NCBI RefSeq assembly: GCF_013410945.1
Contig: NZ_JACCCH010000001.1
Span: forward strand, 1,178,001 to 1,242,000
Direction of reading: 5' to 3'
DNA from: Leifsonia sp. AK011
GTDB lineage: Bacteria; Actinomycetota; Actinomycetes; Actinomycetales; Microbacteriaceae
Length of the DNA stretch: 64,000 bases
Below are positions 1 to 64,000 of the stretch, in pieces. How positions within the stretch are numbered: position 1 is the first letter of the stretch; each line of letters begins with the position of its first letter. Both the position numbers and the translations under genes were made by a program. The notes under the pieces were generated by a model. It had not been told where the DNA came from. It saw only the letters and a program-made list of their open reading frames with translations, and did no database searches.

Positions 1-2171
1 TCGCCCTCGACGAGTGCGTGCCGAATGAAGAGGTCGCGAGCGAACGACGGATCGATGCGCGCGAACTGCACCCGGCGCTTTGTGATGATCGGCACGCCGT
101 ACAGGGTGACGCGCTCGTACGCGACCGCCGCGCCCTGCTTCTTCTCCCAGTGCGGCTCGGAGTAGGTGCGCTTGGCGAGGTCGCCGGCGATGGGCTCGGC
201 CCACGCCAGATCGATGGCGGCATTCACCCGAGCGAACAGGCGACTCGTCTCGACGAGCTCGGCGCTCATCACCGCGGAGGGCTGCTTCTTCGCGAGCGCC
301 GACCCCGGAAAGATCGAGAACCGCGTTCCCCGGGCCCCCGCGTAGTCCTTCTTCGCGAGGTCGCGCACGCCGATGTGGCTGAGGAGACCCGAGAGCAGGG
401 AACGGTGGATGCCCGTGGCATCCGTCGACCGGTCGCCCACCGTGAGACCCAGCTGCCTGGCCGCGCGCGAGAGCTGGCGGTAGAGGTCCTGCCACTCGCG
501 CACGCGCAGGTAGTTGAGGAACTCGGCCCGCACCCGCCGCCGGAACTGGTTGCCGCTGACCTCGCGTTGGGTGTCCTCGAGGTAGTTCCAGAGGTTGAGG
601 AGCGTGATGAAATCGCTCGTCGGGTCGGTGAAGCGCGCGTGCTGCTGGTCGGCCTGCGCGCGCTTCTCGAGCGGTCGCTCGCGCGGATCCTGGATGCTGA
701 GGGCTGCGACGATCGCGATGACCTCCCGTGTCACGCCGTAGCGCCCTGACTCCACGAGCATGCGCCCGAGCCGCGGGTCGACGGGCAGCTGCGAGAGCTG
801 TCGTCCGACCTTCGAGATCTTCATTGTGGTTGCCGGTGGTTGAGGAGTCCGCGAAGCGGACGTCTCGAAACCCCCACGAGATACGTCCAACGCCCCGAGT
901 TCCGTCAGGAGATCGACACCATCCTTGATGCCCCGGGAATCCGGCTTCTGGAGGAACGGGAAGTCTTCGATGTTCCCGAGCCCGAGCGACACCATCTGCA
1001 GGATGACCGCGCTCAGGTTGGTGCGCAGGATCTCGGGGTCGGTGAACTCGGGCCTCCTGGCGAAGTCCTCCTCCGAGTAGAGCCTGATGGCGATGCCGTC
1101 GCTCGTGCGCCCACTTCGCCCCGACCGCTGGTTGGCGCTCGCCTGGCTGATCGCCTCGATCGGCAACCGCTGGATTTTCGAGCGCACGCTGTACCGGCTG
1201 ATGCGCGCAGTGCCGGTGTCGATGACGTAGCGGATGCCCGGCACCGTGAGACTCGTCTCGGCGACGTTCGTCGACAGCACGATGCGCCGACGGATGCCCG
1301 GAGTCCGCTTGTCGAACACGCGGTGCTGGTCCGCTGCACTCAACCTGCCGTACAGGGGTAGCACCTCGGTTGTGGAGGCCCCGCGGCCGGACAAGTGCCC
1401 GCGCACTGCATCCTCGGCATCCCGAATCTCGGCCTCGCCCGACAGGAACACGAGCACGTCTCCGTCGCTCTCGCGCTCCAGCTCGTCGAGCGCATCGGTG
1501 ATGCCCTCGAGGTAATTGCGGTCCTCAGAGGGCTCGCCCTCCTCGTCCTCACTGAGTTCACCGACGAGCGGGCGGTAGCGGATCTCGACGGGGTAGGTGC
1601 GGCCCGACACCTCGATGATGGGCGCTGGGGTGCCATCCGCCGCCGCGAAGTGCCGCGCGAAGCTCTCGGGGTCGATCGTCGCACTCGTGATGATGACCTT
1701 GAGGTCGGGCCGGCGCTGGATCAGCTGCGTGAGGTAGCCGAGGAGGAAGTCGATGGTGAGGCTGCGTTCGTGGGCCTCGTCGATGATGATCGCGTCGTAC
1801 TTCTTCAGATCCCGATCGCGGTGGATCTGGGCGAGCAGCACGCCGTCGGTCATGAGGCGGATGCGCGTGCTCGGGCCGATCCGGTCGGTGAACCTCACCT
1901 GATACCCGACGAGGCCACCCACCTCCTGCCCGAGCTCCTCGGCAACTCGTTCGGCGATCGTGCGAGCGGCGATGCGCCGCGGCTGTGTGTGCCCGATGAC
2001 GTTGTAGCCGAGCTCGAGCAGCATCTTCGGCAGCTGGGTCGTCTTGCCGGAGCCCGTGGCGCCCGCGACGATCACGACCTGGTTCTCCCGGATGGCACGC
2101 ATGATGTCGTCCCGCCGCTGGCTGACGGGCAGCTCGGGCGGGTACACGATGGCAAGGGGAGTCTCAGACAT
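1..2171 (-). CDS. hrpA: ATP-dependent DEAH-box RNA helicase HrpA, C-terminus cut by window edge
   Basis: The reverse strand reads continuously from an ATG at 2171 to the window edge (about 723 residues), so the C-terminus is missing. The Walker A segment GATGSGKTTQ lies near residue 43, followed by QPRR, the DEAH box (IIIDEAHERS), the SAT motif and the QRSGRSGRT arginine-finger region, in the usual order for HrpA. The helicase-associated and DUF3418-type C-terminal regions begin downstream. HrpA unwinds RNA during mRNA or ribosome handling. Residues about 434-453, between ELGAL and the conserved GRQLSQLPVDPR, are a Ser/Thr/Pro-rich insert encoded by a copy of the dispersed repeat described separately. 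The start follows a possible -10 (TAAGCT) 9 nt upstream. Identity is clear; the insert is the only oddity. Confidence 0.95.
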   Translation of the reverse strand, partial: MSETPLAIVYPPELPVSQRRDDIMRAIRENQVVIVAGATGSGKTTQLPKMLLELGYNVIGHTQPRRIAARTIAERVAEELGQEVGGLVGYQVRFTDRIGPSTRIRLMTDGVLLAQIHRDRDLKKYDAIIIDEAHERSLTIDFLLGYLTQLIQRRPDLKVIITSATIDPESFARHFAAADGTPAPIIEVSGRTYPVEIRYRPLVGELSEDEEGEPSEDRNYLEGITDALDELERESDGDVLVFLSGEAEIRDAEDAVRGHLSGRGASTTEVLPLYGRLSAADQHRVFDKRTPGIRRRIVLSTNVAETSLTVPGIRYVIDTGTARISRYSVRSKIQRLPIEAISQASANQRSGRSGRTSDGIAIRLYSEEDFARRPEFTDPEILRTNLSAVILQMVSLGLGNIEDFPFLQKPDSRGIKDGVDLLTELGALDVSRGGFETSASRTPQPPATTMKISKVGRQLSQLPVDPRLGRMLVESGRYGVTREVIAIVAALSIQDPRERPLEKRAQADQQHARFTDPTSDFITLLNLWNYLEDTQREVSGNQFRRRVRAEFLNYLRVREWQDLYRQLSRAARQLGLTVGDRSTDATGIHRSLLSGLLSHIGVRDLAKKDYAGARGTRFSIFPGSALAKKQPSAVMSAELVETSRLFARVNAAIDLAWAEPIAGDLAKRTYSEPHWEKKQGAAVAYERVTLYGVPIITKRRVQFARIDPSFARDLFIRHALVEG
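838..872 (-). repeat. Dispersed TTGAGTAG-type repeat, in-frame copy inside hrpA
   Basis: This 35-bp copy begins GGTTGAGGAG and ends TCTCGAAACC, matching the ends of the intergenic copies at 2208, 4586 and 9198. Its core GTCCGC-GAA-GCGGAC is a perfect 6-bp hairpin. It lies wholly inside the hrpA reading frame and is translated without a stop. Confidence 0.8.
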
Positions 2172-2207
2172 GAGCCTTACAGCTTAAGGCTTCGAGACGC
2201 ACCCGCG

Positions 2208-2246
2208 GGTTGAGTAGGCGCGGCGAAGCCCGCCGTCATCGAAACC
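2208..2246 (+). repeat. Dispersed TTGAGTAG...TCGAAACC repeat
   Basis: A 39-bp copy lies between the divergent hrpA and hydrolase genes. It has GGTTGAGTAGG at one end, CATCGAAACC at the other and a GC-rich hairpin-forming core (GGCGAAGCC). It lies just upstream of the hydrolase promoter. Confidence 0.8.
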
Positions 2247-2281
2247 TCACCACCGTGACCGTCTCCCCGATACCCTCAACC

Positions 2282-3055
2282 ATGAGCTGGTTCCCCAGGC
2301 GTCTCCCACTCCTCAACGTGGTGGAAGACATGGGTGAGGGTCCGGTGGTCATACTCATCCACGGCATCGCCTCCTCGTCGGTCACGTTCCAGAACGTGCT
2401 GCCACTCATCCGCGACACGCACCGCTGCATCACGATCGACCTGCTCGGCTTCGGTACCTCTCCGATTGTCGAGGACTGCGACTACACGCTCGCCGACCAC
2501 GCGAACGCGATTCGCCGCACCATCCAGCACTTGCGGTTGAAGCATCCCTTCACCCTCGTCGGTCACTCGATGGGGTCGCTCATCGCTGCGCGCTACGGCG
2601 CTCGCTGGCCGGGTTCCGTGAACAAGCTCGTGCTCGTGAGCCCGCCCATCTACCTCGCGCCGGGCGAACTCTCCGATGACCTCGAACGCGGGCGGATGGA
2701 TTTCTACCTCAAGGCGTACAAGTTATTTCGGGAAAACAGGGACTTCACGCTCCAGAACGCGGCCATCGTGGAGCGCTTCCTCGCGATCCCCAAGGCGATG
2801 GACATCAACGCCCGCACGTGGACGCCATTCGTGAAGTCCCTGGAGAACTCGATCGAGTCACAGACCACCGTCAGCGATATCGCCAACGTTCAGGCGCCGG
2901 TCGAGATCGTCTACGGCTCCTTCGACCAGTTCGCGTCGGAGGGCTCGATGCGGATCGTGTCCAGGATGCGCGGGGTGGAGGTTCATCGCGTCTCCGCGAG
3001 CGACCACCTCATCGGGAAGCGGCTGGCTCGGGTTGTGGCGCAGGCGATCGGCTAG
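2282..3055 (+). CDS. Alpha/beta-fold hydrolase
   Basis: A 257-residue alpha/beta hydrolase. The oxyanion-hole motif HG is at residues 27-28 and the nucleophile elbow GHSMG has Ser96. The likely acid is the Asp in YGSFDQF and the base is the His in SASDHLIGK near the end, completing the Ser-Asp-His triad. There is no signal peptide, so it acts in the cytosol. The substrate cannot be told from sequence; esterases, lyases and haloperoxidase-like enzymes share this layout. I chose the ATG at 2282 over upstream in-frame starts because homology begins there and a TACCCT element lies 5 nt before it. Its 3' end overlaps the convergent transporter by 47 bp. Confidence 0.85.
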   Translation: MSWFPRRLPLLNVVEDMGEGPVVILIHGIASSSVTFQNVLPLIRDTHRCITIDLLGFGTSPIVEDCDYTLADHANAIRRTIQHLRLKHPFTLVGHSMGSLIAARYGARWPGSVNKLVLVSPPIYLAPGELSDDLERGRMDFYLKAYKLFRENRDFTLQNAAIVERFLAIPKAMDINARTWTPFVKSLENSIESQTTVSDIANVQAPVEIVYGSFDQFASEGSMRIVSRMRGVEVHRVSASDHLIGKRLARVVAQAIG

Positions 3056-3902
3056 GGCGAGCGGCGAACTGACCCACGAGTACGCCCAGCAGTACGAGCA
3101 CGATCCCGATGATCTGGTTGACCCCGAGCACCTCACCCACGAGGAGGGTGCCGAGCAGGACGCCTGTCACCGGATTGAGCAGCCCGATCACTCCCACAAC
3201 TCCGGCAGGCAGGTGCCGCAGGCCCGCGAACCAGGCGACGAAGGCGACCGCCGTGCCGATCACGGTGATGTCGACGAAACCCCAGAACGATCCCGCGTCG
3301 AGCGCTGGCGGGGCTCCCTCCACCACGAGAGCGACGGGCGCCAGCAGGATCGAGCCCGCGATGAGCTGCCAGGCTGTGCTCGCCAGGAGCGGGACATCCC
3401 CGCCCCATCGCCGGGCAAGGAGGAAGCCGACCGAGGAGCTCGTCATCGCGGTGAGTGACACCACAACACCCCAGCCGTTGATCTCCTCGCCGCCCGGCGA
3501 GAGCATGACCGCGACGCCAGCGAACCCGATGGCAGCGCCGATCACCGAGACCAGTTGCGGGCGTTGCGAGAGCAGCGGCCAGGCGAGCACGAGGATGACA
3601 CCAGCCGACGTGGCCATCACGGTGGACGCGATGCTTGAGGGCAGCAGCTGGGCCGCGAGGTACACGAGTACAAAGAAGGCGCCGATGTTGAGCACGCCGA
3701 GCACGAGCGACTTCCACCACCACGAGCCGGTCGGCAGGCGGCGGGCGAGCGCGAGAAGAATGAGGCCGGCGGGCAGCGCGCGGATGAGCGCACCCCAGAG
3801 CGGATGCTCGGCGGGCAGTAGCGCGTGGGTGACGACGTAGGTCGATCCCCACGCAATCGGTGCGATGGCCGTGACGAGCATCCATCGCCAAGTATTTTCC
3901 AT
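3009..3902 (-). CDS. EamA/DMT-family transporter
   Basis: A 297-residue membrane protein with about ten hydrophobic segments in two EamA repeats. It is typical of drug/metabolite transporters of the RhaT/YdcZ-like superfamily that export amino acids or other small metabolites. Signature features are the N-terminal APIAWGSTYVVTHALLP segment and the second repeat with LNPVTGVLLG. Two starts are possible: ATG 3911 with a GGAAG ribosome site, or ATG 3902 with TAGTAT 7 nt upstream. I prefer 3902 because leaderless spacing is common in this window. It is divergent from a MarR regulator and shares an operator region with it, so the regulator probably controls it and senses its substrate. The C-terminus is Pro/Ser-rich. 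Confidence 0.88.
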   Translation of the reverse strand: MENTWRWMLVTAIAPIAWGSTYVVTHALLPAEHPLWGALIRALPAGLILLALARRLPTGSWWWKSLVLGVLNIGAFFVLVYLAAQLLPSSIASTVMATSAGVILVLAWPLLSQRPQLVSVIGAAIGFAGVAVMLSPGGEEINGWGVVVSLTAMTSSSVGFLLARRWGGDVPLLASTAWQLIAGSILLAPVALVVEGAPPALDAGSFWGFVDITVIGTAVAFVAWFAGLRHLPAGVVGVIGLLNPVTGVLLGTLLVGEVLGVNQIIGIVLVLLGVLVGQFAARPSRSPAPQPEPAASR

Positions 3903-3928
3903 GGAAGACATACTAGCTTCCGAGGAAG
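3897..3928. promoter_or_regulatory. Twin MarR-type operator between transporter and regulator
   Basis: Two copies of TTCC-N2-GGAA lie at 3897-3906 and 3918-3927, exactly 21 bp apart, i.e. on the same face of the helix. The left copy covers the transporter start. The right copy sits just upstream of both the transporter -10 (TAGTAT, 3910-3915 on the minus strand) and the regulator -10. Confidence 0.6.
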
Positions 3929-3929
3929 A

Positions 3930-3935
3930 TATTAT
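3930..3935 (+). promoter_or_regulatory. -10 element TATTAT for the MarR gene
   Basis: TATTAT ends 6 nt before the ATG at 3942, predicting a leaderless mRNA. It settles that start over the out-of-frame ATG at 3934. Confidence 0.6.
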
Positions 3936-3941
3936 GAACCC

Positions 3942-4424
3942 ATGGATCACGTCGACGGAATCATCGAGGAGTGGGAGCGTGAGCGGCCCGACCTGGACGT
4001 GAGCCCGATCGGCATCATCGGGCGTCTCCACCGGCTGGCGGCGGCGCTCACCGACGAACTCACGGAGATCTATCGTGAACACGGCCTGGGTGAGGGCGAG
4101 TTCGACGTGCTCGCGGCACTGAGGCGAGCGGGGGAGCCCTTCGAGCGGGCGCCGGGGGATCTCGCGAACCACACCATGGTGACGACCGGGGCCATGACCA
4201 AGCGCGTCGACCGGCTCGAGGCAGCCGGTCTCGTGACGCGCCGCCCCTCGGCGGACGATGGACGCGGCCGAGTCGTGGCGCTCACGGAGGAAGGCCGCGA
4301 GACCATCGACCGCGCGTTCGAGGCGCACATCGCCAACGAGCACCGCCTCGTCGGGATGCTCGACCCGGCCGATCGCGCAGCGCTCGAGCCGATCCTGAGG
4401 GCGTGGCTCCGGGAGCTGGGCTGA
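3942..4424 (+). CDS. MarR-family transcriptional regulator
   Basis: A 160-residue winged-helix protein of the usual MarR length. The central segment GEFDVLAALRRAG leads into the recognition helix (TTGAMTKRVDRLEAAGLV) and the wing RRPSADDGRGRVVALTEEG. An N-terminal helix begins with acidic residues and RPDLDVSPIGIIGRL. The same N-terminal pattern occurs in the second MarR gene at 53516, so the two are paralogues of one subfamily. It probably represses itself and the divergent EamA transporter through the twin operator. The ligand is unknown. Confidence 0.9.
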   Translation: MDHVDGIIEEWERERPDLDVSPIGIIGRLHRLAAALTDELTEIYREHGLGEGEFDVLAALRRAGEPFERAPGDLANHTMVTTGAMTKRVDRLEAAGLVTRRPSADDGRGRVVALTEEGRETIDRAFEAHIANEHRLVGMLDPADRAALEPILRAWLRELG

Positions 4425-4449
4425 GGTGCCCGGAGTTCTGCGGGGGTGA

Positions 4450-4623
4450 GGTTTCGATAACGCCGGGCTTCGCCGCGGCTACTCAACCAACTGGTTGGGC
4501 CCCCAGTGGGTTGAGTAGCCGCGGCGAAGCTCGCCGTATCCCCTGCGGGTTGAGTAGGCGGCGCGAATCCCGCCGTATCCCTGCGGGTTGAGTAGGCGCG
4601 GCGAAGCCCGCCCTATCGAAACC
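4450..4623. repeat. Cluster of four TTGAGTAG-type repeat copies
   Basis: One reverse copy (4450-4488) is followed by three direct copies starting at 4509, 4548 and 4586. The two middle ones are truncated at GTATCC and fuse to the next copy, giving a 38-39 bp period. This fills most of the 274-base gap between the MarR gene and prpD. The opposed first and last copies could fold into a large hairpin. Confidence 0.8.
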
Positions 4624-4662
4624 TCACCTCCGAGATCGGACGGTCGCGAACGCGGCGGGCGG

Positions 4663-4668
4663 TAGCCT
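4663..4668 (+). promoter_or_regulatory. Putative -10 (TAGCCT) of the prp operon
   Basis: TAGCCT lies 30 nt before the prpD start. The intervening leader contains a GAAGGGA ribosome-binding site, so unlike many genes here prpD appears to have a normal leader. Confidence 0.45.
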
Positions 4669-4698
4669 CGAAAGGTCAGCCGAAGGGACCCCACGCGC

Positions 4699-6204
4699 AT
4701 GAAGCTTCACCCCGTACGCACCTATCCGAGCTCCGAGCACCTTCCTCGCGAGGAACAGCTCGCCTGGAAGATCGCGGAGGTCGCGAGCGAGAACATCGCC
4801 CCGACGGCGGATGTCACAGACATGGTGATCAACCGGGTGATCGACAACGCGGCCGTCGCCGCAGCATCCCTCACCCGCGCCCCGGTCGTGTCGGCCCGAG
4901 CGCAGGCCGAGGCCAACCTGGTCTCCCGCAACGGTGAGGGCTCAACGGTCTTCGGCAGCCCGCACCTCACGAGCCCAGAGTGGGCGGCGTGGGCCAACGG
5001 CGTTGCCGTGCGTGAGCTCGACTTCCACGACACGTTCCTCTCCGCCGAGTACTCGCACCCGGGTGACAACATCCCCGCGATCACGGCCGTCGCGCAGCAC
5101 CTCAGTCGGAGCGGCGAGGAGCTGCTGCGCGGCATCGTCACGGGCTACGAGATCCAGGTTGACCTGGTCAAGGGCATCAGCCTCCACAAGCACAAGATCG
5201 ACCACGTCGCCCACCTCGGGCCGAGCGCCGCAGCGGGCATCGGTACCCTCCTAGGCCTGCCGACCGAGACGATCTTCCAGGCCATCGGTCAGGCGCTCCA
5301 CACGACGACCGCCACCCGCCAGTCGCGCAAGGGTGAGATCTCCACCTGGAAGGCCCACGCGCCCGCGTTCGCCGGCAAGATGGCGGTTGAGGCGGTCGAC
5401 AGGGCCATGCGCGGGCAGACGAGCCCGACCCCGATCTACGAGGGTGAGGATGGCGTGATCGCCTGGCTCCTCGACGGGCCGGAGGGTCGCTACGAGGTTC
5501 CGCTGCCCGAGCGCGGTGAGGCGCGCGCGGCGATCCTCGACACGTACACGAAGGAGCACTCGGCGGAGTACCAGGCGCAGGCGTGGATCGACCTCGCCCG
5601 CAAGCTTGGTGCCGAGCATCCCGAGTTGCGAGACCCGGCGAACATCGTGCGCGCTGTGCTCCACACGAGCCACCACACGCACTACGTCATTGGCTCGGGC
5701 GCAAACGACCCCCAGAAGTACGACCCGACGGCCAGCCGCGAGACGCTGGATCACAGCATCCCGTACATCTTCACGGTCGCCCTCCAGGACGGCGAGTGGC
5801 ACCACGAGCGCTCCTATGCACCGGAGCGCGCCGGTCGCCCGGACACGGTCGCCCTCTGGAACAAGGTCACAACAGTCGAGGACCCGGAGTGGACGCGGCG
5901 CTACCACTCGCTCGACATCACCGAGAAGGCGTTCGGTGGTCGCGTTGAGATCGAGCTCGCCGACGGCACGCGCATCGTCGACGAGATTGCGGTCGCGGAT
6001 GCCCATCCTCTCGGAGCACGTCCGTTTGCCCGCGCGCAGTACATAAGTAAGTTCCGCGAGTTGAGCGACGGTGTGCTCGCCCCCGGCGAGATCGAGCGCT
6101 TCCTCGACACGGCCCAGCGCCTGCCGGAACTCACCGCCGTGGAGCTGAAGGGCCTCACCATCAACGGCACGTTCCCGGCCGTCACCCCGAAGGGCATCTT
6201 CTGA
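4699..6204 (+). CDS. prpD: 2-methylcitrate dehydratase PrpD
   Basis: A 501-residue member of the MmgE/PrpD family, full length. It dehydrates 2-methylcitrate to 2-methyl-cis-aconitate in the methylcitrate cycle, which oxidises propionyl-CoA to pyruvate plus succinate. Recognisable PrpD segments are [18 protein letters not shown] near residue 115, the glycine-rich [16 protein letters not shown], and the [20 protein letters not shown]-terminus. It is first of three genes with prpB and prpC, which supports the assignment. A ribosome site GAAGGGA precedes the ATG. No PrpR/PrpC-type regulator gene lies next to the operon in this window. Confidence 0.95.
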
Positions 6205-6218
6205 TGCCCACGACCACC

Positions 6219-6274
6219 GAGTGTTCCGTTATGGCTGCTAAAACCGCCGGAATGACAGCCATATCGGAACACTC
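6219..6274. repeat. Long-stem inverted repeat between prpD and prpB
   Basis: Arms at 6219-6237 and 6256-6274 are 19 bp with one mismatch, enclosing an 18-nt loop. There is no T-run, so it is not an ordinary terminator. In mRNA it could block 3' exonucleases or attenuate transcription between the two prp genes. Confidence 0.75.
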
Positions 6275-6292
6275 GCGAGAGGAGCTCCGCTG

Positions 6293-7186
6293 ATGTTGTA
6301 CACACAGAAGACCCCTGCAGAGAAGCACGCCAACCTCCGCGCGGTCCTGGACAGTGGCGAGCTCTTGCGCTTCCCGGGGGCGTTCAACCCGCTGAGCGCC
6401 AAGCTCATCCAGGACAAGTCGTTCGAGGGTGTCTACATCTCGGGCGCCGTGATCGCGGCAGACCTCGGCTTGCCCGACATCGGCCTCACGACCCTCACCG
6501 AGGTCGCCGGTCGTGCCGCGCAGATCTCCCGCATGACCGACCTGCCCACGCTCGTCGACGCCGACACGGGCTTCGGCGAGCCCATGAATGTCGCCCGCAC
6601 CGTGCAGAGCCTCGAGGATGCCGGGGTCGCCGGTCTCCACATCGAGGACCAGGTCAACCCCAAGCGCTGTGGCCACCTCGATGGCAAGGCCGTCGTCGAC
6701 GACGACAGCGCCATCAAGCGCATCAGGGCTGCGGCGGATGCCCGTCGTGACCCGAACCTGCTGATCATGGCTCGGACCGACATCCGTGCGATCGAGGGGT
6801 TGCAGGCGTCAATCGACCGCGCGAAGGCACTCGTGGATGCTGGCGCCGACGCGATCTTCCCCGAGGCTATGAAGGACCTCTCCGAGTTCGAGGCCATGAC
6901 GAGCGCACTCGATGTCCCCGTGCTCGCGAACATGACCGAGTTCGGCAAGAGCGAGCTTTTCACCAACCAGCAACTGGCGGATGCCGGCATCCGAATCGTC
7001 ATCTACCCGGTGAGCCTTCTCCGGCTCGCGATGGGCGCCGCGGAGAGGGGACTCGACACCCTGACGTCGGACGGCACGCTCGCCTCGACCGTGCCCGAGA
7101 TGCAGACCCGTGCGAGGCTGTACGAGTTGCTCGACTACGAGGCCTACAACACGTTCGATACATCCATCTACAACTTCAAGGTGTGA
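6293..7186 (+). CDS. prpB: Methylisocitrate lyase PrpB
   Basis: A 297-residue lyase of the isocitrate lyase/PEP mutase family that splits 2-methylisocitrate into pyruvate and succinate. The catalytic loop KRCGHLDGK (near residue 124) carries the active-site Cys. VDADTGFGEP supplies metal-binding Asp residues and IMARTDIRA is also conserved. The length is right for PrpB and shorter than isocitrate lyase proper. An AGGAG-like site (GAGAGGAG) lies upstream of the ATG. It is followed without a gap by prpC. Confidence 0.95.
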   Translation: MLYTQKTPAEKHANLRAVLDSGELLRFPGAFNPLSAKLIQDKSFEGVYISGAVIAADLGLPDIGLTTLTEVAGRAAQISRMTDLPTLVDADTGFGEPMNVARTVQSLEDAGVAGLHIEDQVNPKRCGHLDGKAVVDDDSAIKRIRAAADARRDPNLLIMARTDIRAIEGLQASIDRAKALVDAGADAIFPEAMKDLSEFEAMTSALDVPVLANMTEFGKSELFTNQQLADAGIRIVIYPVSLLRLAMGAAERGLDTLTSDGTLASTVPEMQTRARLYELLDYEAYNTFDTSIYNFKV

Positions 7187-7188
7187 AC

Positions 7189-8307
7189 ATGGACGACATC
7201 CGTAAGGGACTCGTCGGCGTCGTTGCCGACACGACCGCGATCTCGAAGGTCAACCCCGAGACGAACTCGCTGCTCTACCGCGGCTACCCCGTGCAGGAAC
7301 TGGCCGAGAAGTGCTCCTTCGAGCAGGTCGCCTGGCTGCTGTGGATGGGCGAGCTGCCCAGCGCAGAGGAGCTCGCGGGCTTCCAGCAGACCGAGCGCTC
7401 GCAGCGCTCGCTCAACCCGACCGTGCGCCGCGCGATGGACGACCTGCCTCTCATCGCGCACCCCATGGACGTCGTGCGTACCGCGATCAGCGTGCTGGGG
7501 ACCCTCGACTCGACGCTAGAGGGCGACAAGACCTGGGTCGATGCCGATCTCACCCAGCAGCGCTCGATCGCGATGTTCGCCCAGCTGCCCGCGATCGTCG
7601 CGTACACCCAGCGCCGCCTCTGGGGCAAGGACCCGATCGACCCGCGCGATGATCTTGGCTACTCCGCCAACTTCCTCTTCATGACCTTCGGCGAGGTGCC
7701 GAGCGAGACCGTCGTGAAGGCCTTCGACGTGTCGATGATCCTGTACGCGGAGCACTCCTTCAACGCGTCCACCTTCACCGCTCGCGTGATCGCCTCGACG
7801 CTGAGCGACGTCTACTCCTCGGTCACCGGTGCCATCGGCGCACTCAAGGGTCCGCTGCACGGCGGCGCCAACGAGGCGGTCATGCACGCCTTCCAGGAGA
7901 TCCAGCGAGCGGATGCCGCGGCCGCCTGGCTCGACGAGGCCCTCGCCGCGAAGCGCAAGATCATGGGCTTCGGCCACCGGGTCTACAAGAACGGCGACTC
8001 GCGCGTTCCGACGATGAAGGCATCGCTCGAGCTCCTCGTCGCGGAGTACGACCGCCCCGAGGTGCTCGACCTGTACGACACCCTCGAGACGGCGATGTAC
8101 GACGCGAAGGGCATCAAGCCCAACCTCGACTACCCGTCGGGCCCCGCGTACAACCTCATGGGCTTCGACACGACGATCTTCACGCCTCTATTCGTCGCCG
8201 CCCGCATCACGGGGTGGACCGCCCACGTGATGGAGCAGCTCGCGTCGAACGCGCTCATCCGCCCGCTCAGCGCCTACAGCGGCGTTGACCAGCGCGAAGT
8301 TCCGTAA
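7189..8307 (+). CDS. prpC: 2-methylcitrate synthase PrpC
   Basis: A 372-residue type II-like citrate synthase that condenses propionyl-CoA with oxaloacetate. Conserved features are LLYRGYPVQELAE, the active-site His region LKGPLHGGANE, and the substrate loop MGFGHRVYKNGDSR. I chose ATG 7189 because AAGG is 7 nt upstream; a GTG at 7183 would overlap the prpB stop and is also possible. Placement directly after prpD and prpB favours methylcitrate synthase over housekeeping citrate synthase, though some family members do both. Confidence 0.93.
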   Translation: MDDIRKGLVGVVADTTAISKVNPETNSLLYRGYPVQELAEKCSFEQVAWLLWMGELPSAEELAGFQQTERSQRSLNPTVRRAMDDLPLIAHPMDVVRTAISVLGTLDSTLEGDKTWVDADLTQQRSIAMFAQLPAIVAYTQRRLWGKDPIDPRDDLGYSANFLFMTFGEVPSETVVKAFDVSMILYAEHSFNASTFTARVIASTLSDVYSSVTGAIGALKGPLHGGANEAVMHAFQEIQRADAAAAWLDEALAAKRKIMGFGHRVYKNGDSRVPTMKASLELLVAEYDRPEVLDLYDTLETAMYDAKGIKPNLDYPSGPAYNLMGFDTTIFTPLFVAARITGWTAHVMEQLASNALIRPLSAYSGVDQREVP

Positions 8308-8342
8308 AAAGGCAACCCCCCGGATGCACCGCCGAGCCGTCC

Positions 8343-8348
8343 TAGTCT
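8343..8348 (+). promoter_or_regulatory. -10 TAGTCT, leaderless start of the aldo/keto reductase
   Basis: The element ends 6 nt before ATG 8355, so transcription should begin at or next to the start codon. Confidence 0.6.
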
Positions 8349-8351
8349 TAA

Positions 8352-9176
<825 letters not shown>

Positions 9177-9197
9177 CGGGGTGCCCGCCCCACGGTG

Positions 9198-9300
9198 GGT
9201 TGAGTAGCCGCGGCGCCAGCCCGGCGTTATCGAAACCTCACATCCGAAGTACCTCGGTGGTGAGGTTTCGATAACGGCCGCTGCGCGGGCCTACTCAACC
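9198..9300. repeat. Opposed pair of TTGAGTAG-type repeats
   Basis: A direct copy (9198-9237) and a reverse copy (9264-9300) face each other across a 26-bp spacer. They could form one long hairpin downstream of the aldo/keto reductase and may act as a bidirectional transcription end point. Confidence 0.75.
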
Positions 9301-9314
9301 AGCCGTGTTTATTT

Positions 9315-9401
9315 GCCGATGCCCGAGACGGGCATCGGCGCTGGCGTCGCGGCGAAGGCCAGAAATGGCCTTCGCTCCAAGCTCCAGCGCGCTACTCAAC
9401 C
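9315..9401 (-). repeat. Second repeat type (B1), two tetraloop-like hairpins plus TTGAGTAG end
   Basis: The element has a perfect 11-bp stem (9315-9325 with 9329-9339, loop AGA) and a perfect 10-bp stem (9352-9361 with 9366-9375, loop GAAA). It then ends in CTACTCAACC, the same terminus as the shorter repeat family. A clear homologue lies at 48318-48385 inside a coding region. Confidence 0.75.
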
Positions 9402-9403
9402 AA

Positions 9404-10156
9404 CTAAGACAGCTCCACCGTCACAGCACGCGGTGTCGGCACGAGCAGCCCTGTTCCCTCGAACGCGGCCTCCAGCTGCTCGCGATTCTCGGTGAAGTGC
9501 TCCCAGTCGTCGGTGTGGATGCCGACGACCTTGCTGACGCCGAGCATCGTGGCGGCTGTGACTGCGTCCGCCGAGGTGAGCGTGAGGTAGGCGTCGATGT
9601 CGGGCACCCGCACGGCCCCGGCGAAGAGCACGGCAATGTCGATGTGGTCGAACGCCCCCGCGATCTGCTCCACCAGGGGCAGCGAGGCGTTGTCGCCGGA
9701 CACGTAGATGGTGGGCTCACCGGGCGCCTCGAGCACGAAGCCGATCACGGGACCGAGCCGCGCCTCCGAGCCGGGAGGTCCGTGAAGCGCCGGAACCGCC
9801 GTGATGGTGACACCGCCGATCTCGTGGGTCTCCCAGTTGTCGAGTCCGACCACGCCGCCACCGAACAGGTCGGTGCCCGCCTTGGTGGTGCTGAGCGTCG
9901 GCACCCCTGTGGCGAGCAGTTCGAGTCCCTCGTAGTCGAGGTTGTCCTCGTGCTCGTGGTGCGACAGCAGAACGAGGTCCACGTGGCCGAGCTCGGAGCG
10001 CGGGATGCCGGGGCCTGTCGTCTTCACGAGCGGAGAGTCATCCGGCTCGCCATAGCTGCCGGGCGGGTCGAACGTGGGGTCCGTCACGATGCGCAGTCCC
10101 GCATACTCCAGCACGGCCGTGGGGCCGCCGATCCAGGTGAGAGTCGTCGTCGACAT
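9404..10156 (-). CDS. Metallo-beta-lactamase-fold hydrolase (UlaG-like)
   Basis: A 250-residue protein starting TLTWIGGPTAVLEYAGLRIVTDP, typical of MBL-fold proteins of the UlaG/YtkL group. The metal motif reads LSHHEHEDNLD, with Asn where many relatives have His. Further ligands are likely in ALHGPPG, YVSGDNA and the final GIHTDDW. It is probably a cytosolic metal-dependent hydrolase of unknown substrate; lactonase activity is only one family example. A TAGCCT element 6 nt before the ATG predicts a leaderless mRNA. Confidence 0.85.
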   Translation of the reverse strand: MSTTTLTWIGGPTAVLEYAGLRIVTDPTFDPPGSYGEPDDSPLVKTTGPGIPRSELGHVDLVLLSHHEHEDNLDYEGLELLATGVPTLSTTKAGTDLFGGGVVGLDNWETHEIGGVTITAVPALHGPPGSEARLGPVIGFVLEAPGEPTIYVSGDNASLPLVEQIAGAFDHIDIAVLFAGAVRVPDIDAYLTLTSADAVTAATMLGVSKVVGIHTDDWEHFTENREQLEAAFEGTGLLVPTPRAVTVELS

Positions 10157-10162
10157 AGAGTC

Positions 10163-10168
10163 AGGCTA
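10163..10168 (-). promoter_or_regulatory. -10 TAGCCT of the MBL-fold gene
   Basis: On the minus strand the element ends 6 nt before the start codon at 10156. Confidence 0.55.
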
Positions 10169-10232
10169 GTCGTGATTCCTGCATCAATCCGGTGTGCGGC
10201 GAGCACCCGATATCGCGCCGTGGGGGCGCCGC

Positions 10233-10901
10233 TCAGTCGTCGAGGGCGAGCACGATCCCGGTGTATCCGTGCAGCACGCTCGCGACGCCAGCCCCCGTGG
10301 CGGTGAGCGCCTGCTCGTCGGTCGCTGCAGAATCCTCGGCGTCGGTGGCCTCGCTGATCCCGCTGCCGCGGAAGCTCGCACCCGGCCACACCACGGCGGT
10401 CACGTTGTGTGTCGGCTCGGGCAACTGTGCGCCCACCACGAGGAACTCCTGCGCGAGGTGCTGCGAGGTGATGAGCGCGAAGATGTCCACGATTCCCCGC
10501 CCGGCACCGATCACGAGGTCGATGTCGCGCTCCTCGCTCGCCTCGGTGATCGCCGCCTCGATCTCGTCGTCGTTGTCCGCCGCCCAGATCTCGACGTGAA
10601 TGTCCCGGGCTGCGGCCCACTCCATGACTCCCCGGGCCAGAGCGTCAGCGGTCGGGTCGCTCGTGGCGGTGATCAACCCCACCCGGTAGCCGTGCGGTGG
10701 CTCGACGCCCTCCCACGAGCCCGCCTCAGGGGAGATCGTGGCCTCCGGCGATGGCGACGGGTTGCTGCCGAGGAACTCTGGCCCGAGTGCCACGTCGGTG
10801 CCCGAGGTCGTTGTCGAGACCTCGGCCGCGGGCACGCATGACACGAGCAGTGCGGCGGAGAGGATTATCGCGGACACGGTCAGGGGGAGCCGAAGACGCA
10901 T
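10233..10901 (-). CDS. Putative lipoprotein with periplasmic-binding-protein-like fold
   Basis: A 222-residue protein with a lipoprotein signal peptide (hydrophobic stretch ending LLVSC, Cys22), followed by a low-complexity Ser/Thr/Pro linker. The remaining part (GYRVGLITATSDPTADALARG, then DIDLVIGAGRGIVDIFALI) resembles the BMP/PBP1-type substrate-binding fold. It is shorter than true BMP lipoproteins and lacks the second lobe. It is probably anchored outside the membrane as a binding or sensing protein; no partner transporter is nearby. It is divergent from the HupE-like gene. Function is not recognised with confidence. Confidence 0.65.
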   Translation of the reverse strand: MRLRLPLTVSAIILSAALLVSCVPAAEVSTTTSGTDVALGPEFLGSNPSPSPEATISPEAGSWEGVEPPHGYRVGLITATSDPTADALARGVMEWAAARDIHVEIWAADNDDEIEAAITEASEERDIDLVIGAGRGIVDIFALITSQHLAQEFLVVGAQLPEPTHNVTAVVWPGASFRGSGISEATDAEDSAATDEQALTATGAGVASVLHGYTGIVLALDD

Positions 10902-11047
10902 GCGTCGAGTCTCAGGGGAGGGAACGACGCCCCGTGGACGCGAAGGTGTCCGGCTGGTTACGACGAGGGGAGCGATTGTCGTCGCGCGGCTACGGGCCGT
11001 TCATTCCGGTCCGGCATCCTCGCTGCTTCCGCACCTTCAGGAGTGAC

Positions 11048-12271
11048 ATGTTCAAGACCCCGAGTCCCACCCGTCGAGATCTCGTTCGGGGTGCGGCTGT
11101 TGTCGTGCTGGCCTCGGCGGCGCTGTCGGTGGCGGCCGCGGCATCCGCGCACGGTTTCTCCTCGACGGTCTACGCGGATGCCACGGAGACGGCCCCGGGC
11201 GCAGTGAGCGTCGAACTCGACCTCGAGTACGACCTCCTCGTCGTCTCCGCAGCCGAGAACGAGAGCGACCCGGACTTCTTCGAGGACGGCATGGCCCTCT
11301 TCGAGACCGGGGAGGAGGCGACAGCGCTCGAGGAGTACTCCACCACGGTGCAGGACTACGTCACCGAGCGCTTCACGGTGGCGGCGGACGGCCTCGCGTG
11401 CGTGCCATCCCCGCCGAGTGGGTACGAGTCGCACATCCGCGACGATGTGCCCTACGCGCTGTTCACCCTCGACTACGCCTGCGAGACCGATCGCGAGGAT
11501 CCGGACTACGAGATCCGCAGCAGACTCTTCCCCGATGCCGAGGGCTACGTCACGGGCACGACGACCGTGCTCGAGTTCGATCTCGGTGGCGAATCGGGAA
11601 GCGCAGCGCTGGGCTCCGACTCGACGTTCTCGACCGCCCAGCCACTGGGGGAGCGCCTGCTGGAGTTCTTCCTGCTCGGCGCCGAGCACCTCCTCAGCGG
11701 CATCGACCACATCCTGTTCCTCCTCGCCCTGATCGTCGGTTCGCGTCGACTCCGCGACGTGGTGCTTGCGGCAACGGCGTTCACCGTCGCCCACTCCATC
11801 ACGTTCCTCCTCGCAGCCCTCGGACTCGTCACGATCCCTGCATCGATCGTCGAGCCCGTCATCGCAATGTCCATCGCGATCGTCGGTGCGTGGTACCTGT
11901 GGACGGTGTGGCGCCGGCGCGGTCACGAGTTCGATCCGGTACCCGTTCCCCGCGGACTGTGGGGCCTGAACAGGGCGGACTGGCTCCGACTTGCCGTGGT
12001 GTTCGCCTTCGGGCTCGTCCACGGGCTCGGGTTCGCCAGCGCGCTCGGCATTGACGAGCCCTGGTCGATGACCCTCCTCTGGTCCCTCGTCGTCTTCAAC
12101 CTCGGGATCGAGTTCACCCAGCTCGCGATCATCATCATCGTGTTCCCCCTCCTCCTGCTGCTGCGCCGCCGGGCGCCCAGGGTCGGCCTCTGGGTGGGCG
12201 TCGCGGTTGCCGTCGTGGTGACGGTCTTCGGTCTGATCTGGTTCGTCGAGCGCGTTCTCGGCCTTGGTTGA
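11048..12271 (+). CDS. HupE/UreJ-like membrane protein with extracytoplasmic N-domain
   Basis: A 407-residue protein with an N-terminal signal segment containing RRDLVRG (twin-arginine-like), then a soluble domain of about 190 residues. The C-terminal half has about six to seven membrane helices. The membrane part holds LLSGIDHILFLLALIVG, AHSITFLL and FAFGLVHGLGFASAL, the His/Asp/Gly pattern of HupE/UreJ_2 proteins linked to nickel, cobalt or copper handling. Which metal, if any, is not shown. ATG 11048 has AGGAG 5 nt upstream, so the longer upstream reading frame is not used. Confidence 0.8.
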   Translation: MFKTPSPTRRDLVRGAAVVVLASAALSVAAAASAHGFSSTVYADATETAPGAVSVELDLEYDLLVVSAAENESDPDFFEDGMALFETGEEATALEEYSTTVQDYVTERFTVAADGLACVPSPPSGYESHIRDDVPYALFTLDYACETDREDPDYEIRSRLFPDAEGYVTGTTTVLEFDLGGESGSAALGSDSTFSTAQPLGERLLEFFLLGAEHLLSGIDHILFLLALIVGSRRLRDVVLAATAFTVAHSITFLLAALGLVTIPASIVEPVIAMSIAIVGAWYLWTVWRRRGHEFDPVPVPRGLWGLNRADWLRLAVVFAFGLVHGLGFASALGIDEPWSMTLLWSLVVFNLGIEFTQLAIIIIVFPLLLLLRRRAPRVGLWVGVAVAVVVTVFGLIWFVERVLGLG

Positions 12272-12309
12272 CGCACCTTGTGCGGGCGGTCACGAGGTCG
12301 TACCCGACC

Positions 12310-12347
12310 GTTCATCTGCGATTCATGCCGGGCCGCGACCGTACTAG
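12310..12347 (+). promoter_or_regulatory. Candidate PHO box and -10 of the phosphoesterase gene
   Basis: Two 11-bp direct units, GTTCATCTGCG (12310-12320) and ATTCATGCCGG (12321-12331), match the layout of actinobacterial PhoP boxes. They lie about one turn before a possible -10 (TACTAG, 12342-12347), so they would occupy the -35 region of an activated promoter. A phosphatase gene follows. The match is by eye only. Confidence 0.4.
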
Positions 12348-12392
12348 AGCACTTCCCACCCTCTCTCCCCGAAAGGCGATGATTTCACCATC

Positions 12393-14819
12393 ATGGCGAT
12401 GACTCCATCGGCCGGAAGGCGCTCTTCACGCGTCCTCCGTTCCACTCTCGTGGGGGTCGTACTGACCTCCCTCGTCGGCGGCTCCGTCGCGTTCGCTGCT
12501 CTCAGCGCGAACGCAGCGACGACGCTCCCGGCGAACTACCTCACGACCTCGAGCTCGTGGCGGTACTCCGACAACAACACGGACCCGGCCGCGGGCAACG
12601 CCAACCGCCTCGTGTGGACCGGAGCGGCGTTCGACGACACGGCGTGGAAGACCGGCGTCGGCCCGTTCGGCGCCAAGAACGGCTCGGCAACCCCCAACCT
12701 GGGATCCAACTTCCCCGTGTCCAAGGTGCTCAACCACTACATCGACCCGAGCGCAGCGACCAAGGTCACCATCCCGACCTATCACTTCCGCTCCACCTTC
12801 ACGGTGAGCTCCGATGAGCTCTCCGCGTTGTCGTCGCTGAGCGGTCGGATCGTCTACGACGACGCCGTCCAGATCTTCGTCAACGGCACCAAGGTGGCGG
12901 GTTTCGTTGACTCGCGCGTCGAGGCCGCTGCCGAGAACGAGCGCAATCTCACCTATGCAGGCGAGTCCGGAGGTGACCCCGTCACCTCGACGTTCACCGT
13001 CCCGTCCGCTGCCCTCGTCTCCGGAACCAACACGATCGCGATCGCGCTGTACCAGGATCGCTCGAGCAGCAGCGACATCTACCTCGACCTCAAGGAGCTC
13101 ACACCGGTTGCCACGACTGGTGGTAGCGCGACGATCTCCGACGTGGTTCTCGGAGTGGGTGCCACCGAGCAGGAGCGTCTGGTGACCTGGTACTCCTCGG
13201 CCGACACGGCCCAGGTGGCCCAGTTCGCGCCCTCCACCGCAGTGGTGAACGGAGCGTTCCCCTCGTCTGCGGTGACCGTCCAGGCCACGGGCGCGGCAAC
13301 CACGAGCGGCGAGTTCAACCGCGTCGCGACCCTCGCTGGACTCGCCGAGAACACGGCATACGTCTACCGGGTCGGCTCCGAGGGCAACTGGTCGCCCGTC
13401 AGCTCCTTCCGCACTCGCAGCTTCGATGGCGACTACAGCTTCCTGTTCTTCGGTGACCCGCAGCTCGGTGCCTCCGGCAACCTCGCGAACGACACGGCCG
13501 GCTGGGTCGACACCCTGAACGTCTCGCTCGCCGCCTACCCGGATGCCGAGATGCTGTTCTCCTCCGGCGACCAGGTCGAGACCGCCTCGAACGAGGCCCA
13601 GTACACATCGTTCCTCAGCCCCGAGGCGCTCCGCCAGGTTCCGTTCGTCGCGACCAACGGAAACCACGACGTCGGCTCCAAGGCCTACGAGCAGCACTTC
13701 GCAACGCCGAACACCGACCGTACGGCCGGACCCGGCTCCGGCTCGGGATCGGGTGGCGACTACTGGTTCATCTACAAGGACGTGCTGTACATCAACCTCA
13801 ACTCGAACAGCCGCAACTACGCGTCGCACGAGGCGTTCATCCGCCAGGTGATCGCGGACCACGGCAGCGAGGCCAAGTGGAAGATGGTGGCCTACCACCA
13901 CTCGATCTACTCGGCCGGCCCGCACGCGACGGACTCGGATGTCGTCGACCGTCGCAGCACGTGGCCGACCCTGTTCTCGGAGCTGGGTATCGACCTCGTT
14001 CTCCAGGGCCACGACCACAGCTACGCTCGCACCTACCTCCTCCGCAACGGCGAGAAGGCTGACGCGAACGAGCAGGCCGGTGCCGACACGGTGACGCCGG
14101 GCCCCGGTGGCGTGCTCTACCTGACGGCGAACTCGGCGTCCGGCTCGAAGTACTACGGCCTCCAGTCGCAGGCGTTCGCCTGGGCTTCGGTGAAGAACCA
14201 GGAGAACGTGCGCAACTACACGGCCGTCGAGGTCACCGACGATGCACTCACGGTCAAGACACTGCGCTCGCAGGCGTTCGGCTCGGACAAGCCGGTCAAC
14301 TCGATCGTCGACCAGGTGACGATCCAGCGTGCGATCGACCCGAACAGCCAGCGTCTCCAGGTCACCGTCCCCGAAGGCGCTCCCGGCGAGTTCGTCTGGG
14401 CCGTCGACGGATCGAACGGAATCGTCGACCTCGGTACGGCGACCGCGAACGGCGATCACTTCCTCGCCACCGGTGCGATCAACCCGATCCGTGTCACGGA
14501 CACGCGTCGCGCGGCACCCGCGTGGGCCGTGTCGGCACAGGCAGGCGACTTCACCTCGGGTGACAAGTCCTTCTCGGGCAAGTACCTCGGATGGACGCCG
14601 AAGGTCGTCGAGCAGGGCGCCGGCGCGGTCGCAGGTGCTGCGGTCGGATCGGGCTTCACGAGCGGTGACGGTCTCTCGGTGCCGTCGACCCTCGGTAGCG
14701 CTGACGTCGGCCACTCGCGTGGATCGGCGAAGCTCGGCGCTGACCTCGAGCTGAAGATCCCGGTGGATGTCACGGACGGCACCTACCGTTCGACGCTCAC
14801 CATCACCGCACTCGGCTAA
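12393..14819 (+). CDS. Secreted metallophosphoesterase with C-terminal WxL-like domain
   Basis: An 808-residue exported protein. A signal peptide ends near SANAA (residue 42). A beta-rich N-domain with a jelly-roll look (residues 45-235) is followed by a fibronectin-like domain typical of purple acid phosphatases (about 245-345). The calcineurin-like domain carries the motifs FFGDPQ, SSGDQ, GNHD, YHHS and QGHDHSY, the full set of metal ligands. The last 110 residues (VTDTRRAAPAWAVSAQAGDF ... LGWTP ... TYRSTLTITALG) resemble the WxL wall-binding domain. The next gene encodes a DUF916 protein, the known partner of WxL proteins. It probably releases phosphate from organic esters at the cell surface, perhaps under PhoP control. 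Confidence 0.88.
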   Translation: MAMTPSAGRRSSRVLRSTLVGVVLTSLVGGSVAFAALSANAATTLPANYLTTSSSWRYSDNNTDPAAGNANRLVWTGAAFDDTAWKTGVGPFGAKNGSATPNLGSNFPVSKVLNHYIDPSAATKVTIPTYHFRSTFTVSSDELSALSSLSGRIVYDDAVQIFVNGTKVAGFVDSRVEAAAENERNLTYAGESGGDPVTSTFTVPSAALVSGTNTIAIALYQDRSSSSDIYLDLKELTPVATTGGSATISDVVLGVGATEQERLVTWYSSADTAQVAQFAPSTAVVNGAFPSSAVTVQATGAATTSGEFNRVATLAGLAENTAYVYRVGSEGNWSPVSSFRTRSFDGDYSFLFFGDPQLGASGNLANDTAGWVDTLNVSLAAYPDAEMLFSSGDQVETASNEAQYTSFLSPEALRQVPFVATNGNHDVGSKAYEQHFATPNTDRTAGPGSGSGSGGDYWFIYKDVLYINLNSNSRNYASHEAFIRQVIADHGSEAKWKMVAYHHSIYSAGPHATDSDVVDRRSTWPTLFSELGIDLVLQGHDHSYARTYLLRNGEKADANEQAGADTVTPGPGGVLYLTANSASGSKYYGLQSQAFAWASVKNQENVRNYTAVEVTDDALTVKTLRSQAFGSDKPVNSIVDQVTIQRAIDPNSQRLQVTVPEGAPGEFVWAVDGSNGIVDLGTATANGDHFLATGAINPIRVTDTRRAAPAWAVSAQAGDFTSGDKSFSGKYLGWTPKVVEQGAGAVAGAAVGSGFTSGDGLSVPSTLGSADVGHSRGSAKLGADLELKIPVDVTDGTYRSTLTITALG

Positions 14820-14832
14820 CAGCAGTACCCGT

Positions 14833-14861
14833 GGGGGTGGGCGCCTCGTGCGCCCACCCCC
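14833..14861 (+). terminator. Strong GC hairpin after the phosphoesterase gene
   Basis: A perfect 12-bp stem (14833-14844 with 14850-14861) has a 5-nt CTCGT loop and starts 13 nt after the stop codon. No T-run follows, so it may act as a partial terminator or processing site between the two surface-protein genes. Confidence 0.55.
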
Positions 14862-14890
14862 ACACACCCGTTTCTCCTAAGGACCCTCTT

Positions 14891-15991
14891 GTGACCTCCC
14901 GCACCCGCTCCCTTCGTACCGCCCTCCTCGCCGTCGCTGTCGCCAGCGGACTGGTGCTCACCGGCCCGATGCTCGCCTCCGCCCAGAGCGGCCTTCGAGC
15001 GGACGACGTCACGTGGGGCGTCCGCACCGCGTCTAACGAGTACGGGACGGCTCGCAGCAACTTCACGTATGCGATCGAGCCCGGCCAGACGCTGACCGAC
15101 GCCCTCGTCATCACGAACCACGACGCGGTCGACCTCGATCTCGACGTCTATGCGGCGGACGCATTCACGAGCCCGAGCGGCGAGCTGACCGTTCTCACCC
15201 GCGACGAGTCGTCGCAGGATGCCGGACTCTGGGTGTCGATGGACCGGGACCACGTGAAGCTCACCGGCGGTGAGGTGGTCGAGGTGCCCTTCACGGTCAC
15301 CATCCCCGAGAACGCGACCCCGGGCGACTATGCGGCGGGCATCGTCACCTCCCTCACCCGTGAGGACGCGGCCCAGGGCATCGATGTTGACAGGCGCCTG
15401 GGCGTGCGCATCTACTTCCGCGTGGGCGGAGTCGTGCATCCCGACCTGACCGTCGAGAACATGTCGGTGCGCTACGACGGATCGTTCATCCCCTTCGCCC
15501 CGGGCTCGGCGACCCTCTCGTACACCGTTCGCAACACCGGCAACGTGCGCCTCGCGAGCCAGACGGCCGCTGCCACCTCGGGACCCTTCGGCCTGTTCAG
15601 CGTCTCGGCAATCGACGTCGCCCCGGTTCCCGAACTGCTTCCGGGTGAATCCTGGGACGTCGAGGTGCCCATCGACGGGGTACCTGCAACGTTCTGGGTC
15701 GGGGCAGAGGTCAGGCTCACGCCCGTCGTGCCCGCGCTCGACGGGGCTCCGGAGCCTCCTGCGGCTCCCGAGGTGACCGCCCAGGGCGGCACGTGGGGAA
15801 TCCCGTGGTCGACGCTCGCGCTGCTGCTCATCATTGCCCTCGCAGTGATCGTGACCCTCCGCCAGCGGCGTCGCCGGAAGGTCGCGCGTGCTGAGCGGGA
15901 GGCCGCGCTGGTCGCGGCAGCGGTGGAGTCGGCCCTGCGTGAGGCGGGAGTCGAGGCATCCCCGACCGAGGACACCGCAGCCCAGCGATGA
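14891..15991 (+). CDS. DUF916 (WxL-partner) surface protein
   Basis: A 366-residue protein with a signal peptide (residues 1 to about 33, ending LASAQS) and a DUF916 beta-sandwich: [19 protein letters not shown], then [19 protein letters not shown] further Ig-like stretch ([18 protein letters not shown]) precedes a single C-terminal membrane helix (about residues 304-325) followed by RQRRRRK. In Firmicutes such proteins bind peptidoglycan and hold WxL-domain proteins at the wall. The GTG start at 14891 has AAGGA 7 nt upstream; an earlier in-frame ATG at 14831 would run through the hairpin and is rejected. Confidence 0.85.
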
Positions 15992-16007
15992 GGCGGGGCC
16001 ACCCGCA

Positions 16008-16013
16008 TACGCT
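16008..16013 (+). promoter_or_regulatory. -10 TACGCT of the DUF255 gene
   Basis: It ends 6 nt before ATG 16020 and supports that start over longer in-frame options. Confidence 0.55.
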
Positions 16014-16019
16014 GGGGTG

Positions 16020-17795
16020 ATGGCCTCACGAATCGCCGACGCAGCGAGCCCGTACCTCCGGTCCCACGCGGGTAACCCCGTCGACTGGTGGCCCTGGGGC
16101 CCCGAGCCCTTCGAGGAGGCGAGACGTCGCGACGTCCCCGTCATGGTCTCGATTGGCTACTCGACCTGCCATTGGTGCCACGTGATGGCTCGGGAGAGCT
16201 TCAGCGACCCGGAGATCGCCGCATACCTGAACGCCAACGCCGTCTCGATCAAAGTCGACAGGGAGGAGAACGTCGAGGTCGATTCGAGCTACCTCGCTGC
16301 GGCCGGAGCGTTCACCCAGAACCTGGGCTGGCCACTCACCGTCTTCGTCACGCCCGAGGGTCGCGCCTTCTTCGCGGGTACCTACTATCCGCCGAGTCCC
16401 GTGCAGGGGCACCCGTCGTTCCGCCAGGTCCTCGACGCCGTCTTCGCCGCGTGGCGGGATCGCCGCGAGGAGGTCGAGGCCAATGGGGCGGCGATAGCGG
16501 ATGCCCTGAGCCGGGGTGCCGTGGAGCCCGGCGACCTCGTCACCGACGTCACACCGGTGCTGGCATCCCTCGCCGCTCTCGAGGACACCACCCACGGTGG
16601 TTTCGGCGGGGCACCCAAGTTCCCGGTCTCACCGGTCCTGCGGTTCCTCGTCGACCAGGGCGATGAGCTCGGTATTCGCACACTCGACGCCATGGCGGCA
16701 TCCCCACTGCGGGACCCGGTCGATGGCGGATTCTTCCGCTACGCGACCCGCGCAGACTGGAGCGAGCCGCACTACGAGCGGATGCTCTACGACAACGCGC
16801 AACTCCTCGCGTGCTACGCGCTCGCTGGTCGGGCGAGCATCGCCGAGGGCATCGCGAGCTTCCTGCTCACCACCCTCCAGCAGCCGAACGGCGGCTTCGC
16901 GAGCGCCCAGGACAGCGAGTCGACGGTCGACGGCCAGCGCGTGGAGGGGTTCTACTACACGCTGGATGCCGCGAGCCGTGCGCGCCTCGAGGCCCCACCG
17001 CTCGACGGCAAGATCCTCACGGGGTGGAACGGTCTCGCCATCGATGCCCTCGCGCTCGCGGGTCGGCTTCTCGATCGCCCGGACTGGATAGCCGCGGCTC
17101 GTCGAGGTGCCGACTTCCTGCTCGAGCACCACCGAGTCGAGGGCCGACTCGTCCATGCCTCGATCGGCTCAACACTCTCCCCGGCGGTTGCGACGCTCGA
17201 GGACTACGGACTCCTCGCGCAGGGCCTCCTGGGCCTCGCGCTGGCGACCGGCGAGGTCCGCTACGCCGTCGAGGCCCGTGGCCTGCTCGACGCCTCGGCT
17301 GCCGCAGGCGAACCGTTCGGTATTCCCGAGGGGAGGGATCCCGTGCTCGAGGCGCAGGGCATCCGCGTCGAGGTCGACCCCGCGGACGGGGCGCTGCCGT
17401 CCGGGTGGAGCGCCGTGGCATCCGCCAGCGAAGTGCTCTACTCACTCACGGCGCGGCCGGACTACCGCGAACGCAGTATCGCGGCCCTCGGCCCGGTCGC
17501 ACGCTTCGCCACAAGCACGCCGATCTCGGCGGGGGCGGCGCTCGACGTCATGGCGAGGCTCGCGGGGCCCCTCAGGCAGGTCATCGTCGTGACCGAGAGC
17601 CCGGATGCCGCGGCCACAGCCCGGCGAGACCCGGCCACCACCGCAGTGGTGACCGGATCGCAGGCCGAGGCGTTCGCGAGTGCGGGGTTCGAACTGTTCG
17701 AGGGACGCACGACCCGTGACGGGTTCACGACGACCTACGAGTGCGAGGCCTTCGTCTGTCAGTTGCCGGTCGTCGTGCCCGACCCGTCGCCCTGA
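16020..17795 (+). CDS. DUF255 thioredoxin-fold protein (YyaL/SSP411 family)
   Basis: A 591-residue protein. The N-terminal domain begins with [20 protein letters not shown] and carries the redox-type motif STCHWCHVM (CxxC) and DREENVEVD, hallmarks of the thioredoxin-like DUF255 domain. The C-terminal two thirds is an alpha/alpha-barrel resembling N-acylglucosamine 2-epimerase folds ([24 protein letters not shown]). It is slightly shorter than the usual ~680 residues. The family's reaction is not established. It overlaps the convergent GH18 gene by 37 bp. Confidence 0.9.
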
Positions 17796-19366
17796 GCGGC
17801 GATCAGCTCGTCGACGTCGGCCTGGGTGAGCGGCACCCAGGGCGAATCGTCCGGGTTGGATGACTGTGCCTCCGGGCTGTCACCCTGCGTCCACCACTTG
17901 GCGCGGTACGGCACGTCCTCGAAGGTCACGATGGTGCCCTTCTCGTAGATCGCCGTGCCGGCCCACTCGGGGAACATCCCCGGCGTGAGCACGCGAGTGT
18001 CGATCGGCTTCTCGCCGGGAAGGACGGGGCCAAGAAGCTCCCACGGGGTCTCCCACGCGTTGAGCACGGGGTTGTCCGGGAGGTCGCCGACCGTCCACCA
18101 CTTCGCCTGGTACACGTTGTGGTGCCAGACGATCTTGGTGCCCTCGAGGTAGGTCGACGTCTTCGACCAGATCGGGTACGGGCTCTTCGCCGGGTCGTCA
18201 ACGAGGTCGGCGGGGTCGACGGGCTCCGAGGTGGTCACCCGCGACGCCGAACCGATGATGGAGCCAGAGAAGCCTGCAGCGAGTGTCGTCGAGAAGCGGC
18301 TGTCGCCCTGGTCGATCCCGCTGCACGAGTTCGAGACCACCGAGAGCGTCGTGTAGTTGCTGCCGCACGTGCGGTCGCGGTTGAGCGACCACATCGACAT
18401 GCGGCCGAGGCCCTTCTCGAGCGCGAACGCGTTGAGGTCTGCGGCATCCTGCAGCCCGAAGACCTCGTCCTTCACGTCGTTCTGCCCGATCATGGGCGTC
18501 GCACCGAGCTTCGTCCAGACCGTGGCATCCGAGAGGGGGATGTCGGCAAGCTGGTACAGCGTCTTGAGCTGCTTGTGCGTGGCCTCGAGAGCCTGCACGG
18601 ATGTCTCGGCCATCGTCTGGGTGGCGTCCCGGCTGTCGCCGAAGTCCATCGTCATCACGTTGACCCCCGCGAGATCCACGCCAGCGTTCAGCAGCGCGGC
18701 GACCGCGTTCGTGCCGTCCTCGGTGAGGCCGGTCGGGGACACGGGGAGGGTCACCCACACCGCGAGCCCGTCCTCGTCCTCGGCCTGCAGCTGGGCGATC
18801 GCCGCGGCCCGGCGCTCGTTCGCTGCGGCATCGGCGAGGCCGGCGCCCTCGAGGTCGAGATCGATCGTCGACACGGAGTACCGGTCGATGACCGAACGGT
18901 AGGCGGTCACGAGCTGGTCGACGTACTCACAGGTGGTGGCGAGCTCATGCCCGCGCTGACCGCCGAAGGAGATGGCGATGTCTCCGCCGCGCTCGCGCAG
19001 CAGGGCGATGCGCCGGTCGAGCTCGAGCTCCTGGTTGGCCTCCTCCGGCGTGTAGTACCCGCCCCACGAGGGGGAGCACACGTCGTCGGGACCGGTGACG
19101 ATGAACGAGAGCACGACCTGGTCGGTCTTGGCGGTGTCCGTCGACGCGGTGGTCGAGCCGGTGTCGGCGGACTCGAACGCGAAGGTGGGGGTGGCCGTGA
19201 CATCCGCGTATCCCGCGAACCACGGGTCCTGCGAGGGCTCGGCCTGCGCCGACGCCCAGGACTGGTAGCCGACGAGCCCGCCACCGACGAGACCCGCGAG
19301 CACGGCTACGGCGATGGTGACCCGCAGGGGGGAGAGACGCATTCCCTCGTGGACGCGCGAGCTCAT
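17759..19366 (-). CDS. GH18 chitinase-like glycoside hydrolase with two CBM5/12 modules
   Basis: A 535-residue exported protein with an N-terminal membrane/signal segment (about residues 14-33). The catalytic domain carries the GH18 acid motif as STIDLDLEG (D-x-D-x-E) and substrate-side elements SFGGQRG and NVMTMDFG. The C-terminus has two short carbohydrate-binding modules, each with PxW, an aromatic Y and AKWWT (one around [10 protein letters not shown], one around [10 protein letters not shown]), typical of chitin-binding CBM5/12. Its ATG overlaps the stop of the upstream glycosyltransferase (ATGA), with GGAGG at good distance, so the two are translationally coupled. It may trim the polymer made by that enzyme. 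Confidence 0.9.
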
Positions 19367-21645
19367 CGGTTGACCTCCGCGGGCTCGCGCTGCGTGCTCG
19401 GCGTGAGGGCGAGGGCAGAGCGCGTTGGAGCGACACCGCCCACCGGGTCGGCGCCGTAGTGGAGCACCGCACGCCAGTCCAGCTCGCGCGCGCCAGGGGC
19501 AGGCGTCGAGCGCTTGTCGGCGACGTAGAGCCACTTGGTCGCGCCGAACCAGAGATCGACCAGCGAGTTGCCGATGCCGATGTAGGCGAGGATCGCGGCG
19601 GTGGCGAGAATCGCGTTGATGCCGGCGAACGCCGCGTTGCCCCAGTTGGCGACTGCCACGTCACGCAGGAAGGTGAGCACGGAGAACGCCACGATCAGGT
19701 ACGGCACGAGCACGAAGAGGAACTGTGCGGCCGTGCGGTTCTTGACCTTCGGCGTACGGGCGAACGGGATCTTCTGGTTCGTGATCGCCTGCTGCATCGA
19801 CTTCAGGACACCGGCCAGGTTGACGGGCAGGAGGATCAGGTTGAAGCCGTAGATCCAGAAGACGTCGGTGTAGCGGTAACCGCAGTAGCGGAGGTCGCTG
19901 GCCATCGCGAGGAAGTAGGGGAGCGCCGCGAGAAGGATGATCGGGCTCAGGAGCCTGCTGTCGTAGGGGTACGCGAGCAGGAAGAGCAGGCCGAAGCTCG
20001 CCCAGGCGATGGAGGCCATGTAGTTGGTCCGCAGCGCGATCTCCGTGAAGCTCACGCGCTTGCCCCGTGCCCGCTGCGTGCGCACGTACGACCACAGCTT
20101 GGGCAGGATGAGGAGACCACCGTTGGCCCAACGGCGACGCTGGACGATGAGCGAGCCGAAGTCCGGCGGGGTTGCGCTGTAGCTCAGGCGCTCGGGGTAG
20201 TTGACGAGCGTCCACCCGTGCCCGGCGAGGTCGACACTCGACTCGGTGTCCTCGATGACCGTACGGTCCTGCACGAAGCGGGAGATCGGGAAGCCATCGA
20301 CGTACTCGATCTCGACGATGTCGCTGAGGGCGCGCTTGCGGATGACCGCGTTGGCGCCCACCCAGAACGTCGCGTTGAAGTGCGTGAAGCCCTGGTGGAG
20401 GATGTGCTGCAGGTCGGTCGTCGCACCGGCCAGTCGCTCGATGCGGGTCGGTGCACCGCGGAACGCGGAGTACGGGGTCTGGGTGACCGCGACGCGCTCG
20501 TTCTCGGGCTGCTCCAGGAAGTAGACGAGGCGCAGGCAGTAGTCGCGCAGCAGCACGGAGTCCGCGTCGAGCGTGAGGATGTAGTCGGAATCCGGGATGT
20601 GCAGCTCGCCGTCGGGGTCGGCCACGAGCACGGGGCCGCGCGGGGTGTCCTCAGTGCGGTACCGGGAGCCCATGAGGCCGATGTAAGAGTTCAGGTTCAT
20701 CGCCTTGTTCGCCTCGTGGCTGAGCGAGGCGAACGTCTTGCGCTCGAACGTCTCCAGCTCCACCGAGAAGATCCAGGCGAGGCGGCGGTGCAGCTCGAGG
20801 AGGCGGGAGTCGCCGATGGTCTCGCCAGCATTGTCGGCCGCCTCCAGGGCGACGGACGTCAACTCGAGTTCGGCGGCGAGTCCGAGCAGCACCTCCGTGG
20901 CGAAGAACTCGTCGACGTGGTCGGTGCGGTCGTGACGCTCGGCCTTGTCGGTCAGCCAAGCGGCAGCCCAGGCGTAGTGCTCCGACAGTTCGCGCGTCGC
21001 TGAAGCATCGAGCCCGTGGCGGTGCGACTCGATTTCGGCGTCGATGAGGGCCTCGCTGAAGCGCGCTGCGGGCTCGGCGAGTTCCGCCTGGATCTCCGCT
21101 GCGAGCGCGCGGGTGGCGTCGAGCCGCGCGGCGATCGCCGGGTCGGTGGGGTGGGGCGGGTCATCCACGAGCAGGACGACACGAAGCGACGGGTACTCCT
21201 GGAGTGCCGCAGACCAGAGAGTAGTGCGCACCACGTCGGGCTCCTCCGCGTAGGAGGGCACGAGCACCGTCATCGGCCGCTGGTTGAAGGTGAAGTGGTA
21301 GTCGAGCTGGGCGCGAGCCACGCGCTGGTGGGAGGCGAATCGCAGCAGGGCACCCTGCCTGGCGACGAGGTACATGAGCGCGGAGAACGTGAGGAAGCTC
21401 ACAACCACGAGGTAGAACATCGTCTCCATCGTGAACTGGAAGCTGATCATGCCGTTGTCGAAGAACTGACGGATGATCGTCGTCACGACATAGGCGAGCC
21501 AGGCGACCACCGTGGCCACGATGGCGACGCCACCGAGGGTGATCTTGCGGCTCGAGGGTACGGGGTGAACAGTGGGCAGGGGGCGCGTTCGGGTCTCAGC
21601 GCCCCACTGCCGACGGCGCGCTGAAGCGCCCGGCTTGATGGGCAT
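19363..21645 (-). CDS. Processive family 2 glycosyltransferase (cellulose/chitin synthase-like)
   Basis: A 760-residue membrane enzyme. Two N-terminal helices (about residues 36-110) precede a cytosolic GT-A domain. The domain shows the nucleotide-sugar Asp (LLVDDPP), the catalytic metal motif LTLDADS, the general base in IEDTES and the processivity motif QRRRW. About five helices follow. An insertion of roughly 150 residues (helical and acidic) separates the first Asp from the DADS motif, as in several actinobacterial relatives. The polymer is not identifiable from sequence: the coupled GH18 protein with chitin-binding modules argues for a GlcNAc-type glycan, whereas a cellulose-like glucan remains possible. 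AAGGA lies 7 nt before the ATG. Confidence 0.9.
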   Translation of the reverse strand: MPIKPGASARRRQWGAETRTRPLPTVHPVPSSRKITLGGVAIVATVVAWLAYVVTTIIRQFFDNGMISFQFTMETMFYLVVVSFLTFSALMYLVARQGALLRFASHQRVARAQLDYHFTFNQRPMTVLVPSYAEEPDVVRTTLWSAALQEYPSLRVVLLVDDPPHPTDPAIAARLDATRALAAEIQAELAEPAARFSEALIDAEIESHRHGLDASATRELSEHYAWAAAWLTDKAERHDRTDHVDEFFATEVLLGLAAELELTSVALEAADNAGETIGDSRLLELHRRLAWIFSVELETFERKTFASLSHEANKAMNLNSYIGLMGSRYRTEDTPRGPVLVADPDGELHIPDSDYILTLDADSVLLRDYCLRLVYFLEQPENERVAVTQTPYSAFRGAPTRIERLAGATTDLQHILHQGFTHFNATFWVGANAVIRKRALSDIVEIEYVDGFPISRFVQDRTVIEDTESSVDLAGHGWTLVNYPERLSYSATPPDFGSLIVQRRRWANGGLLILPKLWSYVRTQRARGKRVSFTEIALRTNYMASIAWASFGLLFLLAYPYDSRLLSPIILLAALPYFLAMASDLRYCGYRYTDVFWIYGFNLILLPVNLAGVLKSMQQAITNQKIPFARTPKVKNRTAAQFLFVLVPYLIVAFSVLTFLRDVAVANWGNAAFAGINAILATAAILAYIGIGNSLVDLWFGATKWLYVADKRSTPAPGARELDWRAVLHYGADPVGGVAPTRSALALTPSTQREPAEVNR

Positions 21646-21759
21646 GTCGGGTCCTTGAGGGTGGCGCGATATTGGCAGACTCGGGTTGCTGCCATCGGGT
21701 ATATCGCTTTCGCAGTCTAGGGAAGCAACCCCCGGAAGTCACTGGGAAAACCGACCTTT

Positions 21760-21786
21760 CTGTCCCCCCAGTACGGGGGAGGACAG
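21760..21786 (-). terminator. Hairpin downstream of the sulfurtransferase gene
   Basis: A stem CTGTCC/GGACAG extended by C5/G5 has one bulge and a 4-5 nt loop. It lies just past the minus-strand stop at 21797 and is followed on that strand by a weak, interrupted T-rich stretch. Confidence 0.4.
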
Positions 21787-21796
21787 ACTGCGCGTT

Positions 21797-22681
21797 CTAG
21801 TGACTCGTCGACGCCGACGTGATCAGCGGCGCGTAGGCATCCGTCGCCCACTCGTTGAGCGACTCGTCGTAGATCGCGACATTGCTGTGGCCGACGAGCG
21901 TGAGGGCAAGGGCGTCGGATGCCGCGGCGATGCCGCCGTTGCAGTACGTGACGACACGATCCTGCTTCAGCGCAGGCTCGAGGAGGCCCCGCAGCGCCGC
22001 CTCCGGCAGGAGCGCATTCGACTCCCGATCCACGAGCCGGCTGGCGGGAACACTCACGCTCCCGGGGATGTGACCGCGGCGCTCGCGGGTGCCCACCTCG
22101 CCACTGAACTCCTTCGGCGGGATGCCGCAGACCAGGGCACCAGCGCTGTCGCCCGCGACGATCGCCTCCACCTCGGCCTTCGACGCCCAGAGTTCCTCAC
22201 GCGGGACGGCGACGAACGATGCTGCCGTGGGCTGCACGTGACCGAGGTCGGTCTCGCGCTCCTCGGCGACCCACTTGGTGAGCCCTCCGTCGAGTACCGC
22301 GACGCTGTCGTATCCGAATGCCCTGAACAGCCACCAGAGCCGAGCGGCCCACTGGCCGACGACCGCGTCATAGACGACGACGGATGTCTCGTTGTCGATG
22401 CCCAGCGCGCCCACGGCCTCGGCGAAACGTCCGGCGTCCGGACGGGTGAACGGGTAGCGCCCCTCGGGATCCGAGAGCTCCTCGATGAGATCCGCGAACA
22501 CCGCGCCCGGCAGGTGTCCGTTCAGCAGGTAGCTCTCATGGCCGCTCAGGTACCCAGGGCGTCCGTTCGGCTGCACGAACCCCAGGACGGTGGCATCGAC
22601 CACGGCGAGCTTCTCCGCACCGAGGTGATCGGCGAGCCACTGCGTCGAGACGACGGGGAATTCGATGAGGGGACCGGACAT
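21797..22681 (-). CDS. Rhodanese-type sulfurtransferase (thiosulfate/3-mercaptopyruvate)
   Basis: A 294-residue protein with two rhodanese domains: an inactive N-terminal one (VVSTQWLADHL, VVVYDAVVGQWAARLWW) and an active C-terminal one with the cysteine loop VTYCNGGIAAAS. The loop CNGGIAA lies between the classic rhodanese and mercaptopyruvate versions, so the sulfur donor is uncertain. RGHIPGSVSVP is the usual entry motif of the second domain. A TAGCGT element 7 nt before the ATG (22689-22694) suggests its own leaderless promoter. Confidence 0.92.
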   Translation of the reverse strand: MSGPLIEFPVVSTQWLADHLGAEKLAVVDATVLGFVQPNGRPGYLSGHESYLLNGHLPGAVFADLIEELSDPEGRYPFTRPDAGRFAEAVGALGIDNETSVVVYDAVVGQWAARLWWLFRAFGYDSVAVLDGGLTKWVAEERETDLGHVQPTAASFVAVPREELWASKAEVEAIVAGDSAGALVCGIPPKEFSGEVGTRERRGHIPGSVSVPASRLVDRESNALLPEAALRGLLEPALKQDRVVTYCNGGIAAASDALALTLVGHSNVAIYDESLNEWATDAYAPLITSASTSH

Positions 22682-22688
22682 GCACTAC

Positions 22689-22694
22689 ACGCTA
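22689..22694 (-). promoter_or_regulatory. -10 TAGCGT of the sulfurtransferase gene
   Basis: On the minus strand it ends 7 nt before the start codon at 22681. Confidence 0.45.
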
Positions 22695-22750
22695 GGCGTG
22701 CCGTGCATCCGTTTCGAGCACGCCGGTCACACGGCGTAACCGGGCGCGAG

Positions 22751-23341
22751 TCAGCGAACGGTCTTGCGCGCGGTGATCACTCCGGTGTCGAAGCCGAGCA
22801 GGTGCAGGCCGCCGTGGAAGCGCGCGTGCTCGACCTTGAGGCAGCGATCCATGACGACGGTCAGGCCTTTGCTCTCGCCGTAGAGCGCGGCGTCCTGGTT
22901 CCAGATGCCCAGCTGCACCCAGACGGTCTTGGCACCCACCGCGATGGCGTCGTCCATGACAGAGGGGATGTCGCTCGCCTTGCGGAACACGTCGACGATG
23001 TCGGGCACGACCGGGAGCGACTGGAGGTCGGGGTACGCCTTCTGGCCGAGGATCTCGTCGGCGTTCGGGTTGACGAAGTACACGTCGTAGTCGCTCGACT
23101 GCAGCAGGTAGGTGCCCACGAAGTAGCTCGAACGCGCTGGGTTGGGGGAGGCGCCGACGATCGCGATCGTCTTGGCCTTGCGCAGGATGCCGAGGCGCTC
23201 CTTCGCGGTCGGGCCCACCCAGGTGCGCTGCGACTTGAGGAGCTTGGCCAGCGGCGAACTGGCGGGGATGTCGCAGGTCAGGCCATTGGCCAACTGCGTC
23301 GTGACAGTCTCGGAGGCCGGTGCCTCGGTCGCAATGCTCAT
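22751..23341 (-). CDS. CoA-binding domain protein (YccU-like)
   Basis: A 196-residue Rossmann-fold protein with the nucleotide/CoA loop TIAIVGASPNPARSS, then YFVNPNADEILGQKAYPDLQSLP, and WVQLGIWNQDAA and MDRCLKVEHARF near the end, as in YccU-type CoA-binding proteins. It has an N-terminal extension of about 40 residues. It starts only 3 nt after the metY stop, so it is cotranscribed with that O-acetylhomoserine enzyme. This linkage suggests a role near methionine or sulfur metabolism, but the biochemical role of the family is unclear. Confidence 0.88.
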   Translation of the reverse strand: MSIATEAPASETVTTQLANGLTCDIPASSPLAKLLKSQRTWVGPTAKERLGILRKAKTIAIVGASPNPARSSYFVGTYLLQSSDYDVYFVNPNADEILGQKAYPDLQSLPVVPDIVDVFRKASDIPSVMDDAIAVGAKTVWVQLGIWNQDAALYGESKGLTVVMDRCLKVEHARFHGGLHLLGFDTGVITARKTVR

Positions 23342-23344
23342 CGG

Positions 23345-24634
23345 TCAGCCCTTCGTTGCCGCGCTCAGTGCCTGGTCAAGGTCATCAACGATGTCCTCGG
23401 GGTCTTCTATTCCCACGCTGATGCGCACGACGCCGGGGAGGACACCCGCATCGACGAGCTGCTGCTCGGTGAGCTGCGCGTGGGTCGTGGATGCCGGGTG
23501 GATGACCAGGGTCTTGGCATCACCAATGTTGGCGAGGTGACTCGCGAGGTTGACGTTCTCGATGAACTTCTGGCCGGCTTCGCGGCCGCCCTTGACGCCG
23601 AAGCTGAAGACCGAGCCAGGGCCCTTGGGGAGGTACTTGGCGGCACGCTCGTGGTGCGGGTGCGCTGGGAGTCCGGCCCAGTTGACGAACTCGACACGTG
23701 GGTCGGCGTCGAGCCACTCTGCGACGATTCGCGCGTTGTCGACATGTGCCTGCATCCGGAAGGGCAGGGTCTCCACGCCCGTGGCGAGGAGGAACGCGGA
23801 GTGCGGGGCGAGCACGGGGCCGATGTCGCGGAGCTGCTCGGCGCGCAGGCGCGTGAGGAAGGCGTACTCACCGAAGTTCCCGTGCCAGTTGAGGCCGCCG
23901 TAGGACGGGACGGGCTGGTCGAAGAGCGGGAAGCGCTCGTTCGCCCAGTGGAACCGGCCGGACTCGACGACGACGCCACCGAGGGTGGTTCCGGCGCCCC
24001 CGAGGAACTTGGTCGCGGAGTGCACGACGACGTCCGCACCCCACTCGATCGGGCGGTTGAGGTAGGGCGTCGCGACGGTGGAGTCGATGATGAGCGGGAG
24101 GTCGTGCGCGTGGGCCACCTCGGCGAGCCCCTCGATGTCGGCGATCTCACCGGAGGGGTTGGCAATGGTCTCCGCGAAGATGAACTTCGTCTTGTCGGTG
24201 ATCGCCTCGGCGTAGTCCGCGGGGTCGGCTGAGCGTACGAACGTGGTCTCGACCCCGAAACGGCGCAGGGTGATGTCGAGCTGCGTGATCGAACCGCCGT
24301 AGAGGTTCGCCGACGAGACGACGTGGTCACCGGTGCCGGCGAGCGAGGCGAACGTGATGAACTGCGCTCCGAGGCCACTCGCGGTCGCGACGGCGCCGAG
24401 GCCGCCCTCGAGGGATGCCACGCGCTCCTCGAAGCTCGCGACGGTGGGGTTCGACAGCCGCGAGTAGATGTTGCCGTACTTCTGCAGGGCGAATCGCGCT
24501 GCAGCGTCCGAGGTGTCGTCGAAGACGAAAGCGCTCGATTGGTAGATCGGGAGCGCACGAGCGCCCGTCACTTCGTCGGGAATGTTGCCTGCGTGGATTG
24601 CTCTGGTGCGGAATCCGTACTCGCGATCTGCCAT
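23345..24634 (-). CDS. metY: O-acetylhomoserine (thiol)-lyase, Cys/Met PLP enzyme
   Basis: A 429-residue PLP enzyme of the Cys/Met metabolism family, at the length of O-acetylhomoserine aminocarboxypropyltransferase. The PLP lysine is in HSATKFLGGAGTTLGG. Other conserved parts are YSRLSNPTVASFEERVASLEGG at the start of the large domain and VIHPASTTHAQLTEQQL near the end. It makes homocysteine (or methionine) from O-acetylhomoserine and sulfide. TAGCCT ends 6 nt before the ATG. The sulfurtransferase two genes downstream fits a sulfur-assimilation theme. Confidence 0.95.
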   Translation of the reverse strand: MADREYGFRTRAIHAGNIPDEVTGARALPIYQSSAFVFDDTSDAAARFALQKYGNIYSRLSNPTVASFEERVASLEGGLGAVATASGLGAQFITFASLAGTGDHVVSSANLYGGSITQLDITLRRFGVETTFVRSADPADYAEAITDKTKFIFAETIANPSGEIADIEGLAEVAHAHDLPLIIDSTVATPYLNRPIEWGADVVVHSATKFLGGAGTTLGGVVVESGRFHWANERFPLFDQPVPSYGGLNWHGNFGEYAFLTRLRAEQLRDIGPVLAPHSAFLLATGVETLPFRMQAHVDNARIVAEWLDADPRVEFVNWAGLPAHPHHERAAKYLPKGPGSVFSFGVKGGREAGQKFIENVNLASHLANIGDAKTLVIHPASTTHAQLTEQQLVDAGVLPGVVRISVGIEDPEDIVDDLDQALSAATKG

Positions 24635-24640
24635 TGGATC

Positions 24641-24646
24641 AGGCTA
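24641..24646 (-). promoter_or_regulatory. -10 TAGCCT of metY
   Basis: It ends 6 nt before the metY ATG on the minus strand. Only 54 bp separate metY from the preceding gene's stop, leaving no room for a SAM riboswitch. Confidence 0.55.
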
Positions 24647-24688
24647 CCGGGAGTGTCGAAGTGTTACGGCGTGGCTCGTAATGAACCG

Positions 24689-27600
24689 TTACAGCTCGAG
24701 CGCCTCGGCGTCCTCGTTCTCGACAACGGAGGCGTCATCCCCGTCGTCCTCCTTGTCGGTGAGCCGGAAGAACAGGTAGATGGCGATGGCTGCCGCGGCG
24801 AAGATGCCGAGCACGAGGAGCCAGTTCCACAGCGGCCCGTCGATCGACCCCCACGAGCTGGGTACGACGACGAGCACGAAGGCCGCGGCGGCCACGACGT
24901 AGCTCACGACCCACAGGAGCTTCGAGTACTCGAAGACGCTCGAGCCATTGAGGAGCTTGAAGGGGAGCATCCCGATGAACAGCGCGGTGAGACCCTCGGA
25001 GGTGATGGCGACCGTCGTGTCGAACGCGAGCGCCGTGCCGAAGCTGTTCGGGTCGGTTGTCGCCATCAGGAGGCTGTACGCGCCCCACGCGAGCATTGCG
25101 AGCACGAAGACCGTGCCAGCCTGCACGAGGGTCGCCTTCGCCCGCTGGGCGGCCGTCGTTGATCCAACCACAGAGAGCCCCAGCACGAGACCGAGGAGGA
25201 AGCCCGGCGAGAAGTCGATGAGCCGCGAGACGATCACGCCGATGACCGCGAGCAGGATGCCCATGGGCTTCAGCTCCACGACGGTGTCGAGCCGCCACAG
25301 GCGCCGGATGATCGCACCGGCGATGCCACTCGCGAGGTAGCCGACCACCAGGAGGGCGAGTCCGAGCGCGAGGAAGGTGCGCAGCGACGTCACGTCGAAG
25401 CCGAACCGAGGGTCGGCAAACCCGAAGACGAAGGCCGTGACGAAGGTGATCAGGATGCCACCGAACACGGGTGTGATCTTCAGCCAGGCCTTGAACCGCC
25501 CCCACGCGCTGAGCCGGGGCTTGGGCAGGCTGCGCGTGATGCGACCGTAGTTCTCGGAGATCGTGCTGTTGAGCAGCTCGGCTGGAAGAGCGACGAGCAG
25601 CAGGAGTGCGAGTCCCGCGAGCGTGGCGCCTCCGAGAAGAACGGGGTGATCGAAGATCGAGTCGACGGTCTTGAGGGAGGTCGTGAGCGAGCTCGGTGCA
25701 CCGGGGTCCGAGCGGTCAACTGTGGCGGGGTCGCGGTCGACCGACGTGGCCGCGATGACTCCCGCCGGCACGGTGGCCTGGGCGCGCTGGGGTGACAGCA
25801 CCGTCACGGCCTTGGTCTGCTGCATCGGCTCGCCGCCCGGTGGGGTGACGATCACGACGATCTCATGGGCTCCGGGTTCGACATCCTCGGGGATGGTGAC
25901 CGTGAGGTCGAAGCTTCCCGCATCCGATGCCGTGGTGGACCCGAGCAACACGGGCGTCGAGTGCAGTTCGGCGTCGATCTGCGAGAGGCCGGGAACACCC
26001 TCACCACTGACCGTTGTCGTCTCGCCGGGGAGGAATGATGTGGCGCCGATCGTGAACGAGAACGTCGTCGGGGTCGGTGCTGGCGTTGGCGTGGGGGTGG
26101 GCGTCTCGGTCGGAGTGGGTGTTGGCGTGGGCTCCACGGTGGGTGCTGGTGCCGGCGGGGTGACTGGCGCTGGCGGCACGACGGGGGCCTGGACGGTCGC
26201 GATGCGCGGCTCGCTGTAGGCCGAGAAACCCGGGATGAGCGAGTCGTACGTCCATTCGGCGGGCAAGTCGGGGTCGAAGTCGACCGCCTGCTGAACAGCG
26301 CGGTAGGACTCGGATCCGACCGGCACCGTCGCAGAACACGTCCAGTTGCCCGCTTCGTCCACGGGGGAGGAACACACCTCGGAACCGGACGCCCGCTGAA
26401 CGCTCACGACATAGCCGGGCTCGAAGGCGTCGCCCGCGCTCCCCCGGAAGGTCAGGGTTGTTCCCGAGACCAGGGGGCTCAGCAGCGTCGGCGCGCTCGG
26501 GATCATGATGTAGTCGTCGATGGAGGAGACGGTCTCGCCGCTCCCGTACTGGGTCACGTAGGCGTTGTAGAGGCCGGGCGCGAGGTCGCCGTAGGGCCCG
26601 CACTGCGCGGAGGACGCGGCGAACGTGGCATCCGAGTCCAGGGACGCGAAGAAGCCCTCGCCGCCCTCGCCTCCGCCCTCGCCGGTGCCACACGAGTCGA
26701 GGAAGTCGAAGCCGATGCCGCCCTCGCCCTCACCCTCGACCACGCGATACCAGCCGATGTTGAGGTTGCCCTCGAGCGCCGCCGTCGCGCTGAAGGCGAC
26801 GGACGCGGGTGCCAGGGTGTAGTCGACATCGGGCTTGGGTACCTCGGCGACATAGGTGAGGGAGACGACGTTGCTGGTGTTGCTCGTGGTGCCCTCGATG
26901 CCGTCGATGGATGCCACGGCCGAGATCGAGTACGTGCCGGGTTGCACGATCAGGTAGCAGCCCCACTCGGTACCCGTCTCGGAGAAGTCGTCAGGACCGA
27001 TGACGGCCCCGCATGTCTCAGTCCCGCCGAGGGAGGCCCCCGTCACTCCGATGCGGATCGGGTAGCCGCCTGTGGCGTCGATCGTGCCGGAGACCCAGAT
27101 CTGGCTGGTGTACACCGTTCCCGGCTCGGGCGTGACGATCTTGGGAGCCGGGGGCGCGGGCGGGACCTCGACCGTGATCTCGGAGAGCGGTTTGTCGGGC
27201 AGGGAGGACGTGTTGCCCGCCAGATCGGTCTGGGTGGCCGTGATCGTGTAGTCGCCGGGGGAGAGTTCGCCGAGGGGCTGGCAGGTCCAGTCGCCGTTCT
27301 CGTCGACCACCGTCGGGACGGTGCACGTGCGCTCGGAGTTGTTCAGGAACACCGTGAGCGTGGCTCCGGGCTCGCCCGTTCCGCTGATGATGGGGGAAGG
27401 ACCCTGCACCGGGCCCGTCGTGGTCACTGTGGGGGCGAGGGCCACCGTGTCGACGACGAGGACGTGCTGCACCGACGTGACCGACTCGCCACCCTCTCCC
27501 GGAAGGTAGGTGCGCGCAACGTAGCTATAGCTTCCGTCGGCAAGATCCTCCGACGGCGCGCACGTCCACGAATCCCCAGTGACGGCGGCGGTGCACAGCG

Positions 27601-28795
27601 ACCCCTCGAGTTCGTCAGCCTCGATGCTCACCGAGGTGGCCATCGGGTCCGCAGTGCCGGCGAAGGTGGGCCTGGGCTCCCGCGTGGTCACGACAGGATC
27701 AGGCCCGGGCGTCTCGACGATCGGCTCGGCGACGAGGGTGACGAAGATCGGTTCCCCGAGGAAGCTCTGGGTACCGGCCTCACTGAACGAGCTGCCCCGC
27801 AGTTGGTTCACACCCGGGACAAGGAAGTCCGAGTAGTTGTCGGCGGCGGGATCGCACGTGTACTCGCCGCCGGCGAGATCCGTCGACATCATGCAGTACG
27901 GCGTCGCCACCGCCCCGCCGAACTCATCGGGGACGTAGCGCCACACGTAGAACTGGTTGGTGTCGGGAGTAAGCGCGCCCGTGATCGGCAGCTGTGGGTT
28001 GGTGGTGTACCAGGGCGAGGCGCTCTGGTACAGGGTCGCGGCATCCGGCATCTCGAGGGTGAGATCCTGGGCCGCGGACGGCTCCGTGGGGGCGCCGTCG
28101 GCGTCGACGGCGCTCGCCGCCACCGAGTACGTGATGCCGTAGGCCAGCGGCTCATCGCGGTAGGACTCGAGTGGGTCGGTGGACGTGCACTCCCAGAGGC
28201 CATCCGGTGCCACGGTCTCTGCGGTGCACAGGGTCCGGGAGCCGTCTGCTGTCACCGTGACCGTTCCCGGGACCGGTCCGTAACCGCTGAAGGTGGGCGT
28301 CGCGTCCTGGGTGGAGGCGCCGGGCTCGGGGGAGACGATCGTGGGAGCGGATGAACTGCCCACCACGTACGACACCGTCGGACTGAACCCGGCGAGCGCC
28401 TGCGATGTCTCATCATTCGAGTCGACCGTGCGGGCGCGGAAGCTGTACGTGCCGGGCGCCATCGATACCTCGGCCGCGCACGCCCACGGGAGCTCGGGAT
28501 TCGCAGCCTCGAAGTAGTCCATCCACACCGAGCAGTAGGGCTGCCAGCTCACCTCGTAGTCGGAGGAAACGTAGACGGTCGTGACCTCGGTCGCGCCGTC
28601 CGCGTGCTGCATCGTTCCGCCGAGCGTGGGGGCCGTGGCATCCGTTGTCACCGAGACGAGAGCGTCGTTGATGTACGGCCCGGCTATCGTCGGCGCGGCA
28701 GGCACGTATGCCGCCGCCGGAAGGGCGCCAGCGAAAATCGTCGCGCCAATGAGCGCCAGCGCTGCACAGCTTGCGGCGATGCGAGATCGTGCCAT
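24689..28795 (-). CDS. Giant Ig-repeat surface protein with C-terminal multipass membrane domain
   Basis: A 1368-residue protein. A signal peptide (residues 1-32, ending LPAAAY) leads into about eight Ig-like or bacterial Ig (Big) repeats, many with TPT(F/I)SG-type strands and a Cys pair (for example RTLCTAETVAPDGLWECTS, RTCTVP...DWTCQP). A Gly/Glu-rich patch sits near residue 690-710. A Thr-Pro linker (about residues 885-905) precedes one more Ig-like domain. From about residue 1050 there are roughly eight membrane helices, ending in an acidic tail. The membrane part matches no family I recognise. ATG 28795 is used because the signal peptide begins there. An O-mannosyltransferase gene lies immediately upstream on the same strand and could glycosylate the Thr-Pro linker. 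Confidence 0.82.
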   Translation of the reverse strand: MARSRIAASCAALALIGATIFAGALPAAAYVPAAPTIAGPYINDALVSVTTDATAPTLGGTMQHADGATEVTTVYVSSDYEVSWQPYCSVWMDYFEAANPELPWACAAEVSMAPGTYSFRARTVDSNDETSQALAGFSPTVSYVVGSSSAPTIVSPEPGASTQDATPTFSGYGPVPGTVTVTADGSRTLCTAETVAPDGLWECTSTDPLESYRDEPLAYGITYSVAASAVDADGAPTEPSAAQDLTLEMPDAATLYQSASPWYTTNPQLPITGALTPDTNQFYVWRYVPDEFGGAVATPYCMMSTDLAGGEYTCDPAADNYSDFLVPGVNQLRGSSFSEAGTQSFLGEPIFVTLVAEPIVETPGPDPVVTTREPRPTFAGTADPMATSVSIEADELEGSLCTAAVTGDSWTCAPSEDLADGSYSYVARTYLPGEGGESVTSVQHVLVVDTVALAPTVTTTGPVQGPSPIISGTGEPGATLTVFLNNSERTCTVPTVVDENGDWTCQPLGELSPGDYTITATQTDLAGNTSSLPDKPLSEITVEVPPAPPAPKIVTPEPGTVYTSQIWVSGTIDATGGYPIRIGVTGASLGGTETCGAVIGPDDFSETGTEWGCYLIVQPGTYSISAVASIDGIEGTTSNTSNVVSLTYVAEVPKPDVDYTLAPASVAFSATAALEGNLNIGWYRVVEGEGEGGIGFDFLDSCGTGEGGGEGGEGFFASLDSDATFAASSAQCGPYGDLAPGLYNAYVTQYGSGETVSSIDDYIMIPSAPTLLSPLVSGTTLTFRGSAGDAFEPGYVVSVQRASGSEVCSSPVDEAGNWTCSATVPVGSESYRAVQQAVDFDPDLPAEWTYDSLIPGFSAYSEPRIATVQAPVVPPAPVTPPAPAPTVEPTPTPTPTETPTPTPTPAPTPTTFSFTIGATSFLPGETTTVSGEGVPGLSQIDAELHSTPVLLGSTTASDAGSFDLTVTIPEDVEPGAHEIVVIVTPPGGEPMQQTKAVTVLSPQRAQATVPAGVIAATSVDRDPATVDRSDPGAPSSLTTSLKTVDSIFDHPVLLGGATLAGLALLLLVALPAELLNSTISENYGRITRSLPKPRLSAWGRFKAWLKITPVFGGILITFVTAFVFGFADPRFGFDVTSLRTFLALGLALLVVGYLASGIAGAIIRRLWRLDTVVELKPMGILLAVIGVIVSRLIDFSPGFLLGLVLGLSVVGSTTAAQRAKATLVQAGTVFVLAMLAWGAYSLLMATTDPNSFGTALAFDTTVAITSEGLTALFIGMLPFKLLNGSSVFEYSKLLWVVSYVVAAAAFVLVVVPSSWGSIDGPLWNWLLVLGIFAAAAIAIYLFFRLTDKEDDGDDASVVENEDAEALEL

Positions 28796-28872
28796 GGAAA
28801 AGGCCCCGTTGCGGCGAGGTGGAAAAGGGTTTCGGGTTGAGTCAATATACCGTGACCGAACCTCAGCGCGGG

Positions 28873-30498
28873 TTACCGCCAGGTAACGAGCCACCAGTGC
28901 AGGCGCAGGTAGTCGTAGTCGAGTTGCATGCCCGTCCACAGCGGCCAGAAGAAGACGCTCACGGCCAGCGCCAGGGCGAGGAAGGCCGCGACCACCCCGA
29001 TGCCGCTCGTTCTCCGGTCCCTGTCATCCGTTCGGGAGCCGAGAATCAGTCCAATCACGAACGTGAGTCCGAGGAGGAGGTAGGGCTCGAAGGCGATTGT
29101 GTAGAACTGGAAGACCGTGCGGTTCAGGTAGAGCAACCACGGCAGGTACCCGGCGGCGATGCCCATGAGGATGAAGCCAACGCGCCACTCGCGGAACCGC
29201 ACGAGACGGTACACGAGGTACACGAGGGCCGCGGTTGCCGCCCACCAGATGAGCGGGTTGGCGATGCCCGTGATCGAGGAGCCGCAGGTGTCGAAGGTGC
29301 AGCCGTTCTCGCCCTGGGACGCCGCCTGGTACCACATGCTCGTGGGGCGCACGAGGAACAGCCAGGTCAGCGGGTTGGCCTCATACCCGTGCCCCCGGTT
29401 CTCCCCGACGTGGTAGTTGTACACCGACGTCTCGAAATGCCACAGACTCTGGATGCTCTGCGGCACCCACGCGAGAGCTCCAGTCCAGGCGTTCCCGTCG
29501 CCGGACGCCCAGGTGCGGTCGTACCCGGAGTCGGAGGCGAACCACCCGATCCACGTCGACAGGTAGACCGCAAGCGCGACGGGCACCATAAGCAGGAACG
29601 TGACGGGGCCCTGCCGGAACACGGTGCCCGATCCCCACAGCTGGATGCCCGCCCGGCGCCTCGCGAGAGCGTCGACGACGAGTGTGTAGATCGCGAAACC
29701 GGCCAGGAAGTACAGCCCGCTCCACTTGACGGCAGCCGTGGCCCCGAAGGCCACACCCGCTGCGATGAGCCAGGGTCGCCACCAGAGCGCAGGCCCCCAG
29801 TCGGTCGTGCGGCCAGCGGCCTCGCGCCTTCCGATCCACGCCGCGAGGCGGAGCTCGCTCCATCCCCTGTCCAGGAGCACGAAGAGGAACCCCAGGAGAG
29901 CGAAGAACATCACAGAGTTGTCGAGCAGCCCGACTCTGCTCATGACGATCGCGTTGCCCTCGATCGCCATCAGGAACCCGGCGATGGTCGTGAGCACCAT
30001 GGAACGGAAGAGCAGGTGGGCGACGACCATCAGCAGTACGACCGCGAGGATGCCGATCAGCGCCGTCGAGATGCGCCACCCGACGGGGTTGTCGGGCCCG
30101 AGCACGAGCATCCCGACGCTGATGATCCACTTGCCGAGGGGTGGATGCACCACGAACGCCGGATCGGTGAGGTACCCGCTCGTGGTGCCGCTGTTGAAGG
30201 CCGCGTCGGCATCGGCCGGCCACTGCGCCTCGTATCCGAGGTTGGCCAGCGTCCAGGCATCCTTCACGTAGAAGGTCTCGTCGAAGACCAGCTCGGGGGG
30301 ATGCCCGAGGTTCCACAGCCGCGTCACCGCAGCCAGCACGACCACGAGAGCGGGTGCTCCCCATCGCAGGGCGCGCTGCCAGCTCGGCGAGAGGCGCGCC
30401 CACCAGTCATCGAGACGCGAGCCGACCGGCCTGCGCTCCGCGGGGGAGGGTGCGGGTTCGGTGTCGAGCAGTTCGTCGAAATCGGCCCGCTCGGTCAC
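28873..30498 (-). CDS. Protein O-mannosyltransferase (GT39, PMT family)
   Basis: A 541-residue polytopic enzyme that moves mannose from polyprenyl-phosphate-mannose to Ser/Thr of proteins being exported by Sec. The family motif FDETFYVKDA (near residue 74, catalytic Asp-Glu) and HPPLGKW in the first loop are present. About eleven helices end with a C-terminal 4TMC-type domain. Gene position divergent from rsmI matches actinobacterial Rv1002c-type enzymes. It starts at GTG 30498 with TACCAT 6 nt upstream. The Ig-repeat surface protein follows after 77 bp and is a plausible substrate. Confidence 0.93.
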   Translation of the reverse strand: MTERADFDELLDTEPAPSPAERRPVGSRLDDWWARLSPSWQRALRWGAPALVVVLAAVTRLWNLGHPPELVFDETFYVKDAWTLANLGYEAQWPADADAAFNSGTTSGYLTDPAFVVHPPLGKWIISVGMLVLGPDNPVGWRISTALIGILAVVLLMVVAHLLFRSMVLTTIAGFLMAIEGNAIVMSRVGLLDNSVMFFALLGFLFVLLDRGWSELRLAAWIGRREAAGRTTDWGPALWWRPWLIAAGVAFGATAAVKWSGLYFLAGFAIYTLVVDALARRRAGIQLWGSGTVFRQGPVTFLLMVPVALAVYLSTWIGWFASDSGYDRTWASGDGNAWTGALAWVPQSIQSLWHFETSVYNYHVGENRGHGYEANPLTWLFLVRPTSMWYQAASQGENGCTFDTCGSSITGIANPLIWWAATAALVYLVYRLVRFREWRVGFILMGIAAGYLPWLLYLNRTVFQFYTIAFEPYLLLGLTFVIGLILGSRTDDRDRRTSGIGVVAAFLALALAVSVFFWPLWTGMQLDYDYLRLHWWLVTWR

Positions 30499-30504
30499 GA
30501 CCCC

Positions 30505-30510
30505 ATGGTA
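30505..30510 (-). promoter_or_regulatory. -10 TACCAT of the mannosyltransferase gene
   Basis: It ends 6 nt before GTG 30498. The opposing rsmI gene has GACAAT (30526-30531) 5 nt before its GTG, so both promoters fit in a 38-bp gap. Confidence 0.5.
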
Positions 30511-30536
30511 CTTGGCGCCGCAGGGGACAATGGAGC

Positions 30537-31346
30537 GTGATCATCCTCGGCGCGACCCCCATCGGCAACCTGGGGGACGCCACGCCACGCCTCGTCTCCG
30601 CCCTCACCACGGCGGAGGTGATCGCAAGCGAGGACACCCGCACGACGGTCCACCTCATGCGTGCGCTGGGCATCGACAACCGCCCCCGCCTCATCGCGCT
30701 GCACGAGCACAACGAGAGCGAGCGGGTGGCGGAGCTCGTCGAGCTCGCGAGGGAGACCGACGTACTCGTGCTCAGCGACGCCGGGATGCCCGCCATCAGC
30801 GACCCCGGATTCCCGCTGGTTGCAGCTGCCGCGGCCGCCGGGGTGCAGGTGACGGTGCTGCCGGGCCCGAGCGCCGTGCTCGCCGCCCTCGCCGTGAGCG
30901 GCCTTCCCACGGATCGTTTCGCCTTCGAGGGGTTCCTCCCGCGCAAGGGACGCCTCGGTCACCTGCGCACCCTCGCTGCCGAGTCCCGCACGCTCGTGTT
31001 CTTCGAGTCGCCTAACCGGCTCGGTTCCGCGCTCGCCGATCTTGCCGCGGCCTTCGGCGGTGACCGTCGTGTCGTCGTCTGCCGCGAGCTCACCAAGCTG
31101 CACGAGGAGGTCGTGCGCGGAACGGCGGCCGAACTCGCGGAGCGGTTCGCCGACGGCGCGCGGGGCGAGATCTGCATCGTCGTCGAGGGGGCCGCCGCCG
31201 TGGCATCCGACCTGCCCACCGCGCTCGCCGAGGTGCAGGCGCTCGTCGCGTCGGGAACGCGCCTCAAGGATGCCGCGACCGAGGTTGCGGAGGCCACGGG
31301 CCTGCCCAAGCGCGACCTCTACGAGGCGGCACTCAAAGCGCGCTAG
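30537..31346 (+). CDS. rsmI: 16S rRNA (cytidine1402-2'-O)-methyltransferase RsmI
   Basis: A 269-residue SAM-dependent tetrapyrrole-methylase-fold enzyme that 2'-O-methylates C1402 in the ribosomal P site. Motifs are ILGATPIGNLGDATPRL at the N-terminus, SEDTRTT, LVLSDAGMPAISDPG, VTVLPGPSA and the C-terminal EICIVVEG. The GTG start at 30537 gives the conserved N-terminus directly. It is divergent from the mannosyltransferase, as in other actinobacteria. Confidence 0.95.
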   Translation: MIILGATPIGNLGDATPRLVSALTTAEVIASEDTRTTVHLMRALGIDNRPRLIALHEHNESERVAELVELARETDVLVLSDAGMPAISDPGFPLVAAAAAAGVQVTVLPGPSAVLAALAVSGLPTDRFAFEGFLPRKGRLGHLRTLAAESRTLVFFESPNRLGSALADLAAAFGGDRRVVVCRELTKLHEEVVRGTAAELAERFADGARGEICIVVEGAAAVASDLPTALAEVQALVASGTRLKDAATEVAEATGLPKRDLYEAALKAR

Positions 31347-31359
31347 GCGCGAGCCGGGA

Positions 31360-32034
31360 TCACAGTTCCCCGATGGCGCCGCCGGTCACGACGGCCCCGA
31401 TCACGACGAGCAGCAGCCCCATGACGACCGAACTGTTGGCCGTCAGCCAGGCGCGAAGCCCTTCGAGCGCTGGCCGCACGCGCGTCGGTGCCGCAAGGAC
31501 GGCGATGGTCGGGATGGCGACGGGCAGGCTCGCGATGATCACCACGCCGACCCCCACGAGAATCTCGTCCCCCACCGAGAGCGGCGCACCGCCGACGGTG
31601 ACACCCACTGCGACCAGCAGGGCGAGCTCCTTCGGATTGGCCACACTCAGAAGCAGGCTCAGCGAGAAGGCGCGGCCGGGCGACGCTGAGCTGAAGGCCG
31701 ACATCCACGCCGGGAGCTCCGGCTCGACACCCTTCGGCTTCGGCCGCCACTTCGAGAGTCCGAGAACCACCAGTGCGAGACCCAGCACGAGCCTGACGAT
31801 CGCGGGGAGTCCCGCCGCGGACGTGAGCGAGTACACGAGATCGGATGCCGCGATCACGACGCCAGCGACGAGCGCGAGCCCCAGCATCCTGCCGGCCACG
31901 AACGCCGGCCCGGATACCCGGGCCCTCGGTGACATCACCGTGAGTACGACCGCGATGATGGGCAACGGGCTGAGCGAGATGCCCACGGCCAGCGGCAGCA
32001 CCTGGCCGAGAGCCTCGAGCAGTGCACTGTTCAC
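31360..32034 (-). CDS. GAP/Sap-family membrane protein (LysE-like)
   Basis: A 224-residue membrane protein with about six helices and the N-terminal pattern LPLAVGISLSPLPIIAVVLTVMSPRA, plus LSVANPKELALLVAVG in the middle. This is the signature of the actinobacterial GAP (Sap) group within the LysE superfamily. Mycobacterial relatives are tied to export of glycopeptidolipids; the cargo here is unknown. It lies divergent from metG and starts with GTG 32034, with TAGGGT 6 nt upstream. Confidence 0.85.
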   Translation of the reverse strand: MNSALLEALGQVLPLAVGISLSPLPIIAVVLTVMSPRARVSGPAFVAGRMLGLALVAGVVIAASDLVYSLTSAAGLPAIVRLVLGLALVVLGLSKWRPKPKGVEPELPAWMSAFSSASPGRAFSLSLLLSVANPKELALLVAVGVTVGGAPLSVGDEILVGVGVVIIASLPVAIPTIAVLAAPTRVRPALEGLRAWLTANSSVVMGLLLVVIGAVVTGGAIGEL

Positions 32035-32040
32035 GCGCTC

Positions 32041-32046
32041 ACCCTA
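32041..32046 (-). promoter_or_regulatory. -10 TAGGGT of the GAP-family gene
   Basis: It ends 6 nt before GTG 32034 on the minus strand. Confidence 0.5.
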
Positions 32047-32111
32047 GACCCGCCTGACCGCGTTGGGATGTCCCCCAGAACGGCCCCGCGTCATAGCGTC
32101 GTGGGCATCCG

Positions 32112-32117
32112 TAGACT
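32112..32117 (+). promoter_or_regulatory. -10 TAGACT of metG
   Basis: It ends 7 nt before ATG 32125, predicting a leaderless or near-leaderless message for metG and the genes behind it. Confidence 0.55.
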
Positions 32118-32124
32118 TGGGGGT

Positions 32125-33675
32125 ATGGCCTCCGGCTCTTCCTTCTACATCACGACCCCGATCTTCTACGTCAACGACGTGCCCCACATCGGTCACGCGT
32201 ACACCGAGGTGGCCGCCGACGTGCTCGCCCGGTGGCACCGCCAGCGCGGCGACGACACCTGGCTGCTCACGGGAACCGACGAGCACGGGCAGAAGATCCT
32301 CCGCACCGCCGTCGCCAACGACACGACCCCGCAGGCCTGGGCCGACTCCCTCGTCGAGAACGCCTGGAAGCCGCTCCTGGAGACCATCGACATCCGCAAC
32401 GACGACTTCATCCGCACGACGGAGCCGCGTCACGAGATCGCCGTCGCGAAGTTCCTGCAGAAGCTCTACGACGATGGCCACATCTACTCCGGTGAGTACG
32501 AGGGCTACTACTGTGTCGGCTGCGAGGAGTACAAGCAGATCGACGACCTCATGGAGACCCCGGACGGCGACTACGCCGGCCAGCTGGTCTGCAAGATCCA
32601 CGGTCGCCCGGTTGAGATCCTCAAGGAGAAGAACTACTTCTTCCGCATGAGCGCGTTCGAGAAGCCGTTGCTGGACCTCTACGAGTCCCGCCCCGACTTC
32701 GTGCAGCCCGCGAGCGTACGCAACGAGATCGTCCAGTTCGTCAAGCAGGGTCTCGACGACCTCTCCATCTCGCGCTCGAGCTTCGACTGGGGTGTCAAGG
32801 TGCCGTGGGACGACACCCACGTCGTCTACGTCTGGTTCGACGCGCTCCTCAACTACATCTCCGCCGTCGGCTATGGGGTGGATGACGCGGAGCTCGAGCG
32901 CCGCTGGCCCGCCGTGCACCTCGTCGGCAAGGACATCGCGCGCTTCCACGCCGTCATCTGGCCCGCCATGCTCATGGCTGCAGGCCTCGAGGTGCCGCGT
33001 GCCGTCTTCGGTCACGGCTGGCTGCTCGTCGGCGGGGAGAAGATGTCCAAGTCCAAGCTCACCGGTATCGCGCCAGCGCAGATCACCGACACCTTCGGGT
33101 CGGACGCCTTCCGTTTCTACTTCCTCTCCGCGATCACGTTCGGCCAGGACGGGTCATTCAGCTGGGAGGACCTGAGCGCGCGCTACCACGCAGAGCTCGC
33201 CAACGGATTCGGCAACCTGGCATCCCGCGTGATCGCCATGGTCACCAAGTACTTCGACGGCGAGATCCCGCACGCGCCACTCGACCCCGCGATCGCGAAG
33301 CTCGAGAAGGATGTCACGGCCGCCGCCAACGCAGCCATCGACACCTTCTCGATCAACGACGCGATCTCCGAGACGTGGAAGCTCGTGGACGCGCTCAACG
33401 GATACATCACCGAGCAGGAGCCCTGGGCTCTCGCCAAGGACCCCGACAAGCACGAGCAGCTCCAGCAGGTGCTCGCGACCACGGTCCACGGCCTCGGAAC
33501 GCTGGCGATCCTGCTGGCGCCCGTCCTCCCGAAGGCGACCGCGCGACTGTGGCCGGCCATCGGCGGGGAGGGCCCGGTGGATGCCCGCCCCATCGACCGT
33601 GCATATGACTGGTCCGGGGCAACCCATGTGACCCCGCTGGAGACGTCACTCTTCCCGCGGATCGAGGAGGACTGA
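32125..33675 (+). CDS. metG: Methionyl-tRNA synthetase
   Basis: A 516-residue class I aminoacyl-tRNA synthetase. FYVNDVPHIGHAYT is the HIGH motif, GEKMSKSKL the KMSKS motif, and CVGCEEYK is one half of the connective-peptide zinc knuckle. It ends without the C-terminal tRNA-binding extension found in E. coli MetG, as is usual for the short actinobacterial form. It is followed with no gap by tatD, then rsmA by overlap, forming a conserved translation/RNA-modification unit. Confidence 0.97.
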   Translation: MASGSSFYITTPIFYVNDVPHIGHAYTEVAADVLARWHRQRGDDTWLLTGTDEHGQKILRTAVANDTTPQAWADSLVENAWKPLLETIDIRNDDFIRTTEPRHEIAVAKFLQKLYDDGHIYSGEYEGYYCVGCEEYKQIDDLMETPDGDYAGQLVCKIHGRPVEILKEKNYFFRMSAFEKPLLDLYESRPDFVQPASVRNEIVQFVKQGLDDLSISRSSFDWGVKVPWDDTHVVYVWFDALLNYISAVGYGVDDAELERRWPAVHLVGKDIARFHAVIWPAMLMAAGLEVPRAVFGHGWLLVGGEKMSKSKLTGIAPAQITDTFGSDAFRFYFLSAITFGQDGSFSWEDLSARYHAELANGFGNLASRVIAMVTKYFDGEIPHAPLDPAIAKLEKDVTAAANAAIDTFSINDAISETWKLVDALNGYITEQEPWALAKDPDKHEQLQQVLATTVHGLGTLAILLAPVLPKATARLWPAIGGEGPVDARPIDRAYDWSGATHVTPLETSLFPRIEED

Positions 33676-34668
33676 GTGGTAGACGCTTTCGTGCGGCAGC
33701 GGTCAGTCGAGGGACGCAAGGATCTCGAGTATCCGCCGCTGCCCGAGGCGCTCACTGTGGGGGTCTACGACAACCACACCCACCTCGAGATCGCCGACGG
33801 CGGTCCTGACAACCAGCTCGACTACCGCGTGCACCTCGACAGGGCCTCGAGCGTCGGCATCCGCGGGGTCGTGCAAGTTGGTGGCGACGTCGAGACGTCG
33901 CGTTGGTCGGCCGAGGTCGCGGAGCGGGAGCCCCGTGTGCTGGCGGCCGTGGCGCTGCACCCCAACGAGGTGCCAGCGCTCGCGGCATCCGGTGAACTCG
34001 ACGCAGCGCTCGCCGTGATCGACGAACTCGCCTCGATGCCCCGCGTGCGTGCCATCGGCGAGACCGGGCTCGACTTCTTCCGCACCGGGGAAGACGGGCG
34101 TGGTGCGCAGTTCGAGTCGTTCGAGGCCCACATCGAGATCGCCAAGAAGCACGGCCTTGCCCTGCAGATCCACGATCGCGACGCGCACGACGACGTCATC
34201 AACACCCTCCTGCGCGTCGGAGCCCCCGAGCACACCGTTTTCCACTGCTTCTCGGGCGATGCCGAGATGGCGCGACTGTGTGCCGACCAGGGCTGGTTCC
34301 TGTCGTTCGCCGGAACGGTCACGTTCAAGAACGCGGTGAAGCTGCGCGAGGCACTCGAGGTGATCCCGCGCGACCGTATCCTCGTCGAGACGGATGCGCC
34401 GTTCCTCACGCCGCACCCCTACCGCGGGCGCCCCAACTCGCCGTACCTCATCCCCACGATCCTGCGCGCGATGGCTGCCCACCTCGAGACCGACGTGCCG
34501 ATGCTGGCCGCCCAGATCGCCTCCACGACCGAGCAGGTCTACGGCCTCTGGGACGAGGACCTGCCCGACATCGTCGAGTCGTACGATCGCCCGGAGTCGT
34601 ACGACCGGCCGGAATCGTACGAGCACAACGAGCTGCCGGGTCGACCGGAATCGTACGACCGCCCGTGA
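33676..34668 (+). CDS. tatD: TatD-family metal-dependent hydrolase with repetitive tail
   Basis: A 330-residue TIM-barrel deoxyribonuclease-like enzyme. Metal ligands are seen in YDNHTHLE (HxH), AIGETGLDFF (Glu), LQIHDRDAHDD (His), VFHCFSGD (His) and LVETDAPFLTPHP (Asp). The GTG start directly abuts the metG stop. The enzyme body ends near residue 300 at VYGLWDEDLPDIV. The last 30 residues are made of SYDRPE-type repeats not expected in TatD. The stop overlaps the rsmA GTG by 4 bp. The usual actinobacterial neighbour rpfB between tatD and ksgA/rsmA is absent. Confidence 0.93.
   Translation: MVDAFVRQRSVEGRKDLEYPPLPEALTVGVYDNHTHLEIADGGPDNQLDYRVHLDRASSVGIRGVVQVGGDVETSRWSAEVAEREPRVLAAVALHPNEVPALAASGELDAALAVIDELASMPRVRAIGETGLDFFRTGEDGRGAQFESFEAHIEIAKKHGLALQIHDRDAHDDVINTLLRVGAPEHTVFHCFSGDAEMARLCADQGWFLSFAGTVTFKNAVKLREALEVIPRDRILVETDAPFLTPHPYRGRPNSPYLIPTILRAMAAHLETDVPMLAAQIASTTEQVYGLWDEDLPDIVESYDRPESYDRPESYEHNELPGRPESYDRP
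34576..34665 (+). repeat. Tandem 18-bp repeats encoding ESYDRP at the end of tatD
   Basis: Units begin at 34576, 34594, 34612 (36 bp, expanded) and 34648. Each opens with GA(G/A)TCGTACGA, which contains the palindrome TCGTACGA. Being multiples of 18 bp they keep the frame and run right up to the overlapping rsmA start. Confidence 0.85.
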
Positions 34669-35495
34669 GTTCCGTCGCGCTCGGGCCAGCCGAGATCCGT
34701 GACCTCGCAGAGCTGCTCGACCTCCAGCCCACAAAGAAGCTGGGCCAGAACTTCGTGATCGACCCCAACACGGTTCGCCGCATCGTCGCGTCGGCCGGGG
34801 TGCAGGCGGGGGAGACTGTGGTCGAGGTGGGGCCGGGACTCGGCTCGCTGACCCTCGCGATACTTGAGGCCGGGGCATCCGTCGTGGCGGTCGAGATCGA
34901 CAATCGTCTCGCAGCGCAGCTGCCGATCACCGTGAATGAGCGACTGCCGGGTGCCGAGCTCACCGTGATCACGCGCGACGCCCTCGCGGTGACGGAGCTG
35001 CCCGGAGAACCGAGCGTGTTCGTCGCGAACCTCCCGTACAACGTGTCCGTTCCGGTGCTGCTGCACTTCCTCGAGCACTTCCCGAGCATCGATCGCGGGC
35101 TCGTGATGGTGCAGGCGGAGGTCGGGGAGCGCGTCGCGGCTGGGCCGGGGAGCAAGGTCTACGGGGCTCCCTCGGTGAAGGCCGCGTGGTACGGCGAGTT
35201 CTCGACGGCGGGCAAGGTCAGCAGGCAGGTGTTCTGGCCGGTGCCGAACGTCGACTCGATCCTCGTGCGCTTCGAGCGTCGCGATCCGCCGGGAACGGAG
35301 GACGAGCGCCGCGCGACATTCGCACTCGTGGATGCCGCGTTCCAGCAGCGCCGCAAGATGCTGCGCCAGGCACTCGCACCCGTGTTGGGCGACTCCGCCG
35401 CCGCATCCGCCCGCCTCGAAGCGGCGGGCCTCGCACCGACATCCCGGGGTGAGGAACTGACCGTCGCCGACTTTCTGGCCATCGCGCGAGCGTGA
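34665..35495 (+). CDS. rsmA: 16S rRNA (adenine1518/1519-N6)-dimethyltransferase RsmA (KsgA)
   Basis: A 276-residue SAM methyltransferase that dimethylates two adjacent adenosines near the 3' end of 16S rRNA. Motifs are KKLGQNFVIDPNTV, the SAM loop VVEVGPGLGSLT, VAVEIDN, and the catalytic FVANLPYNVS (N-L-P-Y). FQQRRKMLRQAL lies in the C-terminal domain. GTG 34665 overlaps the tatD stop, giving coupled translation. Confidence 0.97.
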   Translation: MSSVALGPAEIRDLAELLDLQPTKKLGQNFVIDPNTVRRIVASAGVQAGETVVEVGPGLGSLTLAILEAGASVVAVEIDNRLAAQLPITVNERLPGAELTVITRDALAVTELPGEPSVFVANLPYNVSVPVLLHFLEHFPSIDRGLVMVQAEVGERVAAGPGSKVYGAPSVKAAWYGEFSTAGKVSRQVFWPVPNVDSILVRFERRDPPGTEDERRATFALVDAAFQQRRKMLRQALAPVLGDSAAASARLEAAGLAPTSRGEELTVADFLAIARA

Positions 35496-35542
35496 AAGCG
35501 ATTGCATCGCTCGCACGGGTTCGAGCGCCCCGCACGCTCCAC

Positions 35543-35548
35543 TAGGTT
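35543..35548 (+). promoter_or_regulatory. -10 TAGGTT of ispE
   Basis: It ends 6 nt before ATG 35555. This argues for that start rather than the out-of-frame ATG at 35551. Confidence 0.55.
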
Positions 35549-35554
35549 TGATGC

Positions 35555-36490
35555 ATGACCGGCAAGGCCGCCCCGGCGATGATCCACACGAGGGCGCCGG
35601 GCAAGATCAATGTCTTCCTCAAAGTGGGTGCCCTCCTCGACGATGGCTACCACGATGTGGCCATCGCGTACCAGGCGGTCTCGCTCTACGAGGACATCCG
35701 CGCGTACCCCGCGAGTGACTTCTCCGTGAGTGTCACGGGCACCGTCGAGCTCTCGCGAGTGCCGACGGATGGCTCGAACATCGCGATCCGCGCGGCCCGC
35801 CTGCTCGCGGCCAGAACGGGCTACCGCGGGGGAGTGCGCCTCGAGATCGACAAGCACGTTCCCGTCACGGGCGGCATGGGCGGCGGGTCGGCGGATGCCG
35901 CGGCCACCCTTCTTGCGTGTGACGCCCTCTGGGGTACCGGAATGCCGCGCGACGAGATGCTCTCGCTCGCCGCGGAACTCGGGGCCGACGTGCCGTTCGC
36001 GTTCACGGGCGGCACGGCCATCGGAACCGGTCGCGGCGACCAGCTGAGCCCGGCGCTCGCGCAGGGCCAGTTCCAGTGGGTGCTGGCGGCCGCCGACTTC
36101 GGCCTCTCCACCCCTGCCGTGTACCGTGAGCTCGACCTCCACCGCCAGCGTCACTCGCAGGACATCTTCCCGGCGCAGATCGCGCCATCCGTCGACGCGA
36201 ACGTGCTGCAGGCATTGCGCGCGGGTGACGCGCACATGCTCGCCGAGTGCCTCCACAACGACCTGCAGGCTCCCGCCATCCACCTCGAGCCGTCGCTCGC
36301 CGGCGTGCTCGAGCTGGGGGAGCGCAACGGCGCTCTCGCCGGGATCGTCTCCGGCTCTGGCCCGACGGTCGCCTTCCTCACCGCCGACGTCGATTCGGCC
36401 CTCGAACTCCAGGTCGCGCTCAGCGCCGCGCGGCAGAACGTGGTGCGGGCTACCGGCCCGGTCCACGGCGCCCGCATCGTCTCCGACTAG
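35555..36490 (+). CDS. ispE: 4-diphosphocytidyl-2-C-methyl-D-erythritol kinase IspE
   Basis: A 311-residue GHMP kinase of the non-mevalonate isoprenoid pathway; it phosphorylates the 2-hydroxyl of CDP-methylerythritol. Motif 1 is [13 protein letters not shown] with the following DGYH, motif 2 is [17 protein letters not shown] (ATP loop), and motif 3 is [13 protein letters not shown]. Position after rsmA is conserved in actinobacteria. A long perfect hairpin follows the gene. Confidence 0.95.
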
Positions 36491-36505
36491 CACCCCCCCC
36501 CACAT

Positions 36506-36571
36506 CCCGTGAGTTGCCCAGTTCGGCCAGTGTTTTCGCGCGCGCACTGGCCGAACTGGGCAACTCACGGG
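36506..36571. repeat. Perfect 27-bp inverted repeat after ispE
   Basis: Arms 36506-36532 and 36545-36571 match without error around a 12-nt TTTTCG-CGCGCG loop. No T-run follows the right arm. It lies between ispE and the glycan operon, whose -10 (TAGATT, 36592-36597) starts 21 nt later. Confidence 0.85.
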
Positions 36572-36605
36572 AGGGGAGGCGCCAGCAGCGGTAGATTGGT
36601 CTCCC

Positions 36606-37829
36606 GTGCCGATTCCGTTCTCCCTCCCGCTCATCGATGACGACGTCATCGCGGAGGTGAACGACGCGCTGACCAACACCGGCTGGCTCACCACGGGCCC
36701 CAAGGTCAGGCAGCTCGAGGCCGAGATCTCGAAGATCACCGGCACCCCGGTTCTGTGCGTCAACTCGTGGACCTCGGGTGCGATGCTCATGCTCCGCTGG
36801 TTCGGCATCGGCCCCGGCGACGAGGTCATCATCCCCGCCTACACCTACAGCGCGACCGCGCTCTGCGCCATGAACATCGGTGCCACGGTCGTCATGGTCG
36901 ATGTCCTCGACGACTTCACCATGGACCCGGAGAAGCTGCGCGCCGCCATCACGCCGCACACCAAGGCCGTCATTCCGGTCGACATCGCCGGATGGCCGGC
37001 GGACTACGACGCGATCCGCGCGATCGTCGAGTCGGCCCGCGCGTCCTTCGTGCCGTCGACGCCTCGGCAGGAGCTTCTCGGCAGGCCCCTCGTCGTCTCC
37101 GACGCGGCCCACTCGCTCGGTGCCGTCTACCGCGGCCAGCCGAACGGACAGTGGGCGGATGCCACGGTCTTCTCGCTCCACTCGGTCAAGAACGTCACCA
37201 CGGGGGAGGGTGGCGCCATCGCCATCAACCTCCCGGACTCCTTCGACCTCGAGGCGGAGCTCGTCTTCCTTCGAGCGTTCTCGCTCAACGGCCAGAACAA
37301 GTCGGCGTTCGAGAAGAACCAGACCGGCGGCTGGCGCTACGACATCGTCGACCAGGGCCTCAAGGTCAACATGCCCGATCTCAACGCTGCCGTGGGCCTC
37401 GCGCAGATCCGCAAGTACGAGTCGCTGCTGCTGCCCGACCGCAAGGCCAAGTTCGCCCTCTACCAACAGGCATTCGCCCAGGACGACTGGGCCATCCTGC
37501 CGCCCGTGCGCGACGAGATCCACGACTCGAGCTGCCACCTCTACATGCTCCGCATCGCCGGCGCCGACGAGGACCGCCGCGACCGCATCATCGCGCACCT
37601 GTCGGCTGCGGGCATCGGGGTGAACGTGCACTACATCCCGATGGCGATGCTCACCCTCTTCCGCACTCGCGGCTACGACATCGCGGACTACCCGAAGACC
37701 TTCGAGCTCTACGAGAACGAGATCACGCTTCCGCTCTACAACACGCTCACCGAGGAGCAGGTCGCCGAGGTGATCGCGGGCGTGCGCGAGGCCGTGGCGG
37801 CGACGGCCAGCTCGGCGGCGACGGCATGA
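36606..37829 (+). CDS. DegT/DnrJ/EryC1-type sugar aminotransferase
   Basis: A 407-residue PLP enzyme that aminates a keto-sugar nucleotide. The PLP lysine is in FSLHSVKNVTTGEGG; EVIIPAYTYSATA and VVSDAAHSLGA (PLP-binding Asp) are conserved. The C-terminal domain contains the substrate loop GVNVHYIPMAML. It starts with GTG 36606, 8 nt after TAGATT, and its stop overlaps the next ATG (ATGA). Next to a 4,6-dehydratase-like gene and a phosphoglycosyl transferase it probably makes a 4-amino-4,6-dideoxy sugar, as PglE does for bacillosamine. Confidence 0.9.
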   Translation: MPIPFSLPLIDDDVIAEVNDALTNTGWLTTGPKVRQLEAEISKITGTPVLCVNSWTSGAMLMLRWFGIGPGDEVIIPAYTYSATALCAMNIGATVVMVDVLDDFTMDPEKLRAAITPHTKAVIPVDIAGWPADYDAIRAIVESARASFVPSTPRQELLGRPLVVSDAAHSLGAVYRGQPNGQWADATVFSLHSVKNVTTGEGGAIAINLPDSFDLEAELVFLRAFSLNGQNKSAFEKNQTGGWRYDIVDQGLKVNMPDLNAAVGLAQIRKYESLLLPDRKAKFALYQQAFAQDDWAILPPVRDEIHDSSCHLYMLRIAGADEDRRDRIIAHLSAAGIGVNVHYIPMAMLTLFRTRGYDIADYPKTFELYENEITLPLYNTLTEEQVAEVIAGVREAVAATASSAATA

Positions 37830-39040
37830 TCGACTTCGACCTCGACGCGTTCATCGCGAGGCATGTCACGGGCCGCGACGAGAGCATGTTCGCGGCCGAC
37901 CTTGCGGCGCACGACGCCGAACTTCGCGCGGCGGTCGCCGGGGCATCCGTTCTCGTGATCGGCGGCGCAGGCACGATCGGGTCGTCCTTCATCCGCGCCC
38001 TGTTGCCGTACGAGCCCGCCAAGCTCGTTGTGGTCGACCTCAGCGAGAACGGACTCACCGAACTCACGCGGGACCTGCGCTCGACCGACGGGCAGTACGT
38101 GCCAGCCGAGTACCTGACCTACCCGATCAGCTTCGGGGATGCCGTATTCGAGCGGATGCTCGCCACCCACGGTCCCTTCGATATCGTTGCCCACTTCGCG
38201 GCCCACAAGCATGTGCGCAGCGAGAAGGATCGCTTCTCGATCGAGGCCATGGTCGAGAACAACGTGCTCTCCACCGCACGCCTGCTCGAGCTCCTGCTGC
38301 CGACCCCGCCGAAGCACTTCTTCTGCGTCTCCACCGACAAGGCCGCGAATCCCGCCAACGTCATGGGTGCCTCGAAGAAGCTCATGGAGGAGGCCGTGCT
38401 CGCCTACTCGGCTGAGCTGCCCGCGACAACCGCGCGCTTCGCGAACGTCGCCTTCTCGAACGGCAGCCTCCCCGCCGGTTTCCTCGAGCGCATCGCCAAG
38501 GGGCAGCCTCTGTCCGCACCCTCCGACGTGCGGCGGTACTTCGTTTCGCCCGCCGAGTCGGGCCAGCTGTGCCTCATCGCGTGCGTACTGGGGAAGCCCG
38601 GTGACATCCTGTTCCCCCAGCTCGAATCACCCACGATGCTGACCTTCTCCGCGATAGCGGATGCCCTGCTCACCGAGCTCGGATACACCCCGGTTCGCGC
38701 GGCCAGCGAGAACGAGGCGCGCGAGCGCGCGGCCGCACGCAAGCCCGGGGACACCGAGTGGCCCGTGTACTACTTCGCGTCCGACACCTCGGGCGAGAAG
38801 CCGTTCGAGGAGTTCTACACGACCGACGAGGACGTCGACCTGGAGCGCTTCGAGGCGCTGGGCGTTGTGCACGGAGTCGCGAACTACGACGTGGCGGGCA
38901 TCCGCCTCGTCCGTGACGAGCTGCGCGAACTCTTCGCCCGCCCTGGGGTCGAGAAGGACGTGATCGTCGCGGAACTCACCCGGCTCGTGCCCACCTTCCA
39001 GCACGTCGAGACCGGCACCGGCCTCGACCAGAAGATGTGA
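37826..39040 (+). CDS. CapD/FlaA1-like nucleotide-sugar 4,6-dehydratase or epimerase
   Basis: A 404-residue short-chain dehydrogenase-fold protein of the polysaccharide-biosynthesis (CapD) family. The NAD loop is SVLVIGGAGTIGSS (near residue 40), followed by VVVDLSENGL, HFAAHKHVRSEKD and the diagnostic STDKAANPANVMGASKKLME with the catalytic Lys. It lacks the membrane helices of full PglF/WbpM, resembling soluble forms. A C-terminal extension of about 100 residues follows the dehydratase core. The substrate is probably a UDP-HexNAc. It overlaps both neighbours by 4 bp, in the middle of a three-gene operon. Confidence 0.88.
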   Translation: MIDFDLDAFIARHVTGRDESMFAADLAAHDAELRAAVAGASVLVIGGAGTIGSSFIRALLPYEPAKLVVVDLSENGLTELTRDLRSTDGQYVPAEYLTYPISFGDAVFERMLATHGPFDIVAHFAAHKHVRSEKDRFSIEAMVENNVLSTARLLELLLPTPPKHFFCVSTDKAANPANVMGASKKLMEEAVLAYSAELPATTARFANVAFSNGSLPAGFLERIAKGQPLSAPSDVRRYFVSPAESGQLCLIACVLGKPGDILFPQLESPTMLTFSAIADALLTELGYTPVRAASENEARERAAARKPGDTEWPVYYFASDTSGEKPFEEFYTTDEDVDLERFEALGVVHGVANYDVAGIRLVRDELRELFARPGVEKDVIVAELTRLVPTFQHVETGTGLDQKM

Positions 39041-39714
39041 TCGTGTACGCCGCCGTCAAACGGGGCCTGGACCTCGTCGCCTCCGTGCTCATCCTGCTCG
39101 TGCTCACCCCGATCCTGCTGCCGATCATGCTCGCCCTGCGCCTCACGGGCGAGGGCGCTGTCTTCTACCGCCAGCAGCGCGTCGGGTACCGCAACGCGAT
39201 GTTCGGCATCTGGAAGTTCGCGACCATGCTCAAGAACAGCCCCAACATGGGTACCGGGTCGCTCACCGTCCGCGGGGACCCGCGCGTGACGCCCGTCGGC
39301 AAGTACCTGCGCTCGACCAAGATCAACGAGCTGCCGCAGCTGCTCAACGTCGTCACGGGACAGATGAGCTTCGTTGGGCCCCGTCCTCAGATGCAGGTCG
39401 ACTACGACGCCTACCCGCCACACGTGCGCGACACGATCTACAGCGTGCGCCCCGGCATCACCGGCATCGGCTCGGTCGTCTTCCGCGACGAGGAGCGCCT
39501 GCTCTCCGTGCCGGGTCGCGACCCCCGTGAGTTCTACGCCCAGGAGATCGCACCCTACAAGGGCGAGCTCGAGATGTGGTACCTCGAGCACAAGTCCCTG
39601 GTGACGGATGCCCGGCTCGTGTTCCACACGGCGTGGGCCGTGCTCGCCCCCCACTCCGACGCCGTCTTCCGCGCCTTCCGCGACCTGCCGCCGCGCCCCG
39701 ACTGGCTCCAGTAG
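39037..39714 (+). CDS. Undecaprenyl-phosphate phosphoglycosyl transferase (PglC/WbpL-like sugar transferase)
   Basis: A 225-residue monotopic bacterial sugar transferase that starts a surface glycan by moving a sugar-phosphate to undecaprenyl phosphate. The re-entrant N-terminal helix ([18 protein letters not shown]) is followed by [16 protein letters not shown] (catalytic region), [27 protein letters not shown] and VRPGITG. GTG 39037 overlaps the dehydratase stop. Length is close to PglC (about 200). It ends the operon; no further glycosyltransferases or flippase follow in this window. Confidence 0.9.
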
Positions 39715-39720
39715 CGCGTC

Positions 39721-39796
39721 CCAACCCCCGCGAGAAGCCACTTTTCGGGGCTTTTCGGCGTGATGCGGGCAACAGGTGGCTTTTCGCGGGGGTTGG
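39721..39796. repeat. Long-stem inverted repeat after the glycan operon
   Basis: Arms 39721-39741 and 39776-39796 (21 bp, one mismatch that is a G/T-type change) enclose 34 nt containing TTTTCGGGGCTTTTC. A related copy lies at 51535-51607. Confidence 0.8.
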
Positions 39797-39824
39797 TGAG
39801 GGGGAACAACACAGGGCGCGGGGG

Positions 39825-39830
39825 TAGCAT
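39825..39830 (+). promoter_or_regulatory. -10 TAGCAT of the molybdopterin oxidoreductase gene
   Basis: It ends 6 nt before GTG 39837 and supports that start. Confidence 0.55.
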
Positions 39831-39836
39831 GCGACC

Positions 39837-41405
39837 GTGAAGCGTGAGACGTGGGTGGCCGCCGTTGTCGGGATGCTGGCCGCCGCCGTCACACTCGCGG
39901 TCGGGCACTTCGTGGCCCTGCTCGTCGCTCCCGGAGCGAGCCCGCTGCTCGCGGTCGGTGCCTGGGTGATCGACATCGTTCCCCCGTGGGTCAAGGACAC
40001 CGCGATCGCCCTCTTCGGCACGGGCGACAAGGTGGCCCTGCTCGTCGGGCTCGGACTGCTCGTGGCGATCCTCGCGGCTGCGGCGGGCATCCTCGAGTTC
40101 CGCAGGCCGCCGTGGGGCATCGTCGTGCTGGTCGTCGTCGGCGTGATCGCCACGATCGCTGCCCTCACCCGGTCGGGCGCCACCATCAACTGGTCGATTC
40201 CGACCGCTGTCGGCGTCGTCGGCGGCGCGGTCGTGCTCCGCATCGCGAGCGACCGGCTGCGCACCTGGCAGGGTACGCAGCACTCTGCCGCGGTTGCTGC
40301 CAAGCCCGGCATCCCGGACCCCGCGGTCGGCCTGAGCAGGCGCAAGTTCCTCACGGCCGTGATCGTGGCGGCGGGCGTCGCGGCGGTCGCGGGCGCGGCA
40401 TCCGGCGTCATGTCCCGCGCGACGCAGGTGGCCAACACCGTACGCGAGGCGATCCGCCTCCCGAAGCCAGCCCAACCAGCGCCACCCATTCCCGCGGGTG
40501 CCGAACTCGACATCCAGGGTCTCGCCACGGTCGTCACCCCGAATCCCTCCTTCTATCGCATCGATACCGCGCTGGGTGTGCCCAACATCGACACCTCGGA
40601 GTGGAGGCTTCGGATCGTCGGGATGGTCGAGAACGAGGTCGAGATCGGCTGGGACGAGTTGCTGGCCCTGCCGCTCGAGGAGTCCGCGGTCACGCTCGCC
40701 TGCGTCTCCAACGAGGTGGGCGGTGACCTCATCGGCAACGCCATGTGGCTCGGCTACCCCATCCGTCACCTTCTGGAGCGAGCGAAGCCGACAGCGGACG
40801 CCGACATGGTGCTCTCGCGCAGCATCGACGGATTCACCGCGAGCACGCCCCTCGAGGCGCTCACCGACGACAGCCGAGTGGCGATGCTCGCGGTCGGCAT
40901 GAACGGCGAGACGCTACCCCTCGAGCACGGCTTCCCGGTGCGCATGGTCGTGGCAGGCCTCTACGGCTACGTCTCCGCCACGAAGTGGGTCACCGAGCTG
41001 AAGGTCACGCGCTTCGACAAGGAGACCGCGTACTGGACCGATCGCGGATGGTCCGAGAAGGGCCCGATCAAGACGTCGTCGCGCATCGATGTGCCGCAGG
41101 CCGGCGCCTTCGTCGAAGCCGGGACGGTAACGGTCGCCGGGATGGCCTGGGCCCAGCACACCGGCATCGACAGCGTGCAGGTGCGAGTCGACCAGGGCGA
41201 GTGGCACGACGCGAGGCTTGCCGACGCGATCAACTCCGACACCTGGGTGCAGTGGGTCTGGGAGTGGGAGGGAGCCGAGGCCGGACTCCACGAGCTGGAG
41301 GTGCGCGCCACCGACACCTACGGCAAGACCCAGTCGGAGAAGCGACTGCCCGTCGTGCCCGACGGCGCCGAGGGGTGGCACCTGATCCGCGTGAGCGTCG
41401 GCTAG
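39837..41405 (+). CDS. Membrane-anchored molybdopterin oxidoreductase (sulfite-oxidase family)
   Basis: A 522-residue protein. Four N-terminal helices (about residues 8-140) are followed by an internal twin-arginine-like segment LSRRKFLTAVIVAAGVAAV and then an extracytoplasmic sulfite-oxidase-type Moco domain. The single Cys ligand of molybdenum lies in TLACVSNEVGG. GFPVRMVVAGLYGYVSATKWV and a C-terminal Ig-like dimerisation domain (DSVQVRVDQGEWHDARL) complete the fold. Relatives act on sulfite, methionine sulfoxide or other small oxides; the substrate is not evident. It shares a CTAG with the end of the convergent MOSC gene. Confidence 0.88.
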   Translation: MKRETWVAAVVGMLAAAVTLAVGHFVALLVAPGASPLLAVGAWVIDIVPPWVKDTAIALFGTGDKVALLVGLGLLVAILAAAAGILEFRRPPWGIVVLVVVGVIATIAALTRSGATINWSIPTAVGVVGGAVVLRIASDRLRTWQGTQHSAAVAAKPGIPDPAVGLSRRKFLTAVIVAAGVAAVAGAASGVMSRATQVANTVREAIRLPKPAQPAPPIPAGAELDIQGLATVVTPNPSFYRIDTALGVPNIDTSEWRLRIVGMVENEVEIGWDELLALPLEESAVTLACVSNEVGGDLIGNAMWLGYPIRHLLERAKPTADADMVLSRSIDGFTASTPLEALTDDSRVAMLAVGMNGETLPLEHGFPVRMVVAGLYGYVSATKWVTELKVTRFDKETAYWTDRGWSEKGPIKTSSRIDVPQAGAFVEAGTVTVAGMAWAQHTGIDSVQVRVDQGEWHDARLADAINSDTWVQWVWEWEGAEAGLHELEVRATDTYGKTQSEKRLPVVPDGAEGWHLIRVSVG

Positions 41406-41947
41406 ATCAGCGTCGGCTGCGCGAGCGCTCGCTCGGTGCGCAGCACGGCAGGTCCCACCATGAGCGTGCCGTTCGTGAGCGGCTCGCAGCGGATGCCACC
41501 CCGCTTCAGTAGCGCCTTGTGTGCACCGTCCCCGAACGCGACATCCATCCACGCGCACGGGTTCGCCGGACGGTGCGCCCTGAACCGCACGGCGCCGCGC
41601 CCGGTGTCGAGGGAGAAGTCCTCCCCGCGGAGTTCGTCGATGGGAGCGCCACGCAGGATGATGTTGCGCCGCGTGAGGGCCGGGTCCACCGGCCCGACGC
41701 CGAGAACCCTGCTGACGTGCTCGATCGATTCGACGGCCATGACGGTTACCGATGCAGTGCGGTGGGCAGCATGCCCGAAGTAGCGATCACCGACGATGCC
41801 GAGTCCAGCCCGGATCTCGATCGCCTCGTGTTCCTCGCGGGTTGTGGCATCCCGCGGCCCATCGGCTGGCCTGCCCTCGTAGCGGTGCAGGGGTGAGGCA
41901 AGCAGCGTGACGATCTCCACGTCGAGGGCGAAGGGCAGCGCGGGCAC
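41402..41947 (-). CDS. MOSC-domain protein
   Basis: A 181-residue protein with the beta-rich MOSC fold of molybdenum cofactor sulfurase C-termini. Conserved parts are GIVGDRYFG near residue 51, LTRRNIILRG, and the expected cysteine in ANPCAWMD, where sulfur may be bound. MOSC proteins handle sulfur or the molybdenum cofactor, which fits the adjacent Moco enzyme. The GTG start at 41947 has TAGCGT 6 nt upstream. It ends convergently with a 4-bp overlap. Confidence 0.88.
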   Translation of the reverse strand: MPALPFALDVEIVTLLASPLHRYEGRPADGPRDATTREEHEAIEIRAGLGIVGDRYFGHAAHRTASVTVMAVESIEHVSRVLGVGPVDPALTRRNIILRGAPIDELRGEDFSLDTGRGAVRFRAHRPANPCAWMDVAFGDGAHKALLKRGGIRCEPLTNGTLMVGPAVLRTERALAQPTLI

Positions 41948-41953
41948 TGGTCA

Positions 41954-41959
41954 ACGCTA
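41954..41959 (-). promoter_or_regulatory. -10 TAGCGT of the MOSC gene
   Basis: It ends 6 nt before GTG 41947 on the minus strand. Confidence 0.5.
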
Positions 41960-41988
41960 ACCCGGGGGGAGCGCACAACTCCTGCCCT

Positions 41989-41994
41989 TAGGCT
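41989..41994 (+). promoter_or_regulatory. -10 TAGGCT of the ABC-F gene
   Basis: It ends 9 nt before ATG 42004, giving a leader of at most a few bases. Confidence 0.45.
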
Positions 41995-42003
41995 CGATGG
42001 GAC

Positions 42004-43788
42004 ATGGCACACCTTCTCGGCGCTGAGGCGCTTCACCTCGAATACCCCACTCGCGTCATCTTCGACAGCGCCACCGTCGGCCTCGACGAGGGCGACCGCG
42101 TCGGCATCGTCGGTCGCAACGGCGACGGCAAGACGACGCTTCTCAGGATGCTCGCCGGCCGACTCGAACCGGACTCCGGTCGTGTCACCCGCCGCGGTGG
42201 GGTGACGCTCGGGATGCTCGACCAGGCCGACGAGCTCGCGAGCGGTCTCACGGTGCACCAGACGGTCATCGGCGATATCGACGAGCACGTCTGGGCTGGG
42301 GATCCGAAGGTCCGGGACGTCATCGCGGGTCTCCTGCCGGGCATCCCGTGGGAGGCGCTCGTCGACGACCTGTCCGGCGGGCAGCGTCGACGCGTCGCGC
42401 TCGCCGCCGTGCTCATCGGCGACTACGACGTGATCTTCCTCGACGAGCCCACGAACCACCTCGACGTCGAGGGCATCGCGTGGCTCGCCGGGCACCTCAA
42501 GAAGCGCTGGTCGGCCAACGCGGGTGGACTCGTGGTCGTGACCCACGATCGGTGGTTCCTCGACGAGATCTGCACCGCGACGTGGGAGGTCCACGACCGC
42601 CTCATCGAGCCCTTCGAGGGCGGTTACGCCGCCTACATCCTGCAGCGCGTCGAGCGCGACCGGATGGCATCCGTCACCGAGGCCAAACGCCAGAACCTCA
42701 TGAAGAAGGAACTCGCGTGGCTGCGGCGCGGTGCGCCGGCGCGCACGGCGAAGCCGAAGTTCCGCATCGACGCCGCCAACGAGCTCATCGAGAACGAACC
42801 GCCCGTGCGCGACACCGTGAGCCTGGCATCCATGGCCATGCAGCGCCTCGGCAAGGACGTCGTCGATCTCGAGGACGTCAGCGTGTCCTTCGAGGGCAAG
42901 GATGTGCTGCGCGACATCACCTGGCGCATCGCTCCGGGGGAGCGCACCGGCATCCTCGGTGTCAATGGCGCAGGCAAGAGCACGTTGCTCAGCCTCGTCT
43001 CCGGAACTCTCCAGCCCACGAGCGGCCGGGTCAAGCGGGGCAAGACGATCAAGGTCGCCACCCTCACCCAGCAGCTCTTCGAGCTCGAGGACATCTGGAA
43101 CGATCGCGTCAGCGACGTCATCGGTCGCCAGCGCAGTACCTACGTTGCGGGTGGCAAGGAGATGACGCCCGGCCAGCTGCTCGAGCGCGTCGGCTTCTCC
43201 AGCGCCCAGCTCGCGACCCCGGTCAAGGATCTCTCGGGTGGCCAGAAGCGTCGGCTCCAGCTGCTGCTGATCCTGCTCAGCGAGCCCAACGTGCTCATCC
43301 TCGACGAGCCGACCAACGACCTCGACACTGACATGCTGGCGGCGATCGAGGACCTCCTCGACAGCTTCCCCGGCACGCTCCTGGTTGTGAGCCACGACCG
43401 GTACCTGATCGAGCGCGTCACTGACCAGCAGTACGCGGTGATGGATGGCGGGTTCCGCCACCTTCCGCGCGGCGTCGACCAGTACCTCGAACTGCGCACG
43501 GCCCAGATGAAGGGTGGTGGTTCATCGGCACCCACGGCGACCGCTGCTCCCGCCACCTCGAAGCTCAGTGGTGCTGAGCTTCGGAACACCCAGAAGGAGC
43601 ACGCGGCGGCCGGTCGCAAGATCGACAAACTGAACGGCCAGATCGCGGAGCTCCACGAACGGATGGCCACCCACGACCAGTCGGACTACACGGGCATCGG
43701 CGCGCTCGCTGACGAGCTGCGCGAACTGCAGGCGCAGCTCGAGACGGTGGAGACGCGCTGGCTGGAGCTCGAGGAGCTGCTCGGCTAG
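42004..43788 (+). CDS. ABC-F family ATPase (Uup-like)
   Basis: A 594-residue soluble protein with two ATPase domains and no membrane part. The first has Walker A GRNGDGKTT and signature DLSGGQRRR with DEPTNHLD. The second has GVNGAGKST and LSGGQKRRLQ with DEPTNDLD. A linker of about 60 residues joins them, and a charged coiled-coil tail (ELRNTQKEHAAAGRKIDKLN and on) ends the protein, as in Uup. ABC-F proteins act on ribosomes or DNA branch points. The gene commonly follows ispE in actinobacteria but here is 5.5 kb away. Confidence 0.93.
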   Translation: MAHLLGAEALHLEYPTRVIFDSATVGLDEGDRVGIVGRNGDGKTTLLRMLAGRLEPDSGRVTRRGGVTLGMLDQADELASGLTVHQTVIGDIDEHVWAGDPKVRDVIAGLLPGIPWEALVDDLSGGQRRRVALAAVLIGDYDVIFLDEPTNHLDVEGIAWLAGHLKKRWSANAGGLVVVTHDRWFLDEICTATWEVHDRLIEPFEGGYAAYILQRVERDRMASVTEAKRQNLMKKELAWLRRGAPARTAKPKFRIDAANELIENEPPVRDTVSLASMAMQRLGKDVVDLEDVSVSFEGKDVLRDITWRIAPGERTGILGVNGAGKSTLLSLVSGTLQPTSGRVKRGKTIKVATLTQQLFELEDIWNDRVSDVIGRQRSTYVAGGKEMTPGQLLERVGFSSAQLATPVKDLSGGQKRRLQLLLILLSEPNVLILDEPTNDLDTDMLAAIEDLLDSFPGTLLVVSHDRYLIERVTDQQYAVMDGGFRHLPRGVDQYLELRTAQMKGGGSSAPTATAAPATSKLSGAELRNTQKEHAAAGRKIDKLNGQIAELHERMATHDQSDYTGIGALADELRELQAQLETVETRWLELEELLG

Positions 43789-43797
43789 CGGCCGCAC

Positions 43798-43803
43798 TAG
43801 GCT
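43798..43803 (+). promoter_or_regulatory. -10 TAGGCT of the OleA-like gene
   Basis: It ends 7 nt before GTG 43811, immediately behind the ABC-F stop. Confidence 0.5.
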
Positions 43804-43810
43804 CGCACAC

Positions 43811-44818
43811 GTGCAGTCAGCCTCCGCTCGAATCGCCGGTCTCGGCGTGTACCTGCCGGAGAGCACTCGGGCGACCGAGCAGACCGAGCGCGACCTCCGT
43901 GCGGCAAACCCCGACCTGAAGCTCGCGACCGGCCTCATCGGGCGCATGACCGGTGTGCGCAGCGTCCACCTGCGACCCGATGGCTGGCAGACCTCCGACC
44001 TCGCCGTCGCCGCGGCCCGCGACGCCCTCGCGGAGTCGCCCGGCGAGATCGACCTGCTCCTCTTCGCGAGCGCCAGCCAGGACCTCATCGAGCCGGCCAC
44101 GAGTCACATCGTCGCCGCGAAACTCGGGCTCACGTGTCCTGTCATGGACATCAAGAACGCCTGCAACTCGGTGCTCAACGCCATGCAGGTGGCCGAGGCA
44201 CTCATCGCGGCTGGCCAGTACCGCCGCGTGCTCATCGCGAGCGGTGAACAGCCCTCGCACGCGGTGCGCTGGGAGCTGACCGACCACGACCAGTTCATCC
44301 GGTCCTTCCCCGGGTACACGATGAGTGATGCGGGTGCCGCCGTGATCCTGGAGGCGACGGATGACGCGAGCACTGGCATCCTCGATTCGTCCTTCATCGC
44401 GGCGTCCGCGCACTGGGACGTCGGCACACTCCCCACCGGCGGGTCGATGAACCCCCGTGGTGGCGACGGGTCGTACTTCGACATGGATGGCGCGGGCCTC
44501 CAGCGTGCGTTCCTCGAGCTCGGTGCACAGCCCGTCCTCGACCTCCTCGCACGCAACGATCTGACGTGGGAGGACATCGATCTTGTGGCGATCCACCAGG
44601 TGGCGCTGCCCTATCTGCCCCCGATCTTCGAGCGTCTGGGCGTCGCGAGCGACAAGTCGGTCATCACGGTGGAGGACCACGGAAATCTCGCCTCGGTCAC
44701 GATTCCGCTCCAGATAATGAGGGCGCGTGACGCACAAATGGTGAAACCGGGTAGTCTTATGCTGCTCGTCGGGCTGGCGGGGGGCATCAGTCTGGGACTC
44801 ATGATCGTTCGCATGTAG
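43811..44818 (+). CDS. OleA-like thiolase-fold condensing enzyme (KAS III family)
   Basis: A 335-residue beta-ketoacyl synthase III-type protein. The catalytic triad is Cys118 (IKNACNSV), His262 (AIHQVALPY) and Asn292 (DHGNLAS). Glu94 in DLIEPATSHIV sits where Xanthomonas OleA has the Glu (117) that enters the partner active site in the Claisen condensation of two fatty acyl-CoAs; FabH has a Phe-Pro motif there. Glu-to-Cys spacing is 24 residues against 26 in OleA, and NAC around the Cys is shared. It therefore probably makes a 2-alkyl-3-keto acid rather than acting in ordinary fatty-acid initiation. OleC- and OleD-like genes follow 3-6 kb downstream. Confidence 0.85.
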   Translation: MQSASARIAGLGVYLPESTRATEQTERDLRAANPDLKLATGLIGRMTGVRSVHLRPDGWQTSDLAVAAARDALAESPGEIDLLLFASASQDLIEPATSHIVAAKLGLTCPVMDIKNACNSVLNAMQVAEALIAAGQYRRVLIASGEQPSHAVRWELTDHDQFIRSFPGYTMSDAGAAVILEATDDASTGILDSSFIAASAHWDVGTLPTGGSMNPRGGDGSYFDMDGAGLQRAFLELGAQPVLDLLARNDLTWEDIDLVAIHQVALPYLPPIFERLGVASDKSVITVEDHGNLASVTIPLQIMRARDAQMVKPGSLMLLVGLAGGISLGLMIVRM

Positions 44819-44870
44819 CCGAACCTGCTAGTTTGTTGTGAATCCCGCCACCTACGAAAGGTCCGACGCG

Positions 44871-45866
44871 ATGTCCGCACGCCGAACCACAGCACGTTTC
44901 TCACTCGCCACCGTCATGATCGCGGCGCTCGCGCTCGGCGGTGCTGCCGCCAGCTCGTCCGCAGTGGGCGAGCCCGATGGCCTCTACTCCGCTACCTCCG
45001 ACGACGGCGGTAGCAACTTCGTCCAGCTCGACAAGTCGACGGCTGCCGCTACCAACCTCAGCGGCCCGCTCGCGGGTCGCGAGATCCGTTCCGTTGAGGT
45101 CGTCAACGGCGTCGGCTACGCCGTCGGGCAGTCCGAGGGTGTCTGGTCGGTCTACACGTGGGACATCGCCTCGGGCGCCATCCTCACGTCGGCGACGCTG
45201 ACCGCGGCCGGGTTCGAGCCCGGAAGCTTCGAGGTCTTCGCCCTCGACACCACCACCGACGGAACCCTGCTCACCTACTTCCGTGCCGGCAGCGAACTGA
45301 ACTCCCAGCTCTGGATCGTGTCCGTCGACCCCGTGTCCGGTGTCATCACCCCGCTGGTTGACCTCACCAACGTCGACTCCGATCTCGAGGACCGCAGGAT
45401 CTTCGAGGGACTCGCCACCAACCCCGTCACGGGTGTCACGTACGCCCTCGCCGACTACGACGATGGCATGCCGGCGTACTCGCCGGTTGACCTCTCCGCG
45501 GGAACCGTCGGTGCCTACGAGGCACTCACGGGCATCCAGTCGAGCGTGGGCCCCGGCTACCTCCGCGAGGGCGATTTCGACGCCGAGGGTGTGCTCTGGT
45601 TCGTCTACAGCGGCGAGGGCAGCGGCGTCGCGCGCACCAACGGACCGACCGAGGTAGGCACGGAGGCAACCCCACTGGGCGAGCCCGAGATTGAGAGCAA
45701 GGCCATCACGATCGGCCAGACGGTCGTCGCCCCGGCTCCTGCCCCCGCACCCGAGCCGCAGCTCGCGGCGACCGGCTTCGACGCCGCTCCGCTCTTCGGC
45801 GGCGCTGGCGTGCTCCTGGCAGCAGGTCTCGGCCTGCTCCTGGTTCGCCGTCGCGCGACGGTCTAA
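44871..45866 (+). CDS. Sortase-anchored surface protein (LAATG), beta-propeller-like
   Basis: A 331-residue exported protein. A signal peptide (about residues 1-32, ending SSSAVG) precedes a region of repeated beta strands (GLYSATSDDGGSNFVQLD, LWIVSVDPVSGVITPLVDL) like those of beta-propeller or repeat-like domains. The end has a Pro-Ala linker, the sorting motif LAATG, a hydrophobic helix and RRRATV, the layout expected for class E sortase substrates. ATG 44871 has GAAAGG 9 nt upstream; a GTG at 44838 is possible but lacks a ribosome site. No sortase gene is in the window. A strong terminator follows. Confidence 0.85.
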   Translation: MSARRTTARFSLATVMIAALALGGAAASSSAVGEPDGLYSATSDDGGSNFVQLDKSTAAATNLSGPLAGREIRSVEVVNGVGYAVGQSEGVWSVYTWDIASGAILTSATLTAAGFEPGSFEVFALDTTTDGTLLTYFRAGSELNSQLWIVSVDPVSGVITPLVDLTNVDSDLEDRRIFEGLATNPVTGVTYALADYDDGMPAYSPVDLSAGTVGAYEALTGIQSSVGPGYLREGDFDAEGVLWFVYSGEGSGVARTNGPTEVGTEATPLGEPEIESKAITIGQTVVAPAPAPAPEPQLAATGFDAAPLFGGAGVLLAAGLGLLLVRRRATV

Positions 45867-45880
45867 CAACCACCAGCTCC

Positions 45881-45930
45881 AGCAGACGCGGCACTCTCGC
45901 CTTCGGGCGGGGTGCCGCGTCTGCTATTTT
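45881..45930 (+). terminator. Rho-independent terminator whose T-tract doubles as a -10
   Basis: A 14-bp perfect stem (45881-45894 with 45912-45925), extended by a partly paired GGCG/CGCC top, is followed by ATTTTC. The same bases, TATTTT (45925-45930), lie 8 nt before ATG 45939 of the next operon and resemble its -10 element. Confidence 0.75.
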
Positions 45931-45938
45931 CGGCGAGT

Positions 45939-46700
45939 ATGGACACCTCCGGAAAGCTGACCGTGGTGGTTCCGGTGTTCAACGAGGCTGCGGGCATCCG
46001 CCCCACCCTCGAGGCGCTCGCTCGACAGCGTGACAGCGACTTCGACGTTGTCTTCGTCGACAACAACTCCACGGATGACTCGGCCACCGTCATCACGGAT
46101 TTCGCGGCCGAGCACGGCCTCCCGTGGCGCGTCGTACTCGAGCCCCAGAAGGGCACGGGTGCCGCGGCCGACACGGGGATGCGCGCTGCCATCGCCTTCG
46201 GTGCGACCATCCTGGCGCGCACCGACGCCGACTGCATCCCCCGGGAGGACTGGACCGCGGCCATCCGCCGCTCGCTCACTACGGGCGGCCTGCGCCTCGT
46301 CGGGGGCGAGCTCGTGCCACGACGCGACGAGGGTCTGCCCTGGACGACCCGTGCCCTCCTGCGTGGCGCTGTGCATCTCGCCGAGGCCTTCGGGCGGGTG
46401 CGCAAGGGCAACCGCGACCCCGCCTACCGCGGCCCGTACATGATGGCGGCCGGATGCAACGTGGGCATCACCGCGGAGCTCTACGAGGCGGCCGGCGGCT
46501 TCCCGCGCACCGCCATCGAGGATCTCCACGAGGACCGCGCCCTCGTCAACGCCGTGCGCCGCATCACGAGCCGCTACGCACGTCGCTCGGATGTCGTCGT
46601 CTACGGGTCCTCCCGGCGGGTGAACGCCTGGGGCCTGAGGAACACCCTGCTCTGGTACAAGGACCACGCCTACAAGCCAGAGCACGTGGACATCCGGTGA
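45939..46700 (+). CDS. Family 2 glycosyltransferase
   Basis: A 253-residue soluble GT-A enzyme. The N-terminal strand LTVVVPVFNEAAGI, VVFVDNNSTDDS (first Asp pair) and ILARTDADC (DxD) are standard GT2 motifs. A later IEDLHEDRALV may supply the base. There are no membrane helices. It is the first gene of the operon with P450, OleC-like and OleD-like genes, overlapping the P450 start by 4 bp (GTGA), so it probably glycosylates the cluster's lipid product or an associated carrier. Donor and acceptor are unknown. Confidence 0.87.
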   Translation: MDTSGKLTVVVPVFNEAAGIRPTLEALARQRDSDFDVVFVDNNSTDDSATVITDFAAEHGLPWRVVLEPQKGTGAAADTGMRAAIAFGATILARTDADCIPREDWTAAIRRSLTTGGLRLVGGELVPRRDEGLPWTTRALLRGAVHLAEAFGRVRKGNRDPAYRGPYMMAAGCNVGITAELYEAAGGFPRTAIEDLHEDRALVNAVRRITSRYARRSDVVVYGSSRRVNAWGLRNTLLWYKDHAYKPEHVDIR

Positions 46701-47833
46701 CGCGCGCAGCCGCCTGGGAGCGTCGGGTGCTCCGCGCAGCGCACCCCGTCGCGGTGCCCGCGTTGAGTGCCTCCCGCCGTCCGGTGCAGCGAGTGCCGCG
46801 CCTGGGGGTTCTGGTGCGGGATGCCACGATCCTCCGCTCCGTTCTCATGGACACCGAGCATTTCTCCAAGACGGGTCCCGGTGCACCGAGCGACCTCTGG
46901 ACGCCCGTTCTAGGGCCCTCCGTGCTCCTCAACATGGAGGGCGCGGATCATCTGGCCTTGAGGCGCAGGCTCGGGCCGTTGTTCTCGCCCGCCTACGTGG
47001 ACCCGCTTGTCGCGGCATCCCTGCCGAGCGCCCGGCTGACCGCGCGATTGCGGGCCGGTGAGCGAGTCGACCTCGTGACGGAGGCGAAGCGCAATGCGAG
47101 CATCATGATCAGCCAGCTCGTCGGACTGTCGGCCGAGCAGGTGGATGACGCCCTCTTCGAGAGGGTGTCATCGATCACGCGATTCGTGCGGCTCTCGCGT
47201 CCGCGTCTGACCGATGCCCAGGCGGCTGTCGCGCGCGCCATCCTCGCCGACCTCACCGCGCACGCTCGCACCGCCTGGCGCGACGGTGATGAGAGCACGG
47301 TGCCCGGTCGCATGCGCGCGCTCGGTCTCGGGGAGGAGGAGGCGATGGGCGCCGTCGGGGCGTTCGTGCTCACCGGGACGGAGACTCTGGTCTCGTATAT
47401 CCCGCGCCTCATCGCGCTGCTCATCGACAGCGAGTGGATGCCACGGCTCGCCGCCGACGCGACACTAGTCGAACCCGCCATTGCCGAGGGCCTCCGCGTG
47501 ACCACGCCCTCGCCCGTGATGCTGCGGAGCGTCGTGTCGGGCGCGCGGATCGGTTCCGTCGACGTGCGGGCGGGGGAGCGGGTCATCCTCGCGACGTTCC
47601 TCGCCAACGGAGCGCTCGGCGGGTTCGACCCTGCCAGCAACCCCGCGGCATCCCTCAAACAGCTCTGGTTCGGGGCTGGCAGTCATTTCTGCCTGGGGGC
47701 CCCGCTCGCGATGGCGCAGACGCGGGCGACGCTCGGTGCGCTGCTCGAGGCAGGCCCGCTGCGCGTCGTGTCGCGGCGCGCGGCCCGCGGGGTGCTCATC
47801 CCCTCGTACGCGAGCCTCGTGGTGTCAGCATGA
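46697..47833 (+). CDS. Cytochrome P450 (first of two paralogues)
   Basis: A 378-residue bacterial class I-type P450, somewhat short at the N-terminus. The heme loop is LWFGAGSHFCLGAPLA with Cys332. The I-helix segment is FVLTGTETLVSY with the conserved Thr, and the ExxR motif is EGLRV. The end, GVLIPSYASLVVSA, closely matches the end of the P450 at 51616 (VLIPAYASLVVQKA), so the two arose by duplication. It overlaps both neighbours by 4 bp, placing it within the OleC/OleD operon. It probably hydroxylates or desaturates the acyl substrate or product. Ferredoxin partners are not encoded nearby. Confidence 0.9.
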   Translation: MTRAAAWERRVLRAAHPVAVPALSASRRPVQRVPRLGVLVRDATILRSVLMDTEHFSKTGPGAPSDLWTPVLGPSVLLNMEGADHLALRRRLGPLFSPAYVDPLVAASLPSARLTARLRAGERVDLVTEAKRNASIMISQLVGLSAEQVDDALFERVSSITRFVRLSRPRLTDAQAAVARAILADLTAHARTAWRDGDESTVPGRMRALGLGEEEAMGAVGAFVLTGTETLVSYIPRLIALLIDSEWMPRLAADATLVEPAIAEGLRVTTPSPVMLRSVVSGARIGSVDVRAGERVILATFLANGALGGFDPASNPAASLKQLWFGAGSHFCLGAPLAMAQTRATLGALLEAGPLRVVSRRAARGVLIPSYASLVVSA

Positions 47834-49359
47834 CCGACATCCTCCGCGCGCTGCTCGACTCGTGCGACCGCACCCCGGACGCTCCCGCCCTGACGTTCCG
47901 GAGGACGACACTCCGCTACAGCGACCTCCGCGACCGGATCCAGGGCGTGGCGTCCTCCCTGACGTTGCGAGGGTTGCGCCCCGGGGACCGCGTGCTGTTC
48001 TCCGTACGCCCGGGCATCGACGCGATCGTGCTCGCGCTCGCGCTTATCGCGGCCGGTGGAACTGTCGTGTTCGCCGATCCGGGGGCTGGCGACGAGTTGT
48101 TCCGCGCACGTGCGAGGCTCGTCGCGCCGAGGTGGGTGGCGGCCGAGTCGGTGTTGTACGCCGCGTCATCCGGCCCGCTTCGCGGCATCGCGCGACGCCG
48201 GGGCATCGAACTGCCCGACTACGGGGCGGTGGTTCCGGATGCCCGGCACGTGTACAGCGGACCGTGGCTGCCTGGGGTGCCTCACGGCGCGTTGAGCCTC
48301 CGGTGGTTCGGCGTGAACCGACGCCCGGGACGGGCGTCGGCATCGTGGCGAGGGCCGGACATGGCCTTCGCTCCCAGCTCCAGCGCCCCGGCGGAAGCGC
48401 TGATCATCTTCACGTCGGGCACCACCGACGACCCCAAGGCGGTCGTGCACTCGCGCGAGTCACTCGGCACGGGTCTCGACGACTTCGCGACGGCGGTCGG
48501 ATTCGTCGCGGGGGAGCGTGTGCTCACTGACCAGCTCATGGTGGGCATCCCCGCGCTCATCTCGGGTGCGCACTGGGAGCTTCCCCCGCCAGGCCTCGAC
48601 CCCGGGGCGAGGCCGGAGCGGTACCTCGCACTGCTGCCGAGGGCCGACGTGCTGTTCACGGTGCCCGCTGCACTCGATGCTCTACTCGGGATGCTCGAGA
48701 CCCGCCCCGACCTCACACCTCGGCTGCGCGCACTCCTCATCGGCGGGGCTCCCGTGCTGCGACCACTCCTCGAGCGAGCGCGCCGGCTGCTGCCGAACAC
48801 CACGATTCGCGCGATCTACGGCATGACGGAGATCCTGCCGGTCGCGATCGCCGATGGCGACGAGAAGCTCGCGTTCGACGGCACGGGCGACTACGTCGGT
48901 CGGGTCATGCCCTCGATTCGCGCGGCCATCGTCGACGGCGAGCTTGTGGTCGCGGGCCCCGGCCTCGCCGACTATCTCGGCACGCCCCTCGCCGAGCTCC
49001 GCACGGGTGACCTGGCCACACTCGACGGCGACAGGCTCGTGCTCGCGGGTCGAGCCAAGGACATGTTCATCCGCGGCACCACCAACGTGTACCCGGGCCT
49101 CTATGAGCCGGTGATCGCGGGCCTCCCGGGCGTCCGTGCTGCGGCGCTCGCCGGCATCCCGAACGACATCGGCGACGACGAACTCGTGCTCGCCCTGGTG
49201 CTGGATGCCGCGGGCTCCGTCGATGTCGTGCGCGCTGCCCTCCCCGGTCTCATCGACGCTGCCGTCCTGCCCGACCGCATTGTTGTGCTCGACGCCCTCC
49301 CCACGAAGGGGCGCAGTTCGAAGCTCGACCGTGCCGCTCTCGCGGAGGTGCTGCGATGA
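47830..49359 (+). CDS. OleC-like AMP-dependent ligase (putative beta-lactone synthetase)
   Basis: A 509-residue ANL-superfamily enzyme. The P-loop is IIFTSGTTDDPKAVVHS (near residue 192), and the A5 motif is YGMTEILPVA (Tyr330), close to the YGATExLPVA pattern of OleC beta-lactone synthetases. TGDLATLDGD follows. An N-terminal GGTVVFADPGAGDELFRA also resembles OleC. The final Lys (TKGRSSKLD) is present. OleC converts a 2-alkyl-3-hydroxy acid to a beta-lactone; an acyl-CoA or acyl-AMP ligase role is the alternative. Residues about 163-186, just before the P-loop, are encoded by an in-frame repeat element. It overlaps both neighbours by 4 bp. Confidence 0.85.
   Translation: MTDILRALLDSCDRTPDAPALTFRRTTLRYSDLRDRIQGVASSLTLRGLRPGDRVLFSVRPGIDAIVLALALIAAGGTVVFADPGAGDELFRARARLVAPRWVAAESVLYAASSGPLRGIARRRGIELPDYGAVVPDARHVYSGPWLPGVPHGALSLRWFGVNRRPGRASASWRGPDMAFAPSSSAPAEALIIFTSGTTDDPKAVVHSRESLGTGLDDFATAVGFVAGERVLTDQLMVGIPALISGAHWELPPPGLDPGARPERYLALLPRADVLFTVPAALDALLGMLETRPDLTPRLRALLIGGAPVLRPLLERARRLLPNTTIRAIYGMTEILPVAIADGDEKLAFDGTGDYVGRVMPSIRAAIVDGELVVAGPGLADYLGTPLAELRTGDLATLDGDRLVLAGRAKDMFIRGTTNVYPGLYEPVIAGLPGVRAAALAGIPNDIGDDELVLALVLDAAGSVDVVRAALPGLIDAAVLPDRIVVLDALPTKGRSSKLDRAALAEVLR
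48318..48385 (-). repeat. In-frame copy (B2) of the two-hairpin repeat inside the OleC-like gene
   Basis: It aligns with 9318-9386 in a row. The first stem (48318-48327 with 48331-48340, loop GGA) is perfect; against B1 it differs by a C-for-T and a matching G-for-A. The second stem (48348-48357 with 48362-48371) keeps pairing through two G-T positions. It is translated as RRPGRASASWRGPDMAFAPS without a stop. Confidence 0.75.
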
Positions 49360-50252
49360 GGGTGGCGGTCACGGGAGCCAGTGGGTTCGTGGGCGGCGCG
49401 GTCGCGTCGGCCCTGGCATCCCGCGGGCACGACGTCACGGGCTTCGGTCGCAGGCCGGGCGGGTGGGCCGACGGGCACTACGAGCAGTGGGACCTCGCCG
49501 ACGGTCCTCGCGCCGGGAGTTTCGACGCCGTTGTGCACAGCGCGGCCCTCGCCGACGACTGGGCCGACCTCGGCCATGCCATGCTCGCGAATCGGCTCGG
49601 CACCCGCACGGTCGTCGCGAGCTTTGCCGGTGCCCGAATCGTCCACATCTCCACGTCGAGCGTCTACGACGCGTTCGCCCCGAATGTTCGAGTGCGGGAG
49701 GATGCGCCGCTGCCCACCCGGTTCCTCAGCGCATACTCCGAATCGAAGGCCTCTGCCGAGGCCGAGCTGCCCGCGGATGCTGTGATCCTCCGCCCCCATG
49801 CCGTGTACGGCCCCGGCGACACGACGCTCCTGCCGCGCATCCTCGCGGGCATCCGCGGGTCGCGGCTCGTGCTCCCGAACGGTGCGCGGGTGAGGCACAC
49901 GCTCACCCACATCGACAACCTCGTGCACGCCGTCGAGGTCTCCCTCGTCGGCCCGGCTGGAACCTACAACATCGGTGACGACACCGAGGTGCTGCTGTCA
50001 GCGGTGCTGGGGGAGTTCCTCGCGCGTCGGGGCCGGGCGGATGTCACGATCACGAGCATCCCCTACGGCGCTGCCTTCGCAGCTGCCGCCGCCCTCGAGC
50101 GAGTAGCGCGACTGCGCGGAATCCGCCCTCGCCTCACGCGCTACGCCGTGAGCCAGCTCGGTCTCGAGCGCACCCTCGATCTCACTGCCGCTCGAGAGCG
50201 TCTCGGCTACGTGCCAGGTCCGACGACGTTGGACGGTGCCGAGAACTGGTGA
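49356..50252 (+). CDS. OleD-like NAD(P)-dependent reductase/epimerase
   Basis: A 298-residue extended short-chain dehydrogenase. The cofactor loop is VAVTGASGFVGGAV. The catalytic SAYSESK region (Tyr-x-x-x-Lys) is at about residue 128, followed by ILRPHAVYGPGDTTLLPRI and THIDNLVHAVE. The end, LTRYAVSQLGLERTLDLTAARERLGYVPG, tracks OleD, which reduces the 2-alkyl-3-keto acid to the 3-hydroxy acid before lactone formation. Overlap with the OleC-like gene (ATGA) supports one pathway. A sugar epimerase is the main alternative, and a glycosyltransferase is in the operon, but the flanking motifs fit OleD better. Confidence 0.85.
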   Translation: MRVAVTGASGFVGGAVASALASRGHDVTGFGRRPGGWADGHYEQWDLADGPRAGSFDAVVHSAALADDWADLGHAMLANRLGTRTVVASFAGARIVHISTSSVYDAFAPNVRVREDAPLPTRFLSAYSESKASAEAELPADAVILRPHAVYGPGDTTLLPRILAGIRGSRLVLPNGARVRHTLTHIDNLVHAVEVSLVGPAGTYNIGDDTEVLLSAVLGEFLARRGRADVTITSIPYGAAFAAAAALERVARLRGIRPRLTRYAVSQLGLERTLDLTAARERLGYVPGPTTLDGAENW

Positions 50253-50263
50253 ACAAGAACTAG

Positions 50264-50291
50264 CGACAGTACAGCGAACGCTGTACTGTCG
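50264..50291. promoter_or_regulatory. CmtR-type operator, perfect 13-bp palindrome over the -10
   Basis: Arms 50264-50276 and 50279-50291 are perfect, with an AA spacer. The right arm contains TACTGT (50284-50289), which lies exactly 6 nt before ATG 50296. Bound repressor would cover the -10 element of its own leaderless gene. Confidence 0.7.
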
Positions 50292-50295
50292 AGGT

Positions 50296-50622
50296 ATGTT
50301 GACGGTTGCTTCGAAGCTTGAGGTCATGCACCGGCTCGGTCGTGCCATGGCGGACCCGACGCGGTCACGCATCCTGTTGCGTCTCCTCGAGGCACCGAGC
50401 TACCCGGCCGCGCTTGCCGCCGAACTGGATCTGACCCGCCAGAACGTCTCCAATCACCTCGCCTGCCTCCGCGACTGCGGCATCGTCGTGGTCGAGCCGG
50501 AGGGTCGGCAGTCCCGCTACGAGATCTCCGATCCGCTCATCGCGCACGCGCTCAGCGACCTGCTGCAGGTCGTGCTCCAGGTGGATGACGCGGCCGCCAC
50601 CCACGACCCGGAGTGCTGCTGA
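50296..50622 (+). CDS. cmtR: ArsR-family metal sensor, CmtR type
   Basis: A 108-residue winged-helix repressor. The recognition helix region TRQNVSNHLACLRDC holds Cys57 and Cys61, at the same positions as the Cd/Pb ligands of Mycobacterium CmtR. The third ligand (Cys102 there) has no exact match, but the protein ends PECC with Cys107 and Cys108. Thus it probably senses Cd(II), Pb(II) or a similar soft metal and releases DNA when loaded. It overlaps by one base (TGATG) the CDF exporter it probably controls. The ATG at 50296 is chosen because homology starts there and the -10 spacing fits. Confidence 0.9.
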   Translation: MLTVASKLEVMHRLGRAMADPTRSRILLRLLEAPSYPAALAAELDLTRQNVSNHLACLRDCGIVVVEPEGRQSRYEISDPLIAHALSDLLQVVLQVDDAAATHDPECC

Positions 50623-51536
50623 TGAGTCACGACCACGATCACGGCGCCGCGTCCTCCGGGCGTGGTCGCCTCGCGATCGCGTTCGGCATCACCGCGGTCG
50701 TGCTCATCGCCGAGCTCATCGGTGCCGCGATCACGGGTAGCCTCGCGCTCCTCGTCGATGCTGCCCACATGCTGACGGATGCCGGTGGCCTCGCGATCGC
50801 GCTTGCCGCTGCATCCCTCGCCTCCCGCCCCGCCACCGCACGACGCACGTGGGGATGGGACCGCGCCGAGGTGCTCGGCGCAACGGCCCAGGCTGCCATC
50901 CTGCTGGCGGTCGGTGTCTTTGTGCTCATCGAGGCGGTGCGACGTTTCTTCGAGCCGCCCGAGATCGTCGGTGGCGAGCTCGTCATCTTCGGTGTGATCG
51001 GCCTGCTCGGCAATGTCGCCGCGATCATCGTGCTCGCCTCGGGGCGCACCGCCAACATGAACATGCGCGCGGCGTTCCTCGAGGTGCTGAACGACGCGCT
51101 CGGCTCGGTCGCCGTCATCGTCGCGGCCATTGTTATCGCGGTCACGGGTTTCCAGCTCGCGGACGCGATCGCGGCCGTCCTGATCGGACTGCTCATCATC
51201 CCGCGCGCGGTCATCCTCCTGCGGGACACCACGAACGTGCTGCTCGAGTCCACCCCGAGGGGGCTCGACCTCGACGCCGTGCGCACCCACCTGCTCGAGG
51301 TTCCGCACGTGCAGTCGGTGCACGACCTGCACGTGAGCCAGATCGCGACGGGACTACCCGTGCTCACCGCGCACGTCGTCGTCGACGACACGTGCTTCTA
51401 CGACGGACATGCCCCCCGCATGCTCGACCAGCTGCAGGGATGCGTCGCGAAGCACTTCGACGTGCAGATCGAGCACTCCACGTTCCAACTGGAGCTCGCC
51501 GCGCACGCCGAGCACGAGCATCCCACCCACGACTAA
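50622..51536 (+). CDS. Cation diffusion facilitator metal exporter (CzcD/ZitB-like)
   Basis: A 304-residue CDF transporter with a short His-rich N-terminus (SHDHDHG), six helices and a cytosolic C-terminal domain ending EHEHPTHD. The transport-site motifs are LLVDAAHMLTDAGG (HxxxD) in helix 2 and FLEVLNDALGS (NxxxD variant) in helix 5. It exports Zn, Cd or Co by proton exchange. The second site has Asn where many zinc carriers have His, which in other CDFs shifts metal choice. It is the second gene of the cmtR operon. Confidence 0.92.
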   Translation: MSHDHDHGAASSGRGRLAIAFGITAVVLIAELIGAAITGSLALLVDAAHMLTDAGGLAIALAAASLASRPATARRTWGWDRAEVLGATAQAAILLAVGVFVLIEAVRRFFEPPEIVGGELVIFGVIGLLGNVAAIIVLASGRTANMNMRAAFLEVLNDALGSVAVIVAAIVIAVTGFQLADAIAAVLIGLLIIPRAVILLRDTTNVLLESTPRGLDLDAVRTHLLEVPHVQSVHDLHVSQIATGLPVLTAHVVVDDTCFYDGHAPRMLDQLQGCVAKHFDVQIEHSTFQLELAAHAEHEHPTHD

Positions 51537-51607
51537 CCCCCGCGAAAAGCCACTTGTCGGGGCTCTTCCGACGCAACACCCTCAGTAAGTGCTTTCTCGC
51601 GGGGGTT
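51535..51607. repeat. Long-stem inverted repeat, second copy of the CCCCCGCGA family
   Basis: Arms 51535-51555 and 51587-51607 pair with a few mismatches. The left arm and loop start (CCACTTGTCGGGGCTCTTC) match the element at 39721. It begins inside the CDF stop codon and ends 8 bp before the convergent P450 stop. Confidence 0.75.
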
Positions 51608-51615
51608 GGGGCGCC

Positions 51616-52860
51616 TCAGGCCTTCTGCACGACGAGCGACGCGTACGCCGGGATGAGCACTTTGCGACCGTAGCGGCGCGACACGATGCGGAACGGTCGG
51701 CCATCGCCGACGAGCATCCCGAGGACCGCGTCGAGCTCGGCCCGCGCGAGAGGCCCACCGAGGCACAGGTGCCGCCCGGCCCCGAACCACAGCTGCCGGT
51801 TCTGCGGGATGTACGGCCGGTCGACCCGGTACTCACCCGCGAGGTTGTTGGCAGTCCACGTGAGCACCATGATGCGCTCGCCCGCCCGCAGCGTGCGCCC
51901 GCCGATCTCCAGGTCGGCGAGCACCGAGCGCCCGATGAGTGGGGCGGGGGATGTCACGCGCAGCGCCTCGCGCACGGCGTTCTCCCGCAGCTTGGGGTTC
52001 TCGATGAGCCGGTGCTGCTCGCCGGAGTCGTACAGGAGCGCAGCCATCCTCGCCATCGCGGAGGCCGCCGTCTCCGTGCCCGCCACCATGAGCAGCGTCG
52101 ACAGGCCCTTCGTCTCGGTGATCGAGAGCCCGAGGTCACGGCAGCGCCCGATGATGGTGTCGCCCGAGGCGGTCGCGAAGACGGCGTCGATGTGTCCGGT
52201 CAGTCGCTCCACGATCGCCCGGGCCGTCGCGATCTTCTCGGGCGGCAGCACCGTGTCGGCGGTCGTGCCGAGGGCGATGGATGCCAGCTCCTCGCCGGTC
52301 TCGAAGATCTCCCGGTACGCGGCATCCCCTCGACTGGCCTCCACCGGCAACCCGAGCAGGGTGACGACCATCTGGCCCACGAGGATGCGGCTGAGGTCGG
52401 CGAGGTCGATGGGCTCGCCCGCTTCGAAGGCCGTTCTCGCGGAGTCGAGTCGACCACCCCAGGCGTGCTCGACGAAGGTCGCGCTCGTGCGCTCGGTGAA
52501 CAGCTCGCGACTGCGGGTGCGGAGGTCGTAGTGGCCTGGGCCGTCGAAGAGGTCGTAGACCCAGTCGCCGAGGATCTGGGCCCAGAGATGGCCTACGCCG
52601 CCCTCGCTCAGGAGGGTGAAGTGGTCGGGGTCGTTGAGTACCGCGCGGGCGGTGAGCGGGTCGGAGGTTATCCAGCCGAGACCTGGCACCTTCATAATCG
52701 GGCGGGCGAGCATCCCGAGCCAGTTGAGGTACGGGAGCGCGGGGCGAGCTGCGCTGAGCAGCCGGTGCTCGTGAGCCCTCGCACTGCGGCCGAGGCCGTC
52801 GAGGAGCGGATTGAGCGTTCGCTCGCGGGTGGGTGCTGTCAGGTCCTCGGCTACGGGCAC
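51616..52860 (-). CDS. Cytochrome P450 (second paralogue)
   Basis: A 414-residue P450 with the heme loop LWFGAGRHLCLGGPLA, I-helix LLMVAGTETAASAM and ExxR EALRV. Its tail VLIPAYASLVVQKA is shared with the P450 at 46697. It is transcribed toward the ole-like operon and separated from it by the metal-resistance pair. A role in the same lipid pathway is inferred from paralogy and position only. The GTG start at 52860 has TAGATT 6 nt upstream. Confidence 0.9.
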   Translation of the reverse strand: MPVAEDLTAPTRERTLNPLLDGLGRSARAHEHRLLSAARPALPYLNWLGMLARPIMKVPGLGWITSDPLTARAVLNDPDHFTLLSEGGVGHLWAQILGDWVYDLFDGPGHYDLRTRSRELFTERTSATFVEHAWGGRLDSARTAFEAGEPIDLADLSRILVGQMVVTLLGLPVEASRGDAAYREIFETGEELASIALGTTADTVLPPEKIATARAIVERLTGHIDAVFATASGDTIIGRCRDLGLSITETKGLSTLLMVAGTETAASAMARMAALLYDSGEQHRLIENPKLRENAVREALRVTSPAPLIGRSVLADLEIGGRTLRAGERIMVLTWTANNLAGEYRVDRPYIPQNRQLWFGAGRHLCLGGPLARAELDAVLGMLVGDGRPFRIVSRRYGRKVLIPAYASLVVQKA

Positions 52861-52877
52861 GTGGCTAATCTAGCTAC
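52861..52877. promoter_or_regulatory. 17-bp bidirectional leaderless promoter
   Basis: TAATCT (52866-52871, plus) is 6 nt before ATG 52878, and TAGATT (52867-52872, minus) is 6 nt before GTG 52860. The two -10 elements share five base pairs, so the two polymerases cannot bind at once. Confidence 0.65.
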
Positions 52878-53507
52878 ATGTCCGACGTCCGCTCACGATA
52901 TCGCCGCATCTTCGATGACGGCTCAGACACCGAGCGCATGGTGTTCTTCAGCGATGCCGTCTTCGCCATCGCCATGACGCTCCTCGTGATCGACCTTGCT
53001 GTGCCGGAGGACCGGGACGGTACCGCAGGAGAGGTTCTCCTCGGTCTCTGGCCGAACTTCCTCGCGTACGCGTTGTCGTTCACGATCATCGCCATCAACT
53101 GGGTGGCCCACTACCGCCGCTACCGGGTCATCAAGACCCACGATCCCGTGCTGTTGCTGCTCAACCTCGTGCTGCTGTTTTTCGTCGCGCTGCTGCCGTT
53201 CCCGACGAGCCTCCTCAGCTCCTACAGCGGCCAGGCTCCTGCGGTCGCGCTCTACGCGTTCGTGGTCGGCCTCCTGAGCGCCCTGCAGTGGGCGACCTGG
53301 CAGTACGCGTACTCGAAGGGGATGGTCGACAAGGCCGTCGACGAGGGGCTGTTCCGCTGGGTGCGTCTCAACCAGCTGACCGTCCCGCTCGTGTTCTGGG
53401 CCTCGATACCCATCGCGCTCCTGTGGGACGGCGGCATCGCCATGTGGTTCTGGTTCGCGCTCTTCCCCGTGAACTTCATCACGGGCCGCATGAGTCGCCG
53501 CTACTAG
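52878..53507 (+). CDS. TMEM175-family potassium channel (DUF1211)
   Basis: A 209-residue membrane protein with six predicted helices. The first helix carries the family signature RMVFFSDAVFAIAMTLLVIDL (the FSD selectivity-filter motif). INWVAHYRRYRVIKTHD follows in the third segment. Bacterial TMEM175 proteins form tetrameric K+ leak channels. The single repeat of six helices is normal for bacteria. It shares a 17-bp divergent promoter with the second P450. Confidence 0.9.
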   Translation: MSDVRSRYRRIFDDGSDTERMVFFSDAVFAIAMTLLVIDLAVPEDRDGTAGEVLLGLWPNFLAYALSFTIIAINWVAHYRRYRVIKTHDPVLLLLNLVLLFFVALLPFPTSLLSSYSGQAPAVALYAFVVGLLSALQWATWQYAYSKGMVDKAVDEGLFRWVRLNQLTVPLVFWASIPIALLWDGGIAMWFWFALFPVNFITGRMSRRY

Positions 53508-53515
53508 CGGTCGCC

Positions 53516-54022
53516 CTAGTCGTCCGCTGCAGCGTCGAAGTCGATGCTGAGCTTGCGCAGCAGCGCACTCAGGCGTTCCTGGTCGGTCGCGCTCAGGCGC
53601 TCGAGCAGTTCGGCCTCCGCTGTGAGCAGCGTGCTGATCGCGGCATCCACCCGTTCGCGGCCCTCGGCGGTCATCATGACGAGGATGCCGCGGCCGTCGT
53701 TCGGGTCGGTGCGGCGCTCCACGAGCCCGCGGCTCACGAGCCGGTCGATGCGGTTGGTCATGGTTCCACTCGAGACGAGCGTCTGTTGGAGGAGCGCCTT
53801 GGGGCTCAACTGGTAGGGGCTACCAGCCCGTCTGAGGGCGGAGAGCACGTCGAACTCCCACGTCTCGAGGTCGGATGCGCCGAAGGCTGCTCGGCGGGCG
53901 CGCTCGAGATGACGCGCGAGGCGTCTGACGCGGCTGAGCACCTGCAGGGGCGAGAAGTCCAGATCGCTGCGCTCACGCGACCACGCCTCGACGATCCGAT
54001 CTACTTCGTCGCTGGTGGGCAT
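53516..54022 (-). CDS. MarR-family transcriptional regulator
   Basis: A 168-residue winged-helix protein with WEFDVLSALRRAG, the recognition helix SSGTMTNRIDRLVSRGLV and wing RRTDPNDGRGILVMMTAEG. Its start (IVEAWSRERSDLDFSPLQVLSRV) parallels the regulator at 3942. Unlike that gene it has no divergent transporter; it faces the tRNA-Gln/glmU block and ends convergently with TMEM175. The target is unknown. GATACT ends 6 nt before its ATG. Confidence 0.9.
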   Translation of the reverse strand: MPTSDEVDRIVEAWSRERSDLDFSPLQVLSRVRRLARHLERARRAAFGASDLETWEFDVLSALRRAGSPYQLSPKALLQQTLVSSGTMTNRIDRLVSRGLVERRTDPNDGRGILVMMTAEGRERVDAAISTLLTAEAELLERLSATDQERLSALLRKLSIDFDAAADD

Positions 54023-54028
54023 CCGTCC

Positions 54029-54034
54029 AGTATC
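54029..54034 (-). promoter_or_regulatory. -10 GATACT of the second MarR gene
   Basis: It ends 6 nt before the ATG at 54022 on the minus strand. Confidence 0.45.
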
Positions 54035-54070
54035 GCGGCTCTGGCAGACTTAGGGGGCGCAATCGCGCGG

Positions 54071-54142
54071 TCCGCCTTGGTGTAATGGCAGCACGACAGC
54101 CTTTGGAGCTGTTAGGTCTAGGTTCGAATCCTGGAGGCGGAG
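54071..54142 (+). tRNA. tRNA-Gln (anticodon TTG)
   Basis: A 72-nt cloverleaf. The 7-bp acceptor is TCCGCCT with AGGCGGA, plus G discriminator. The anticodon stem ACAGC/GCTGT holds the loop CTTTGGA (anticodon TTG, reading CAA). The T-arm is CTAGG-TTCGAAT-CCTGG. CCA is not encoded. Location just before glmU is conserved in actinobacteria. Confidence 0.97.
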
Positions 54143-54192
54143 CGAGCTCCAGCCACCACAGGGTGAGGGTTTTCGCGGGGGAAGGGCACACG

Positions 54193-54600
54193 ATGGAGAC
54201 GTTCTTCGAAACCGTCACGCACGTCTTCGAGATCGCTGGTGTCGTGGCGATGGTCGTGGGTTTCGTGGTGGCCTTCGTGCTCGGCATCCGCACCTGGTCG
54301 CGATCACACGATGGCCACGCCGCCTTCACCACCCTGCGCGACTCGATCGGGCTGTCGATCCTGCTCGGGCTCGAGATCCTCGTCGCCGCCGATCTCGTCC
54401 GCACCGTGACATCCACCCCGAGCCTCACGGATGCCGTGATCCTCGGCATCATCGTGCTCATCCGCACGATCCTGAGCTTCTCGCTGCAGATCGAGATCGA
54501 GGGGGTGGCGCCGTGGAAGCGGGCCCTCCTGAGCGCCCCCCAGCAGATTGCTGCGCGGGCCGGAGTGCGGAGCGTGCGCGCACCGAAGAAGGAAGAATAG
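54193..54600 (+). CDS. DUF1622 membrane protein
   Basis: A 135-residue protein with three hydrophobic helices (about residues 12-32, 52-72 and 80-100). It includes the family-like stretch DSIGLSILLGLEILVAADLVRTV and ends in a basic tail. It matches the small DUF1622 membrane proteins, whose function is unknown. ATG 54193 has GAAGGG upstream. It lies between tRNA-Gln and glmU, 4 nt before the latter, so it is probably cotranscribed with it. Confidence 0.82.
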   Translation: METFFETVTHVFEIAGVVAMVVGFVVAFVLGIRTWSRSHDGHAAFTTLRDSIGLSILLGLEILVAADLVRTVTSTPSLTDAVILGIIVLIRTILSFSLQIEIEGVAPWKRALLSAPQQIAARAGVRSVRAPKKEE

Positions 54601-54604
54601 CCAC

Positions 54605-56029
54605 ATGACCGACCAGAATCTCGCCGTCGTCGTTCTCGCCGCGGGCCAGGGCACGCGTATGAAGTCGAGCAGGCCGAAGGTGCTGCACTCGCTCGCCGGC
54701 AGGAGCCTTATCGGACACGTGCTCGCGACTGCCGGCCAGCTCGCCCCGAGCCACGTCATCGCGGTCGTGCGGCACGAGCGCGACACCGTCGTGGCGACGA
54801 TCGCCGAACTCATGCCGAGCGCCATCATCGTCGACCAGGACGAGATCCCCGGCACCGGCCGCGCCGTCGAGGTGGCGATCGCTGCGCTGCCCGAGGACTT
54901 CGACGGCGACGTCGTCGTCGTCTCGGGGGACGTTCCCCTGCTCGATGCGGAGACGCTCGGCGCGCTCCTCGCCCAGCACCGCACCGCCGCGGCGGCAGCG
55001 ACGCTCCTGAGCGCGATCATGGAGGATGCCACGGGCTACGGCCGTCTCGTGCGTGGCGCGTCCGGCGAGCTCGACCGCATCGTGGAGCAGTCCGACGCGA
55101 CCCCCGAGGAACTCGCGATCACCGAGATCAACTCGGGCACCTACGTCTTCCGCGTCTCGCCCCTCCGCCAGCAGCTCGCGCTCGTGGGGGCCTCGAACGC
55201 CCAGGGCGAGAAGTACCTCACCGACGTGATCGGGCTGCTCCGGGCATCCGGTGCCGAGGTCTCGGCCATGCCGGTGGCCGAGGGCTGGATGGTCTCCGGT
55301 GTCAACGACCGCGTACAGCTGGCCGAAGCCGGCCGACGCATGAACCAGCTCATCGTGCAGCGCTGGCAGCGCGAGGGCGTGACCATTCAGGATCCGACGA
55401 CGACCTGGATCGACGCGGATGTCACGCTCGCCCCCGACGTCGAGATCCTCCCCGGCACGCAGCTCAAGGGCGCGACCCTCGTGCAGACGGGCGCCACGAT
55501 CGGACCCGACACGACCCTTGTGGACACCGAGGTCGGGCCAGGCGCCACCGTGAAGCGTACGGATGCCACGCTCGCCGTGATCGGCGAGAACGCGAGTGTC
55601 GGCCCCTTCGCCTACCTCCGTCCCGGAACGTACCTCGGTGCGGACGGCAAGATCGGCACGTTTGTCGAGACGAAGAACTCGAGGATCGGCGCGGGCAGCA
55701 AGGTTCCGCACCTGAGCTACATCGGCGACACGACGGTGGGGGAGCAGTCCAACATCGGGGCCGGAACGATCACCGCCAACTACGACGGGGTCAACAAGTC
55801 GTCCACCGTGGTGGGCTCGCACGTGCGCAGCGGTTCGCACAACGTATTCGTCGCCCCCGTCACCATCGGCGACGGTGCCTACACGGGCGCCGGCACGGTC
55901 GTGCGCAAGGATGTCCCGGCTGGCGCGCTCGCCATCACCGCGGCATCCCAGCGCAACATGCCCGGCTGGGTTGCGGCCAACCGCCCCGGCACGGCGGCCG
56001 CGAAAGCGGCGGAGGAAGCGGGCGAGTAG
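54605..56029 (+). CDS. glmU: Bifunctional GlmU (GlcN-1-P acetyltransferase / GlcNAc-1-P uridyltransferase)
   Basis: A 474-residue two-domain enzyme making UDP-GlcNAc for peptidoglycan. The N-terminal pyrophosphorylase has VVLAAGQGTRMKSSRPKVLH, VSGDVPLLDAETL and EINSGTYVF. The C-terminal left-handed beta-helix has hexapeptide repeats from about residue 260, with GPFAYLRPGTYLG and the acetyl-CoA site YDGVNKSSTVVGSHV. UDP-GlcNAc is also the likely substrate of the glycan genes at 36.6-39.7 kb and the GT2 at 19.4 kb. Confidence 0.97.
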   Translation: MTDQNLAVVVLAAGQGTRMKSSRPKVLHSLAGRSLIGHVLATAGQLAPSHVIAVVRHERDTVVATIAELMPSAIIVDQDEIPGTGRAVEVAIAALPEDFDGDVVVVSGDVPLLDAETLGALLAQHRTAAAAATLLSAIMEDATGYGRLVRGASGELDRIVEQSDATPEELAITEINSGTYVFRVSPLRQQLALVGASNAQGEKYLTDVIGLLRASGAEVSAMPVAEGWMVSGVNDRVQLAEAGRRMNQLIVQRWQREGVTIQDPTTTWIDADVTLAPDVEILPGTQLKGATLVQTGATIGPDTTLVDTEVGPGATVKRTDATLAVIGENASVGPFAYLRPGTYLGADGKIGTFVETKNSRIGAGSKVPHLSYIGDTTVGEQSNIGAGTITANYDGVNKSSTVVGSHVRSGSHNVFVAPVTIGDGAYTGAGTVVRKDVPAGALAITAASQRNMPGWVAANRPGTAAAKAAEEAGE

Positions 56030-56032
56030 AAC

Positions 56033-56063
56033 TGTAGCTCTTGTGCTACATCTGCCGTAGGCT
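56033..56063 (+). promoter_or_regulatory. vapBC promoter with inverted-repeat operator
   Basis: TGTAGC (56033-56038) and GCTACA (56045-56050) form an inverted repeat with a 6-nt spacer. It lies just ahead of TAGGCT (56058-56063), which ends 6 nt before the antitoxin ATG. The position suits autorepression by the toxin-antitoxin complex. Confidence 0.6.
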
Positions 56064-56069
56064 CGTCCC

Positions 56070-56339
56070 ATGAACAGCGTCGGACTGCGTGAACTCAAGC
56101 AGAACCCGAGCGAGGTGGTTGCTCGCGCGGAGCGCGGAGAGACCATCACGATCACGGTTCAGGGACGCCCTGCTGCTCGCTTGGTTCCCTACGAGATGCC
56201 CAGGCGGCGCTGGGTCCCCGCGGAGGAACTCGCGAGTGCGCTCGCAGAGATTCCTGTCGACACGACAGGGTGGGCGGCGGAGGCACGCGCCATCCGCGAC
56301 AATGATCCGCTCGTCGACCCGTGGGAACGCGAGTCGTGA
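56070..56339 (+). CDS. Antitoxin of a VapBC-type pair (Phd/YefM-like)
   Basis: An 89-residue protein. The N-terminal DNA-binding fold SVGLRELKQNPSEVVARAERGETITITVQGRPAARLVP is typical of Phd/YefM/VapB antitoxins. An acidic/Trp-containing C-terminus (TTGWAAEARAIRDNDPLVDPW) should wrap the toxin. It would neutralise the following PIN toxin and repress the operon. The stop overlaps the toxin GTG by 4 bp. Confidence 0.9.
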   Translation: MNSVGLRELKQNPSEVVARAERGETITITVQGRPAARLVPYEMPRRRWVPAEELASALAEIPVDTTGWAAEARAIRDNDPLVDPWERES

Positions 56340-56716
56340 TCCTTCTCGACACGAGCGTGCTGATCGACCCGCCCGAGCGCTGGCCGGGCGCAGTCCTCGG
56401 CTCCAGTTCGTTGTGTCTCGCCGAGCTGGAGTTCGGCATCCAGATGGCACGGTCAGCCGCCATCCGTGCGGAGCGCACCCGGCGGCTTACGGTCTACCGG
56501 TCCCGGTTCGAGTGGATCCCGTTCGAGGAGTCGGATGCCGCGAGCTTCGGCATCGTGGCTGAGAGAGTGGCACGTACCCGCCCCGCCCATGCCAGGAGTA
56601 CCGACATCCTGCTCGCAGCCCAAGCTCTCACCCTCGGCGTCCCCCTCCTCACCCGTAACGTGAAGGACTTCGAACTCGTCGATGACCTCGTCGAGATTCT
56701 CGACGGAAACGCATGA
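56336..56716 (+). CDS. vapC: VapC-type PIN-domain RNase toxin
   Basis: A 126-residue PIN-domain protein, normal VapC length. Acidic catalytic residues occur in LLDTSVLID (first Asp), LAELEFGI (Glu), STDILLAA (Asp) and LLTRNVKDF. VapC toxins cut tRNA or rRNA when the antitoxin is lost. GTG 56336 is chosen from the 4-bp overlap with the antitoxin; a GTG at 56321 would add five residues. Confidence 0.9.
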   Translation: MILLDTSVLIDPPERWPGAVLGSSSLCLAELEFGIQMARSAAIRAERTRRLTVYRSRFEWIPFEESDAASFGIVAERVARTRPAHARSTDILLAAQALTLGVPLLTRNVKDFELVDDLVEILDGNA

Positions 56717-56727
56717 CGCCAGCACCG

Positions 56728-56733
56728 TAGAAT
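56728..56733 (+). promoter_or_regulatory. -10 TAGAAT of prs
   Basis: TAGAAT lies 40 nt before GTG 56774 with GGAAG in the leader. It shows that prs is separately transcribed despite its place behind the toxin gene. Confidence 0.5.
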
Positions 56734-56773
56734 TACCCCCGATAGACGCCGTCGTGGGCAGGAAGCAGGCATA

Positions 56774-57751
56774 GTGTCCGAGATCAAGATCTCCGGTGAA
56801 AAACGACTGGTGATCGTCACCGGGCGGGCTCACCCCCAGCTGGCCATCGACATCGCGGAGGAGCTCGGTTCCGACCTCGTCCACACGGATGCCCGTACCT
56901 TCGCCAACGGCGAGATCTACGCCCGCTACGACGAGAGCGTCCGTGGCTGCGACGCGTTCGTCATCCAGTCGCACACGAGCCCCATCAACGAGTGGCTCAT
57001 GGAGCAGCTCATCATGGTGGACGCGCTCAAGCGGGCATCCGCCAAGCGCATCACGGTCGTGAGCCCGTTCTACCCCTACGCGCGACAGGACAAGAAGGGC
57101 CGCGGTCGCGAGCCCATCAGCGCCCGTCTCGTCGCCGACCTGTACAGGGCCGCCGGTGCCGATCGCATCATGAGTGTCGACCTGCACGCCGCGCAGATCC
57201 AGGGCTTCTTCGACGGCCCCGTCGACCACCTGTTCGCGATGCCCGTCCTGCTTGAGCACTTCCAGAAGCAGCTCGACCCCTCGACCCTCACGGTCGTGAG
57301 CCCCGACATGGGCCGCGTGCGCGTCGCCGACATCTGGAGCGACAAGCTCGGCGCCCCGCTCGCGATCATCCACAAGCGCCGCGACCCGCTGGTGCCCAAC
57401 CAGGTCACCGTGCACGAGATCGTCGGTGAAGTCGAGGGGCGCGTTTGCCTCCTCGTCGATGACCTCATCGACACGGGCCGCACCATCGTCAAGGCAGCCG
57501 AGGCGCTCAAGGCGGCTGGCGCCACCAACGTGGTCGTCGCGGCGACCCACGCGGTGTTCTCCCCGCCCGCGGTCGAGATCCTGCAGAGCGAGGCGATCGA
57601 CTCGGTTGTCGTCACCGACACCCTCCCCATTCCGGAGGAGAAGCGCTGGGATCGCCTCACCATCCTGCCGATCGCGCCGCTGATCGCCCGGGCCATCCAC
57701 GAGGTCTTCGATGACGGATCGGTGACCTCCATGTTCGATGGAGCCGCATGA
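56774..57751 (+). CDS. prs: Ribose-phosphate pyrophosphokinase (PRPP synthetase)
   Basis: A 325-residue enzyme making PRPP from ribose-5-phosphate and ATP for nucleotide, His and Trp synthesis. FYPYARQDKKGRGREPISA is the flexible ATP loop, DLHAAQIQGFF the conserved His motif, and LLVDDLIDTGRT the PRPP-binding loop. SPDMGRVRVADIW varies slightly from the common SPDAGGV-type text. It starts at GTG and overlaps the following ligase gene by 4 bp. Confidence 0.97.
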   Translation: MSEIKISGEKRLVIVTGRAHPQLAIDIAEELGSDLVHTDARTFANGEIYARYDESVRGCDAFVIQSHTSPINEWLMEQLIMVDALKRASAKRITVVSPFYPYARQDKKGRGREPISARLVADLYRAAGADRIMSVDLHAAQIQGFFDGPVDHLFAMPVLLEHFQKQLDPSTLTVVSPDMGRVRVADIWSDKLGAPLAIIHKRRDPLVPNQVTVHEIVGEVEGRVCLLVDDLIDTGRTIVKAAEALKAAGATNVVVAATHAVFSPPAVEILQSEAIDSVVVTDTLPIPEEKRWDRLTILPIAPLIARAIHEVFDDGSVTSMFDGAA

Positions 57752-59457
57752 CGGACTACTCGCCCCCGCGTCCCTGGATCACGTCCTACGCCGAGGGGGT
57801 GCCGGCGGAGATCGAGACGCCGGACGGGTCGTTGTACGACCTGGTCGCGGCATCCGCCAGCGAGTTCCCGACCAACGTCGCGCTCGAGTTCTTCGGGCGC
57901 ACCGCGACGTACACCGAGATGCTCGAGCAGATCGACCGTGCGGCCGAGGGGCTGCGGCTGCTCGGCGTCCAGAAGGGTGACCCCGTCGCCCTGGTGCTGC
58001 CGAACTGTCCGCAGCACATCGTCGCCTTCTACGCGATCCTGCGCCTCGGCGCGATCGTCGTCGAGCACAACCCGCTCTACACCCCGCGCGAACTGCGCCA
58101 CCAGTTCGAGGACCACGGTGCCCGCGTCGTCATCTCCTGGGACAAGGTCGTCGAGACGATCCAGGAGTTCCCGGCGGATGTCGCGGTCGAGACGATCATC
58201 TCGGTAGACCTCACACGTGCCATGCCCTTCACCACCCGTGCACTGCTTCGGCTGCCGATCGCGAAGGCCCGCGAGTCCCGCGCCGCCCTCACGACGAGCG
58301 TTCGCGGCACGATCCCGTGGGAGGAGATGCTGAAGTCCCCGCCGATCGAGAGCCGTATCATCCGCCCGGTCTCCGAGGATGTCGCGCTCATCCAGTACAC
58401 GTCGGGCACGACCGGCGTTCCGAAGGGTGCCACGCTCACCCACGCGAACCTGCTCGTGAACGCCGCCCAGGCGCGCTCGTGGGTTCCCGGCGTCACGCGC
58501 GGCAAGGCCGTCGTCTATGCCGTGCTGCCGATGTTCCACGCGTACGGCCTCACCCTCTGCCTCACCTTCGCGATGAGCATGGGCTCGCGCCTCGTGCTCT
58601 TCCCGCGGTTCGACCCGGACCTCGTGCTGCCCGTCATCAAGAAGCATCCGCCGACATTCCTTCCCGCGGTGCCGCCGATCTACGAGCGCCTCACGAAGGC
58701 CGCGGACGAGAAGGGCGTCTCCCTCAAGGGCATCACGATTGCGATCTCGGGAGCTATGCCGCTCTCCGCCGCGGTCGTCGACCCCTGGGAGGCCCGCACG
58801 GGCGGCTATCTCGTCGAGGGATACGGCCTCTCGGAGACGAGCCCGGTCCTCATGGCGAACCCGGTCGGACCGACCCGCCGTGCGGGGACCGTCGGACTGC
58901 CTCTTCCGAGCACCGAGTTGCGCGTCGTCGATCCCGAGAACCCGACCGTGGACCGCGCTCCCGGTGAAGAGGGCGAGCTCGTCGTCCGTGGTCCTCAGGT
59001 GTTCAGCGGCTACTGGAAGAAGCCCGAGGAGACCGCGGCGGTGTTCGTCGCGGACCCCCACGGTGGTGCACCCTGGTTCCGCACGGGCGACATCGTGACG
59101 ATCGACCCCGACGGCTTCGTCTCGATCGTCGACCGCATCAAGGAGCTCATCATCACGGGCGGGTTCAACGTGGCCCCGAGCGAGGTCGAGGAGGTCCTGC
59201 GTCGCCACCCGAGCGTGGCCGATGTCGCGGTCGTGGGTCTTCCCAGTGAGCACTCCGGCGAGGACGTGGTTGCGGCCGTCGTGCTCGCGCCCGGCGCCGA
59301 ACTCGATGAGGCTGGCATCCGCGAACTGGCCCGCGAGCACCTGACGCCCTACAAGGTGCCGCGTCGTGTGATCGCCGTGGACGAGCTTCCCAAGTCACTC
59401 ATCGGCAAGGTGCTGCGCAAGAAGGTCCGCGACTCGCTCACGGCCGCCACGCAGTAG
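57748..59457 (+). CDS. Long-chain fatty acid-CoA ligase (FadD-like)
   Basis: A 569-residue ANL enzyme activating fatty acids to acyl-CoA. Motifs are IQYTSGTTGVPKGATLTHANL (P-loop), GYGLSETSPV (A5), WFRTGDIVTIDPDG with IVDRIKELIITGGFNV (hinge), and the C-terminal SLIGKVLRKKVRD lysine. Coupled by ATGA overlap to prs. A comparable acyl-activating gene (pks16) lies in the same neighbourhood in Mycobacterium tuberculosis. It could supply acyl-CoA to the OleA-like enzyme, but this is only a guess from content. Confidence 0.93.
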   Translation: MTDYSPPRPWITSYAEGVPAEIETPDGSLYDLVAASASEFPTNVALEFFGRTATYTEMLEQIDRAAEGLRLLGVQKGDPVALVLPNCPQHIVAFYAILRLGAIVVEHNPLYTPRELRHQFEDHGARVVISWDKVVETIQEFPADVAVETIISVDLTRAMPFTTRALLRLPIAKARESRAALTTSVRGTIPWEEMLKSPPIESRIIRPVSEDVALIQYTSGTTGVPKGATLTHANLLVNAAQARSWVPGVTRGKAVVYAVLPMFHAYGLTLCLTFAMSMGSRLVLFPRFDPDLVLPVIKKHPPTFLPAVPPIYERLTKAADEKGVSLKGITIAISGAMPLSAAVVDPWEARTGGYLVEGYGLSETSPVLMANPVGPTRRAGTVGLPLPSTELRVVDPENPTVDRAPGEEGELVVRGPQVFSGYWKKPEETAAVFVADPHGGAPWFRTGDIVTIDPDGFVSIVDRIKELIITGGFNVAPSEVEEVLRRHPSVADVAVVGLPSEHSGEDVVAAVVLAPGAELDEAGIRELAREHLTPYKVPRRVIAVDELPKSLIGKVLRKKVRDSLTAATQ

Positions 59458-59469
59458 CGCCGGTCGCGC

Positions 59470-59832
59470 TCAGGTCGATTCGATCGGCCCCGACGGCAGC
59501 GTCACCGCACCCGGGATGAGACCGAGGTGCGCGAGCACCACCTCGGTGCCGTCGAAGTTGCGCGCGTAGCAGTTCCACCCGATCCCGGGGTCCATCCTGA
59601 CCTCGAACCTGGCGTCCGAGGCGATCGCCTCGGGGGCGTAGTAGGCGGCGTAGATGGCGCACGCCCGGATCGCCGTGCGGTTGGCGGTACCGAGGGTGAT
59701 GAGGATGCCCGGCAGCACGAGCGCCACCAGCCCGAGCACCACCGTCACGCGCATGATCAGCCGAAGCCGCGGTCCGCGGAGAGGACGCTCGTGGGGTTCG
59801 TAACCGGCCAGCTCCGGCTCGTCGTCTTCCAC
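59470..59832 (-). CDS. Small single-helix membrane protein, unknown function
   Basis: A 120-residue protein with an acidic N-terminus, a basic patch (RGPRLRLIMR) and one hydrophobic helix (about residues 29-50). A soluble part of about 70 residues follows, containing two Cys (RACAIYAAYY, WNCYARNF). It resembles a signal-anchored exported protein. No family recognised. It starts with GTG 59832, with GACAAT 6 nt upstream, and ends 12 bp from the convergent ligase gene. Confidence 0.6.
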   Translation of the reverse strand: MEDDEPELAGYEPHERPLRGPRLRLIMRVTVVLGLVALVLPGILITLGTANRTAIRACAIYAAYYAPEAIASDARFEVRMDPGIGWNCYARNFDGTEVVLAHLGLIPGAVTLPSGPIEST

Positions 59833-59901
59833 GGGGACATTGTCTCACCGCCACCGGGGAGGATGCCCGGAGCCGATGCCGTCCGGTGGCAGTATGGGCG
59901 C

Positions 59902-61158
59902 ATGAACGGCACCCCCACGCCCACCGCACCTCGTTCCTTTCGGCTGCGACGCATGGTCGGTCGCGATCCTCACGAGCCGCACCGGGCTGCGACGCCCCTC
60001 GAGCTGCTCTTCGATCTGACGTTCGTCGTCGCCTTCGGGTTTGCCTCCGACCAGTTGGCGCACCTCATCGCCGTGGGTCACGTCGGAGAGGGTGTGCTCG
60101 GATTCACCTTCGCGATGTTCGCGGTGTGCTGGGCGTGGATCAACTTCACCTGGTTCGCCTCGGCGTTCGACACCGACGACTGGTTCTATCGGGTGACCAC
60201 GATGGTCCAGATGGTGGGTGTCATCGTGCTCGCGCTGGGGCTCGCTCCGCTTTTCCACTCCCTCGAGGAGGGTGCGCACGTCGACAACCGGGTGGTCGTT
60301 GCGGGCTACGTAGTCATGCGCGTCGCCCTCGTGGCGCAGTGGCTGCGTGCCGCCAAGCAGGATCCCGCGCGGCGACGTGTCGCCCTGACCTACGCGCTGT
60401 GGGTGAGTCTCGCCCAGGTGGGGTGGATCGTCGTGGCCATCCTGGATCTCCCCACCGGTCTGACGCTTGTCTTCTCCGTGCTGCTCTTCGTCGTGGAGTT
60501 CACAGGGCCGGTGTTGGCCGAGCGCAAGGATGGCGGCACCCCGTGGCATCCGCACCACATCGCCGAGCGGTACGGCCTCCTCGCGATCATCGCGCTGGGT
60601 GAGGTCATCCTCGGCACGGTGACATCGGTCTCCGCGCTCGTGGAGCGCCAGGAGTGGAGCACCGAGGCGATTCTCGTGGTGGTGGCAGGCGTGGGCCTGG
60701 CCCTGGGCATCTGGTGGGTGTACTTCATGCTGCCAGCCGGCGCACTCCTCGCGCGCCATCGCGAGCGGTCGTTCGTCTGGGGGTACGCCCACATCGTGAT
60801 CTTCGCCGCGATCACGGCTATGGGGGCCGGACTGCACGTCGCCGCCTACGTGATCGAGGGTGAGTCGGAGATCGGCGTGCTCGGTGTTGTGCTCTCCGTT
60901 GCGATACCCGTGGCATTGTTCACGGTCGGGGCACTTCTGATCTACGCGTACCTGTTCCGTGAGAACGACCCGTTCCACGTCATGCTGTTCGTCGGAACCC
61001 TCGTCGTGCTCGCTCTGGCTACTGCGCTCGCAGCGTTCGGCGCGTCGATCGGAGTCTGCCTCGTGGTGCTCACCCTGGCGCCGGCAGTGCCCGTGGTCGG
61101 GTTTGAGACCCTGGGTAACCGGCGCCAGGCTGATGCCCTGGAGCGTGCTCTGCGCTAG
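59902..61158 (+). CDS. LtrA (low temperature requirement A) family membrane protein
   Basis: A 418-residue protein with about twelve helices. The LtrA signature ATPLELLFDLTFVVAFGFASDQLAH occurs at the N-terminus, WINFTWFASAFDTDD follows, and HIAERYGLLAIIALGEVILG is in the middle. Named for a Listeria cold-growth gene; the biochemical role is unknown. ATG 59902 is preceded by CAGTAT at 6 nt. It ends convergently with a 4-bp overlap with the surface-protein gene. Confidence 0.9.
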   Translation: MNGTPTPTAPRSFRLRRMVGRDPHEPHRAATPLELLFDLTFVVAFGFASDQLAHLIAVGHVGEGVLGFTFAMFAVCWAWINFTWFASAFDTDDWFYRVTTMVQMVGVIVLALGLAPLFHSLEEGAHVDNRVVVAGYVVMRVALVAQWLRAAKQDPARRRVALTYALWVSLAQVGWIVVAILDLPTGLTLVFSVLLFVVEFTGPVLAERKDGGTPWHPHHIAERYGLLAIIALGEVILGTVTSVSALVERQEWSTEAILVVVAGVGLALGIWWVYFMLPAGALLARHRERSFVWGYAHIVIFAAITAMGAGLHVAAYVIEGESEIGVLGVVLSVAIPVALFTVGALLIYAYLFRENDPFHVMLFVGTLVVLALATALAAFGASIGVCLVVLTLAPAVPVVGFETLGNRRQADALERALR

Positions 61159-62234
61159 GCGACGATTCCGTCCACCTTCAGCGGAAGGGTGATGGAGTCA
61201 TTGCTTGAATCGGTTCCCCCCGGCTCCACGTATGGCATGACATCGATCACGACGGGCGACGAGTTGCCGTTGCTTCCGGTGAACGTGAAAACTCCGTCGC
61301 CCGTGTGCATACCGGCATCCAGCGCCGTGTCGTAGGTGAAGATCCAGTAGTAGCCGCCCTCGACCTCGAGAGTCCACCCCGTGTTGCCCGCGGCGAGCGC
61401 CGGGTTCGACATGCCCGACTTGATGGGAACGATGACCCGGATGGGGCCAGTGCCCGCGCGGGTCGAGAGGTTCTCCACCGAGAACGTGACCTGGGCGGTG
61501 CCGCCGCTCTGGAGGGGGATCTCGGCAGTCTCGGGAGAGATGACTCCCTCGATCCCGTAGTCGAACGCGCCGTTGGCGATGACGTCGAGGGTTACGGTGT
61601 TGTTCGCCGTGTTCGAGTCGCCGCCGGAGCCGGTGACGATGGAGACGGGGTAGCTGAAGGATTCCGGTCCTTCGGTGTCGGCTGTCGTGAGTGTGAAGCT
61701 GAAGGACGCGACGGTCGACGTCGCACCCTTCGGAAGCGCCCCGGAGAAGGTGAAGTAGTAGAACGCGGCATCGGAATCGTCGACCGTCCAGTCGGTGCCG
61801 GTGAAGTAGGTCGGACCACCAAAACCCTCGAGCTTCGGGATGCTCACCACCACAGGAGGCGTGCCAGCAAGGGCGCCCACGTTGGTGATCGTGAACTCGG
61901 TGACGACGGCGTCGCCGGAGTCGATCGAGTCCGGCGAGACGAGCTCGGCCGAGAGGCTGTAGTCGATGCATGCAGTTGCCGCAGAGGCCGGTGCAACGGG
62001 GCCAGCGGCCGCAAGTCCACCTCCCGCGGCGAGAAGAACGACGAGACCGAGCGCAGCGCCACCACGACGCAGACCGCCGCGCGAGAACGCGAAGACCACA
62101 GCACCGATGACGAGCGCGACAACGCCCACGGCGATGAGCGGGAGGAGGGGCTCAGAGCCCGTGTTCGCCAGCGCCACGCAGTCGGCGGCTGACGGAAGAG
62201 TCGGGAGGCTGGCCAAGGCGATTCTCGCTTTCAT
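61155..62234 (-). CDS. Surface protein with N-terminal sorting-signal-like segment and Ig-like domains
   Basis: A 359-residue protein with an unusual front end. Residues about 23-60 read LANTG followed by a hydrophobic helix and a basic SRGGLRRGG, which is the layout of a C-terminal sortase signal, but here it is at the N-terminus. A second hydrophobic stretch ending PVAPASAATA looks like a signal peptide for what follows. The rest is two DUF11/CARDB-like beta domains (VTEFTITNVGALAGTPPVVV; AQVTFSVENLSTRAGTGPI). No C-terminal anchor is present. Either the protein uses both helices as a hairpin anchor, or two coding pieces have fused. Confidence 0.75.
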   Translation of the reverse strand: MKARIALASLPTLPSAADCVALANTGSEPLLPLIAVGVVALVIGAVVFAFSRGGLRRGGAALGLVVLLAAGGGLAAAGPVAPASAATACIDYSLSAELVSPDSIDSGDAVVTEFTITNVGALAGTPPVVVSIPKLEGFGGPTYFTGTDWTVDDSDAAFYYFTFSGALPKGATSTVASFSFTLTTADTEGPESFSYPVSIVTGSGGDSNTANNTVTLDVIANGAFDYGIEGVISPETAEIPLQSGGTAQVTFSVENLSTRAGTGPIRVIVPIKSGMSNPALAAGNTGWTLEVEGGYYWIFTYDTALDAGMHTGDGVFTFTGSNGNSSPVVIDVMPYVEPGGTDSSNDSITLPLKVDGIVA

Positions 62235-62312
62235 GCAGGAGGGATGCCACCGCGGCGGTGGTGAACCTCACACTAGCGGATTAATGTGCCACTGGCACAA
62301 GTCCACGCCAGC

Positions 62313-62347
62313 AAAAAAGGGGGAGACACCGAAGCGCCTCCCCCTTT
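62313..62347 (-). terminator. Rho-independent terminator of gnd
   Basis: A 10-bp stem (62316-62325 with 62338-62347) is followed on the minus strand by six T (62313-62318 complement), 14 nt after the gnd stop. It could also end the opposing strand weakly. Confidence 0.9.
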
Positions 62348-62360
62348 CGTTGCATCTGGG

Positions 62361-63809
62361 TCAGTGCGAGGAGCCCTCCGACTCGATTTCGCTGCGGTCG
62401 CCGCTCCACAGGGTGTGGAAGGTGCCGTCCTTGTCGACGCGCTTGTAGGTGTGCGCACCGAAGAAGTCGCGCTGGCCCTGCACGAGGGCAGCGGGCAGGC
62501 GGTCGGCGCGGAGACCGTCGTAGTAGGCGAGCGAGCTCGAGAACGCGGGGGTCGGGATGCCGGCGTGCGCTGCATCCGCGACGACGTTGCGCCACGCGGT
62601 CTGGGCCTGGGCCATGACGTCCACGAAGAATGGGGCGGTCACGAGGGCGACCAGGCCAGGGTTCTCCTCGTACGCCTCGGTGATGCGGTTGAGGAAGCGG
62701 GCACGGATGATGCAGCCACCGCGCCAGATCTTCGCGATCTCGCCCTTCTTGATGTCCCAGCCGTACTGCTCGGCGCCGGCGACGATCGCGTCGAAGCCCT
62801 GCGAGTAGGCGATGACCTTCGAGGCGTAGAGCGCGAGACGCACACCCTCGATGAAGGCGTCAGCGTCGGCGGGCTTCCAGGCGTTCTCGTCCGGGCCGGG
62901 GAGAGCGGATGACGCGGCGCGCTGCGCGGGCTTCGACGAGAGCGAGCGGGCGAACACGGCCTCGGCGATACCCGAGACGGGGATGCCGAGGTCGAGGGCG
63001 GTCTGCACCGTCCAGACGCCCGTGCCCTTGCTGCCGGCCTGGTCGAGGATGATGTCCACGAGGGGCTTGCCGGTCTCGGCGTCGACCTGCTTGAGCACCT
63101 CGGCGGTGATCTCGATGAGGTAGCTCTCGAGCTCGCCCTTGTTCCACTCGGCGAAGATCTCGGCGATCTCGGCAGGCGTCTTGCCGGTGCCGCGACGGAT
63201 GAGGTCGTAGGCCTCGGCGATGAGCTGCATGTCGGCGTACTCGATGCCGTTGTGGATCATCTTGACGAAGTGTCCAGCACCGTCGTGGCCGACGTGGGTG
63301 ACACAGGGCTCGCCCTCGGCAACGGCAGCGATCGACTTGAGGATCGGTCCGAGCGTCTGCCACGCCTCATCCGACCCACCGGGCATGATCGACGGGCCGA
63401 GCAGGGCACCCTCCTCGCCACCGGAGATGCCGGCACCGACGAAGTTGATGCCGGTCTCGCGAACGGCCTTCTCGCGACGGATCGTGTCGGTGAAGAGTGC
63501 GTTTCCACCGTCGACGATGATGTCGCCCGGCTCGAAGACGGAGACGAGCTCGTCGATCACGGCGTCCGTGCCGCGGCCTGCCTGGACCATGATGAGGGCC
63601 GTGCGCGGCTTGGCGAGCGAGTCCGCGAACTCCTGGATGGTCTTGGAGGCCACGAAGTTCGCCTCGGGGTGCTCCTCGAGGAGGGTCTCGGTGCGAGCGT
63701 ACGTGCGGTTGTACACGGCGACCGTGTTGCCCTCACGGCTCGCGAGGTTGCGGGCGAGGTTGCTGCCCATCACCGCGAGGCCGACGACGCCGATGTTTGC
63801 CTGTGCCAC
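62361..63809 (-). CDS. gnd: 6-phosphogluconate dehydrogenase (decarboxylating)
   Basis: A 482-residue pentose-phosphate enzyme converting 6-phosphogluconate to ribulose-5-phosphate with NADP+. The cofactor loop is IGVVGLAVMGSNLARNLA with VYNRTYART, suited to NADP. IIVDGGNALF, the catalytic FVGAGISGGEEGALLGPSIMPGG and HFVKMIHNGIEYADMQLI (Lys, Asn) are intact, and the C-terminal RDFFGAHTYKR is complete. An AGGAG site is in the leader before the ATG at 63809. Confidence 0.97.
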   Translation of the reverse strand: MAQANIGVVGLAVMGSNLARNLASREGNTVAVYNRTYARTETLLEEHPEANFVASKTIQEFADSLAKPRTALIMVQAGRGTDAVIDELVSVFEPGDIIVDGGNALFTDTIRREKAVRETGINFVGAGISGGEEGALLGPSIMPGGSDEAWQTLGPILKSIAAVAEGEPCVTHVGHDGAGHFVKMIHNGIEYADMQLIAEAYDLIRRGTGKTPAEIAEIFAEWNKGELESYLIEITAEVLKQVDAETGKPLVDIILDQAGSKGTGVWTVQTALDLGIPVSGIAEAVFARSLSSKPAQRAASSALPGPDENAWKPADADAFIEGVRLALYASKVIAYSQGFDAIVAGAEQYGWDIKKGEIAKIWRGGCIIRARFLNRITEAYEENPGLVALVTAPFFVDVMAQAQTAWRNVVADAAHAGIPTPAFSSSLAYYDGLRADRLPAALVQGQRDFFGAHTYKRVDKDGTFHTLWSGDRSEIESEGSSH

Positions 63810-63853
63810 GTAAATCTCCTAGGGGTCTGATGTGACTGCTGCTGGGTTCATTC

Positions 63854-63869
63854 GTCGCACCTGTGCGAC
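63854..63869. promoter_or_regulatory. Perfect 7-bp palindrome in the gnd divergent region
   Basis: GTCGCAC-CT-GTGCGAC lies 45 bp before gnd and 60 bp before the opposing gene. It could be an operator or a short mRNA hairpin. Confidence 0.35.
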
Positions 63870-63916
63870 TGCAGGAAAAGGCGCGGAACGCCAAGGGAAA
63901 CCCGCATACAGGCTAG

Positions 63917-63922
63917 TACGTT
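63917..63922 (+). promoter_or_regulatory. -10 TACGTT of the terminal gene
   Basis: It ends 6 nt before ATG 63929, and with the open frame it supports a real gene there. Confidence 0.45.
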
Positions 63923-63928
63923 GGACGG

Positions 63929-64000
63929 ATGTCGTTACCTTCCGTGGTCGTCGCCGTGCCCTCAGAAGCAATCCGCGAGAGGGTGGGAACGCTCCCAGGT
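63929..64000 (+). CDS. Start of a divergent gene, cut by window end
   Basis: Only 24 residues are visible, opening MSLPSVVVAVPSEAIRERVG. The beta-strand VVVAVP followed by a helix would fit the N-terminus of a D-2-hydroxyacid dehydrogenase, but this is too short to assign. It is divergent from gnd. Confidence 0.5.
   Translation, partial: MSLPSVVVAVPSEAIRERVGTLPG

Follow-up and report, generated by a model that had tools for sequence, protein, structure and literature searches.

An actinobacterial OleA-type operon with a probable role in fatty-acid condensation, oxidation and glycosylation

Which product could arise from an operon in which an OleA-like condensing enzyme is accompanied by a glycosyltransferase, a cytochrome P450, an AMP-dependent ligase and an OleD-like reductase, and in which OleB is missing? 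Such a locus lies in the 64,000-nucleotide stretch of the Leifsonia sp. AK011 genome that was analysed here (the window; positions 1,178,001 to 1,242,000 of contig NZ_JACCCH010000001.1). An earlier sequence-only reading had interpreted it as an OleA-OleC-OleD cluster that could produce an oxidised and perhaps glycosylated beta-lactone or 3-hydroxy lipid. Judging from the genes and their homologues, the operon, which is common to many actinobacteria, probably condenses two fatty acids and then oxidises and glycosylates the condensation product.

Layout and conservation of the gene set

The first gene (43811–44818, forward strand) encodes an OleA-type KAS III condensing enzyme of 335 amino acids (Pfam ACP_syn_III). 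It is accompanied on the same strand by genes for a family 2 glycosyltransferase (GT2; 45939–46700, 253 amino acids, Pfam GT2, by eye without an obvious transmembrane segment), a cytochrome P450 'a' (P450a; 46697–47833, 378 amino acids, Pfam P450), an AMP-dependent (ANL) ligase (47830–49359, 509 amino acids, Pfam AMP-binding) and an OleD-like NAD(P)-dependent reductase (49356–50252, 298 amino acids, Pfam NAD-epimerase). An accessory cytochrome P450 'b' (P450b; 51616–52860, 414 amino acids, Pfam P450) lies on the reverse strand and is a paralogue of P450a, with 38% identity over 389 columns. The sequence-only reading had given the coordinates of these six ORFs, the paralogy of the P450s and three 4-bp overlaps, all correctly; the overlaps are GTGA at 46697–46700, ATGA at 47830–47833 and ATGA at 49356–49359.

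The locus holds further genes that were absent from that reading. A signal/anchor-type protein of 342 amino acids without a family match is encoded between KAS III and GT2 (44838–45866, forward strand), and a CmtR-like regulator and a CDF transporter sit between the reductase and P450b. The signal/anchor-type protein is interposed and probably lies outside the pathway; the distance between KAS III and GT2 is below 300 bp in 65 of 66 named loci, and L104 has an ORF that resembles this protein in position and N-terminus. The ABC-F ATPase upstream (42004–43788, forward strand) is a chromosomal neighbour in many Microbacteriaceae and is not thought to be part of the pathway.

A scan of named genomes yielded 383 relatives. 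The analysis was restricted to the best 80 of them, and all counts of named loci refer to these 80. All five genes (KAS III, GT2, P450a, ligase and reductase) are present in 58 of the best 80 of 383, GT2 in 67 and the ligase in 64. P450b occurs at a coverage above 75% in 34 of the same 80, all with GT2; the matches in L110 and L146, which are short or at 29%, fall outside these 34. Contigs end within the cluster in L115, L156, L111 and L141, and L176 contains a gap. The best 80 of 383 belong to the Microbacteriaceae, Micrococcaceae, Promicromonosporaceae, Cellulomonadaceae, Lentzea, Saccharothrix, Saccharopolyspora, Streptomyces and others. As 58 of these 80 loci are complete and the median gap between neighbouring gene alignments is 15–30 bp, the arrangement goes beyond chance, and a chance neighbourhood was ruled out.

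The co-conservation expected for the five-gene unit was also found when 150 genomes from the family were sampled. The ligase was detected at E 1e-20 in 12 of these, own genome included, and two genomes of the same genus were without it at this threshold. All nine fetched KAS III-holding loci of the family sample (L017–L021, L023–L026) have the order KAS III-GT2-P450a-ligase, and the reductase is also present in seven of the nine. In a class-wide sample, the KAS III profile matched 22 of 340 genomes at E 1e-90; of 18 such loci that were examined, GT2 and ligase are present in 12, another five (L279–L282, L295) are ole loci comprising OleA, OleB, OleC and OleD, and in the last, close to a contig end, KAS III alone was seen.

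Condensing enzyme, P450s and reductase

The OleA-like character assigned to the condensing enzyme is borne out by its active site and its predicted fold. In OleA, Glu117 is the general base supplied by the other subunit. The corresponding Glu-Pro motif (Glu94-Pro95 in the window) is present in 99 of 99 sequences, which comprise the window, the 80 named loci and 18 more; E94-P95 aligns with canonical OleA, and the FabH-like protein of the own genome has Thr-Pro there. Each of the catalytic residues Cys-His-Asn (Cys118, His262 and Asn292) is likewise found in 99 of 99 sequences; FabH has them too, so that they are not decisive alone. The structure closest to the AlphaFold model is X. campestris OleA, and the model is nearer to OleA than to FabH. 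A FabH duplication is thus ruled out by the Glu-Pro motif and the structure. The scores on the NCBIfam models are 150 bits for the OleA-type NF006720, under its cut-off of 285, and 155 bits for the FabH-type model, with a cut-off of 249; canonical Micrococcales OleA scores 420 bits on NF006720. On this evidence the KAS III is OleA-type, with a predicted condensation of acyl-CoAs, which are given as the OleA substrate in PMC7158056.

The catalytic motifs of P450a are intact. The heme Cys, ExxR and GTET motifs of P450a were found in 100 of 100 aligned homologues, a set that includes some genomes twice and leaves out L289–L293, and the heme motif of P450b was found in 35 of 35 sequences. In the P450-derived glycosyltransferase activators (TIGR04515), the heme Cys has been lost. 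Because P450a keeps all three motifs throughout, it is not an inactive glycosyltransferase helper, and the retained heme Cys rules out such a pseudo-P450; P450b scores 78.5 bits on TIGR04515, under the cut-off of 343. The DADC motif of GT2 is present in 63 of 68 homologues. Sequence searches for the best PDB match of the ligase, P450a and the reductase gave general family matches only.

For the reductase, the nearest of the NCBIfam models is that of OleD (NF042422, 2-alkyl-3-oxoalkanoate reductase), as the OleD-like label had implied, at 114 bits and under the cut-off of 580, which was reached by 0 of 248 genomes of the order. A sugar epimerase was ruled out, since the OleD model scores best. 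In the tree, the cluster reductases form a separate clade from canonical OleD, and one SDR of the own genome, on a very long branch, is placed within this separate clade.

The absence of OleB, previously noted for the cluster, extends to the genome: a profile search at E 1e-8 returned no match, and the same search detected G350, which is independent of the profile, at E 1.8e-117, as well as the profile contributors G179 and G344. Stand-alone OleB in six ole loci scores 113–185 bits, including that of L282 (113 bits), which is located between OleC and OleA, and we refer to matches of at least 113 bits as strong. Strong OleB was found in three of the 29 full-cluster genomes tested (L143, L109 and L160), and the highest match under this threshold, an ambiguous one, is that of G403 at 94 bits. 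Six of the eight clusters without a reductase nearby are in strong-OleB genomes, namely the Agrococcus loci L133, L139, L140, L149 and G119 (by genus number), and G157; G049 and L139 look like one genome and were counted once. In Agrococcus L135 and L136 the reductase is retained and strong OleB is absent; L143 has both. The exceptions are L283/G632, without OleB and OleC, and L290/G580, with OleC and without strong OleB. The pattern fits a replacement of the cluster reductase by canonical OleD, and kinship reduces it to a few events.

These results bear on the possibility that the product is not a long-chain lipid, and that the KAS III instead condenses short or aryl acyl units to a small glycosylated secondary metabolite. 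We consider this improbable, given the Glu-Pro motif, the occurrence in OleA-B-C-D loci of the closest KAS III genes that are not part of GT2 clusters, and the finding that most clusters without the reductase (six of eight) are in genomes that have a canonical ole locus.

The ligase and its replacement in type II loci

The ligase had been taken as OleC-like, and this part of the earlier interpretation was not supported. An OleC signature was derived here from 35 OleC sequences, consisting of A10 RH[NA]xKI (33 of 35), A3 TSGST (31 of 35) and a divergent A8. Neither the A10 nor the A3 signature occurs in any of the 92 cluster ligases, and the strict A8 pattern GRx[KR]DMxxRxxxN[IV]YxGL[YFH]EP, found in 80 of the 92, occurs in none of the 35 OleC. 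Both sets include some genomes twice, and the 92 include the ligase of L154 at 1666, which is unrelated, and that of L022. The latter stands alone at the corresponding locus and is decayed, with TNGTS replacing TSGTT and the A10 Lys lost. Nine of 30 OleC loci gave no ORF by pattern and are omitted from the motif table (12 of 30 from an earlier motif display), and the OleC without the A10 signature are those of L243 and L250, whose reading frames may be wrong. The A8 motif of the cluster ligases is acyl-CoA-synthetase-like. As A8 matters for the thioester-forming state of ANL ligases, the cluster ligases look like formers of acyl-CoA or acyl-AMP. In the tree, cluster ligases and OleC form separate clades (support 100/99 and 100/100), and a sister relation between them is neither shown nor rejected (AU p 0.46). 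Being outside OleC by clade and by motif, the ligase leaves the beta-lactone step without its main support, and the evidence from the ligase sequences leans against a beta-lactone.

A beta-lactone has nevertheless been predicted for a closely comparable gene set. In Actinoplanes atraurantiacus, Smith et al. 2020 (PMC7064751) identified a region encoding OleA, a glycosyltransferase, OleC, a P450 and OleD, and no candidate OleB in the genome. They predict a glycosylated beta-lactone as the product, and found the OleA to be active on p-nitrophenyl hexanoate. Applied to the window, OleA and OleD would act first, the ligase would close the lactone, the P450 would hydroxylate and GT2 would glycosylate it, and without OleB the lactone would be the end product. 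The shared domain set and OleB absence speak for this route, as does the adjacency of ligase and OleD, which is also seen in ole loci. A common origin of cluster ligases and OleC may also hold (AU p 0.46), and because nearly all OleC compared are from OleB-holding loci, a lactone-forming ligase could have other features in pathways that lack OleB. We nonetheless regard the beta-lactone as unlikely, since the A3, A8 and A10 signatures of OleC are missing in the cluster and relatives have a different, F390-synthetase-like ligase. In addition, the OleC of G416 (L227) has the signature even though the best OleB-like match in this genome scores 79 bits, under the 113–185 bits of stand-alone OleB; this is the only hint that OleB loss leaves the OleC signature intact.

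The different ligase is found in type II loci, in which KAS III and P450a occur without GT2 and ligase. Thirteen of the best 80 of 383 are of this kind (Herbiconiux, Agromyces, Psychromicrobium, Corynebacterium-like bacterium B27 and Microbacteriaceae bacterium 3FA27C10), and L091 and L093 bring the number to 15. Several Herbiconiux loci were scored as having just KAS III and P450a, because reductases best matched by a canonical OleD query were not scored as OleD in the 80-locus count. In 13 of the 15 type II loci, OleA and P450 are adjoined by a homologue of an F390 synthetase-related protein (TIGR02304), an adenylate-forming family; scores in L091, L093 and L132 are 289–374 bits, with a cut-off of 252. 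The homologue was not seen in L125 and L138, both of which begin near the genes, and the ligase homologue of L121 gave no family, the scanned frame being probably wrong. An OleD-like reductase of another clade is present in 11 of the 15 loci, and one of the cluster clade in L093 and L132. L091, L134 and L138 additionally encode a GT21-type glycosyltransferase and homologues of an EryCIII-like protein, and L132 and L093 a protein with an ATP-grasp and an acetyltransferase domain. Adenylation, and in some lineages glycosylation, therefore recur via different enzymes, with the OleA-P450 pair constant.

Proposed pathway and comparison with known systems

The earlier pathway was half right: OleA, OleD, the absence of OleB and co-conservation were supported, and the OleC assignment was not, which makes the beta-lactone step unlikely. 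Our preferred reading, with a probability of about 50%, is that the OleA-started operon makes an oxidised, glycosylated, mycolate-like 2-alkyl-3-hydroxy lipid. A 2-alkyl-3-keto acid would arise by head-to-head condensation of two acyl-CoAs by OleA, and reduction by OleD would give a 2-alkyl-3-hydroxy acid with a mycolic-acid-like skeleton. An alkyl chain would be oxidised by P450a, and by P450b where present, and GT2 would glycosylate a hydroxyl. The ligase would form an acyl-AMP or acyl-CoA rather than close a beta-lactone, and may supply (hydroxylated) acyl-CoA to OleA or transfer the completed acid to an acceptor. Pks13-dependent mycolic acid synthesis also ends in a 2-alkyl-3-hydroxy acid, often on a sugar; its condensing enzyme is different, and the likeness is limited to the product proposed for the window.

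Within this mycolate-like reading, the ligase could also act first. It would then convert a free fatty acid, once hydroxylated by the P450, into its CoA ester for condensation by OleA, reduction by OleD and glycosylation by GT2. The acyl-CoA-synthetase-like A8 motif, the use of acyl-CoA by OleA (PMC7158056) and the fact that type II loci have a member of a different adenylate-forming family in place of the ligase favour this order. It is doubtful, however, because GT2 and ligase are kept as a pair in type I loci and are fused in one relative, both of which better fit a late step. This fusion is a single ORF in L283, and GT2 and P450a form a single ORF in L090.

More tentatively, we propose a modular actinobacterial family of mycolate-like 2-alkyl-3-hydroxy glycolipids in which OleA and OleD would replace Pks13. 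OleA and, nearly always, a P450 would form the core, and the ligases (OleC-unlike ANL or F390-synthetase-like), reductases and glycosyltransferases would be swapped between lineages; the published beta-lactone prediction would then be wrong. OleA-initiated clusters without OleB are regarded as a source of drug-like beta-lactones (PMC7064751). Should the ligase not be a beta-lactone synthetase, this label would be wrong for clusters that received it by domain content, with AMP-binding next to OleA and OleD, and a glycolipid family extending from Microbacteriaceae to Streptomyces may have gone unrecognised. With the A3/A8/A10 signature, a cluster ligase can be distinguished from OleC quickly by sequence.

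The window shares the OleA-type and OleD-type enzymes and an intervening ANL ligase with the canonical oleABCD and oleA-oleBC-oleD olefin loci of Micrococcales, and differs from them by the lack of OleB, a ligase outside OleC and the additional GT2 and P450s. The oleACD pathways to the beta-lactones lipstatin and nocardiolactone (PMC7064751) are also without OleB; their ligases, LstC and NltC, are counted as OleC and are set apart by description from the window ligase, which is without the OleC signature.

The gene set is not new, as PMC7064751 reports it for A. atraurantiacus, contrary to the earlier statement that no described pathway has this exact set; the match there is to a published prediction. 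No other paper with such a gene set was found in the literature searched, and the terms P450 and glycosyl do not occur in the main text of PMC7158056. As far as this literature shows, what is new beyond PMC7064751 is the breadth, the OleC-unlike ligase, the replacement in type II loci, the gene fusions and the pattern of reductase occurrence. By its published description, the A. atraurantiacus region shares the five domain types and the absence of OleB with the window, and its listed order (OleA, glycosyltransferase, OleC, P450, OleD) differs from that of the window (OleA, glycosyltransferase, P450, ligase, OleD). The OleC signature is missing from the ligases of L289, L291 and L292, three loci in which the A. 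atraurantiacus order was seen, and L293 has the same order with a second GT2.

Probable remnant and fused genes in relatives

In genome G114, a solitary ligase gene with decayed motifs was found downstream of the ABC-F gene, at the usual site of the cluster (locus L022, 150-3525), and is probably a remnant of the operon. Two relatives' loci carry fused genes, with GT2 and P450 encoded in one ORF in L090 (6631-8589), and GT2 and the ligase in one ORF in L283 (10286-12643).

A possible link to canonical OleA, and extra genes at type II loci

Locus L089 (2152-6762) has an OleA-OleBC-OleD arrangement. Judged by model score, its OleA resembles FabH, but the protein contains the diagnostic Glu-Pro motif. 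This protein possibly links the OleA of the cluster to canonical OleA. Among the type II loci, that of Herbiconiux adjoins a gene of the Sap (sulfolipid-1-addressing) family (L121, 5762-6502), which hints at glycolipid export. The Psychromicrobium-type locus has an inserted gene for a protein combining ATP-grasp and GNAT-type acetyltransferase parts (L132, 6687-8972; L093, 5007-7307), perhaps involved in amide formation.

Interposed and neighbouring genes in the window

Between the OleA and GT2 genes, the window encodes a signal/anchor-type protein (44838-45866) without a family match; an ORF at the equivalent position in Salinibacterium soli (L104, 10079-11038) has a similar N-terminus. Immediately after the OleD-like reductase gene lie two overlapping genes (50236-51536), encoding a CmtR-type Cd/Pb-sensing regulator, which scores above the NCBIfam cut-off, and a CDF cation efflux protein. 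P450b is adjoined by a TMEM175-family potassium channel-like gene (52878-53507).
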